A stretch of 64,000 nt of DNA from Watersipora subatra (taxonomy: Eukaryota > Bryozoa > Gymnolaemata > Cheilostomatida > Watersiporidae): the NCBI RefSeq assembly GCF_963576615.1, contig NC_088711.1, forward strand, positions 13,749,869-13,813,868, in the 5' to 3' direction. This document shows, piece after piece, positions 1-64,000 of the stretch. Position numbers and translations under genes: made by a program. How positions within the stretch are numbered: position 1 is the first letter of the stretch; each line of letters opens with the position of its first letter. The notes under the pieces are model-generated. The model did no database searches, was not told the DNA's origin, and saw nothing but the letters and a program-made list of their open reading frames with translations.

Positions 1-99
1 AATGAAGGTCAGATTTTATTATGCTTTATCAATATCTCCATTCCACATTCATATACCGTAGTTAACATTTGATAACTAACTCAATAGTACAATTAATAT

Positions 100-990
100 A
101 AGATAGTACAATTCGCTGGGCTCTGAATATATGTTAGTGCAGTGAGATGGATTTAGAATACATATTAGTACAATTAGATTAGGTCTGAATATATGTTAGT
201 ACAATTAGATGGACTCTGAATTTATGCTAGTACAATGAGATGGACTCTTAATACATGTTAGCACAAATTAGATGAACCCTGAACACATGTTAGTACAATG
301 AGATGGACTCAGAACACATGTTAGTATAATTAGATTGGCTCTGAATATATGTTAGTACAGTTAGATGGACTCTGAATACATGTTAGTACATCGAGATGGT
401 CTTTGAATACATGTTAGTACAATTAGATGGACTCTGAATACATGTTAGTACAATTAGATGGACTCTGAATACATATTAGTAGAATTAGATTGACTCCAAA
501 TATAAGTTAGTACAATTAGATGGACCTTGAATACATGTTAGTATAATTAGATGGACACTGAATACATGTTGGTACAATTAGATAGACCTTGAATACATGT
601 TAGTACAATTAAATTGACTCTGAATATAAGTTAGTAGAATTGGATTGACTCTGAATATAATGTAAGTTAACATAATTAGATTGATTCTGAATACATGCTA
701 GTACAGTTAGAAGGACTCTGAATATAATGTAAGTTAATAGAATTAGATTGATTCTCAATACATACTGGTACAATTAGATTGACTCTGAATATAAGTCAGT
801 AGAATTAGATTGACTCTGAATATAATGTAAGTTAATAGAATTAGATTGATTCTGAATACATGCTAGTACAATTAGATGGACTCTGAATATAAGTTAGTAC
901 TTGTATTTAGATTGACTCTGAATATAATGTAAGTTAGTAGAATTAGATGGACCCTGAATACATGTCAGTCCAATTAGATGGATTTTGAAT
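100..990. repeat. 31-bp minisatellite, about 28 diverged copies
   Basis: Consensus TAGTACAATTAGATGGACTC followed by TGAATACATGT, 31 bp, with substitutions and occasional expansions to a longer unit (TATAATGTAAGTTA variants after about 650). It ends about 370 bp upstream of the COSMC-like start. Confidence 0.9.
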
Positions 991-1364
991 ATTCATTTCT
1001 TCGTTATCCATAATGAGAATTGTTTAGTTAAAAAACTGTTAGTGACCTTTTCTTGAAACTATTCTAACTAGTTTATAAATTTCTCTCGCAATTCGATTAT
1101 ACATTAAATTAAGAATATATCATAGCAGGTCCCCGTTTAAATGTCTATTATTTTGTTTAAGTTATGCCAGCTAATATTTAAACCCACATTGGCCAACAGT
1201 ACTGTAAGAGTTCAGAGATTTGACAAACCTTCTGTAGTGAAATATAAGGCATTGATAAAAACATTTGTAAATGCTTTAGCAGAAAATTGGAATATTTTCT
1301 TCATTTCGCCTATATTTGTTTTAGTTGGAGTAATACAAAGTTTGTAACAGTGAGAGGATGCAGC

Positions 1365-4042
1365 ATGAGGTGTCCAAGTATAATAACCCTGCTAGGGTTT
1401 CTGTTTGGATGTTGTATCACAGTGATATTTGCTTTGTTGGTTATACCGTCCGAGAAAACGTGGCCTAGCATATACGAAGACAGGCTTGGCTATCTGCAAG
1501 AGCTTGTTATGACTTACAACTACACATTCAGATCGGGCAGGTATATGTATGACAGCTCTGCAGCAGACAGAGCTTATGACACCGAAGAGGACTATTTAAC
1601 AAGAAGGGCAAAGATGCTCTGCTACTCCATAGGAGCAGAGGCTGATGATGCTACTCACATTTCTGTTATTATTCGCACCTGGACCCAACATTGTGACCTA
1701 ACCCTTATTTTTCATGATGACCTACTTTCATTGCAAAAATCCCTACCTCAAGAACTTTTTGCAAATAAGATCAAGTTAATATATGTCAACTCTGGAAACT
1801 CTACAATTGGAGTACTGCTGAAAACTCTAAATGCATATCTACGAGAGTACTCCTGGTTCACATACGTTCCTTCACGGGTCTTTCTTCTTCCTAACAATTT
1901 GAAATACTTTCTCCTTTCTGCAAATGCTGATCCTCACCAGGCAATATTTGTTGGCAAACCTCATGTAGGAAAATTGTTTGGTTATTGGGAGGTGTCAGAG
2001 GAAAGCCCACTGGCAATATCGGTACAAGCCGTGTCTGTTGCATCGAATACAGCCTCTTCCTGCTTCTCCGACGACATACAAGGTAGACAGTGATGTACAT
2101 GTATATATAAGCTAATTAAACTTGTTAAATGGCATATTAGGCAGTTTCTTTTGAGATAGGCAATACATTTGTGTACTTACAGATCCAGGATGCTTAGTTG
2201 AAGCAACCAAAGGCAGACTAGTCAATATTCGAAATGCTGAAGGAAATGAAGTTATCACCTCCATGCTATATCGCCAATTCTGGTTAAAATTTCTCAATAG
2301 CGATGTCAAAGACAAGTGAGTGACAGTTTTTGCCTTACGCTACCAGAGAGTGTACGCTACTAGAATCATAACAAATTTAGATCATATGACTGAATAACAC
2401 TGTTTTGTTAAAAGAAATAAAAAATAATCTACTGCTAATAAAAAACTTGAAAAGTATTTTGGAGCATCCTGACAAATTTATGGACAGTAAACAAATCTAA
2501 TGATGGGAGGTAAACAGCATGCTAATTAAATACTTGGAGAAAAGTATTCACAATCATAAAAAATATCATATGGTGCTTGCATTACAGACTACTTCCTACT
2601 TGCTTTGACCACAGCAAAACTTTAAACTATATTACAAACAATTCAAAGACATCAACTGAATTATTGCAATTATAATCAGGTTTTAAGTCTGGATAGAATT
2701 TTAAGTCTGGATAGAATTGATACAGAGTTTTACTAATTTACATCTGACGCGCTTGCATGTTTTATAATGGCATAAGTAGTTGCAGAAGCTAGAAATAGAC
2801 TTATCAAAATACACCTTTTAACGCAAAACTAAATGGTCCACATTTAGCAATTTGTTTTAAGTTTTTCAAAGACTGCTGACCAGTCTATTTGCTAATATAA
2901 ATACACATGTAAACTTTGACTTATAACCAAAAGTAATGACATTCGCAACATTCTAAACCATTGTAAGGCAAGCATTAAATCCATAACTTTGATGACGGCC
3001 ATGTGGTAGAACTGTTACTATAAACATTGTGAAATCCATTAGCGTTATATTTACTAAAGTCGTCATAGTAAATGGTTGTTATTTTACCTTTATTCTTGCA
3101 ATAAATAGTGCTCTAATGACTTCATGTTATTTTATAATAAATTTACCAACCATCGTTGTACAATTCTATATTTACCGCTATTTTAATTCCTAATCTACGG
3201 TATTTTTATTTATCAGGTTAGACTTGATAGTTTTTATTAGTAACTCACATCTGCTGGCACCACTTGCTCTATAATAGTTGCAAAGCCGAAAGAGTAAGAA
3301 AGAAGCACGCACTCTTTCTTCTAGCAGCAAGAAAGAGTTGCTTTTTTGTTATTCTTTATTTCTTATAAAGTTGTATATAAGTATGCACATGACCTTTTCA
3401 ATTTTGGATGTCCTGGGTCAGCAGTTGCATCGACACACTGTTTTAAAGACTGCATGTCCATCTATTACATGATATTAGTACCCTGACAGTCTCAGAGTGG
3501 GACAGATCGTCAGGTGAGCTGATAAAGCATAGAGAATAACTATGTGCACAATTATTCAGCAGTCTAATGTGGCTGATTGGTGCAGATATTACTGTATTGA
3601 AATACCAAGCTCAATGCGGAGTTCAAATCCTACACATAGCAACCTTTTTCACAACCTCAAACTGTGACTGCGGATGGACACAGCTTTTATTATAGTAAAG
3701 ATTGCTACGAATAGCTTCCAAGGCTCTTTATAGACTGCTGTAGCAGCAGCTGCTTGAGAGACGGTGCACAATACCGACCATACGGTTACCTTATGAGCCT
3801 TCCCATTCCAGCGATCTGCTTCTGTATTGTGTCTCTATAACTGGACTATGCAAACCTTATTTGTGCCATTGACAATTACCATTCTTAAATATTTTTGCAG
3901 GATAAAAATGCGTTTTCCAGTAAGTGTACATGTACAGGGCGACTACAACTACCTCATGGATCTTGAGTACTACTTTCATCATCTATCTTCCTATGGAACC
4001 CAGTCTATCCTTGGTGGCTTTACTAGGCCACGTAAGAGCTAA
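1365..4042 (+). CDS. C1GALT1C1: COSMC-like (C1GALT1C1-like) GT31-family protein, 3 exons
   Basis: Exons 1365-2082, 2183-2315 and 3901-4042 join in frame (phases 1 and 2) to about 330 aa, close to vertebrate COSMC (318 aa). Introns are GT-AG. Residues about 5-26 form one hydrophobic segment, so a type II ER/Golgi membrane protein is expected. Family-like blocks are IIRTWTQHCD (103-112), NNLKYFLL (177-184) and, in exon 3, a C-terminal LEYYFHHLSSYG block matching the end of C1GALT1/COSMC. Where C1GALT1 has its metal-binding DDD (WFLKADDDT), this protein has WFTYVPSRV (164-172), as COSMC also lacks it. This points to a chaperone-like, probably non-catalytic protein helping core-1 O-glycan galactosyltransferase; the role is inference from the family. 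N-glycosylation sequons lie at N52 and N145. The ATG was chosen because it directly precedes the membrane segment; an upstream in-frame ATG at 1287 adds 26 unlike residues. A divergent C1GALT1 paralogue is the alternative. Confidence 0.75.
3560..3645 (+). mobile_element. tRNA-derived SINE head
   Basis: A-box-like TGGCTGATTGGTGC (about 3570) and B-box-like GGAGTTCAAATCC (about 3618) at tRNA spacing match the internal RNA polymerase III promoter of tRNA-derived SINEs. No full cloverleaf forms. The tail probably extends toward 3700. In intron 2 of the COSMC-like gene. Confidence 0.6.
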
Positions 4043-4763
4043 AATCGGATCTTTTTCGCTACTCTGAGGATGTAACCTCTGACTCCACGAATAGCATTGT
4101 GATTGTCTCTATATGCCATATGCTTCCTTAGCGAGGCCAACTCAATTTTTAAATGTCAAGAACATCATGTTCCTGAAACATTTTAACTGAATATGATATT
4201 GAATACGATTGGGATTTACCACCCAAACTATAAATCCTTCAAATCTCGTGGCACAAACCAGTGTCCATTTTTATATTTTACTTCAAGAATTTGATCCATT
4301 CCCCTTACATATTACGCTCAATACCTTTGTGTACAGAGTCGCTCATCGATTTGAATTGTGGTTTTTATGTAACATTTACAAATTATTTATTCCAGTTACC
4401 TGTGAGGAATCTACCAAAATTATCTTACAGATTGTCAGAAATTTTTTATTGTTATGTGTGTGTGTGTGTCCCGTCGAGAGTATTGACCTTTTGCTGTCTT
4501 GTCTATTGAATAGTTTTACTTCAGCTTTGTGAGGCTGTCCTGCTTTAAATGCTACTCGAGTGCTTTGCTTTTGGTGCTATCACCCTCAATGTTGCTGTAT
4601 ATAATCGCTTATTCAGATGTGGCATTTTTTTACATGAAAAATAGTAACTAGTCCTTCCAGTGTTAGTAAAATATAAATATATTGTACTAAAACCTGTACA
4701 TATTGTCTGAGAATACACGACTGAACCATGCCACATGTCTCCCAGAATGGCTATGAATGGCAG
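4043..4763. other. Convergent intergenic spacer
   Basis: Between the stops of the COSMC-like gene and the Aurora gene. It holds a short (TG) run near 4457; no consensus AATAAA was obvious for either gene. Confidence 0.6.
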
Positions 4764-10645
<5,882 letters not shown>

Positions 10646-11329
10646 TTTCCTAAAAAAGATAAGGAAGGAAATTTTCGATCAAGTCCATAAACTGGTAATA
10701 AATTTTATGTGACCAAAACACAGTTTACAAATCACCATATTAACTTGGTCATCTATGATTCTTTCTAATTTTTTCCAATAATTTGATGCCATTTCTTTCT
10801 GTATAATTTGATGAGCCTTCATGTAATGTTAGTCTACATTTTACATATATATTTATTACCTATATAGTCTAGCATCTTTTGGCATGACTAACATTTTAGT
10901 CGACCATTAATTTGACATGACTAGCAACATAAGTGATGTCTAAGCGATCTATATGCGAGTAGAGAAATCCTTGTACAATACAACAAAATGATCCAGAGTC
11001 AATACTTTCTTTCCAGCAGTGAAGAAGAGCTATTAGACAGGTTGAATATCTCAAATGCATATGCTTTTGGACCTAAAAGTCCTGAATGCCAGTCTTCAAC
11101 ATTACGTAAATATTTCAACAAAAACTAAAAGGTTCATGTAGGTGTGCTTGTATTATTAAAAGTTGTCAAGCAACTTGTTTTTTCAAGCAAGGTCTTTGCC
11201 AAATGCAACAGCGCTACCACAGAGAGTCTCAATAAAGATTTCTACATCTACATGTATGTTTCGAAGTTCTAAACAAAAGGGAGGGCAAATGATCTTTCTT
11301 GGCTGAAGACAACGAAAATTGTAAAGATG

Positions 11330-11530
11330 TTTCTAGCTCAAGGAAGTGGTTTGATATACTGGTTACAGATGAGGACACTTCTCGCCCTTAGTAACTATCA
11401 GAAAAAAACATTGGATATATTTGTGCCATGAATATAGCAACAAAAAGCTAGCTCTTTGTCACTGCATATACCAGCGAGTACGAGGACAGGCATGGTTGAA
11501 CATTTCTAAGAAAGAAAACACTTAAATTTC
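11330..11530. repeat. Dispersed repeat, copy 1 (unexpanded)
   Basis: Matches the flanks of the 24.9-25.4 kb array but has only one TGCCATGAATATA unit. The neighbouring frame at 11604-11792 and a readable stretch near 11010-11120 (SSSEEELLDRLNISNAYAFG) hint that the parent element may have been coding, but I recognise no family. Confidence 0.6.
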
Positions 11531-12100
11531 ATAGCATTGTCAGAAGATGGTGATACACACATGTGCTCAGCACTTCATGTAACTAATAATGTGATAATCA
11601 TAAATGCAAATTGACCCAAGTATCTCAAAAAACATGTTTAGGTGTCAGTCCAACCAAAACAGCTTCTATATCCCGACTTGGTCTAACGACAAAAATCTGT
11701 CCTTCAGGAATACCACTATTTTCAGTGACTACAAGGTTACAGAAGTGAAGGAAGACTTATGGTTCCCACTTACAGCTGACCATAGCTGCTGAAAGATCAA
11801 GGCCAGCGTGTACTGGTGGATGGTTCATCACGGGATGACCAGGTTTTGATCGTTCTAACAATTGGTAATCACTAGTTAACAGCAATGCCACATATAAATC
11901 AGAAAACTTGAAAAGCTTGTACAATTGATGTTGCATTCATAGATAAGAAACAAATGTAGACCTATCATTTACACATAGCTATTTGTTATGCATACACAGC
12001 TACAGTAACAATTGCATCAAAACATAACAAACTAGTTTTTACAACACTTGTGAAGCATCATGCCTATACCATCTGATGGCACACCAATTAAAAAAGTTAA

Positions 12101-12978
12101 AGGTTGACTTGCAACAAAATTCACATTACTGTTATTTGGTATCAAAAGATTCACCATGTCTTACTCCGTTGTGTTGTAGGTGTCAAATACGCGGAAATGT
12201 GATTACCAGCTCTTAAAAGCTCAAAAATGAAAAGCCGCCGTAGATTGGAATCTGTTTATTTATCTGACGTAGTCATTCCAGTTTGGTTATCATCTTGCCA
12301 CGTATGTTCTCACATGAATTGAAAGGCCAATAAAAAGCTTAATGTAAAACTTATCGTAGCACTAGTTTATGACAAACACTTCGGGTTTTACCGAAGACCC
12401 CGTATCAAATGTAGATGCTCGCTACTTTACAGTTATCTTTCGGCATTATTCAATCGTCAAGTCGTAATCTGATCACGTGACCCAATACTTCGCAAATAAT
12501 TTTTGCAGCTCTTTTCGATTATCACAGGTAACCAACAGGCTCGTCATGATTATCAGACAATGATGTATACTCCGTCGAGGTAAGGTTAAAAAGTTTAACG
12601 ATTTTTTACGGTAAGTTATAAGATATCAGTGCTAAAAGTGACAGCATTACAATGACGATAAAACAGACGCGTAAAAACAATAGACATGGTTTTATTGAAT
12701 GCGTGAAGTATATTTGTGAAAATATTTCGACGAATGAGGTTGCATGAAAGTGTAAACAGAAACCATCCTGTAACAACTACGTCCCATTTGAGCTGTTTTG
12801 GAAAACGAATCCAAACTAGGGTGGTCTCGTGTGGCTGCGATTAACTGTTCGTTTTTGAGCTTTTAAGAGCTTGTAATCACATTTCCATATATTTTGCACC
12901 TACAACACAACAGAGTAAGACACGGTAAATTTTTTCATACCAAATAACGGTAATGTGAATTTTGTTGCAAGTCAACCT
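12101..12978. mobile_element. TTAA-flanked element with about 135-bp terminal inverted repeats
   Basis: TTAA at 12097-12100 and 12979-12982 flanks termini beginning AGGTTGACTTGCAACAAAAT. The arms (about 12101-12235 and 12845-12978) match closely for about 135 bp and more weakly for another 60. TTAA targets are typical of piggyBac-like elements, but the AGG terminus is not the usual CCC/CCY and no transposase is present, so the family is left open. Arm similarity suggests a fairly young insertion. Confidence 0.75.
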
Positions 12979-13139
12979 TTAAATGAACCTACCCTACCAT
13001 CAATCACCAACAGTACACTATAGCACAAAAATCAAAGAGCCGTGCAGGCGCCCAACAAGAATGTAGCATATAGAAGACTGAGAGTTAATATTAGCATCAC
13101 ATTACTAATTATCTTTTCAATTCCAAGTGAGCTGTTTTT

Positions 13140-14260
13140 ATAGGATTACATTATTAATGTTTAATAAGCTTTTGCTAAGCCACCAGCTTTTTATAGCTTT
13201 ATTCGTCTTCTTTTGAAAAGAAACAGCGGTTATTACGCTACAGTTTAAAACAACCTAATAGCATTGTTATATCTAGAATCAACCATGTACATATAGTCAT
13301 GGAAAGAATAACAAACCACACCAACTTCCCTAACAGATCCTCACGGAGACAACATATACAAATTCCGGAGATGAGAAGATCACCATTACAAACCTATTTC
13401 TAGTTCCAACCTACCCATTGTACTACCAAAACTTGGCATAAGGAAATCTCAGATAATCGCCAAAAGATTCCAATCTTAACACAGACTATGATAACTTGCA
13501 TCCTGCGATAGCAAGCTCCGTATCTGACACCTGTCTATACCAGTTCATACATTATGATTGGGGATTACACATTTTGAAATTTCCGCTAATAGAATACAAC
13601 AGGATGTAGCCAAGAACCCCCAAAAATTACAATACTCTGAACTGAAAAGTTGAAACATGTAGTTCCACTCTTGGACACCAAGGCTAACTCTCAACCCATA
13701 TATAAGTACGCATATTCACATACATACTTCACTCTTTTAATACCGCTTCATCATGGCAGGCAGACGTGTCAGCAGATCAAGTGGAACAGTCAACTTTCGA
13801 AGAACAAAAGGGGTGACTATATTCTAAGTTTCTAGAAACGACTTTTATAAGTTTAGTCCAGGGTGAAACTTATTATATATTTTTCTTGTTCTTAAATAAA
13901 CATAAGGTATTGAGAACCCCTCTTTGCATACCTTAGGAATTCCCTTTCTCAGAGCATAGTCTTAGATTCTCACATCTAGGAAGGTCTTTTATAGGGTCTT
14001 GATTACATTAATCAACAAAACATTGGTTAAAAAGTCATTTATCGGAATTGGTCAAATATGAGAAATCAGCACTGACGATTAGCAGTGTATCTGCGTTCAA
14101 GAATAAGCTTGAGCTACTCCCTAACAGTTGTAAGATTATTTGGTAGGATAATCCAATACTACCTATCAATAATCAACACAACAGCATAACCATTTTTTCA
14201 ACAAATACAAAAGTATAATACTGTATGTAGCGTGAAGGATAAAAAAAGCTTATGTAAGGA
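13140..14260. repeat. Dispersed repeat, copy A, split by the solo LTR
   Basis: 13140-13264 and 14184-14250 together match 21240-21408: shared phrases include TTTATAGCTTTATTCG, TTTAAAACAACC and TATAATACT.TATGTAGCGT. The match resumes exactly across the LTR target site. Short inverted ends (AATAAGCTTTT, AAAAAAGCTTAT) suggest a small TIR element. Confidence 0.65.
13265..14183. mobile_element. Solo LTR of an LTR retrotransposon (fossil)
   Basis: A 919-bp block starts TGTTATATC, ends CACAACA (TG...CA) and is flanked by GCAT on both sides (13261-13264, 14184-14187), a 4-bp target duplication. It holds a TATATAAG box near 13698 and an AATAAA near 13896 on the plus strand, suggesting plus orientation. 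No internal coding part or second LTR is present, so it is a remnant left by LTR-LTR recombination; Ty3/Gypsy is the likeliest superfamily. Age cannot be read without a partner LTR. It interrupts an older dispersed repeat that is uninterrupted at 21.24-21.41 kb. Confidence 0.75.
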
Positions 14261-16320
14261 CACCGATATTGCGTAACATAAGGCTCTGCCAATGCGATCT
14301 TAATTTAAAGTGAGATCACAATGGCACAGATAAAAAATTGCTATTTTTCCTAACAATTAAACAGGACTTGGCGGAGTCGGTTTCCGATTTTTCGCAATAA
14401 CCTCCAAAAAGCTGAGGGACTTGTTGATTGGATAATGAGCAAATTTCATGATTGGCTTGGAAACTTTCGATATTGTTTTAGAACTTGTAATTGGACGCTA
14501 CAGCGATTCAACAAAACTTGGATTTATCGCCATTATGTCATTTCCATTTTATGCATTTTAAGCCGTTATTATAAGGACTCGCTCTATTAGGTAGTATAGT
14601 GTTTTTTTTTTATTTATGGAACTGGGTCTACCACGCTACATCCGTTATGTAACTCCAGAAAAGAAGTGGCCATTCTTGGAATAGTAAGTTGCATATATAG
14701 CACACGACGTTGAGTGTTCCACCCACAGTTATTTTTAGCTCTTAATTTGTAGTATAGGGTTTTTTTGGGTAACGATTTTTATTACGAATTTCAATTATTT
14801 TCTCAACAGTATTGAAGTCAAGTCCTAACACTTTCTGAGATGTGCAGGGCGATCAGCTGGATGTTTCTTAATGATGACGTTCATAAAGCCGCTATTTGTC
14901 ATCACTGCTTATTACTTCGCCAACAATTAGTTTGATATATACACGCTACCACAAACAAAAACTGATTACTTAGTGTCATTAATTACTACAAGGTGGAATT
15001 ACGAGTTTTCATCGATCATAACTTATTTACTTGGTGTTGCAATATATTATTGAACGTTTTACTAAGTGGACTATTTTATGTGTAAACGAGGAAATTTCAC
15101 GGGTCGATCCTGCTTTTTGCTGTTAGGTTTGTGAGGCTGTGAGAACAGTGTGGTCATTCAGTAGTGTCAGATGTGTTTCTTGCTCTACGCGTATCTCTGG
15201 TATTTCTGAACAGGAATTATCATGAATGATGTTGGTTGAGGCATAAACAGATTTCAATTCTTTAGTGTGGACCTGTTGTCATGATCGTCTGTTCATTATT
15301 TCATCATATATAGGTGATAGATTTTAATGATAATCCTCATATTTCTAATTACTATCAAAATTAAAAGCCATTGATTTTGCCATTAAAGAACATGATTTTC
15401 AAAAGATGCCACACATTCTTATAATCAATTATTCTCTTGATTTTGATTAATTTTCGATTGTGCACTAATTAAACTATTTAGAGCGTGAGTTAAAGTATTT
15501 TCAATTAACCTATTACTTTGTACTTGTGGTACTTAGGATTGCTTGACCATGTCTATAGATACATAAACATGTGTTTTTATAGTGTTCATCTTATCTCCAC
15601 TTTTTTCTAAAATATGCATAACAGATGAGATAAAACAATTTTTAAATAGTTATTAACCGAAGAATTTACTAGAAACCATTTAATAAATAAATAAAATTTA
15701 TTTAGTATAGATTAAGATTTAACAAATTAAGATAAATAATTATAAGATTTACTAAATAAATTTAATAAAGCAAATAAATTTACGCTATTCATGAAATATT
15801 GCAGAGTAACTGTTAACTAATGCCATAATTATGTCTATAGCTGTGATCGTCAATGATGTCCGCTATGATATTACCATGAGCCCGATAGTGGCGACAGTTA
15901 AAAACTTTTGGGAACATGGTGCCACAGCTCCACATTACCATGTAGGCTTATTTTGCCCCGAATTCAGATGTAAATCATGTATGATTATCATTACGCATTC
16001 AAATTGAACTGCTCTTGTAGTATTATATTGAAAAAAATAAAAATTGTGGCTGTGCAACTTCATATTTTTCACTTAAAACCAAAAACATATTTTAAAAACA
16101 GTTTGGCAGAAGAATTATATGATTTTTGAAAGCTGTATCTTTTATTAGCTTTCTGAATGAAAGCAAACATTTCTTGCATGCAAATCAGTCACAGTTGCTA
16201 CTATAAATTTCTTTCAATAGCTTTAATTGATTTTGTAAACAATTTAATGTCATCAGTTTTTTGCTCCAGCTTTGGTTATTAATTGCTTTTTAACAATATG
16301 ATTGAATTAACACCCAATTA
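14251..16320. other. Intergenic, nothing recognised
   Basis: AT-rich. Contains an A/T low-complexity patch at about 15680-15785. No exon or element ends recognised. Confidence 0.5.
14285..14332. repeat. Imperfect hairpin
   Basis: TCTGCCAATGCGATCT pairs with AGATCACAATGGCACAGA around a 12-base loop, just after the split dispersed repeat. Confidence 0.6.
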
Positions 16321-16328
16321 GTATAGTT

Positions 16329-17358
16329 TAGAGATGCCCCGACTCTAAATTCACCAGCCGATTCAGATGCTGATCCGATATACCGATTCTTATTGAAAAA
16401 TAATCCGATTCAGATGCCGATTCAGATCTTTTGTGTTGCTTAGATTGTTGCTTATTTTATTATGCAAATATAAACATAATGCAAAGAAAATATAAATATT
16501 AATGTATTTGTTTGTATTTATGGAAAAAAAATATATACATATTCACATACTGACATACTGTGCATGTAGTAACAAAACAGTCCTTGTTTCTTGTAATTTG
16601 TAAATAAAGGTAATTACTGTTAGTGGCACAGTTCTTTCTGTTATAATGAAGTCTCTCTTCTATTGCTGGATGAACTGCTGCGCTTGTACAAGTTTAGAGC
16701 AAATCAACGTTTCTTTTAATTACTGTTAGTGATTCTATTCTCTCAGTAAGACGTCTCTTTCTTCTATCACTATCAATGTAGCCAGTCGTACTGAAGGGGG
16801 ACTCACTTGCCACAGATGATGGAGGACAGGCTAAATACCAGTAAGCCACTGAGGTTACCATTTTTTGTACGATACAAAACGATACATTGTATCGTCAGGA
16901 TCAAAAGAGTGATAGATAGCTTTATGCATCGACTGTTTAAATTTCTTTTGTAATGCTAGTAAATAGAAATGTTTCACTGCGTTCTTGTCTCCCATCTTTG
17001 TTATCTTGTTCGTGATTGGCTGCTATAAATCTTATCGCTGTAATTGGGAAATACCACACTTTGTGATTTCGTCCTGACCAAAGCAAAAAGGTTCCTCAGC
17101 TGTGTCGATCAGGCTATAGACATGAAATAAATTGTGTGGCAGGCCCGAAGTTCATTAGGTAAAAGTAAGAAGCTTGCAGCTGATGATTTTTTATTAGTGT
17201 AGCAGGCTAAAATACGGTTTTCTGCTATATAGTTGATATGTAAAAAGTATCGGAATTTTCAGTTTTTTCAAAGAAAAGATCGGCCGATACAGATTCAGAT
17301 ACTTAACACCCATATCGGCACCGATACCGATTCCGATATCAAAATCGGGGCAACTCTA
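16329..17358 (-). mobile_element. hAT DNA transposon, internally deleted
   Basis: TIRs begin TAGAGATGCCCCGA on the left and TAGAGTTGCCCCGA on the reverse complement of the right end, and the element is flanked by an exact 8-bp duplication GTATAGTT (16321-16328 and 17359-17366), the hAT signature. The sub-terminal regions are rich in repeated CCGATTCAGAT / ATCGG motifs. On the minus strand at about 16858-16693 a frame reads YLACPPSSVASESPFSTTGY and then DSDRRKRRLTERIESL, the hAT C-terminal dimerisation domain. At 1030 bp it is far too short for a full transposase, so it is a deletion derivative. The perfect duplication suggests a fairly recent insertion. Confidence 0.9.
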
Positions 17359-17901
17359 GTATAGTTAAATATTGATTTTAGGTCATGGTTCCAAAATTTT
17401 AAGAGATTTACTGAAACAACACCTACTCAAATATATTTTTCAAACAGCAGCCTCAGGTCTGTCTGAAACTCATTTGAAAACCTTAAATCAACAAAACCCA
17501 TATCAAACGATTATTTATTAATCAAGTCGGAGATATCCTGCTAAAGGCTAATAACTCCAATATCCAACATAAACCCTAAGGAATGCCTTACAAATACAGT
17601 GGCCACTGGCCAGTAGGGACAGTGCCGGTACCAGTAGACAGTTACACTATTTACACATCGATTGCATAGTGTTTTTTTATTCAACTCCATAGAATCAGCA
17701 GTAAATATATCATGAGATCTTTATTGCATAATAGAAACAGATATTAATCTTTATAAACTATATAAGTTATTCGTCAAAGTAATTATGTGGACTTCTGTAC
17801 AATTAGTATGTCACGCTGTCAGATAAAGAAGTAATATCTGTAGTAATTGTTGTAGGCTTGGCACACAGAATCAGCATTAAGATTGTTCAGCCAAAAGCAT
17901 C

Positions 17902-18001
17902 ACAGATTTTATTCAAAAATACATGGTCTGCCGTTGCTTTGATTATGAGATCAGATTTTATTTAGAAATGCATGGTCTGCCGTTGCTTTGATTATGAGAT
18001 T
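17902..18001. repeat. 50-bp direct duplication upstream of XPA
   Basis: CATGGTCTGCCGTTGCTTTG and ATTATGAGAT occur in two back-to-back 50-bp copies ending about 150 bp before the XPA ATG. They may lie in the promoter or 5' UTR; no known element was recognised. Confidence 0.8.
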
Positions 18002-18147
18002 TGTTGCATCGTGAAAAACTATTTTGCATAGTCTTAATATAAAACCTGCAAGATGGATAGTTTTGTGGATTTTTTCATTAATGTCACGAAAGAACAACTA
18101 TGAGCATTGCTCAAATTCTATTGTAGATTGTTTTGTTTGCTGCCATT

Positions 18148-19065
18148 ATGCCGAAACGAAGAACACGAGCTTCCGCACGCAAAGAACAGGATGTTCTTAT
18201 AACTGACCAATCGGTTGAACAAGATGTTTCAGCTGCCAAAATCAAATCAGAATCTAGGGAAACCATTGAGACCAAAGACAATTTAGCGGGAGAGAGCGTC
18301 ACTGCTCTGCAGAGAGCTCGCATTGAGAACAACAGATTGAAAGCTTTGCAACTTCGTAAGTCTAGAAAAGAAGAGGAAGAGCAAAAGGCTTTAGCAACAA
18401 AGAGACTAAAACAATCTGTGGCTGTTGAAACGGATACAGGAGCTGGCTTCTTTATAGAAGATAGCACCGATGACTCTCAACGGGACAATTTAGATTTTGC
18501 AGATTTGATATCGAGTGAGCCTTGTATTATTGAAGGTGACGGGAGTGATGTAGAATGTAAAGAATGCTGTCGCCCATTTAGTCTGTCATTTCTCAAGTCA
18601 AAGTTTAACTGCAATATTTGTGATAATTGTCACGACCGCGATAAGCACAAACTCATCACACGTACGACAGCCAAAACTAAATACCTGCTAAAGGATGAAG
18701 ATCTAGATAAGCGGGAACCACTCCTGTTATTCATAACGAAAAAAAATCCTCGAAATAATTACTGGGGTGATATGAAACTCTATCTGGAAGCTCAGTGCTA
18801 TGAAAGAGCCATGGAGATTTGGGGTTCCATGGAAACCATTGAGGAGGAATCAACTAAACGAAAAATTCTAAATGTGAAAGCGAAAGCTAAACGGTATGAT
18901 AAGAAGATGAATGCTCTAAAGAAGGAGGTCCGAAGCAGTCTGTACCAGGTTCAGCTGTCTGGTCACACTCATGAGTGGGGCGTTGAGACTTACAATGAGG
19001 AATCGGATGAGTACACGAAACAATGCACCTCCTGTGGCCATAAAATGACTTATGAAGTTATGTAA
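18148..19065 (+). CDS. XPA: XPA, nucleotide-excision repair damage-verification protein, single exon
   Basis: One uninterrupted frame of 305 aa (human XPA is 273). XPA scaffolds the repair bubble, binding kinked DNA, RPA, ERCC1-XPF and TFIIH in the nucleus. Visible parts: a basic N-terminal tail MPKRRTRASARK, likely nuclear localisation; GAGFFIED (98-105), matching the ERCC1-binding glycine-rich motif; a C4 zinc finger with C137, C140, C158 and C161 (CDNCHDRDKHKLIT); LLKDEDLDKREP and WGDMKLYL of the DNA-binding core; VRSS; and the C-terminal CTSCGHKMTYE, matching the TFIIH-binding end. The reading frame can be extended upstream only without an ATG, so the start is 18148 (GCCATTATG). An ATTAAA lies 48 nt past the stop. 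Vertebrate XPA has several introns; none is visible here, so a functional retrocopy or lineage intron loss is possible. The frame is intact. Confidence 0.95.
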   Translation: MPKRRTRASARKEQDVLITDQSVEQDVSAAKIKSESRETIETKDNLAGESVTALQRARIENNRLKALQLRKSRKEEEEQKALATKRLKQSVAVETDTGAGFFIEDSTDDSQRDNLDFADLISSEPCIIEGDGSDVECKECCRPFSLSFLKSKFNCNICDNCHDRDKHKLITRTTAKTKYLLKDEDLDKREPLLLFITKKNPRNNYWGDMKLYLEAQCYERAMEIWGSMETIEEESTKRKILNVKAKAKRYDKKMNALKKEVRSSLYQVQLSGHTHEWGVETYNEESDEYTKQCTSCGHKMTYEVM

Positions 19066-19118
19066 CTTGACATAGTGTTTATCAGCGTGTTCTATTATTT
19101 TAGGTTATTTTTATTAAA

Positions 19119-21169
19119 TATATTTTTGCTTTCACTTTACAGTATACATGATTTTTTTTCAAAAAACACTCATGAGATATAAGTTGTCGATTTTAAACAT
19201 GCTTTATTACATTATACTGCTAGCAACTGAAAAAGATACAGAGTGTAACATTGGTAGCTCGTGTACAATGGCGATATATCAACAAGCTTTCCTTTAATGT
19301 TAGAAATAGAAATATTTGTTCAATGTAACCGGTGTAGCTACTACACAAATATTGAATGAGGGTGGAATGCAGCTCGAGATGGGCTGCTCAGTATTGAACT
19401 GTTTGCCCATTGCCAGCATTGCAAACACTACTGGGGGTATTTTACCTAGACTACATTACACAAACACCTCCACAAAAATTAAAAGCGTTATTTATATTTT
19501 CCGCTTAATGATTAGCACTTTTATTATTTAAATTTTCTCAAATTATTCAACTGGCTACAATCAGGCTGCTTCTGTTGAAGATGTCTCTTGAGTCACCAGT
19601 ACTTTCACTTGAAATGAATTTTGGGAATAACACGGTTAGAGAATCTGTAGCTACTTATTAAAGGAAGCGTGACCATGACAACGTATAACTTTTACAAAAG
19701 TGTTGCGGGCAGGTAACTAACATAATGTTAATCAAATTCACAAAGCGAGGGCAGCATGCATTACTGCCCTTGATTTGTGCAGCAAGGCATGTCAATGACA
19801 AACTCGATATTTTAACAGTTTTGTAGCCTACTGCCTATTCGCATAATTAAAGATTTTAATGCCTTGGGAAAAGTATTACTGCTTCGCCATTTGCTGTTGA
19901 AAACATACATGTATGATGTATATGTGTTCATGATATTACCATGATATGAATGGACAACATGTTTCGTTGTCAAATGCCTGTGTGTCTAATGCCAAATGTC
20001 ATTGTCTAGTATTTGTCGCCAATATATGGCTGCCTTGTAATTTCATCTGATGTTTTGAAGACAAATTATCAAGGAATTTGAGTTTATATTGAGTCGCTCT
20101 TTAGCAAATAAGCATTATCATACTGCTATGGCAGTGTCCTCAAAGTCGGCAAAGTTTGACAACATTGAAATTTTGTTTTTTATCAAACCCTGTAAATATT
20201 GAAAGACAGAACATACAAAATCTCCGTTTTAGCTGCGATAAAAATATAACAGCAGCGTAACTTTTAATGTTTTTCCATAAATGCTTAGCGGTATATGAAG
20301 ATTTGCCCACTCGTTGATTAATGTGTGTAGTCATTGGCATTTCAACAGTCTATCACACAAAAGGTCAGACTGTGAAAGGCAAATCAATGATTGTTTTTGG
20401 CACACATCCAAGCTTGGCAAAGTCATTAATTTATACACCTAGTAAAATTCTTTTATCACACCTCTTCAAGGTGCGTTTGTATTAGACAATATTGGTGTTC
20501 TGTATTGCCTGTGGCAAAACTCGCATTTGTAAAGAGTAAATTGTGAGCAATCAGCCAGCTTAGTTTCAAAGCTAGTTCTTGCACCTTAGTGATTAAAAGC
20601 ATATCATGATGGATTTGTAGCGGTTGCCGTTTCAAACTTATTTGTAATAGATGTTGACTTACTTCAATTGCAAGTATCTGCTTCTCTCATCAATGATTAA
20701 TTTTGTATACACTGAAAATTAGGTCAATTAAAAATGAATCGAAAACAATTAAAAAAATTGTTAATATTATTGGCTGTTCCAAACTGACTTTATTGGAACA
20801 AACAAACTGTTCTCTAAAAATTACTAGTGCGTTGCATGCCAATTCAATTTTTTATTTTTTTTAAAGATACATTTAATTGCAAAAGTACCTTGTAACAACA
20901 GCCTTTTGTGAGCTCTTCATCATTTCAGTGTTAATCTACCTGTTTGGTAACAATTAGATATTTTATGCCCCAATCACAAACTCTTAGTCCATAAAGGCCT
21001 GCAGGTTAGGTTATCATTTGAAACGATTTCTGGCTGATCCAAAGCCATATAAAGCCATATATCAAAGATCTGCTATCTATTACAAGGCTTTGGTCAGGTC
21101 AAGGTTAATCTTATTGTTAATCCTTCTAACTTTCTCATGAACTCTTGGCGCAATTTCACCCTTTGTTAT
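19119..21169. other. Intergenic, nothing recognised
   Basis: Downstream of XPA. About 20110-20180 (TGCTATGGCAGTG..AAAGT..GCAAAGTTT) weakly resembles 40635-40680, suggesting old dispersed repeats. Confidence 0.45.
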
Positions 21170-21790
21170 CATTAAAGTGTCACTCATGTCAAATGTTAAA
21201 ATATTATCAAAAAGTATAGATATTTTTCTATCATTTGATATTTTGTGATAAGCTAAGCTACTAGCTTTTAATAGCTTTATTCGTTTTCTTTGAAAAAAAA
21301 CATTGGTTATTAACTTATTACACTACAATTTAAAACAACCCAATGGCATGACCAATTTCTCAACAAGTACAATTGTATAATACTCTATGTAGCGTAGAAG
21401 GTGAAAGGTTTGTTTTAGGTGATCTAACTGCTAGGATGTTTCAAGATCAAAATCGGCAAAACTTCCTTACGGCTACACTGATCAGAAGAGAAAAACGTGC
21501 CTAGACTTTGAGAAAAACCAAAATAAAGTGTAGGCCAATAAAAATGTGTAACACTCCAACTTGAATGCATTAGCCGATGTCATAACAAGACGGACAAACA
21601 GGACGTGCGACTATTGGCATTATTTTTGGAAAAGTTTCTTCTGAGCGTTTTAACTCTGATCAAGTTTTGTCGGTTTTAATCTTGATACATCCTGACAGTC
21701 AGATCACCTAAAACAAAAAATCTCAAATGTTAGAAAATATCTATACTGTTCTGATAAAATTGTTTGAAATTTGACGTAATTGACTCTTTG
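21170..21790. repeat. Palindromic MITE-like element interrupted by dispersed repeat copy B
   Basis: Two arm pairs are inverted copies: about 21170-21250 with 21718-21790, and 21409-21466 with 21660-21718 (TTTTAGGTGATCT and AGGATGT.TCAAGAT). On the right side the two segments are contiguous; on the left they are separated by about 165 bp (21250-21410) that match the 13.14-kb dispersed repeat. This indicates insertion of that repeat into the left arm. Confidence 0.6.
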
Positions 21791-23049
21791 AACACTTGCT
21801 ACCATTTAGGATATTCACAACATCGATCTTTCTGACCATTTACCATACTTTAATGTTATTTATTTAGAGAGGACTATGGGATCTTCTAGAGGGTCTATAA
21901 TTGACTCCATATATGTATCATATAACACAATAATAGCTCGTACAGTACTTGTACCTCTATGTCTATGCGACCACATACTGAATTGTGCAACCTTTTGGTC
22001 TGTTGACAGATTCTTTCTTGGCTGTTGTCTGAGCTGACTTGACCTTTGTTCTCATTTGAGCCCTGTACCATCCTGCTATAAGAATTTAGTTTTTGGCAAT
22101 CGTTTGCCTTTGACATTGTGTGATTCGTAGTAGGAGATGAATATTCACACACTAGTGTATGGCATATGTAACAGAGACCAGATTAAGTTGACAGCGATGT
22201 GATATCACTGAGTGCTGTGGTGGCATTTGGTTGCAGGTTGACTGCCAAATGAGGATAGTGTAGCAAGACTTAGATCCACGGAAAGTCTTTACTGTGTAGT
22301 TTAGCTAAATCGCAAATGATACAAAACATAACTTTCTGATTAAATCTATGAAAATTTGGCTTAATCACATCTTTAAGCCTTGCATGATGGTCACATAGTT
22401 TAATTTTAGGCTATAGTAACAGCATTAAGTCGTAGTGGCTCGTATGTCACAGACATTTTTATTTGGCAGCTGTATACTGGCAATACTAAGCTACTTTTAA
22501 ATTGGTAGTAAGGTTTTAGTAAGGAGTTTGTTTGGGCCGCAGTCAGGTGGCGCCCTATCATACGCAATAGATCATTCAATATTTCAGTCTAATGCAATTT
22601 TGTAGCCGTGCATCAAATCAAAGACATATCAATATGAGTCCAACTGCGCTGGTTTTCTTCATAACAGTTTTATCTTATGATTAGTTAGGCTGCCGACCTC
22701 TTGCAATTGATGCTAATAATGGAGCAGCCATTTACACCACGCTAGGAGCATGCTATATTCCTTTTATAAGCCTGGCATGAACCCTATGCATTTGCAATTA
22801 CTGTTAATTGCTTGCAATCTGTACACTACCTGCACAAGCTGTCGATATCAACAAAACGATCGATGAGTATTAGAATGTTAACAAAGCATTTGACTGATAA
22901 AATTTTTGAACATACGCATTGGCGCTGGAATGTCTCACATGCTTGTCGCTAGATTCTACGCATGTGTGATTGTGAGAAAGGTGAGAGGTCAGCGTTGATT
23001 GATGCTCCAGATTGTTATGTTTCATTGAGCCATCTAGGCCTATATGCTG
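21791..23049. other. Intergenic, upstream of the tetraspanin
   Basis: No coding exon, repeat array or element ends recognised; may contain the tetraspanin promoter. Confidence 0.45.
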
Positions 23050-23190
23050 TCACTGTAACCCTATTCATCGCCGTCAGTCAGGGCTGAGCCAGTGTTAATG
23101 AAGCAAGGTGTTCGCCGCAGTAGCGAGATCGCAAAGTGGAGATAGCGCCTCTAAAGTCAGCAAAAATATCTGTTGTGTTGGTCACTTTCA
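23050..23190 (+). other. Candidate 5' non-coding exon of the tetraspanin
   Basis: GGTCACTTTCAG|GTGAGT at 23190 is a strong donor, and TTCTAG at about 23598 is a plausible acceptor before the ATG exon. No further support. Confidence 0.3.
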
Positions 23191-23638
23191 GGTGAGTGGA
23201 AATAAGGTCATTTTCTGCTTTGCTCTGACGGATGAAGCGGATATTGGCAGGCTTTCGACAGAAATTTTTGAATCAGAAATTTCGTTATGAGCTTGTCAAA
23301 CTGGCATTATGAATAATTTCTGTTGTGTTGTTAAACATGCATTAATATTTGATTTGATTGGTTAAACTTGTAGCAGCTTTGTTCACTTCACCAATGATCT
23401 CATTGTGTTGCATTGTGCTGACGAATGCAACTCATTGATCGGTGAAGCTTAATGCTTGTATTTCGCTATAATATGTCGTCTATTGTATTGCACACAATCA
23501 GTAAAAGGTGGGGCACCGCGCGCTCCGAGCTCTCTTATACTAGTCACTGGTGTAACCGGTTTGGCATCGGTGAGTAAGACGCACACTGTCTGTTCTAGGC
23601 TCCTCTTATAGCGTTTCAACCACCTCAAGTCTAACAGC

Positions 23639-26600
23639 ATGGGCTGCGGTACCAACTGCCTTAAAGGCATACTAGTCACACTCAATATATTGTTCTGGGT
23701 GAGTATTCTTCTAGCTGTCGGGATTTATAAGTTGACAATTGTTCCAATGTTTGCTACTATTTAGCCCTAGTTTATAGCATCTCTACCTGCAGTTAGTGAT
23801 ATGAGTGGCTTTAGTAATATATGTCACAAGTAGAGATTCAAGCGATTTTGCTGTAATTGGCTTCCTTTAGCCTGAGAAAAAGTTTTTAGTTGAAAAAAGT
23901 CTATCATAGTTGCTTTTAGTTGAAGATATTTGTAATGACTCACTTACTTCCATTTAGGTATAAAATGTCTAGGTACACACTTCGCTGTTTGTTCTAGCTT
24001 TGAAATTAAGCATAGCCTTTGATAAAAGGTTGCCATATTAAATTTAGTTTTTGATCATCAGGGATTAAGGTGTGTGATTAAATGTTGTTCAACTTTCTAG
24101 GAGTTTAGCCTAACTGTAATCTGCTTTTGTTTCACGGTTATACCAATTTCTACAAGTTGTATTCGGTTACACGGGCTGTTCAGCCTTCTAAGATGCAGTC
24201 CTAACATGTCTGGCAGCAGTTGCCACCTTCAGTGTCTATAGCCATTGTTTTTTAGTGACAGCGTGAGTATATATCAAGAGACAACGCATCTTGCATTAGA
24301 GCAGCAAATAATCTCAGTAGCGATGAAAGGGCTAGTTTAGAGGCATTCCTCAGCTAATTTGTATCCATACACACACTCAGCGTACACTCTAATAGCATCT
24401 AGTAGCCCTGTGTTCTCACTGCCTGTCTCATACTTCAGGAGCACGCCGACTTTTGCCAGTTTCTTGTAGATATCCTTATATGTTAAAGTGTGTACAAGGG
24501 TCGGCTATATGTAAGCTGTCTGCTGGCACTGTTTGCTATTCCTCTTGATGTGTTTGCATTAGAATGCATCTCTTGTAGTACTTGGCAGTGGGGCCTAGAC
24601 TAGATTCATCTAAAGACATACAATAGCAGTTGGTTACAGTTACTTTTGAAAACTTATATATGTAGTATTATAATGAGGACACGTATCTGTCTGAATTATG
24701 ATGATATAAGATATGTACCCAGGATATGTGCAATGTTGTTCATTTTAATAACAATGGTGTGCTAGCAAACAGTATTTCTATAATAGGTTACATTAAACAT
24801 AGGAGAGGGCGAGAATGGAGGAGTTTAGAAACTTGTATGTATATGTTAGTTTTGATATTCTGTCCTTCTTGTTTACGACTGATGAGTGAAGTTGTAGAGT
24901 TGTTTCTAAGTCGAAGAAGTGGGCTTTTATGCGGGTTACGGCTGAAGACATTTTCAATTCTTAATAACTATTTAGAAAAAACATTAGATATACTATATAT
25001 TAGATATATCTGTGCCATGAATATACACATTAGATGTGTTATATATTAGATATATCTGTGCCATGAATACACACATTAGATATACTATATATTAGATATA
25101 TCTGTGCCATGAATATACACATTAGATGTGTTATATATTAGATATATCTGTGCCATGAATACACACATTAGATATACTATATATTAGATATATCTGTGCC
25201 ATGAATATACACATTAGATGTGTTATATATTAGATATATCTGTGCCATGAATATACAATTAGATGTGTTATATATTAGATGTATCTGTGCCATGAATATA
25301 GCAACAAAAGACTAGCTCTTTGTCACTGCATATGCCAGCGTGTACGAGGGCAGGCATGGTTGAACGTTTTTAAGGAAAAGAATGTTTCCATTTCATGGCA
25401 TCGCCAGAAGCTCAGGGGCCGGTGATTGCTGCTGATCTATTTCTTCTCCACATTTCCAGTAGTGTCAGGGCATGCTGCTTGCTGTTCCGTATAAGGAGTG
25501 TAACAAACATTAAGTTTTTCTATTATGTTGCTATAAGTAAGTAAATAGAACAAGAAGCCAATAATTTACGAATGCTATAAGATAGCATTCGTAAATGCTA
25601 TCTTATAGTAAGAGTGCTGTTGTCAGTACTATAGTAATCCTATGTTATAGGAGTACTATAAGATAGGAGTGTAGGAGTACTATAAGATAGGAGAGTAGGA
25701 GTACTATAAGATAGGAGGGTAGGAGTACTATAAGATAGGAGGGTAGGAGTACTATAAGATAGGAGGGTAGGAGTACTATAAGATAGGAGGGTAGAAGTAC
25801 TATAAGATAGGAGGGTAGGAGTACTATAAGATAGTAGGGTAGGAGTACTATAAAATAGGAGGGTAGGAGTACTATAAGATAGGAGGGTAAGAGTACTATA
25901 AGATAGAGGGTAGGAGTACAATAAGAGTGGAGGGTAGGAATATTATAAGACACTAGGGGATAAGATAAGGAGGGGTCATGATAGAAGCCCAATATTGTTT
26001 GAATATAAGCTGAAGCTATCATCATCATTTCTCTTGTTTTTTTAAACAAACTAAAAATCTTAGACTGAGCTCACACGCCAAGGTTTCCACAACCGACTCA
26101 TCTTTGTTGTTCTCATTTGGTTTAAATTACTCGCAGTTATTTGGACTGGGCCTCCTCGGAGTAGGAATATGGCTTAAAGTAGACCAGAGCATCGCCAACT
26201 TTGGAGAAGCTATTAAAATCGGACTGAATGAGCAGATCATCGACATCGCAGCCTATGCATTCATCGGAGCAGGTCAGAGCTCAACCCAGTTATGCTTCTA
26301 TTGTCTTGACTCGTATTTAGCTAGTCAGTGTTGAAAAGGTGGGTCTCTATTTACATCTTTTTGGAATGTGTCTTCCTAGAGGCTTCAGATTGCTGGTCCT
26401 TGAACGGGTGACTTCTTGCAGCTATTGCGCTTGTCATTCACTTTCATCAGCCGTCAACTTACATGGTTTGTATCACATTCATGAGTAAAATTGTTAGTAA
26501 ACAGTGACTTAGAAGAGTGACCTTGGCATTGCCACTGATGTTTGGCAGATACTGAGAGGCTAGTTTGCTGATATTGGGAGCTATTTGTAAGCGTGTTACG

Positions 26601-29600
26601 TTTTATTATATGGATTTTCTCTATTCACAGGGCATGTGATAGAGCCAAAATCTATACATTTCACAAACACACTTTTGAGACCAACAACTTCATTTTAATT
26701 TTAAGTATTTTTTGCAGAATCATTGTTAATGATTCGGGATGCTTGCGTATAAGCAGTAGCATAGATGGATGAATGATGAGAACTATTACCAGTATGTTGC
26801 TAATATTAACTGATTAATACCAGAGTGGGTGTTTTTCTATTTGACATTTTGTAGACCTTTGTTAAGATAGCCTAAACCTGAACATACAAAAAATAGCTCT
26901 CATCTTTGATATAAGAGCTGGCGTGCTATCCAGACTAATTGTTTTCCAGTCTAAAGAACCCAAGTCTAATGTTATTGTCGTCAGTCATCCATATCAATGA
27001 TTTTTATACCAAGAAATTTCTAGAGTTTTTGGTAAAATGAATCCTAAATATGTGGTTTTCTTGAGTTTCATTTAATAATTTTTTGCCAATCATTTAAAGC
27101 GCTTTAAATTACAAACAATATTGAAATTAATAAGGAAGGGAGTTGATTTCTTTTAGAATTCAATTATCAGACACAACAAGTCAATCAAATTAATAAAAAT
27201 TTAAAAATGCTTATGAAAAGTACCATATTAACTTATTACTTATATTAACATATTAATCATAGCTTAAAATGACATTCCGGCTATTCCACTAAGATAAAGT
27301 AAAAAGATAGAATTATTCTTGGTGATGATAATTCTCTTTGTACGTATAAATTTTTATCGGCACTAGCACTCGTCAAGAAAACGATGTTTTGCGTTACATG
27401 CCAAAACAAAAATTAGAAGACAGAAATCAGGAATCATTGAGTGAGTTGAACAGAAGTGTTCTAAGAGCTGGTAATCTAATAGTATTGCGGAGAAGTCGAG
27501 ATAGTGAATTGTAGGTTGTAGTAACAGAAAATTCATAAACTGAAATATAGGATGGGGAATGTAGTATGCTAGTGTGACGGAATAAAAACAATGTTTGTTA
27601 CAAGTGTGGAAGGATAAATACAAATATTCTCAGTATAGTTCATGCAGGATTTTGACTCTTGAACACAAATGCAAATACAACTGCACTTTTAGCATTAGTC
27701 TCAAGAAATTTCAGACTAATTTGCATTTTAGCTTTGAATAGGTGGTTATAAGAATACCTATACAGATGATTAGAGTGTGCTGTTTATGGTTGTAGTCCTC
27801 AGGCTAGAACTTAGTATCAAGTAAAAATGTGTCATTGTTATTAATTATATTGCAGAGAGTTAAAGATAAACTCACATTATTAGTATGAAATGTGTGTGTA
27901 GGCTCATAACTTATCAGCAGCTCTAAGAATCTTTATCAGTTAATTTACTTGTACTAGTCTACAAAGACAGGTCAACTTCCTTATCGAGAGCATATCCTTG
28001 CATGGTCAGAGTTATTTCCTTTTCAACTAGCTGGCTGTAGGATAAATATACACATTATAAGTTACGTAGTTCCTTCTTTTACTGGTCAGTTGTTGCCGTA
28101 GCTGTGTAGTCTGCCAGTATTATAGACTTTTTTTCCAGACAGATGCTGTCACTGGTGTGTAAGATGCCAATATTATTGGCTCAGGACATGTACGCCCAAT
28201 AAGTCTAGATGAAGGTGCAATGTTCAAAATGTCTATCAGGAAGCATTCATCCAACCCTGTCTCATTTATTAATAACATATACAGAGTTCTGCTCTGCATG
28301 ATTCCACTGTGTTCTCTATACCACAGCTAGTACCTTCCCAGGATAATAAACATCATTATACATGACATTCAACAACGCTCAAGAGTTCAGCTTATTTGAA
28401 TTAATATACCATTCTATAGCCTATTCTTTAATTCGTACATAACTAAACTACAGTGTTATGTATTAGTTTCAATATAAGTGGTTAAAAGATCAATGTAAGT
28501 TAAACATACAATTTGCGAGTTAATTTTTTATCCAATTAAGATAAACTCAATTTATTTTTCCTAATTAAAAACTGTCAGGTAAGTGCTTTGCCCGATAGGA
28601 AAGATGTGGCTGTGAATTTTGTAATTCGGTGGGTAAAGTTAAAAGTTAACACCAGGCTGTTAGATTAGGATATGCCTGAAACAAGGTAGAGATATACTAT
28701 TATGAAATAGTAGATGATCAGAGATATGAAATATTTCTGTCAAAGCATGCTGTTTCTTTTACTTCTTTCTATTAAGTTTTCTGTTAAAGGTTTTATAAGC
28801 TTTTCTCAACATTTGCGTACTTCTATTTTAAGTTAAGGTGTCTCGAGTAAGATTTCTGGATAGTCAGGTCGAATAGAGCAAAAGGCATGTTAAAGGATTC
28901 ATTTTGTCTTCAATCAATCTCATCATTATTGTCAACAGTATCTCCAAGCAAACAGACTTTATTGTGTGTGGGAGAAAATGTTATTTTGATCTGAGTAGTA
29001 AGTTTGTTGACATATTAGGTTTAAAGATCTATGAAAAGGTATAAAATTTATTGTTGCTTATTATTAGTTCATTCTTGGCAGGTATTTGGACATTTCTCGT
29101 TGGATTCTTTGGATGTTGGGGCGCTATTAAAGAGTCGCAGTGTCTTTTAGGATTCGTAAGTTTCTCATTGTACTTTTTTATCTTTTCCCACGACATGACA
29201 ATTACTGTAGTTGAATATCATCTTCCACTCAACTTTTGAGCCTTCAGTTAATTGTTTCTATAGGAACTTATAACAATCTATCATTTTATAATGAGTTACT
29301 AAACTTATATACTGTAATATCTCAACATACGGGATTAATGCGTTCCGGGACTCTCATATCTCAAAGCAGTTTTTCTTATATAAAGTAGCTAAATACAGAT
29401 TAATCTGTTTTCCACTCTCTGAAAAAAAAACCACCTGAAAACAAGATATTACCATGGAAAACCATGTTTTTAATTGTACTAATTTGCCACCTACGCTCAC
29501 AAAGTAACAAATATGTATCTAAGGATTATAATATGAAATAAAATGTAACATTATTATGTACAGTGCTATATGGTGCTCTTACCTTCAAGACAGACGTAAC

Positions 29601-32600
29601 GGTTAACGGCTTTGTGAGAGAGACTTGACAGCACCACATTCAGTACGCTACACTTTTATGACGCTAGCATGACATAAACTCTAAATTTAACTTGAATGAA
29701 TTTAGCTTACTAATCATACCCTTAAAAATAAGTTTTAATCTTACACAAAACTAAATTCTAAATTTGTCTTCGTTTTAAATTTTTTCTTTATCTTCTTCTG
29801 GCTTAGCTCTTTTTGACTCACTTTCACCTTCACTTTTGGCCCACATTTTTCAAACTTTTTCAAACTCATTTGACAAGAAAGAGTGAGTGATGCCGTTCCT
29901 GTAAACAGCCTCTCACATACTCGGCCATCTAGTGGTTGCAACAAGGACTGGCTTGTATGCTTATATCTCAAATTTGTTTTGTATCCTAAGGCAAAGATTT
30001 GCTCGGAATTTATCTTGTATCTCAAATGTTTCATATATTGGGACACTCGTATGTCAAAGTGTAACTGTATTGGCAAACAACTTTTTATACAGTTATTCAT
30101 AGAGTTATTCATAGAGTTATTCATAGAGTTATTCTAGAGTTAACGAAATCAGTCAAAACACCGATAAGCTAGAAATGCTAAAGAAAAGCTTGGGTAAAGA
30201 TAAATATGATTAACAAATATTTAATCAATATATATAATAAGTATACTATTATACTTATAATATTAATAAATATATTTCTTGATATATTTATATATTATTA
30301 AATGTATTGATATATAAATATATTAATACATTTAACATATGTATTAATATATTATAGCAAATATTAAACGTATTAATATATAAATATATTAATAGCAGCA
30401 ATAAATATTATTCAATAATATTTATTCATATTATTGATTAATATGAATAAAGATACATGATTGTGATGAGGCAGCTTAATAATTAAAAAATGCTTTACTT
30501 GTTAAAATATGCACAACTAAAGATAATGTCAGTGAATCCTTAACTTCAATGCATTAGGGGATTATAAATGCTTCTCTTACAGTTAATTTTGTACCATTTA
30601 TACAGCACAATAATAATGGTGAAGCAAAAAATACATTACCCTTTCGGGGTTTTGTATTGGTATAGACACAAAGCTTGTTTTATTGTTATACCCATCTCTC
30701 TAGTAAATACCTGGCCATAACATTATTTTAAAACAAATGGGAAACACAAAAAAATAAGTTTCCATTTGTTGTAGAAGTTATTTTCAGTAAGCTAGTAGTA
30801 TGAGTTTTGTAGAAATTTTGTTGCAGATATTTCTTTTTGAGGACAATGTTTTTAGTACTAAATCGTACACATTAAACACAGTTATTTTGTTTTTAGTAAT
30901 CCAAAAATGTAAACTCAATTAACTTATGGTGTATAAGTCTACTAAAAAAAATATTTTTCTAAAGTTGTCAACAGTATTAAAGATCGCTTTGTTTTGATAA
31001 ACCATATAATTGCAGAAAGAATTATGTGCAATTGCAAACTTTCAAATTTACAGTGTATTTTATTGGTGGAATGTTTACCGATGTTTTGTTCTCATAGGAT
31101 GTAAAGACTCACAGCAGAACTATCACACCAGTATTATAATTATTATTGCACTTATATTCCGACAGTCTTTGGCCACTCGGTTAATTCTGTTGCACACTTT
31201 TCAAATTCCAATTGGTCACATATCTTAACCCACGCCTTGTTGCGAATACGAAACGCATACAACACTACAGACATTACATGACAACAGGTTTAATGAACAT
31301 AAATCTGGAGGCTGTAAGCCAGCAAGTCACAGAACACCCGTGTTGTTTCTTTTGTAGTATTTAGTCAGCCTGTTCTTTGTCTTCGCCGCCGAGCTTGGAG
31401 TTGCTGTCTACTGCGGAGTTCAATTTGATGAGGTATTTAATACACTGAGTTCTCATTGGCAATTTGTGACAATCAAAATGTTACCATAGCAACATAGCAA
31501 GAAAAGTAAAAGTTTTACCAAAGTAGATAAATACTCTGTGCTAGAAGATTTCAAGTCAAAAGGTAAAAGGTGATTGTATGATGAATAGTCGATATATTGT
31601 ATCATTTACCGATGGATGCCTGCTGGGAATAAAATGATAAAAAATAAAATTTCTTTAGCTTTCAGACAAAATAAAGAGTTCTGGAGCAACCTGGGTCAAG
31701 GAAGAATATGACGGAAAGTCTGTCATATCAAAGGGTTTCAACTATGTTCAAATGGAGGCAAGTAGTTACGGGCATCAGCTGAGTCCATTTCTTCAATCTT
31801 TAGCATGACTCTGATGTACTGTTCATTTAATGATATAATGGTATTATATTCTGGTTGTTTGGATGGTGAACAGAGGGTGCCACAGGGTCTAGTGATGTCA
31901 TGGCACAAGCAGTGGCATCTGTTTACATCCTTTGGGAAATACCTGCTATCTGATACACTAGCAGCATTGCCTGAGGTTTCAGTGATTTTCACTCGGATGG
32001 CTTGCTGGACACGGTTAAATTTTGAACACAAATTGTTAAACTGCTTTCATGACAACAATCTATGAACAGGTTCACTGAAGGCAGTTGTCCTTAATGCACG
32101 GGACGTTCATGAGTTTTTAATCAGATGGCTGTTTAATAAACTGGTTCTCAGAAATCAACTTGGCGAAAAGCACGGAGCAAATGTGTGTGAGTTTAGGATG
32201 AAATTGAGTGTAGGATGAAATTGAGTGTAGGATGAAATTGGTCAAAAATGAGAAAATGCATAGTGTTTAAGTCAGTGGTTCCCAACTACCTTGGAGCCAT
32301 GGACCCCCTGAGCTCCTTATCTAAAAGTCACCGACCTCTCATAAACCTCATAATAAATGGTGTTTATAACAATGCATTGTAAATTGAAATGTTTTATTTT
32401 CCATGGATCTTAGTATATCGCTGAAATTAAAGAGGGAGAAACAGAATTACGTGTTTGCTGGTTACAGGTTTTGTTGTTTTGTACTACTAACTGGAAATCA
32501 GGTACCATCCAGCGATAAATGCACATAGGTGATAAAAGTCTGAACCCAAAAACCTAACAAGACAATGCAACCACCCCGAGGGATTTGCATTAGCCTCGAA

Positions 32601-35600
32601 ACCCAGGCTAGCACAATCCCATCAGAGCTCGATCATGAAACCCCGCCCATATGATAGCCGTCGCCTATCATTTTAGAGTTTTATATCACTGATCCAACCA
32701 CAATAAGACAGAAATAGCTGTAAATGTCTAGCTAGAAAAACCAATACTGGCACCAGCCTGTGGACCCCTCAAAACCTCCTGTGGACCCATAGAGGTCCAT
32801 GGACCACCAGTTGGCAACCACTAGATTAAGCAAACTAACCGATGCAGCCAATACACACACCCAATACACACAATGAGAAAAACTGTAATTCTTATTTGCG
32901 ATGCATGTATCTAAAATGGCAATAGTTCCCGTGTTCTCTAATGAATCCTTTATGTCTCACCAGATATGCTGCTGTGGTGTCAACAACTACCTTGATTACA
33001 AAGACAGCGAATTTCTCAAGGATGAAAATAACCAAATAAAAGAAGGTGCTTACATGTCTTATGCTTGCTGTAAGCCAATGGATGGGGTAAGCGCTCTCTA
33101 AGTCTCCTTACATAAGTTCTATCACTTCTATTTGTGGAAGTTGTGTGCCCGTGTTTACATAAATCCATATAAACTAATTATCATGGTTATTCTTGTGTGA
33201 AATTAGCATTCATTTTACTCATTATCGTTGTTTACCTGCGACTTTATCTTGCAGAACTATTATAACATATAAGTTATAAGAGTGCGTGTTGGGACATTGC
33301 TGACCCAGTAGATTTGCGCAAATATATTAACCGCGTGCAATTGATCTAGAACAATAAATACCTTCAATTTGCTTCTCAGCATTTTATTAAACACACTGTT
33401 GCATCTTTTAATTGTTTATAAATACATAAAATAGTAGTCAAATGTAATTTTCAAAATGTTTTATTGTTTCATTTCACTTTTTTTGCAAAAGGTAAGTATT
33501 TATTAAAAACATGAAGTTCTGTTTTCTAATACGGAAAAATACAGTTGACCAATAGTAGTAACAATATTATTCTTTGAGTGCAGCTATAATCTGGTAAGTT
33601 TGAGTTGAGAGCTACTCAAAACTGATATACATGTATTTATCATACACTTCTGTAGCTTGATAATTGAATATATCGACTCGGTAAACTTCTATAGCATTGT
33701 TTAGTTTCTTATCTTTCTAGCAACTGCTTAGTATGTGGTTACCTGGTCTTCCAGTAGATAAGGTCTGTTGAGTGCTGGGTTTAAGCTTGTGGCAATAGCC
33801 TCATCACCTGCATTCACATCTATTTCTGCCACATTAATTACTCTCCTACTCTCTTACTCTTCTTATTAAATACGTAGTGGAGCTTGTGGCAAGGAGTACG
33901 CCTCAGGGTTTTAAGTTTCTAGTCAGCACAGTTTGCAATGTTGTTGCTATATTGGCAGCTAGTTTGCTCTATGAAGCTTGGGTTTTAATTCACGTACAGT
34001 TCTTGGTAAAAAGCTGTTATATAAGGTTGAAGTCTGCATCTACTGTCGATGGGTCACCTCTAGTTATAGCTCTGATGTTTGGAGTGTCTTCAGTTTTACT
34101 GTTCATTGATTCATCGTATGAGCTGATAAAAGGTGAATGATTTTCTTCCTCTGCCAGAAGTTTATGCAAAAGGTTGTGTCTAATGTTGTAGCTCCTTGAT
34201 GTTGAGTTTCTAGACTTGACGCTTCACAAGTGTTGGTTACGCTTTCTCTTCCTGTTACATTAGAAATTAATCGTACAGCTGTATTTTACACCGTTTCTAT
34301 GTTGTACACTTGATGCTGTTGGCATGGGTTCTACACTGCTGCACTACTCTAAATGGGGTCTACACATCTGTAAACCAGTAGTTTAGCTTGCTCCAGAGCA
34401 TTGTACAAAGTACATTTGATCATACCAAGTCGGCCCTTTGTCTTTGATATATTATGGTCAACATGAATTGTAAATTTTAAGTCAGATTGTAAGATAACAC
34501 CAAGGTATTTGGTCTCCTGCACAACCTTTGGTGTATTATGCGATAGTGGGTAATATGCTTTGGATTGAAGACGAGGAGAGAACATTTGTCTATTTTGAAA
34601 GACACGGACCAGGTTGAAGTCCAGAACTCTAAGGCATTCTTGTTTTCTTGAAAGACCTGTTTGTCAGTGTGATTATTTTCCACTTGGTAGATGAGAGTAT
34701 CATATGCCAGTAGTCTGATAGCACAGTTAACATGAGTAGGTAAACATTGATGTAAGCTATAAAGTAGGGCCAAAAACAGCGCCTTGTGGAATGCCCGGAT
34801 GTGACGGAGAGTTCTAGAGATGTTTGACCTTTAACTTTTTGTTTACTGTTACATAGGAAGCTGTGTATCTACATCAGTATTATTTTGGTTGCCGATGTTT
34901 GGTACTGCGGATAACTTTTGCATCAGCAGTTTGTGGGGTACTTTGTCAAATGCTTTTGAAATATTTAGTACCACAGCATGGGAACGTATGTCTGCGTTCT
35001 TAGAAAGTTCATGAAAGGTACCACATATTTGTGTACCACAAGATAATCCTCTTCTGAATCTGTGTTGGTGGTTATATAGTATTCCATCAAGAACGGCATT
35101 GAGCTCGTGTAAAATTATATATTCTAGGAGCTTACGCTGGATACTTGTCAGAGAGATAGGTCAGAAATTATTGGGGTTGGTCTGATGCACCACTTTTGTG
35201 CAGTGTTGTAACATGGGCTAACTTTCATTCAGTCAATAGTTCTGAAACAGAAACTGACTCCTTATATATGGTTGTAAGGCACTCACCAATTAATATGGGA
35301 TCAACCATTTGGTCCTCTTTACATATCCCGTCAGGTCCAGGCGGTTCGCCAGTCTTTAGCTCTTTAATAAGTTTGACAACTTCCTCAAGTGAAATATCAA
35401 ATTTCTTCAGGCATGTGTTATCATTGACATTTTCATCTGAGTTCAGCTGGTTCTGCGCAGAATCGTGCGCTGAAAAAGTTATTCAGCAAGTTGGTGCATT
35501 TCTTGGGGTCTTCACTATGGGCTCCATCGCTATGAACCAGTCTCGTGGGTGGTTTAGTTGTGCTCTGCATCCATTTGAAATGTTGATAGAAGGACTTGCT

Positions 35601-38533
35601 GTTGCCACTTTCGAAAGGTTTGCATATTTTAGTGGTTAAATAGTCTTGCTCTATTTGCCGTAATTGTATTCTGTTTACGCCCCTTTTCCTCGTATCTAGT
35701 TAGGTAGAAAGAGTTCAAAGTTGATTGATATAAATTATATGTTTTTGTATGTTTTGCCACCAGTTTTTTAACAGCTTATTAAACCTTATTAAACCTTGTT
35801 AATTAAAAGATTATGAAATTGGAAACAGTTGTAGCTCTTCTCCAGCTATTTTTACCATCACACTCATCAGCCTTGTCACTCTTCTTACGCTTATCTACAG
35901 AGTGTCATCTTGTCACATATAATAAAGTTGCAATTTTTGTTTGTCTATTTATAGTATTCACAATTTTTTTTTGTGCAAAGATGATAGACACTTGAAACTA
36001 TTTATTTTTCAAAAGGAAAGTCTATATTTAGTACCTCACATTTTGTAGCTAAATAGATAAGTATATTTTACACTAATGTCTGATGCATCCAAATATCATG
36101 ACTACCATGAATATAAATAAAAAACTATCATTTTGATCTTCAATTATATTGGAAATCAAACACCTATTTTTTGTATCACAATTTGTATTGCTTAATGCTA
36201 AACTGCTGTTTCCATCAACTGTAGCAAGGAATTAAAATAAAAATGAGTCTGAGTTTTATTAAAAACCGAAACCTGTGAAGCAGTGTAATGTGCAGCAGAT
36301 TTGTCTAAAATTACAAGTTATTTCTTGTGAAACTAATAATAATAATACTTATTAATAATAATAATAATACTTTCTATAGTATATGTAAATTGGATTTAAT
36401 ACTAGGAATACTTCTAGTTAACTTTTATTAGTTGTAATTTTAACTCAGCTTTCGAGGCGCTAAAGGAAGAGACTATAAAAGCTAAAGCCTAGGTTGGTTT
36501 ATTTAGAAAGGTAGCTTATTGTATACTAAAAACTAACTAGACGCAAGAATTGTGGTCTAAAAACCAAATTGCAGTACAGTTTTTATATAATGACATAAAC
36601 CAACTTTGGTTTAATGTTTTTGTAACTGAATACATTAAACATCTTTTTTAGTTTCTCTAGTTAGTTACGGTTTTAGCTTTAGCTGCTTGTTGATCAATCG
36701 TTTATTTGACATAATCTTAGAATTATAAAGAGTGGTTATGTTTTGCAGACTGATAATGGTGTCAGAAATGTTCCTGCTTCTGCAAAAGATCAGTGTGAAG
36801 CAGAGGCTATTGCTCTGGGTCAAAATATGAACACTTCTGTAGACACAACCTGCGACAGTGCATTCAGGGCAGAGGTATGTTAAAGTTCTCCTTCTCTCTT
36901 GTAACATGACTATTGTAAAAGCTAGTAAAGATCGATCTATGTGTTATGAGTGGTTGTCCTGGTGACCCGAAATTTGCTAGGTTGTTCCTTAACAACACAT
37001 GTGTCTCAGATTCAGCCAAGAGACTAGCCCTGAACTGTTTCTGGGTCAGCCTGGCGGAGCTTAAAGGACAATGCTAGTGTAATTATTTACAACCCGCAAC
37101 CTCTCATGACACCCCTGTTAGAGCATTAAATTAAAACTCAATGCCTGACGTGCCTACCCGCAAGAGCCTATACTGTGCATGTCTTAAAGGTATTCTAGTC
37201 AAATTCTCTGGACAAGATTTAATTTTTCATGTGTTTTTAATGGGAAAAGCTACTTTAAGACCATTTTGCGGGTATTGATAGTGTATTATACGCATAAAAA
37301 ATAAAGAAACTTCTATCGATCTTAGAAACTCAAGCTAGTAATAGTTATTACTATCATTATAACCATATTTTACTTTTTCATAGAGTTTACCACAGTAAAC
37401 CATAATAATTCTTATCAAATCATAGTGTAGCACTTCTGAGATGGTTTATGTGCAGACGAAAACTTTATTGATCACTTCTCTAATCGTGTAGAGTAGTATT
37501 AGAGGTCTCCATTGTCTGTCAGAAACACTTCAACATCAACTTTCTCTCAAGCAACATTCTAATACTTGCCACACTTGAGGATTATAAATAAATGTTTACT
37601 ATCGCTTTCGAAAACAATTTAAAAAATCATAAAAATATGTATGTTTTATAATTAAGCCATTTAAAAATGCAAAATCTGTTTTATTCCACCCTGATCACAA
37701 CAGACTTGTTCGTGGACTGTGATTCGTAGCTATTGGTATCAGAATTACTCTCCACATGCACTCTCAAGAAACATCATAGTACGCATACTCTTCCTATAGG
37801 GATGTGTTGATGAACTTATCAATTGGGTGGAAGACTACCTGCCAGTCTTTATAGGAGTTGCTGCTGGAGTGGCTTTTGTGCAGGTGAGTTGATTTTATCT
37901 ACATATAAGGTCTGGCAACAAAATAAGAGTATTTTGTTAAACACACTCTAAGCTCTCTTGCCCCTCATCGGCAAACAATCATGGAAAATAAACACCTTTC
38001 TCATAAAGTATGTAGTCCAGCTGCAACTACAAAATTATTAAATATGATAAAAGCCACAAAATACAATGCCAGCGAATAGATTGACCACAGCTTTCATAAC
38101 TAGTTGTTTCAAAATATGGAGCTAACTTTTTTATTTTGTGTTAGTTTAGGAGATTTTATCTTTTATTTGGAGTGTGATAGATATAACTCTTGCGCAGCAG
38201 CTGTACTAAACTAACTTGGCATCCTAGGCCAGATCTACATTACAATTTTTTTCAATTCGATCATTTCATCGTTTTTAGGAAAATACTGCAAAGCCTTGCT
38301 AAAGCTTTTTTCTGTGAAAGAGAGGATTCGTGCTCTCCTTTTTCCTTGTTATGATACTGAATTCAGTTTTCATTGATAGTCTGCGTGTTATTATAAGGTC
38401 AGCTCAATCTTAGTTTCTTTCATAGTAACTTTTCTACCAAAACGTATACAGCTTTTATTTGATATTTTAGATTCTAATCTTCTCTGTTGCCGTCTGCTTG
38501 TGCGTGCAGATACGACGGGAAACGAAATCCTAA
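23639..38533 (+). CDS. Tetraspanin, 9 coding exons
   Basis: Exons 23639-23698, 26137-26272, 29082-29155, 31358-31432, 31659-31757, 32964-33086, 36749-36874, 37800-37883 and 38471-38533 join in frame to 279 aa. Tetraspanins organise plasma- or endosomal-membrane microdomains. TM1 is about residues 11-33 (GLGLLGVGIWL), TM2 about 56-81 ending in GCWGAIKES, TM3 about 91-112, TM4 about 244-272, followed by a short basic tail QIRRETKS. The large loop carries CCCG (150-153), ACC (182-184), C205, C224 and GC (232-233), the family's disulphide pattern with an extra cysteine before CCG. Cys3 and Cys7 near the start are candidate palmitoylation sites. Intron 5 appears to use a GC donor. A possible 5' non-coding exon ends at a strong donor near 23190. 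AATAAA signals lie at 38915 and 38930. I cannot name the subfamily. GOSR2 converges from the other strand. Confidence 0.9.
24895..25420. repeat. Dispersed repeat carrying the 46-bp array, copy 2
   Basis: Sequence on both sides of the array matches 11335-11530: GAAGTGG.TT...GGTTAC.G.TGA.GACA before it and GCCATGAATATAGCAACAAA, AGCTCTTTGTCACTGCATAT and GGCAGGCATGGTTGAAC-type phrases after it. Both copies share orientation. Family unknown. Confidence 0.7.
24975..25300. repeat. 46-bp tandem repeat with 92-bp alternating structure
   Basis: About seven units of TATATATTAGATATATCTGT + GCCATGAATA... in which GATATACT and GATGTGTT variants alternate, giving a two-unit (92-bp) higher-order pattern. 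The array expands a segment that is single-copy in the related repeat at 11.4 kb. Lies in tetraspanin intron 1. Confidence 0.85.
25565..25595. repeat. Perfect hairpin, 14-bp arms, 3-base loop
   Basis: TTTACGAATGCTAT-AAG-ATAGCATTCGTAAA. An overlapping second pairing (CTATAAGATAGCAT with ATGCTATCTTATAG) uses the right arm, and its CTATAAGATAG core is also the core of the adjacent 24-bp minisatellite. Confidence 0.85.
25640..25940. repeat. 24-bp minisatellite, about 11 copies
   Basis: Unit GTAGGAGTACTATAAGATAG + GAGG. Because 24 is a multiple of 3, two minus-strand frames stay open (STPTLLSY repeats); these are not genes. A strong hairpin lies directly upstream at 25565-25595. In tetraspanin intron 1. 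Confidence 0.95.
26273..29081 (+). other. Tetraspanin intron 2, nothing recognised inside
   Basis: Bounded by a GT donor at 26273 and TTGGCAG acceptor. The frames inside show no family. Confidence 0.6.
29312..30067. mobile_element. Mariner-like MITE in tetraspanin intron 3
   Basis: The left end reads TA-CTGTAATATCTCAACATAC; the reverse complement of the right end reads TA-CAGTTACACTTTGACATAC, both flanked by TA as in Tc1/mariner. The sub-terminal GCGTTCCGGGA is also found in the 44.8-kb element. 756 bp, with no transposase frame. Just outside the right end lies a short 12-bp tandem repeat (30090-30135). Confidence 0.7.
30088..30135. repeat. 12-bp tandem repeat, 4 copies
   Basis: GAGTTATTCATA repeated directly after the mariner-like MITE in tetraspanin intron 3. 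Confidence 0.9.
30190..30450. repeat. AT-only low-complexity tract
   Basis: Almost pure A/T with many TTAATATATA and AATAAATATA palindromes; capable of extensive self-pairing. Tetraspanin intron 3. Confidence 0.85.
31738..32031 (-). other. Unassigned antisense open frame in tetraspanin intron 5
   Basis: 97 codons with a Cys/His-rich patch CHCLCHDITRPCGTLC and a C-terminal stretch LNEQYIRVMLKIEEMD. It overlaps the end of tetraspanin exon 5 on the other strand. The opposite strand is also open (31805-32065). No family recognised. Confidence 0.2.
32273..32823. mobile_element. hAT-type non-autonomous element (MITE) in tetraspanin intron 5
   Basis: Termini CAGTGGTTCCCAAC and, inverted, TAGTGGTTGCCAAC fit the hAT terminus. 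Flanks GTTTAAGT (32265-32272) and GATTAAGC (32824-32831) agree at 6 of 8 positions as an aged target duplication. Both ends carry CATGGACC-type sub-terminal repeats. No coding capacity is visible. Confidence 0.8.
34130..35780 (-). pseudogene. Degenerate LINE (non-LTR retrotransposon) reverse-transcriptase fragment
   Basis: Read on the minus strand, short frames spell an RT domain in order: ELKTGEPPGPDGI (about 35315-35360), a later FRRGLSCGTQ and ISKAFDKVPHKLL stretch (about 34920-35065), GIPQGAVFGPTL (about 34757-34792), CAIRLLAYDTLIY (catalytic ADDT replaced by AYDT, about 34685-34725), SVSFKIDKC, then ETKYLGVILQSDLKF (about 34470-34515) and an AVRLISNVTGR block near 34250. The layout fits the CR1/Jockey-type clades. 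Several stops and frame changes break it, no endonuclease part was recognised, and both ends are indistinct. It lies in tetraspanin intron 6, antisense to the gene. The 35196-35639 plus-strand frame is its shadow. Confidence 0.85.
37337..37640. repeat. Dispersed repeat pair, copy 1 (tetraspanin intron 7)
   Basis: About 280 bp matching 41283-41580 in the same orientation, with shared phrases TTATAACCATATTTT, CTCCATTGTCTGTCAGA and ATAATACTT. Family unknown. Confidence 0.7.
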
Positions 38534-39228
38534 CCATCAGCAGGTTATCATAAACATAACTATTAATGAAATATGTAGAGCGTATTACTGGTTTTTGTAT
38601 GACATTTCTATATGATATAGAGCGGCTAATCTGTGTTGGTGATACTCAAAACAAGACTTGTGAATTATAAAACTCATTAAGACATAGATAGCTGTGATAG
38701 TACGAGCTCGTTCAACCAATCATCTCTATTAGAAAGCATTGCTCTTGTATGATTTTTGCATTGTAACTTATTGATTTGAAAGTTGAATGTGCCTTACTTT
38801 TTACTCCAGAATATATTTTATTAATTTCTAATGATGATAGTTTGTTATAACTGCACGAATGAATACGCACTGTGAACTCTGTTATGTTTGTATCTGATTT
38901 TCTAAAATATAAAAAATAAAGTAATAATCAATAAACGATAGTAGTCAATACTGTACAACATCTGCTCTCAAAATAGCAGAAACAATTTCATATAAAAAAC
39001 ACATTAAATACCACAAGTCTGGCTCCACATCCTACAGGAGTATTAACTCACACTTCTCATGCCATCATATGGAGAGTGCAATGAAATTCATCAAAACGTA
39101 ATCCGTTGCTTATATTCATCATACTGATAATATATTGACAATGCTGTTATTATGTCTGTGACTACTTAAATATGATAGAGGAATAATTGACACGAGTGCA
39201 TCACTATCACAGACCCATAGAAGTCAAA

Positions 39229-41877
39229 CTATAAAGCAAAATAATATAGAATGACTAGAAATAAAATAGAAGTTAGAACCATTCCACCAAACAGTATGAT
39301 TCTATCTTGAGAGGATCTTCTCTCAATGAGGCGCATAACAGTGTTGCTAAGTCCGAGGGTGTTCATGAGCTCTAGCACCTTCTTGTGAGCTGATGTCAAT
39401 ACACCTCGCTGCTCCTTTAAATTTTCGAGAATACTTTCCCCTGAACCTATTAACTCATTCATTGCTGCATTGGAATTGTGAAGACTGCTGTGATGTTGCA
39501 AGGCTTGGTCTATCATGATAGATGTATCAGCGCTATTAGGACGAAATGATGTACTCATCAGCTGCTCACGCTGTCGCTCCTCTTGCTCTCTTTCATGCCT
39601 ACCAGAAGCAAACATCCGAGATATGTAAATAAAACGGAATGTAGGGCAAAGATAATGCAATAGCGGACAATGCTTCAGTAAAACGCATTTTGCAAAGATG
39701 GTTATAGTTATTGGCCATCTTTGTCCAACGGTCAATAACTATAATGGTCAATAACTATAATGATCAATAACTATAATGGTCAATAATTATAATGGTCAAT
39801 AACTATAATGATCAATAACTATAATGATCAATAACTATAATGATCAATAATTATAATGATCAATAATTATAATGGTCAATAACTATAATGGTCAATAATT
39901 ATAATGACCAATAATTATAATGGTCAATAACTATAATGACCAATAACTATAATGGTCAATAACTATAATGATCAATAACTATAATGGTCAATAATTATAA
40001 TGATCAATAATTATAATGGTCAATAACTATAATGATCAATAATTATAATGACCAATAACTATAATGGTCAATAACTATAATGACCAATAACTATAATGGT
40101 CAATAACTATTATGATCAATAACTATAATGGTCAATAACTATAATTGGCCAATTAAGTTATTGGTCAATAACTCAATTAGTCAATTAAGTAATCGACCAA
40201 TACTTTTTCAAGCTGTATAATACAGCTTACCAAATTATAATTTCCTTATAGAACAATTTATTACCATATCGGTGCCTGAGCATGAGCAGTACAAAGTCAA
40301 TGAGCAAATAAAAAAAAAATTCAAAGTCTTGTTATTATAGTTGCTTAACCTGTTATCTACTGCTTAACCTGTTATCTACTCTCTAGAATAACTAAATATT
40401 ATCATAGGCAATACATTATTAACTCGGCATTTTCTCTGTCAGAAAACTTTTGAGAACTATAGTTAACATAGCCTAATATTTACCACAAAAAATCCTATGA
40501 CAACAGGACACTTGAGTGCTTTGTTATTGCATCTAACCTTTAATAACGTATCGCTAAGAATGTACATGTAAGTATATTGTAGGTCGCTGTCTATAAACAC
40601 AAGCAATATTATATTAAATCCACAGGTATATCACTATTGCTATGGCTTTAAAGTTAGCAAAGTTTAATAATTGTTCAATATTTTTGTCTTTGTCACTTAT
40701 TTAATAAATTTTATAAAAACTCTGGATAAATATAATTTAGATAAATATGTATATAATAAAAAAATATAAAAAAAACGTGTAAGTCTTTCATTTTTATTAA
40801 AATAGCCAAATGATTGAATTTTTTATTATGTGCACATATACGAAGTATTGAGCAATTGAAATGCATAGTTGTCAGCACTCCGCTCATCACAAAGTCAGAC
40901 AAAGGGAGACAAATCTATAACTGTTCCAGTCAGAAATCTAGGCATAAAGAAGTCTACAGCATAAGCTGTTACAACTCTCATGTCACACAGTCATTAGGCA
41001 AGAAGAGGCTGTAGAATGTATAACTACAAAAATTAACTAGTGGCTGCTAGTTCAGCTACCAGCCCCACCAAACTTTGACAAGCCTCTTTACAAATTTTTT
41101 ATCCTATATATACGAACAACTGTTAGCATGTAATGGATATCTGTGAGTATGTATGTGGGATTGTAGATATCCAAGCCAACTGATGGTAATTGTAGGAGAT
41201 TCTAAATCAGTTTTGATTCAGCAAGCTGAACACCGCAGCATAAATCTTTCAATGAACACATAAATGAATTCAAGTAGCCTAGTTATAACGTTATTATAAC
41301 CATATTTTGCTCGCTCATAGAATTTATGACAGTAAAGCCTAATAATTTTTATCAAATCATTGTATCGAGCTTCTGTGATGATTTATCTGTATACAAAAAC
41401 TTGAATGATTACTCCTCTAACCGTGTAGTATTGTATTAAAGTTCTCCATTGTCTGTCAGAGCCTCTTCAACATCTATGTTCTCTCAAACACCATTATAAT
41501 ACTTACTTGCGTCACTTTGGAACCGTAAGTAAGTTTTGACTACCGCTTCGGTAAACAACAAAATAAATCATAGTTTGAAAATTGATGCAAAGTTGGAATA
41601 CAAACCTTCTGTGTTGAATTGCTTGTAGCGCATTCTGCAGATGCTTGCAATCATATTTCATTTTATCAACATGAAGTTTTGCATCCTCCCTTCGATTTGG
41701 CGGTTCTTTTTTTATCAGATAATCAAGCCGCTCACAATTGTCAAACACGGTAGATATCTGTTTGTTGAGGCTTCGTTCCACAGAACCATACTCCTCCGCG
41801 GTGGCTCTTTCAGCGAATGATAACCCATTAGTTATTTCCTGCAATAAGACTTTGGTTTGCTTTCCAAGAGCATCCAT
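39229..41877 (-). CDS. GOSR2: GOSR2/membrin, Golgi Qb-SNARE, 2 exons
   Basis: Coding exons 41877-41606 and 39598-39229 join in phase 2 to 213 aa, against 212 in human GOSR2. The protein acts in ER-to-Golgi and intra-Golgi fusion as the Qb-SNARE with syntaxin 5, Bet1 and Sec22b (family knowledge). The N-terminal helical part has KKEPPNRREDAKLHVDKMKYD (56-76, close to the human [20 protein letters not shown]); the junction reads QHRR|HEREQEERQRE; the SNARE helix has EQR with Gln154 as the expected zero-layer glutamine; GLSNTVMRLIERR (172-184) is nearly identical to human; a C-terminal membrane anchor spans about 191-213. The single intron carries a 16-bp tandem array and a dispersed-repeat copy close to exon 1. 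The stop is 695 bp from the tetraspanin stop in a tail-to-tail arrangement. Confidence 0.95.
39728..40150. repeat. 16-bp minisatellite in GOSR2 intron, about 26 copies
   Basis: Unit CAATAACTATAATGGT, with GATC/GACC/GGTC variants at the junction and C/T variation (AACTATAA or AATTATAA). It begins about 130 bp past the exon 2 acceptor of GOSR2 on the minus strand. Confidence 0.9.
41283..41580. repeat. Dispersed repeat pair, copy 2 (GOSR2 intron 1)
   Basis: Homologous to 37337-37640. It ends some 25 bp from the exon 1 donor of GOSR2. Confidence 0.7.
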
Positions 41878-43227
41878 AACCTTTCCTTTAATGTTATACA
41901 GCGGCGATGCTGGCTACAACTGCAATTAACAATATTATGAATTAATAAAATATTATGAGTACAAAATATTATAAATGAAAAAATATAATGTGATCATAAT
42001 GACTTGGAGAGCGTAGAACGCTCTGAACGAAAACCTGATGCAGATATATCAGACTGAAGTATCTCTGAGAAAATCTTGAAGGAGGCAGAAGTAGAAGAAG
42101 GAATACCAACATCATGGTACTTACAAGAACAACTCTGACAATAAATAAAAAATTTTATATGACGTCAAAGGTCAAATAGTGGTCATGAGGTTAAATAGTG
42201 ATAAAACAAATCATTATTAAACAAGACGTAATATAGAAGCAATTTAAAGAGGTATTATAATTGTTGGAGTCGCTAAAATAAATGCTTGCTGGTTCAATTT
42301 ACCTGCTCTTAATCGTTATTCAATAGAGTAAGTGATGAACTCTTTTATAAAAATAACTGACTATTTCTTACAAAATAAGCAATACAACTTAAAATCTGTT
42401 ATTGACAGGAAGTGTAGCATAAGTTTCACTATATTTGAACTGCCAGAAGCCTTTAGTTGAAGATGTTGAAGACTATCTCAATCTCTGGATAAAATACTTT
42501 TGTACGATATAAGTTTCAGCAACAGGAAATTGTGTTCTAAAAGCAGTTTTTTTCTTATCTTAATCACCCTGATCTAACAAATAACAGACAGCAAAGATTA
42601 AAGATTGCCCCTTGCTACCCCTTGGTAGTCTAGATTCACTGATTGTACAAGTCAGGTTTGAGAAATAACCTTTATTGCTTGAAACTCAAAAATATGAATG
42701 TGCACATATACTGCCTTGTAACCTCAAGAAGCAACATTAAATTATATTATGAATAATATAGTGCTCACTCATACAGAACTAAAAACCGAGATAAAACTTT
42801 AGAGTTTGATTTTAACTTTTTAACATCACCTAATGCCATAAAATAGATTAAGATGATAAAAACCGCAATCAAATTAACAAGGTAGTTTTGATAGCATAAA
42901 AATCAGTGAGGTTTTTTAATTTAGATCCTGCTTCTTTTGCTTCATTCAATATAAAATATAGACATTAAAAAAGGTGTGACATTTTTTAAAAGTCATAACA
43001 GAACCGACAATCTTATTTAAATTAAGAATAATTTCCTCAAGAAACATTTTACAACCGTTTATCATGTTTGTGAACAAGCAGTAGCAAAGGTCAAATGTAA
43101 ATCCTTGTCGTTATTGTTATCTAGCTGACTATTTATTCACTACTAAACAACTTAAAATATTGATGATATATATATGATATAGAGCCCATTATTATCACAT
43201 AATTTTGTACTTTAAATTCTTGTCAGT
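41878..43227. other. Upstream region of GOSR2
   Basis: No exon recognised; the GOSR2 promoter should lie in its first part. Confidence 0.45.
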
Positions 43228-43613
43228 GTTTAGGATGAATACTATTCATCAAACAAACGTGTCCAACTACAGAAGTAGTTATGAATACATCCTTATCTCA
43301 TGTAATTCTATGGATGTGCATCAAACAAACGTGTCCTACTACAAAATTAGTTATGAATACATCCTTATCTCATGTAATTCTATGGATGTGCATCAAACAA
43401 ACGTGTCCTACTACAAAAGTAGTTATGAATACATCCTTATCTCATGTAATTCTATGGATGTTCATCAAACAAACGTGTCCAACTACAAAAGTAGTTATGA
43501 ATACATCCTTATCTCATGTAATTCTATGGATGTGCATCAAACAAACGTGTCCAACTACAAAAGTAGTTATGAATACATCCTTATCTCATGTAATTCTATG
43601 GATGTGCATCGCT
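43228..43613. repeat. 72-bp minisatellite, about 5.3 copies
   Basis: Unit of exactly 72 bp containing CATCAAACAAACGTGTCC and GTAGTTATGAATACATCC. Two plus-strand frames stay open across it because the period is a multiple of 3; the peptides are pure repeats with no upstream gene structure, so no gene is called. An inverted piece (ATACATCCATAGAATTAGGA) follows at 43614. Confidence 0.9.
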
Positions 43614-44262
43614 AAATACATCCATAGAATTAGGATGTACATTGGTAAATCAAGTCCATATAAAGAGTTTGAAGTTCATTGTGTGCCGCTGTTTATAAAT
43701 ACAAGTCACATTATATTGCTATTTGAATAGCTCAAAAATTAGCATAACTATGGTTACTTAAATTACTGTTTTGTTATAATCAAACTTTTATAAATAATCA
43801 TCCCAAAGCACCCCCACAGAATCCCCCATTTTTACCAGCTCTAAAACTATGACAAAAGGCATTTTTTTAATTATCCATTCTATACATCTACATGTACATG
43901 AAGCATTGTGTAACCATAGTAAAAATGTCCATTTGACAGTATTTGAAGCCACCATCATAACGAACAGACTATAAATTATTTTGTAATAAACTGAAATGCG
44001 AAGATGTTATTAATGTATAAAGTTTGTACAATTCTTATGCCACACCTTTCAAACACTGGCAATGATGAAAACTCAAATTGCACGGACTATATGTTATTTA
44101 AAGGCAATAAAAAACTGACCTAGGCCAACAAAAACTAAAATTCTATCACCTTGGTATAAAACAAAGAAACTTTTACATTTCATATAAATAAAAAGCAAAC
44201 TTTGAATGCAGAATATCAAGTTTTTTAAATACTCTGTAATTAGGTTATGCTATAAACTTGTG

Positions 44263-44385
44263 CGAAACAACTGTCCAGATTAGGTAAGAAGTAGTAAGAG
44301 AGCCCCAATTCACAGAAAGCAACAACTGTCCAGATTAGGCAACAAGAAGTAAGAGAGCCCCAATTCACAGAAAGCAACAACTACC
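44263..44385. repeat. Direct tandem duplication, about 55-60 bp, two copies
   Basis: CAACTGTCCAGATTAGG and AGAGAGCCCCAATTCACAGA occur twice in series with few changes. Confidence 0.85.
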
Positions 44386-44786
44386 ATGCTGATGACAAGC
44401 TGCAAGATGTGTACTCAGACCCTCCAGAACAAGGAAACTTCACCAAAAGAATGGCTAATTGAAAATGTGTCAGCCGCTGTTAATTAGTGTCTACACAACT
44501 ATGGTTATCCATGCGCAGTGAGCCCTTTAGGAAATCTAAGATAATAACATCTTTGACACCAGTGTAATATTGGAGACCTCACTGACGTGTTAGGTACATG
44601 TCATCGAAATATATCATCCAAAAAGTATGGGTCAAGTTTCTTTGACACATTGAGCTTACTTGGATTGATAGTCCAAGCTTTTTTATCTCTAACTCCTTGA
44701 AGGCACATTCAGATGATTAGGAGTTGTTTTTACCACTCTCCATTATTAGCCCAAACAGAAATTATCTTCTTTTCTAAGATGCAATA

Positions 44787-46398
44787 GATGCTCCTACAAC
44801 GTAAACAATCCGTTCCGGGAAAGTTTACGTTATTGGGATTTAACGTTATAGGAATAGTAAGATACATGTAAATTGGCTAATGTGTTCCAAGATCTTCCCA
44901 AACTCACCCCTTTGGTCCTTCAAAAAAGAAAGTCTCTAGAGTTAACTTTTTAATTTAATGACTGTACTGTGACTGTAGTATTTTTGGTTCGTATCGAAAA
45001 TTTTTCTCCTTTTTTTGTCACTTTTAGTTGGTTCATTGTCTACGATTGGATTTTTTTACAATGAGTTAAGGAGAACGCACACCTTTAACGTCAATTCACC
45101 TCGAGTTTTTCTTTTATTCCACACAGCAAAGTCTATTTTGCAAAACGATAACAATAAAAAATGTTTTATATGCCCAAAATAAAGCAGAACAAAAATATAA
45201 TTTTACTATAATAAGAATAATGTCTATCTGTTCCTCCATCTATCTGTCGAACAGGTGCAAGGTTCTGATAGAAGATAGCTTTTGATAATATTCCAACTTG
45301 TGACAGTCAGCTCGATGGACCGACACACTAACGCCTATACTGAATAATTGCTAAGCTACTAGTTATTTGTGCTTCATCGACGATCTGACAATTTCTCACT
45401 GCAAACTAGACTGCCAGAATACTGGTCCAGAGGACTTCGGATTACAGCGTCTCTGTCTCATGGTTTTTTACGCCTTTCTATGCAAAACACGAAGTTTTTC
45501 TGGCCCTTGTCAAAGTATTTTCCCTACCATACGACATCAACATGTCTCTCCAAAACTCAAAGTTGAACAGAATCGCTTGGTTTTTCTTGTCGAATTAGTG
45601 TGAAAAAGTCTTAATAAGGCCGGCTAAAAGTTGCAATGAAAAAAGCGAGGCAAAAAGCGCTAAGTCAGAAACAGGTACTAAAAAATTTAGACGAAGACAA
45701 AATCAAAGTCAAGTTTAGTAAAATATAAAAACTTAGTTTTACGCGTGTATGTTTAATAAGCTAAATTCATTTAACGTAAATTCAAAGTTTATGTCAAGCA
45801 GCGTCACAAAAGTCTAGTGTACCGAATGCGTTGCTGTCCAAGTCTCTCTTACACCGCAGTTAGCCACTACGTGTTTCGAAAATGAGAATTCCATATAGTA
45901 CTGTATAACATGTATCATGATCAATGTGTAATGTTGCACTTTATTGCAGATCATAACCACTGAATAGGTGACTATAGTTACTAAGGTTACTATACTATTT
46001 TGTAACTAATTTTCAATATACACAGTACGCACATAAGATTTTGATGTTTTCACCGGGGGTTTGCATTAGATAATTACTACAGGTTCCTATATCTCTCCAT
46101 ATGATATTTTCGTTTTACGATCTCAACACCAAAATAAATTAATGACTTATGACGGCGGTTCACTGTAGACGGTGCAGAGAGAGATAACCCTATACGTCAT
46201 TTTCTCCCCCAAGCGCGACAAGAGGGAAAGCAATATTTTCAAGAATGACAACTAGATGCGCATTATTAAAATCAAATTTGAGAACTTAGGCCAACTTTAT
46301 ACTTTACGTTATTTGAAAGTTACAAAGTACGAAACTACAAAAATTCTTTACATTATATGGATCTTATGTTATAAGAGGTATACGTTATAGGAGCATCT
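44787..46398. mobile_element. 1.6-kb TA-flanked inverted-repeat element
   Basis: TA-GATGCTCCTACAACGTAAAC on the left matches the inverted right end TA-GATGCTCCTATAACGTATAC. Sub-terminal copies of the motif (AACGTTATAGGA, ACGTTATAGGAG) and CCGTTCCGGGA recur. The frame at 45367-45603 resembles nothing known. Probably a Tc1/mariner-type non-autonomous element lying between GOSR2 and the PDCD11 exon. Confidence 0.65.
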
Positions 46399-47995
46399 AC
46401 TGTCGTTGAAAAATTGCTGAGACAATTTTTACTGCGAAGCTACAGTAAAAGCACAGATATTTCCACAGCTTAATCGCCTATCAGGAGAGCTCGACACTTT
46501 ACTCCACAGGTATCCTTTAGCGGGATATTGCCAAAGCCGGGCCGTAGTCTACACACACAAAAAAACAACAAAGGTCCACATAGTTATGAGCAAAAACAAA
46601 AGTATCCACCCAAATATTTCACCAATCCGATGAAAAGCACACACAAAAACTAAACCAATCGTCAGAGCCACCCATCATGTCAAAATATTCCAAGTTTCAA
46701 GTCATGTCTTGCACAACTCACCTTATGGTTTCTCAAAACTTGTCCCAAAGTCCCTATTAATTTGAGACTGTCCGATTGCTGTTTTAGAAATGGTCGCCGT
46801 TAGCCTAGCCTAACGTCCTAATTCAACATCTCAGTAACTATCGAGGCATTGCTAAAAGGACACCTGTGCTTTACTCCCTTAGAAACTCCAACCTGCAGCC
46901 TTGCCTATGCCTTTCAGTTGTGCATGCCAAAAGGTGACAAAAGCTTTTTATGGAGCAATCTTATACAGACTCTTTTTCTAACAAACTAGCTCAATATGAC
47001 ATCAGTTTTTGCTGACTGACAAGAGCAATAAAGTTAACATACTCTCAATGCCTACCGCGGTAATAAATCGACAGTTACACCTCCACAATTTCTGTCGTGA
47101 CTTAATGTTGATTTAGAACTGAACACTATCTACAGGTTGACTCTCTTTTCATATTGGCCATATAAAAAGAACACTGCAACTGTCGACTTGCACTTAGTAC
47201 ATAAACAACATTTAAAAAGAGTGTATTGATAAGTCGACAACGACTATTGATGAGCAAAAGCAAAAAGGCAGCAAAAAAGATCTTATGCTGTACGCCAGAG
47301 TTCATACAGAATTACATAACATACATAATATAATTACATTACAAATACTAGATGAACGAGCACAATCTTAAATCATTAAAATTTGTACAATGGTTGTACA
47401 TCAACGTAAAAAAACTAATGGATATCAGTAAAATAAATATGACGCATTACAGATTTCAGCTGATTATTAACACGTACTTGAAAAGTCAAGCACATTTAGA
47501 ACAAAAATATCTGTTGTCGCGGTATTAAGGCAGCGTTTACGCGATTAGTTTGGTTGTGAATGATCCGAAATAGATTACAGTTTGATAACACAGTTTCATA
47601 CTTATAATACAAATTATTCTTAGCACACTTTCGCACAAACTAAAAAAATATTTGCGTTTGTTTGTGCGTGTGATATTTGAGCTGACTTATAATATAAGAT
47701 ATAAAATGTTCAATTGAACCAATCCAAATGGAACTACGTGAGTTTTACACAGGAAATTGATGTGTATGTGCCAACGTAGTAACAGCTTTGGAAGGTCAAT
47801 TATTATATAGGTACGTTACAGCAAAATCAATTAATTGGTTAATTTATCTTTTTCAATAACGTGATTGGCTAATCAAGTTTTTTGATAAAAGATTGTTGTA
47901 TGTTCACACAATATGTCAAGGTCGTTTCGAACATTTCACTCGTGGTTTGAGTTGCTCAATAATTGCAGCCAGCAGCTTTTATATTTGTTGTCGTC
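46399..47995. other. Intergenic before the probable PDCD11 exon
   Basis: No coding sequence recognised. The last few hundred bases should hold a promoter if the exon is real; no TATA box stands out. Confidence 0.4.
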
Positions 47996-48133
47996 ATGTC
48001 AACAAACGATTTATGTTTTCCACGGGGAGGCACCGAAAAGGCAGCAAAGCATATTTCTACTGACGATTGTGAAGTCCAAATTCTTGCACAACCGAAGCTT
48101 TCAAAATCGTTAAAAAAGCCTGCTCACAAAAAG
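47996..48133 (+). CDS. PDCD11: Probable first coding exon of PDCD11/RRP5 (partial)
   Basis: An ATG opens 46 codons that end exactly at AAAAAG|GTATTA, a plausible donor in phase 0. The peptide begins MSTNDLCFPRGGTEK and ends in the lysine-rich KSLKKPAHKK. Human PDCD11/RRP5, the S1-repeat pre-rRNA processing factor of the nucleolus, starts with MANLEESFPRGGTRK, so the shared FPRGGT-K block near the N-terminus plus a basic tail supports homology. No S1-domain exon was found between here and 64000 on +, so the next exon would be beyond the window or missed; the first intron would then contain the 48-51.6 kb satellite. Evidence is one short motif, so it could be another gene or a chance frame. Confidence 0.5.
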
Positions 48134-48225
48134 GTATTAACCAGTTTGGTTGTTATGAATATTCGTTTCCAATCGTTTCATACGGTCGATAACAGTATTT
48201 TCAATTATTTAACGCGATTAAAGTA

Positions 48226-48300
48226 ATGGTGTGTACTACGGTCATAAGAATGGTGTTTGTTACGGTCATAAAAATGGTGTTTATTACGCTCATAAATTAG
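48226..48300. repeat. Short tandem repeat, about 24-26 bp, 3 copies
   Basis: AATGGTGTTTGTTACGGTCA-type unit between the probable PDCD11 exon and the (TA)n tract. Confidence 0.8.
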
Positions 48301-48323
48301 CCATCTTTAGTCTTAGTTGATGG

Positions 48324-48327
<4 letters not shown>

Positions 48328-48402
<75 letters not shown>
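48328..48402. repeat. (TA)n microsatellite
   Basis: About 37 uninterrupted TA dinucleotides, immediately before the satellite array. Confidence 0.98.
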
Positions 48403-48404
<2 letters not shown>

Positions 48405-51400
48405 CATATTTCAGAGTTAGGAGTTGAATAAATATATACCAGTTAGGAGGTTTCGGAATATAAGGGATTAGGAGTTAACGCAAATATATATGGGTAAGCC
48501 TCCTATATGGTCTAATTTATCTACATTGTAGATATATATATATATTTATTCACCTCCTAATTATTATATATTTTTATGGAAATTTCAGGAGAATATGGTA
48601 TCATACAATATATATTCATCGCCTTATCATACTTTGTATATATGCATTCTAGAAAAACTGTCAAAACTGGGAGAATGTCTAGATGGTTGTTGTAAATTAC
48701 ATATCAATTTGAAGGTAAAATAATTCATATCTCAATGAGTAAGCAAAAATAATGATTACCAGTTAGCAGATTGCTACAACTTACACATAAATTAGAATGT
48801 TACCATTGTAACTTATGTAATAGTCACAATGGAAACATTACATAGCATGGCACAGCTTACCTACCCTTTAGTAAGATGCCGTAATCTATATCATTTAGGA
48901 GTTTGCTATAACTTGTTTGTTTGAGAGGCTGCTCTGATTTACATATAATAAAGTATGTTGCTATAACTTATAGATCACTTGAGATAATGCTATAATTTGA
49001 ATTTCACATAGTTGGTAGCAATTATCTATATATCAGTGAGAAGGCTGCTATAAGTTATATATTATTTAGGAGGCTGCTGCTATTTATAAATTGTTTTGGA
49101 GGTTGCTATAACTTACATATCATTGCAGAGGCTGCTATAAGTTACATATAGTTTAGGATGTTGCTATCACTTATAGATCACCTAAGACCTTGCTATAATT
49201 TGAATTTTCCATAGTTGATAGCTATTATTTATATATCAGTTAGGAGGCTGCTATCGATTATATATTAATTAGGAGGCTGCTGATATTTATATATCATTTA
49301 GGAGGTTGCTATAACTTACATATCACTGCAGAGGCGGCTATGAGTTACATATAATTTAGGATGTTGCTATCACTTATAGATCACGTACGACCTTGCTATA
49401 ATTTGAATTTTCCATAGTTGATAGCTATTATTTATATATCAGTTAGGAGGCTGCTATGGATTATATATTAATTAGGAGGCTGCTGATATTTATATATCAT
49501 TTAGGAGGTTGCTATAACTTACATATCATTGCAGAGGCTGCTATGAGTTAGATATAATTTAGGATGATGCTGTCACTCATAGATCACCTAAGACCTTGCT
49601 ATAATTTGAATTTTCCATAGTGCATAGCTATTATTTATATATCAGTTAGGAGGCTGCTATGGATTATATATTAATTAGGAGGCTGCTGATATTTATATAT
49701 CATTTAGGAGGTTGCTATAACTTACATATCATTGCAGAGGCTGCTATGAGCTACATATAATTTAGGATATTGCTATGACTTATAGATCACATAAGAGTTT
49801 ACTATAATTTGAATTTCATATAGTTGGTTGCTACTATTTATATATCAGTTAGGAGGCTGCAATGAATTATATATTACTTAGAAAGCTGGTGCTATTTATA
49901 TATCATTTAAGAGGTTGCTATAACTCACATATCATTGCAGAGGTGCCATGTGTTACACATAATTTGGGATGTTGCTATCACTTATAGATCAACTAAGAGT
50001 CTGCTATAATTTGAATTTCATATATTTGGTAGCTACAGTACTATTTATATATCAGTTAGGAGGCTGCTATGAATTATATATTAATTAGGAGGCTGCTGCT
50101 ATTCATATATCAATTAGGAGGTTGCTATAACTTACATATCTTTGCAGAGGCTGCTATGAGTTACATATAATTTAGGATGTTGCAATCACTTATAGATCAC
50201 CTAAGACCTTGCTATAATTTGAATTTTCCATAGTTGATAGCTATTATCTATATATCAGTTAGAAGGCTGCTATGAATTATATATTAATTAACAGGCTGCT
50301 GATATTTATATATCATTTAGGAGGTTGCTATAACTTACATATCATTGCAGAGGCTGCTATAAGTTACATATAATTTAGGATGTTGCTATCACTTATAGAT
50401 CACCTAAGACCTTGCTATAATTTGATTTTCCCATAGTTGATAGCTAGTATTTATATATCATTTAGTAGGCTGCAATGAATTATATATAAATTAGGAGGCT
50501 GCTGCTATTTTTAAATCATTTAGGAGGTTGCTATAACTTACATATCATTGCAGAGGTTGCTATTAGTTACATAGAATTTAGGATGCTGCTATGACTTATA
50601 GATCACATAATAGTTTACTATAATTTGAATTTCATATAGTTGGTAGCTACTATTTATATATCAGTTAGGAGGCTGCAATGAATTATATATTAATTAGGAG
50701 GCTGCTGCTATTTATATATCATTTAAGAGGTTTCTATAACTTACATATCATTGCAGAGGCTGTTATGGGTTACATATAATTTAGGATGTTGCTATCACTT
50801 ATAGATCACCTAAGACCTTGCTATAATTTGTATTTCCCATAGTTGATAGCTAATATTTATATATCATTTAGTAGGCTGCAATGAATTATATATAAATTAG
50901 GAGGCTGCTGCTATTTTTACATCATTTAGGAGGTTGCTATAACTTACATATCATTGCAGAGGTTGCTATCAGTTACATAGAATTAAGGATGCTGCTATGA
51001 CTTATAGATCACATTAGAGTTTACTATAATTTGAATTTCATATAGTTGGTAGCTACTATTTACATATCAGTTAGGAGGCTGCAATGAATTATATATTAAT
51101 TAGGAGGCTGCTGCTATTTATATATCATTTAAGAGGTTTCTATAACTTACATATCATTGCAGAGGCTGCTATGGGTTACATATAATTTAGGATGTTGCTA
51201 TCACTTATAGATCACCTAAGACCTTGCTATAATTTGTATTTCCCATAGTTGATAGCTAGTATTTATATATCATTTAGTAGGCTGCAATGAATTATATATA
51301 AATTAGGAGGCTGCTGCTATTTTTACATCATTTAGGAGGTTGCTATAACTTACATATCATTGCAGAGGTTGCTATGAGTTACATAGAATTTAGGATGCTG

Positions 51401-51563
51401 CTATGACTTATAGATCACGTAAGATTTTACTGTAATTTGAATTTCATATAGTTGGTAGCTACTATTTATATATCAGTTAGGAGGCTGCAATGAATTATAT
51501 ATTAATTAGGAGGCTGCTGCTATTTATATATCATTTAAGAGGTTTCTATAACTTACATATCAT
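48403..51563. repeat. Satellite of 29-bp monomers in 203-bp higher-order units
   Basis: The phrase TTGCAG (with CTGCAG once) recurs at about 49123, 49326, 49529, 49732, 49935, 50140, 50345, 50548, 50751, 50954, 51157 and 51360: spacing is 203, twice 205. Each 203-bp unit splits into seven 29-bp monomers of the type TATATATCATTTAGGAGGTT + GCTATAACT; one monomer (with CCATAGTTGATAGC) is most divergent. From about 50345 on, units alternate between a CCATAGTTGATAGC/ACCTAAGACC form and a CATATAGTTGGTAGC/ACATAAGAGT form, giving a 406-bp second-level repeat. The first 600 bp are poorly ordered single monomers. If the PDCD11 exon is real, this lies in its first intron. Confidence 0.95.
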
Positions 51564-54018
51564 TGCTAACTTTCTGCTCACTAAAATAAACGAATAATGT
51601 AACTCAATATTTATAAATATGTTCTATGTTATAGTTTCTTATTCAGTCACATATCGCTGCTGCACTGCATACAAAAACTTAAAAAAATTAGTTGGTAACA
51701 ATGCATGGACGCAACTCAGTTACTGTGATTGCTAAAATGAAACACACACATCTTTGCTTGCTGTGCATATTATCTACAGTAATAATATGAATTACTTGCA
51801 CAACATACTTAGTTACTCAATCTAACATACAATAACAGCAATGTCTTTCTATTCATCTTAAGCCACTCTTAGAACGTTAAGTAAAAACATTTTCCCACTT
51901 GGGAATGGAGTGTCAGGTTGCAAAACCTGTGCAATACCACAGCACCATAAATTGGGTAGATTCCAAACAAGCCCATTGTGCCTATGTAGAACCCAGAGAA
52001 AAACTTAATGTCACATAGAGAGCCAATAAAAATACAATAACATTCTATCTTGAGGGCATTTTCGCTTTTCAAAACTTCTTTCTTACTGCAATTTATTGTT
52101 AGCAATGATCAGTCGGGCTGGACCCAGCACAGTACCAAATTTTTTCTAACTTTAGATCTCTTGACTTTGGGTGGTTTTATTGATCAATAGTAATACTGAG
52201 TTCTATTATTCACATTTTACCAGTAATAATAATGCCCTGAACTGTCAAGCAATTGATAGAACATTCTACTCAGACACATTCACTTAAATTTGGAAAATGA
52301 CCCAAAAAGATATATTTCTCATTGTGTAGTGAATTTCTGATTGTTTTTAGTCAAGCACAGCGTTCTAAGTAATTTTTTGGGCTTGTCGGTTTGACAGTAA
52401 GTTGTCAGTAGACTGGCTGCTGCGGCATATTTTCTTATATTTGGTTTTTCTTTAAAATAATTATTATAATTTATCTTAGAGCTTGTTGCTTGAATAATAC
52501 ATCATAGTGTACAGTGCAGTACAACAGATAATATCTATTGTCGGTATTGTATTATCTATCATAGTCATTGTTTTATGCACATTTTCTGTACATAAAATAA
52601 TAGCTAAGACTGCTTGATACAAAATAACTATTCAAGTGCATTACTGCGGAGTTGGTCTCTTTTAGTCTTCAAAAAGAGCACATTTATTGACAAATACAAC
52701 GCAATGATAATAAGAAGGTTCAACAACATAAAAAATTCAGCTGGCATTTTTTCTCGCAGCCTTCTTTAGTAAGTTGTTGGCTCGAGCCCGAATCACTATA
52801 ACACTTCTGTTAGGCAGCTTTGAGTGTATAGCATCCAACACTGATCTTGTTGGCAGTTTCCCTGATTTTTCAGTCCAGTGCCTATCATATTCTGCTATTT
52901 CCTCTGCACTTTACCGTTTTCTGCTGACTGAAATAGTAAATAATGTGGATTATCATTTATAAAAATCTGATAAGCTATGGCTTTGATGAATCACATATCA
53001 TTGCTCAGCTCCATTCAAAAGTTAAATAAGCTGGTTTATGTGCGGCAAGTCAAAACAGAATTGACAGTTTCTCAGATACAAGTGAACAATAAGGACATTA
53101 ATGCTCGTTAGTGTCATTTCTCATTTAGTAATATAATACTTAACCAATGTATTGTTATTCAAAACACACATATACTGTAGAAGGTACTTTGATGACCACT
53201 TCTATATACTATTTTAGTAGCTAATTATGAAACTAAATGGTGTGCCACTTGTGTGCATGCGATAGAGCTGTTTGGATTTCTATTTGCTTCAAACTATTAG
53301 AGAAATGATCAGGATTAACATTCATTGAGCAGTCTCAATGGCCAGTGTTCAGAACGATTGCTGCTAAGCTTAGTGTGACCTGACTGGGTAGCTATTTATT
53401 GAGTCATTAATTAGGCTAATACTTGACCTATGGGGTCAACCACTGTGGTTAAACACGCATTGTTCAGGTCTTCCTTGAAACAACTAATGCCTAGATTGCT
53501 TTAGATACCTAAATGCCTCTGACTAGGAGAGCTATGTTTTGTAACCTGACAGCAGCAGAACACAAAGACTAGTGTCAGCATTTATGTAGGCAACGAATTT
53601 GACTGAAATACTTGAAAAGTTAGACACCTTTATTTTTTCTACTGCATTTGAGCTACAGCAAAATAATCACGCTTGTTTCCCTAGTACATTGTGTTAGTTT
53701 AAAGCCACTTATCATAGCATCACCCACATTTAATCTGATGTCTGAAAATCACTCTTCGGTGTTGATAATCCATGTATGTCACTCTGCACTTATTTAAAAT
53801 CAATGCATTTTTGATTAGATGCTACTGCACAAAGAGAAATATACCCTTGGGTTCTTTTTTTAAATTCATGCATTAGTGATTTGCAAATATATGAAAGCAG
53901 AGCCTTATTTAAAACTAAAATCTTTTTGCGTCGATATTTGCAAAGTTATGCTTGCTATTTTAACCTTGACCCAAAACTCCAATATTATAACATTCTGAAA
54001 TACAGCTAAATTGACATA
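51564..54018. other. Non-coding, nothing firm
   Basis: 53520-53640 weakly matches 58150-58310 (TATGTAGGCAACGAATT / TATGCAGGCAATGAATT; GTTAGACACCTTT / GCTAGACACCTTT), an old dispersed-repeat pair. The minus-strand frame at 51869-52105 is unassigned. Confidence 0.4.
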
Positions 54019-55421
54019 AGGTAGAATCTTAATTTGAAGGCCATGGTCATTTGAGTGCTACTCTAGAAGTGTTGAAAACTAGAGTGTCACCCTTTAATTG
54101 ACAACCACTTCCAGCTGACTGCGACTTCAACATTCTTTGATCTTTGGATCCAATTTTGGACAGGATGGATAGAAAAATGTTGACAAATTTTTACTAACAA
54201 TGACTCAGTTACAACAATAGCAATTAATACTTTTGTCAATGCATATTGAAGCGAGTTTTCTAACTTCTAAGCTTTACAGTGTTTTCGTTAAAGCTTTGAA
54301 AGCAGCACCGTGGAAATAATTAATAACTCTATCAGGCTGATAATAATTTTATTGTTTAAGCGGCTTGATAGTTCGGCATATATGAAAAAACGGTTTAGCA
54401 AATATGATGAAATCTGTACTACTATTTGAGGCTAAAATTTCTTGCACATGCTAAAGCATTAGAATAAGCAGTTAACAATGGCATATTGCAAGCTCAACGC
54501 CCAGTGTATATGTTAACACTGGATCACAGCTTAGTTTGTGTGTTATATAATTTTTATGTGTTTTTTTCAATAGAAGTAACGTTCACTTGAACGGTGGCGT
54601 TCTATCTTTAACCGTCATCTATTATAGTACAGGTCTAGTAGAGGGGCGTTTAAATGAATGGGGATTCAATTAGAGATTACATAATATTTTATTAACCCTT
54701 TCACCGCTGCATGCACATTTAGGCGAAATCAATGGACGACCGGCATATGTGCATGTTGCGAATTTCCTGGCAATTGCGTAGTAACTTAATTTTATTATTC
54801 GTTGACAACATAACTAACAGTCTTTAAGACTTTTTATGGTATTGACAGTGTTGTTCAAAAGTTTCCCTGTAAAATTACCCTAAACTCACGAAGCAATTTT
54901 AAATTTTTGTTTAGGACTTTTCAACATAAAAAGAAACATTTGTTCTTTCTGATTTTCGAAATATTTAGTGCTATTATAGCTTTCGCAAGTACATCCAGAA
55001 TTGAAAACAGATAATTACTTATGTTGATAACATTATTGATGATTGTTGATGACTGACGGATTAAGATTTTAGTGATTACACATATAATTAAAGTAGCAGC
55101 TCCAATAGTGACTCCAATGGTGGTCAAAGTAATAGTTTCGTAAGAGTAAGGAACATGGTAGAGCATTGTTTTTCGAGATTCGAAGGGATCGTAGCTTCAC
55201 ATAGCATTAGCAATGCACGAAGTAGGAATGCATTAAGTTTTTTGAATAGTACTATTTTTTAACGTGTTGGAAAAATAAAATCTATAACAAAAAGGTTTTA
55301 GATAGAGTTGAAGCTAATAAAAATTGAACATATATTATGAAGCACAATCGACAATTTTTGCCACTATAATTGGAAGGGTTAAAAAATGCAGTGCCATGGC
55401 ATTCAAACATAGATTTTATAG
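54019..55421. mobile_element. 1.4-kb TIR element, copy 2, diverged
   Basis: The left end (AATCTTAATTTGAAGGCCATGG) and the inverted right end (CTATAAAATCTATGTTTGAA) are degraded forms of the copy-1 terminus with TA flanks. Internal blocks match copy 1: TTTGATCTTT, AAGCTTT..TTCGTTAAA.CTTTGAAA and GAAATAATTAATAACT (54270-54330 against 9222-9282). Another terminus-like stretch at about 54650-54690 (ATTCAATTAGAGATTACAT) suggests a composite or nested structure. A minus-strand 81-codon frame at 54921-55166 with two hydrophobic stretches is unassigned. Confidence 0.6.
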
Positions 55422-55924
55422 TAATATTATTTCTTATAAATTTTTTGAAATAAAACTTTTATTAATGTGGCACGCTCTTGTGGAAATTAACCGTTAATCA
55501 GCAACATACCCCCTTCAAGAAAGCGTCCAGCTGTGCTTCGTACCATTTTCCATCTGGTGGATATAGTGCTTGGATGCGGTGACCAGGTTTCTACCAAAAT
55601 AAGCAAAACAATTTTAATAGCCCAAACAGATGTTATGCAGATTAAAAATTGATGCAAAAGATGCCTGATGTTTTTAGGTTTTTCAGCAAATCCGTGTCCC
55701 TACCTCCCATTACTAAAATTCTATGAAGCAGTAATATTTTATCTCTTGCGATATTCTTCTACAAAATTGAAACATAGATTTTAAAGCTTCAGCAATTTAA
55801 AGGATTTCATTTACTCCAGTCACTTACTTATGACTCAGCCTCTAGTTTAAATCCGTATCAAATTACGACTAAAATGCATCAACTTGTTAATTACAATGAA
55901 AATAATACATTATCATAACTTTAT

Positions 55925-57090
55925 ACTGCCCTAAGCAAGCAAAACGCCTGACAAAATCTGACAAGTTTTTCAAAATTCACTTTTTTGTGCTTATATGTAA
56001 TTTAGGTTGAGATCTAACATGTCTCAAAATTTCATATATCTGAGACCACCAGAAATAGCACTTTTCACAATGTGCAAAATGCCCTATCCACATTTACCAC
56101 ACATAAAGTGGCAATCAAAGCTCTCTATCTGCAGATACAGCGTTTTGATTGGCCTGAACATACACAAAGTTGGACATTATGAGCAGCATTATGTAATCAA
56201 AGAGTATATAAACAAAGGGAAGCGAAACTGAAGCATATATATTTGGTTGTTTTAAGGCAGCTCATACAAGCTAGTGCACTTCTAAGTGCTCATCTTATTG
56301 CTATATTTTTTATCATAATATATTTATTATGACAGGACGATATCTAAGTGACAAAAGTCTCGATTTAAAGATCCGACTCAGAGATTTGATGAAAAATTTG
56401 TTTTAATTACATGTCCATTGGAAGGTTTTGCTTTTTTAAAATACTGACATTATTGCACTCAGCTGTTTGCTCTAAATTATTTTCAATAAAAGCTTTTGAT
56501 CTTTTTTAAACTACTATTTTACTTACTCCTTTCATTTCATGACATCTGGTTTGAAGGATACCTAGATATTTGATCATCTCTTAACTTTTGAGCTAAATAT
56601 GGCTATTACAGGGCTTTAATCCATGTGTTGACTGGATGAGTAATAGGAATTGCAACATATATCATTTTGTTGACTAATTGCGGGTTAATATCAGAATTTA
56701 AACTTGTAATCCTTTGATAATCCAGTCATGGCAAATGGTCTTGTGGCAAACTAATGAAACTAATAAACTACAATGAGAAACCAGTCCAATTATGCAATCA
56801 AAAGGCCCTATCTGCAGTGATAGGGCGTTTTGATTGCCTAGTGCCAGCTTAGTAAATTGTCAATTTAAGCAAACAAAATGCCCTAAGTGAAATAACTCCT
56901 TTGATTTTAAAGTTTCACGAAAAAAAAATTCGGTAAAGATTGTTGGATATCTCACCATAATAAATAAAAAACAACTAAAATACTGCTAATACTGATGCCA
57001 GGCTCAACCAAAACGCGTTTGTGCTTGTGCTGAACAATTTACAAATATCAAGATACAGCGTTTTGCTTGCTCAGGGCAGTAAAGTATAGG
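55925..57090. mobile_element. TIR element with nested hairpin, 1.15 kb
   Basis: The left end ACTGCCCTAAGCAAGCAAAACGC (55926-) is repeated inverted at the right end (GCGTTTTGCTTGCTCAGGGCAGT, about 57058-57080). Inside, GCGTTTTGATTGGCCT (56141) and a 43-bp hairpin (56794-56836) carry variants of the same core. No clear target duplication was found. No coding frame is convincing. Confidence 0.55.
56794..56836. repeat. Near-perfect hairpin, 19-bp arms
   Basis: GCAATCAAAAGGCCCTATC and its complement differ at one base around a six-base loop TGCAGT. It carries the GCGTTTTG-ATTGC core seen at the ends of the surrounding element. Confidence 0.85.
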
Positions 57091-60000
57091 CTACTAATAA
57101 TTCTGCCTGTTTGGTGCTATCAATCAGCTAACACTACTAATCAGAATAAAAAGCATCCATAATTATTTTAATGCTTTTTAAAAAGTTACAAAAGTTAGGA
57201 GCTTCGACAGAGTCACAGATATTCATCAATTGCTGGCTACTGTGCTTTATGTTACCATAACTATTTTAATGTGTGTCGGTTAATCTCACAAAGCTACCCT
57301 CATGTATAATTACAAAGTTATCATTTTATGAAAATTAGTAATAATTTCATTCTTTTAGCATTATAAAGTTGGGGTTTCTTGACCTTTTTAACTTGACAAT
57401 ATTACGATCTTGCAATTAAGGCAGTAAAATCCAAATCCAAATTAGCTGCGAAAACCTATGCATTGTTGTTTGCCGTCGCAATTTGATGACACGAGTAAGT
57501 TGCTTTGATATAGTATTTAAAGTGGCTCGCCCTACAGGTCAAAAATGGCCACTACCAATCTAACCTTTTGCATTGGTATTGAGGCGAAGTAAAATACTTT
57601 TTCATGATGCCTTTTTACCATAATATGGTACAATTAATTCAATGACAAAATTGGCAAAAGTAATATAAAACAATTGTGACAAACAAATATACCAATTGTG
57701 ACATGATTAGTCTGTTCTTCTGCTGCTGCAAAACCCTAAATGGCTAGACGCGTGAAAAAAGCAAAATGTTTAGCGGCTACAATCTCGCTAGAAGGTTGAA
57801 CTTATGTGATAAGTCTTTAGGTTGTGTAGGAGTGAGAGGTTGGCTTGTTTCTTACAATCTATTTAATCAATTGACTAGCATGCAAGAAGATAGCAAGCCA
57901 TGCCACATTAGGAGAATGAGTCACTTTAAGCACAAACCACAATAGCATAAGTACATAGGTCATTTCTGCTAGTGAGACGACCTTGGAGAATAAGACCACA
58001 TTATGCAATTCTGTGAAGATTTTATTACTGCAGTTATACTTGTGCTGCAATACTTCTAATAGAGTGAAAAGCAAATGAGCTGCCCAACCACAACCTCCTT
58101 CATTATAAAGTTACAAAGAATAGGAATAACAACAATAGCTTTCATTCGGAGGCTGAGGCTATTGAGAAGTAGAAAGTGAATTAGCTAAGCAGAAAATAGT
58201 AGAACACACATAATAAGAGCATAGGCATCATGATTGACGTGTATGCAGGCAATGAATTTATGTACAATTTCACTACCAAATTTTTTAGTAAAGCTAGACA
58301 CCTTTGGCTAAAGAGTGCTAGCTATAGGTCAAAACAAGCCAGTGACAAATCTCATGTTATGCATCCTTGCTTGGACACTTTATTTCTAAAGTGTTTAATG
58401 CATTGGAAGTTTAACATAAAAGTGTGCCAAGAATGCACAAAGAACATTGACAGCAATAACTGCATAGTACTGACAGCAATAACTGAATAGAACATGATGT
58501 TTAATTAAAATGTAACATAAAAATAAACGTTTTATTTTGTTTTGGTAAGCTTGCAGCAAAAATGTTTGCTGTGCACATAAAATATTGTTTTACTCCAAAT
58601 ACTTTACAAACAAGTAATAATAACTTTATTGATGCAAATTGTACTGAAATTATATTTGCTACGAGCACCAATGGAAGTCAAAATAAGTAATACAATTCTT
58701 CCAGACCTTTTAAAAACAATGGCCTTTGCTGCTACAGAAAAGTTAGTAGACCCATAGGAAGAGAAGTATATGTTCTTATACTGCTAAAAATACCTTTGGT
58801 TCAGAAATCAGATTTGAAAAGAGCAATGAATTATTATAAGCATTGGAAAAATGTTTGGGATGGATAGGAAACAAAGCTGGGTATTGCACATGCTGGTAAT
58901 TTAGCTAATGTAAATAGATTTCCTACACTACCTAATTGAAAGCATCAATGCAAAATCTAAATACATGTAAATACTTACTAGCCATAGTACAGAGTGACCG
59001 TTTAATGTTTGTCAACATAACATCCGTACCGCTTTGAGCATCTTGAAATTATATTAAAGTTGCTTTCATTATGAGCTCCCTTTGACATTTTAAAGTATTA
59101 AAATGGGCAAATACAAGTTGCATTTTCAGAGAACTTTTAAATTCAAGTCAGATGCCACAAAAAGTTCCTCTGAGTTGTTTGTAGTATATTCTAAAAGTGC
59201 TAACACTACATTTGTTTTCAATTTTAAAGTTGACACAAATAATTGAGCAAATTATGTAGCTTATTAGTAAAACTTTTGTTAACATCAGCAAACAAACTGC
59301 ATACATGCTGCCCGATACCGAAGGCCAAAAATAATAATATATATTGCTATTTATATTTTAACCAATAGTTTTGCAGTTTTGTTATTGTAGGATATAGCAA
59401 TTTGTATAAAACCTACTGTATTTCAGGTTTGAGTAACTATGAGTTTTAGTAGTGTTCTGGCCCTTCCTATCGCGTGTTTTCAACATTTTGAGGTAATAAT
59501 TAAAAGCCATGAGTTGAATTGCGCAACTTCAGCAGCATCTTATACATATATATCATTTGCCAAACTCATTGTCTTGAATCATCAAAGTTCACTAAATCAT
59601 TCAAAAGGAAATACATACACTTGTATCTCTAATTCTGTTATAGCTTTACCCTTTTACTGCCACCCATGTACAAACTAAGCTACCGGCCTACCGCCAGCCA
59701 TTTCACCAAAAATTGCCAATTTAGCTTCATGATATGTACATGAAGCATGTATACAATTTTGTTTCAACTTCAAAGTTTATCTAGAAACCTTTTGTAATAT
59801 ATTTTATTTTGCTAAAATGTTAACATATAGTGCTATGCAAAAATCAATGTACCTTCACTTTGTGCATTGCTAAAGCTATGTGAAGCTACAATCGCTACGA
59901 AGCTAAAACGATGCTCTACAATGTCCCTTACACTTAAAAAACTATTATTTTCACTATCATCAGAGTCACTGTTGCTAATTTAATTATCTGTGTAATCACA

Positions 60001-60397
60001 AAAATCTGAATTTGAATTGACTATAGTGTCATCAACATACATGTAAGTAATTATATGTTTTCTGACTTGCGCAATACTTAACAAAACTTACACAAAAATG
60101 TCCATTTTTATTTTGGAAACTCTCAATAAAAAATTTGAAACTGCTTGGTTATCTTAGACTAATCTATTAGAGAAATATTCGAACCACACTGACAATACCA
60201 TCAAAGTTTTAAAATCATCCGTTATGTTTTTAACGAATAATAAAATTAGGTGACCACGCAATTGTTGGAAAATTCGCAAAAATGTGCATACGGCAGTTGC
60301 TGATAGATTTAGCATAAATTCGCATACGGTAGGGTAAGAGTAAAAACCAACAAAATATTTGTCAATCTCCTGCCTCTAAACATGATATCTCAAATCT
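57091..60397. other. Non-coding, nothing firm
   Basis: Apart from the repeat partner at about 58150-58310, I recognise no exon, RNA gene or element end. Confidence 0.4.
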
Positions 60398-61230
60398 GAT
60401 AATTACTCTCAGTGTTGACTGAGTAACTAAAAGTGGTAATGAGTAACCATGGAAAACTATTCATTTTATATAATTATGCAAGTGCTCAGCAATTGCAACC
60501 ATGACTCATAAAAACTAAGAAGAGCAATACTAAATCTCTTTGCTATGCTACATTCCTTTGATTGGTTTGCGCTATTTATATTATGTAATCTGCCAATAAT
60601 AGATGAATAGAACACAAAAGTGGCATAATGGTTTATGTAAGCGTTTGAAATAATACAATGCCTGTAAAAATTGACAACTTTTCTTACTGAAGCTATGGCT
60701 ATATCAAATTATCACACTAATTTTTGGCTCGCATGTATAATGTGCTAGTTGACAGCAACTTATTGCAATATCGCATACCTTTAATTTTATGTCTGCAAAT
60801 CAGTCTTTGGTGTGGGCCATCAATGCTTCTCATCCAGCAATTATCTATAACTAATTGATTAATTTGATTATGAAGCGTCATTGATTATTTGCAACTATAC
60901 AAAGAAAAACTAATTTTGGGCATGCTGTTACATTCTTACGTCAGGTATACATTTGCTAGTTACAGTAAAACTTTGTACAGTATATTTTGTGTTGGTGAAT
61001 TTAAAGTTTTGCTTATCATAGTAACTTTGCCAAAACGTCAAACATTACTACATTTCAAAATACAACCTTACTGATATAATGTTTTATAGTTTGTAATCTA
61101 TACTTATGTACATGTTAAAAAATATTATTAAATTTGGTAGATGAAACCTTGATTATTTTGACATATTTTTTTGACATATGGTTACTCATTACCACTTTTA
61201 GTTACTCAGTCAACACTGAGAGTAATTATC
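60398..61230. repeat. Perfect 53-bp inverted repeat enclosing about 730 bp
   Basis: 60398-60450 is the exact reverse complement of 61178-61230 over 53 bases; the flanks do not match. Each arm also contains a small internal hairpin (ACTCTCAGT / ACTGAGT). The interior has no recognisable gene. Confidence 0.8.
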
Positions 61231-62399
61231 AGTAATATTCTAACAACAGTTTTGACTGTTGGTAGAACCACATTAATAACTTTACTTATCATTATAAAAA
61301 ACATCAAAAATTATTATATTAATAACTGAAAATAGATTAATGTTAGAGAATTAACTGATTCACTAAAATAACTATTAATTGTCAGCTGGCGTGTCTGTGT
61401 TGATGTTACAAAACCAAACATTCGTGTAACAATAATAAAGTCCAAAATTAGGATTTTACAAAAAGTTTTGATATTCTCCTTTATAGTATTATAATGCTGA
61501 ACTTTCTTGACTTTTCTATGCAGAACAATATCAGCAGTTGGATGAGATAAACAGGTGTAAAAAAATATATATCAAACGTGTTCTATGCTACATTCCTTAA
61601 AAATTATAATAATTGAAACATACTTTTTTCACGCTAGTCCTATTTCTTTATTAAATAAAATTTATACTGCTTTTCTACAACTGTATGTTTCAAGTAAATA
61701 AACTGTAAATTGACTAAAATAACATGAACAACTTACCAAATGTGACGTGCCCCCTTACATGTAGTTATTCCGCTGCTACCAAGCTCTAGTAGACTACATG
61801 GGTGAAGAACTAATAGTCCTAACAGCCACAGCAACATTATAACAGCCACATCTCGCTAGCTGTTATATACTATGGTTATACTTTTGCCACTTTATTTCAA
61901 TAAATTTAAAAAATCAATTATTCGACTAAAAACCATCTCTCAGGTATTGCATTCGGATGAAAAGTTTCAAAAAAAGATTTATTTTGTGGCTGGATGCAAC
62001 GGCAGCAAAAATATGAATTGTACTGATTATAGACTTATTTAAACTTTTACTACAGCCATGCTTAAACATCAGTGGAAACCATAATGTGCAATTATTGTGA
62101 ATTTTCACAAAAAAGAGCAGATCAATGAGAAACCGTGCAAAAAAAGGGAGTGCTTAAATGGCAGTCTTGAAAACCATAAAGAGGGTCAGCAAATAAATTG
62201 TAATGTATTGTAGTTTGTTAATATACAACTTTATTTCCCAAATCTAATAAAGCTATCATGGATATTAGCAAAACTGACTGTATCCGACATAGCTGCTAAT
62301 TCCTTGTATTGGCTGATGATTAGTCATAAGCTTATTGCAATATGTTTTTAAATAGATTGTGCTATTAACTGAAACGATACCAAAACACCTAAAAGTAAG
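61231..62399. other. Non-coding, nothing recognised
   Basis: AT-rich, no exon or repeat ends seen. Confidence 0.4.
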
Positions 62400-62691
62400 A
62401 ATATTTTAAAATTGATATATGCCTCCTAGTTCCATATATAAGAGCCTCCTAGAGTTTGTAATTTATTGATAGAAAATTACACATTTTTGTTGGAGTTGTC
62501 TCCTCTTTTCCATATATATGAATATAGATATATAAGGCAATTATGGGAATCATGTTTAAAATACTTCTATAGGGTTGTTAAGCACTATAAACACTGCTAG
62601 AATTAGGAGGCTCCCTGGACGCCTCCTAATTTTTCAGAGCCTCCTAACATGGATTATATATTGATAGAAGCCTCCTAGTTGGGAAATATAG

Positions 62692-62695
<4 letters not shown>
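62400..62695. repeat. Inverted, sparse relative of the 48-kb satellite
   Basis: Repeated GCCTCCTA motifs (about 62421, 62447, 62620, 62640, 62669) with TATATA spacers are the reverse complement of the TAGGAGGC core of the 48-51 kb array. It is followed by a (TA)n run. Confidence 0.7.

Positions 62696-62748
<53 letters not shown>
62695..62748. repeat. (TA)n microsatellite
   Basis: About 26 TA dinucleotides, adjoining the inverted GCCTCCTA repeats; the mirror image of the order at 48.3 kb. Confidence 0.97.
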
Positions 62749-62749
<1 letters not shown>

Positions 62750-64000
62750 AAATGTCAGCCAGGAAATTGTAATCGTTCTATAAAACTTTGAAAGATATAG
62801 AATTATTGCTTTTGTCTGTATGATTATGGTAAATTTATTGTTACTGCAATGAAAGTTTGATTTGCAGAGCTGAATTGTTATACTGTGATTAACATTAATA
62901 AATAGAATGTTTCTTTTCTCTCATTAAGTAGGTAGTTGACTTTGTTCTGAACTTTACATGATTTTTGATTAATGTTGGGCAATGCTGGTCTGAAACTGCG
63001 TATGCCGCATTTACTATTTTTGGTGTGTCACAATGGACCACAAACTTCAAGAAAAGTCTGCCTATGTAAACTGTTGCTGCTGCGGAGTGTAGGAAGTAGG
63101 AGAATGAGTTATTTATGATACTAACACATTTGGCTTTGATATCTTGCCAGTTGTTTAGATATCTACTAAGTGTTATTTTTCTGTAAGCATTTGTGATGAG
63201 ATAACTGTAAGAGAGCTCACGTTCGGAGCCCAAAACATTTGTTGTACTATTGTGTTCTCTATAACAGCAATTTGTTTGTGATGGAGAATACTGTTCAAAT
63301 GAAGTAATACTTATGTTTACAACTAAGCACATCTAGGTGTTAGATATTTTTCAGTACAATATTTTCATCACATCTGCGCCTGTCTCTTCTTTGTAGGTCC
63401 TCCATCCTCATTAATGTTCTGCATTTGGGTGCCCTTTCATTATTTTATTCAATTTATTGTATATTTATATTTACAATTCTGGCTCGCTCTCTTTGTAATA
63501 GCCTCTCGTATTTTATGAAAAGTACTTTTTAAAGTATTACAGGTTAATTAACGCGTAGTAATCATAGTCATTTGCATTATGAATAGCAGTCAATTGAAAT
63601 ATATGGGCTAGTATGTAATAAAATATTGCATCGGGCTACAATCACCATACTGATCATGCTACAATGCCTTCTAGCATGCCCAATACATAAACCACTTGAT
63701 CTTCTAAAATTTTACAATAAATCTTGTTTCATATTTTAAATAACCCTGTGAATTTGACATGCCTTGTTCACACTAGCCAGACCTTCAAGAGATTCTACAG
63801 AGCCAGTATAAATTATATCCCCTTTTTTGACAACACCATCACAACTGATCCGCCATTCAAGATATATGAAGGGTCATTAGGAATTTCTATTAGGCCTGGT
63901 ACCACTGCAATACTTTTTCTGTAGTTTCTATACACATTTTAGATTAAATTGGTAAAACATCTTTTATTCAAGTAACTAAAAGATATTTTGAAACGTTATT
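62749..64000. other. Mostly unassigned end of window
   Basis: Contains the unassigned frame at 62895-63332; otherwise nothing recognised. No PDCD11 S1 exon seen. Confidence 0.4.
62895..63332 (-). other. Unassigned 145-codon open frame
   Basis: A long frame for this AT-rich DNA, with mixed residues and no repeat structure (segments NNWQDIKAKCVSII and SFSYFLHSAAATVYIGR). I recognise no family and saw no splice or promoter context, so it may be chance or a decayed element. Confidence 0.2.

Follow-up and report, generated by a model that had tools for sequence, protein, structure and literature searches.

A three-level array of 29-bp monomers with a hairpin-forming proximal cap in the bryozoan Watersipora subatra

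Genes and repeats of the window

The DNA analysed here, referred to as the window, is a stretch of 64,000 nucleotides from contig NC_088711.1 of Watersipora subatra (assembly GCF_963576615.1, positions 13,749,869 to 13,813,868 of the forward strand), and all coordinates below are positions within it. A layered tandem array lies at 48901-51566, and gene exons are found elsewhere in the window. XPA is present as a single uninterrupted open frame of 312 codons at 18127-19062 with a Pfam XPA_C match (E 6.4e-22); among solved structures the best match is named as the DNA repair protein complementing XP-A cells (E 2.1e-57), and yeast-type RAD14 chains match far less well. Further Pfam matches are protein-kinase exons (6.0-8.1 kb), a V-SNARE exon (39.2-39.7 kb) and a fragment of a reverse transcriptase (34.9-35.2 kb). 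The window yielded no RNA gene at Rfam gathering thresholds and no tRNA with ARAGORN.

Upstream of the array, a candidate first exon at 47996-48133 comprises 46 codons, with FPRGGT near its start and GT after its end, and ends about 270 bp before the hairpin described below. We take it to resemble the N terminus of RRP5/PDCD11. With part of the human RRP5/PDCD11 sequence, tblastn reached this exon at E 4.2 and gave no convincing S1 match; Pfam had no match for the exon, and a PDB search returned only a designed protein (E 0.0013), no stretch of which passed alone. Downstream, Pfam found nothing at E ≤1 in 55 of the 66 stop-free plus-strand fragments of at least 36 codons in 51560-64000. The array may lie in an intron, as a preliminary description of this DNA had tentatively suggested: the candidate first exon lies upstream, but the fragments scanned supplied no downstream exon.

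Tandem repeats are common in the window, for which Tandem Repeats Finder reports 26 rows. Among the other repeats, a 55-bp stretch occurs twice in inverted orientation at 100% identity (60396-60450 and 61178-61232, about 0.7 kb apart), and three older dispersed pairs are 70-77% identical, two of the three being inverted (54711-55360/59707-60325, 37342-37631/41280-41572 and 29559-29898/45565-45905).

Three nested periods

Periods of 29 and 203 bp were called independently by Tandem Repeats Finder, at 48887-51564 and 48887-51566. When 48887-51566 was compared with itself, taking for each multiple of 29 the best lag at most two bases away, identity was 0.63 at a lag of 29, 0.81 at 203 and 0.78 at 406, and 0.57-0.62 at the remaining multiples of 29 below 406. 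Across 48403-51700 the top two lags were again 203 and 406, against a mean of 0.29 over lags 5-1299. Wrap-around alignment resolved the layered array, about 2.7 kb long, into a worn unit u0, twelve 203-bp units (u1-u12, 49101-51540) and a stub. The unit u0 (48901-49100, plus strand) is 200 bp long, 84.5% identical to the consensus and already in seven-mer register, and the 26-bp stub of a further unit (51541-51566, plus strand) ends the array within a monomer. This distal end is abrupt: just to the right of 51566 there is no monomer match, 51567-51650 and 51640-51720 scoring no better than shuffles.

The 29-bp monomer, 203-bp seven-mer and 406-bp dimer of the preliminary description are thus borne out by the called periods, the lag identities and the unit alignment. 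Its count of about 12 units stands, and its almost invariant spacing holds in eleven of them, which are exactly 203 bp; u5, at 207 bp, breaks it. Its interval, 48403-51563, needs revision, as 48403-48900 falls outside the layered array.

Each of the 84 monomers of u1-u12 has its nearest neighbour at the same position of the seven-mer, as the preliminary description had predicted, with mean differences of 2.7 of 29 bases within a position and 10.4 of 29 between positions. The clustering covered u1-u12, with u0 and the stub left out, and u5 entered it after removal of five inserted bases and addition of one gap. The array therefore behaves as a higher-order repeat, in which monomers group by position and not by neighbourhood (84/84 in u1-u12) and the larger units are much more alike than the monomers (0.81 at lag 203 against 0.63 at lag 29). 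In its sequence features it is also a minisatellite, a kilobase-scale array of head-to-tail units of about 10-100 bp, here 29 bp over 2.7 kb. Centromeric alpha-type satellites form very long arrays; this one spans 2.7 kb in a window that contains gene exons.

Types among the 203-bp units run from u1 to u12 in the order A0 A0 A0 B B' A0 A1 B A1 B A1 B. The first three units (49101-49709, plus strand) are of type A0, with pairwise identities of 0.951-0.966. The next three (49710-50322, plus strand) are a mosaic u4, mostly B, a mosaic u5, which carries the insertion that makes it 207 bp, and an A0 unit, u6. Of 17 diagnostic A0/B sites, u4 has the A-like state at the first three and the B-like state from there on; u5 alternates between the two states, and the A1 type is A-like in its left part and partly B-like in its right. 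Because the A0 consensus includes u6 and the B consensus includes u4, the mosaic reading of these two units is partly circular. The mosaic units suggest exchange or conversion between units.

The distal six units (u7-u12, 50323-51540, plus strand) form three A1-B dimers of 406 bp that are 0.968-0.978 identical to one another. Mean identity is 0.973 between units two apart and 0.884 between units one apart, in agreement with the two alternating types reported initially, but 24 of the 720 possible arrangements of u7-u12 score at least as well. Over all 12 units, 893 of 20,000 shuffled orders reached the observed lag statistic. The third level is therefore clear in identity and modest as a pattern.

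A coding repeat is ruled out: 203 is not a multiple of 3, open frames on either strand of 48901-51566 reach at most 51 codons, and each frame contains 66-101 stops. The sole unit folded, u10, is ordinary on both strands (z -0.31 on the plus strand, 0.95 on the minus strand). Searches of the array against plasmids by blastn gave no match, and a 37-base array pattern had no exact match in viral contigs or prokaryote genome contigs, which is in keeping with an animal source.

The proximal flank

At its proximal edge the locus begins with an (AT)39 microsatellite of 79 bp (48324-48402; Tandem Repeats Finder), followed at 48404-48575 by a hairpin-forming cap that bears monomer-like sequence in both orientations. 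TTAGGAG occurs there directly at 48417, 48443 and 48468, and in inverted form as GCCTCCTA at 48498 and CCTCCTAA at 48553. The hairpin arms are 33 nt long and 85% complementary, and the DNA fold of 48404-48575 has a z of -5.62, equalled by none of 200 shuffles. Matches to the array unit run directly through 48404-48480 and inverted through 48490-48600, in each case with none of 200 shuffles as good.

Between this cap and the layered array, 48600-48680 gives no match to the monomer, its score being equalled by 73 of 200 shuffles, and 48660-48900 (plus strand) holds worn single monomers that keep the 29-bp phase without the seven-mer register, their best end phases, at about 28 modulo 29, tying or nearly tying among several seven-mer positions. 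Against the array unit, 48680-48760 and 48760-48820 each beat all 200 shuffles, and 48820-48900 beat all but 2. The lack of register in this worn flank is as would be expected of an older phase. On the other side of the AT run, monomer-like sequence in 48224-48324 is no better than in shuffles. Three copies of a 24-bp repeat (48225-48296) lie directly upstream of the run, so that three kinds of tandem repeat adjoin here.

In a control for these matches, 102 pieces taken from other parts of the window were each set against 60 shuffles, and 2 of them outscored every one; single matches at that level are accordingly weak, and the flanks were ranked against real tiles of the window as well, as given below. 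The earlier reading had overlooked the hairpin, the worn monomeric flank and the probable relative at 62 kb.

A probable relative at 62 kb

A shrunken probable relative lies on the minus strand at 62421-62694, where TAGGAGGC motifs, together with a palindrome that has an inverted copy, adjoin a (TA)26 microsatellite (62695-62747; Tandem Repeats Finder). Outside 48403-51566, TAGGAGGC has six sites in the rest of the window, where 0.59 are expected, and all of them fall within 62421-62677. The motif TTAGGAGGC has 22 sites in the window (0.26 expected), of which 19 belong to the array and the other 3 lie at 62.6 kb. Going outward from the AT run, each of the two loci presents three direct motifs and then an inverted one, the 48-kb locus carrying one additional inverted motif.

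Aligned with the array unit on the minus strand, 62380-62694 scores 25 against a maximum of 23 among 200 shuffles. The signal is concentrated in 62590-62694 (24 against a maximum of 17, with 0 of 300 shuffles equal), 62380-62470 and 62470-62590 being unremarkable (22-272 of 300 shuffles as good). Against 48403-48480 the 62-kb stretch scores 24, above a shuffle maximum of 20 (0 of 300 equal), and against the longer 48403-48600 its score was reached by 3 of 300 shuffles. The hairpin at this relative has a z of -2.58, with 5 of 200 shuffles folding as well. A high-scoring BLAST match between the two loci (108 nt, 86%) is mostly AT run, and the probable link between them rests on short matches outside it. 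With moderate confidence, we suggest that the 29-bp monomer derives from a dispersed repeat.

Flanks of the longer arrays in the window

The flanks of all six Tandem Repeats Finder arrays of at least 300 bp were compared with their own monomers, two flanks of at most 200 bp in two orientations giving 24 comparisons, and each flank was ranked against real 200-bp tiles of the window. For the layered array the left flank was set at 48400-48599, that is, at the hairpin, because worn monomers intervene. Its inverted match was equalled by none of 558 tiles; the same was true of the left flank of the array at 25648-25950, and for the array at 39730-40173 the inverted left-flank match was equalled by 5 of 556 tiles. 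Direct left-flank matches also rank high for 25648-25950 and the layered array (0 of 558 tiles each). The other three arrays were unremarkable, their best result being an inverted match to the right of 43247-43610 (24 of 558 tiles), and the 200 bp to the right of the layered array contain no monomer-like sequence in either orientation.

Immediately left of the 24-bp array at 25.6 kb, 25560-25647 forms a hairpin with a z of -7.78 and perfect 15-nt arms, which hold the CTATAAGATAG motif of that array in both orientations (25560-25950). A 16-bp array likewise has an inverted monomer copy (39702-39718), which lies within a small hairpin directly adjoining it on the left (39693-40173). A relationship of the 24-bp array to the 29-bp monomer was considered and is not claimed (score 12 against a shuffle mean of 8.6, with 11 of 300 shuffles as good). 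In a further array, with a 46-bp period (24981-25300), identity is 0.82 at a lag of 92 and 0.79 at a lag of 46, a hint of a dimer.

An inverted monomer thus stands on the left of three of the six arrays of at least 300 bp (at 48.9, 25.6 and 39.7 kb), a small sample from one window. We raise the speculative idea, which we think rather unlikely, that minisatellites in this genome are born on one side of small hairpins and that the inverted copy is left behind as a fossil cap. A foldback repeat would stall copying or make it switch strand, and the monomer of one arm would then duplicate outward in a single direction. If that were true, the cap would give the origin of an array and its direction of growth, and the layering would record its bursts; were such caps to mark origins genome-wide, foldback repeats would be linked to both the birth of minisatellites and the direction in which they grow.

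Divergence steps and simulated growth

Divergence within the layered array is stepwise: about 36% between seven-mer positions, 10-13% between distal A1 and B units (8-10% between the A1 and B consensuses) and 1-4% within the distal types. Neutral growth was simulated with similarity-dependent exchange and rare illegitimate duplication under parameters of our own choosing. From identical monomers, higher-order structure arose in 2 of 51 large arrays (at least 40 monomers; 320 runs). Later simulations started from 12 already diverged monomers, chosen to fit the observed divergence. In the first such set, 349 of 360 runs reached full size (92 monomers), and steady growth gave two-level order in 228 of these 349 arrays and a doubled period in 3. 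The second set, in which 468 of 480 runs reached full size, used a somewhat different order test; three-level arrays numbered 2 of 156 under steady growth, 12 of 155 with a pause that allowed 3% divergence and 42 of 157 with one that allowed 6%. What these models indicate is that selection is not needed and that pauses in growth help, and we draw nothing beyond that from them.

The successive rounds of amplification proposed in the preliminary description find support both in the three divergence steps and in the rise of three-level arrays from 2/156 to 42/157 when growth pauses. Its placing of the youngest round at the distal end is weakly supported: it fits the nesting, but the proximal units u1-u3, at 95-97%, are nearly as uniform as distal units of the same type, at 96-99%. 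To call such layering unusual was an overstatement, given the dimeric higher-order repeats reported in a study of Tribolium (PMC10218199) and the frequency of two-level order in the simulations (228/349 from a diverged start, set beside 2/51 from an identical one).

Origin of the array

In our judgement the locus is probably a non-coding minisatellite that started from an AT-linked foldback repeat and grew by local amplification in separate rounds, with no evident product. The seed would have been a dispersed repeat that combined an AT microsatellite with a few TAGGAGG-type monomers and a hairpin-forming inverted copy. From it, to judge by the divergence, 29-bp monomers would have increased in number to one side of the hairpin and later have diverged to a difference of about 36%, at which pairing in the 29-bp register would be poor. 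The block of seven monomers, which is plain in the array, would next have been duplicated and become the unit on which unequal exchange or replication slippage acted, so that about 13 units of 203 bp arose. A and B units, which differ by about 10%, would have diverged before a 406-bp A-B pair was copied as a whole to give the last three dimers. So understood, the array appears to be a substrate of tandem duplication, and we see nothing to suggest that it codes for a product or serves the cell in any way.

Several other explanations were weighed against this one. A transposon of foldback, MITE-like or Helitron-like type could have arrived with its tandem monomers already in place, the block being one of its arms or its internal tandem region, a reading that we find doubtful. 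The one-end hairpin with monomers in both orientations and the probable (AT)n-linked relative at 62 kb would suit it, and a study of Drosophila virilis describes how the roughly 220-bp internal tandem repeats of Tetris inverted repeats seeded satellite arrays (PMC4079207). Of the long inverted repeats with tandem subrepeats and the dispersed copies that mark foldback transposons, the window shows a short two-orientation hairpin on the left only and one probable dispersed relative. Against the reading, the 200 bp right of the array lack monomer-like sequence in either orientation, a search with the right flank (51561-52600) detected no convincing further copy in the window (best E 0.016), and Pfam found no transposase among the 10 frames and 55 fragments scanned. 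An artefact of assembly, by expansion or collapse of the array, is very unlikely: the distal dimers are 97-98% identical, a range in which assemblers can miscount, yet scattered substitutions and type-specific sites distinguish the units, and one of them is 207 bp long, where artefactual copies should be near identical.

Two functional readings were weighed as well. In layered repeats flanked by older monomeric sequence, the locus resembles alpha satellite, and 203 bp is close to nucleosome spacing; a satellite with a centromere- or heterochromatin-related function is nevertheless extremely improbable in an array of merely 2.7 kb that shares its window with the exons of XPA (18.1-19.1 kb), a V-SNARE (39 kb) and a kinase (6-8 kb) and with no second 203-bp array called by Tandem Repeats Finder. 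Very unlikely, too, is a selected non-coding element, such as an intronic regulator or a nucleosome-phasing array of an RRP5/PDCD11-like gene. Its appeal lies in the candidate first exon (47996-48133) some 270 bp upstream of the hairpin; that exon lacks a Pfam match, no downstream exon emerged from Pfam (55 of the 66 plus-strand fragments of 51560-64000) or tblastn, and u10, the single unit folded, has no structural signal.

If a locally amplified minisatellite is the right account, this short, fully readable array seemingly keeps its seed, its first phase in worn form and the traces of two rounds of amplification that followed.

Comparison with known systems

The layered array belongs to a known kind of DNA, the layered satellites or minisatellites. 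The FB foldback elements of Drosophila melanogaster have arms of 31-bp repeats grouped into larger units; unlike them, the layered array has no second long arm. In D. virilis, the foldback transposon Tetris is an inverted-repeat element that, according to PMC4079207, supplied repeats later expanded into TIR-220 arrays. The hairpin here is smaller, at about 170 bp, the monomer is 29 bp and the window holds one shrunken probable relative. Transposons as sources of minisatellites are covered in two reviews (PMC6947457, PMC9659126).

The human minisatellites MS32, MS205, MS31A and D1S80 are, like the array, tandem repeats of minisatellite size with variant units, whereas the variants in the array are ordered into seven-mers and dimers of seven-mers. 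Repeat gains at MS32, MS205 and MS31A are strongly biased to one end, as cited in PMC3356730, and the same paper found no such bias at D1S80. Alpha satellite and the higher-order repeats of beetles share with the array the clustering of monomers by position and the amplification of blocks of diverged monomers; that such blocks become the unit of amplification in layered satellites is set out in a review (PMC5615363). The Tribolium study describes dimeric higher-order repeats with A and B subunits in the low-copy satellite TCsat38, and low-copy satellites that are mainly euchromatic (PMC10218199). The array differs from these systems in its 29-bp monomer, its single 2.7-kb extent, its three levels and the gene exons in its window, and it offers a compact test case for the formation of higher-order repeats, which are much harder to read in long centromeric arrays.
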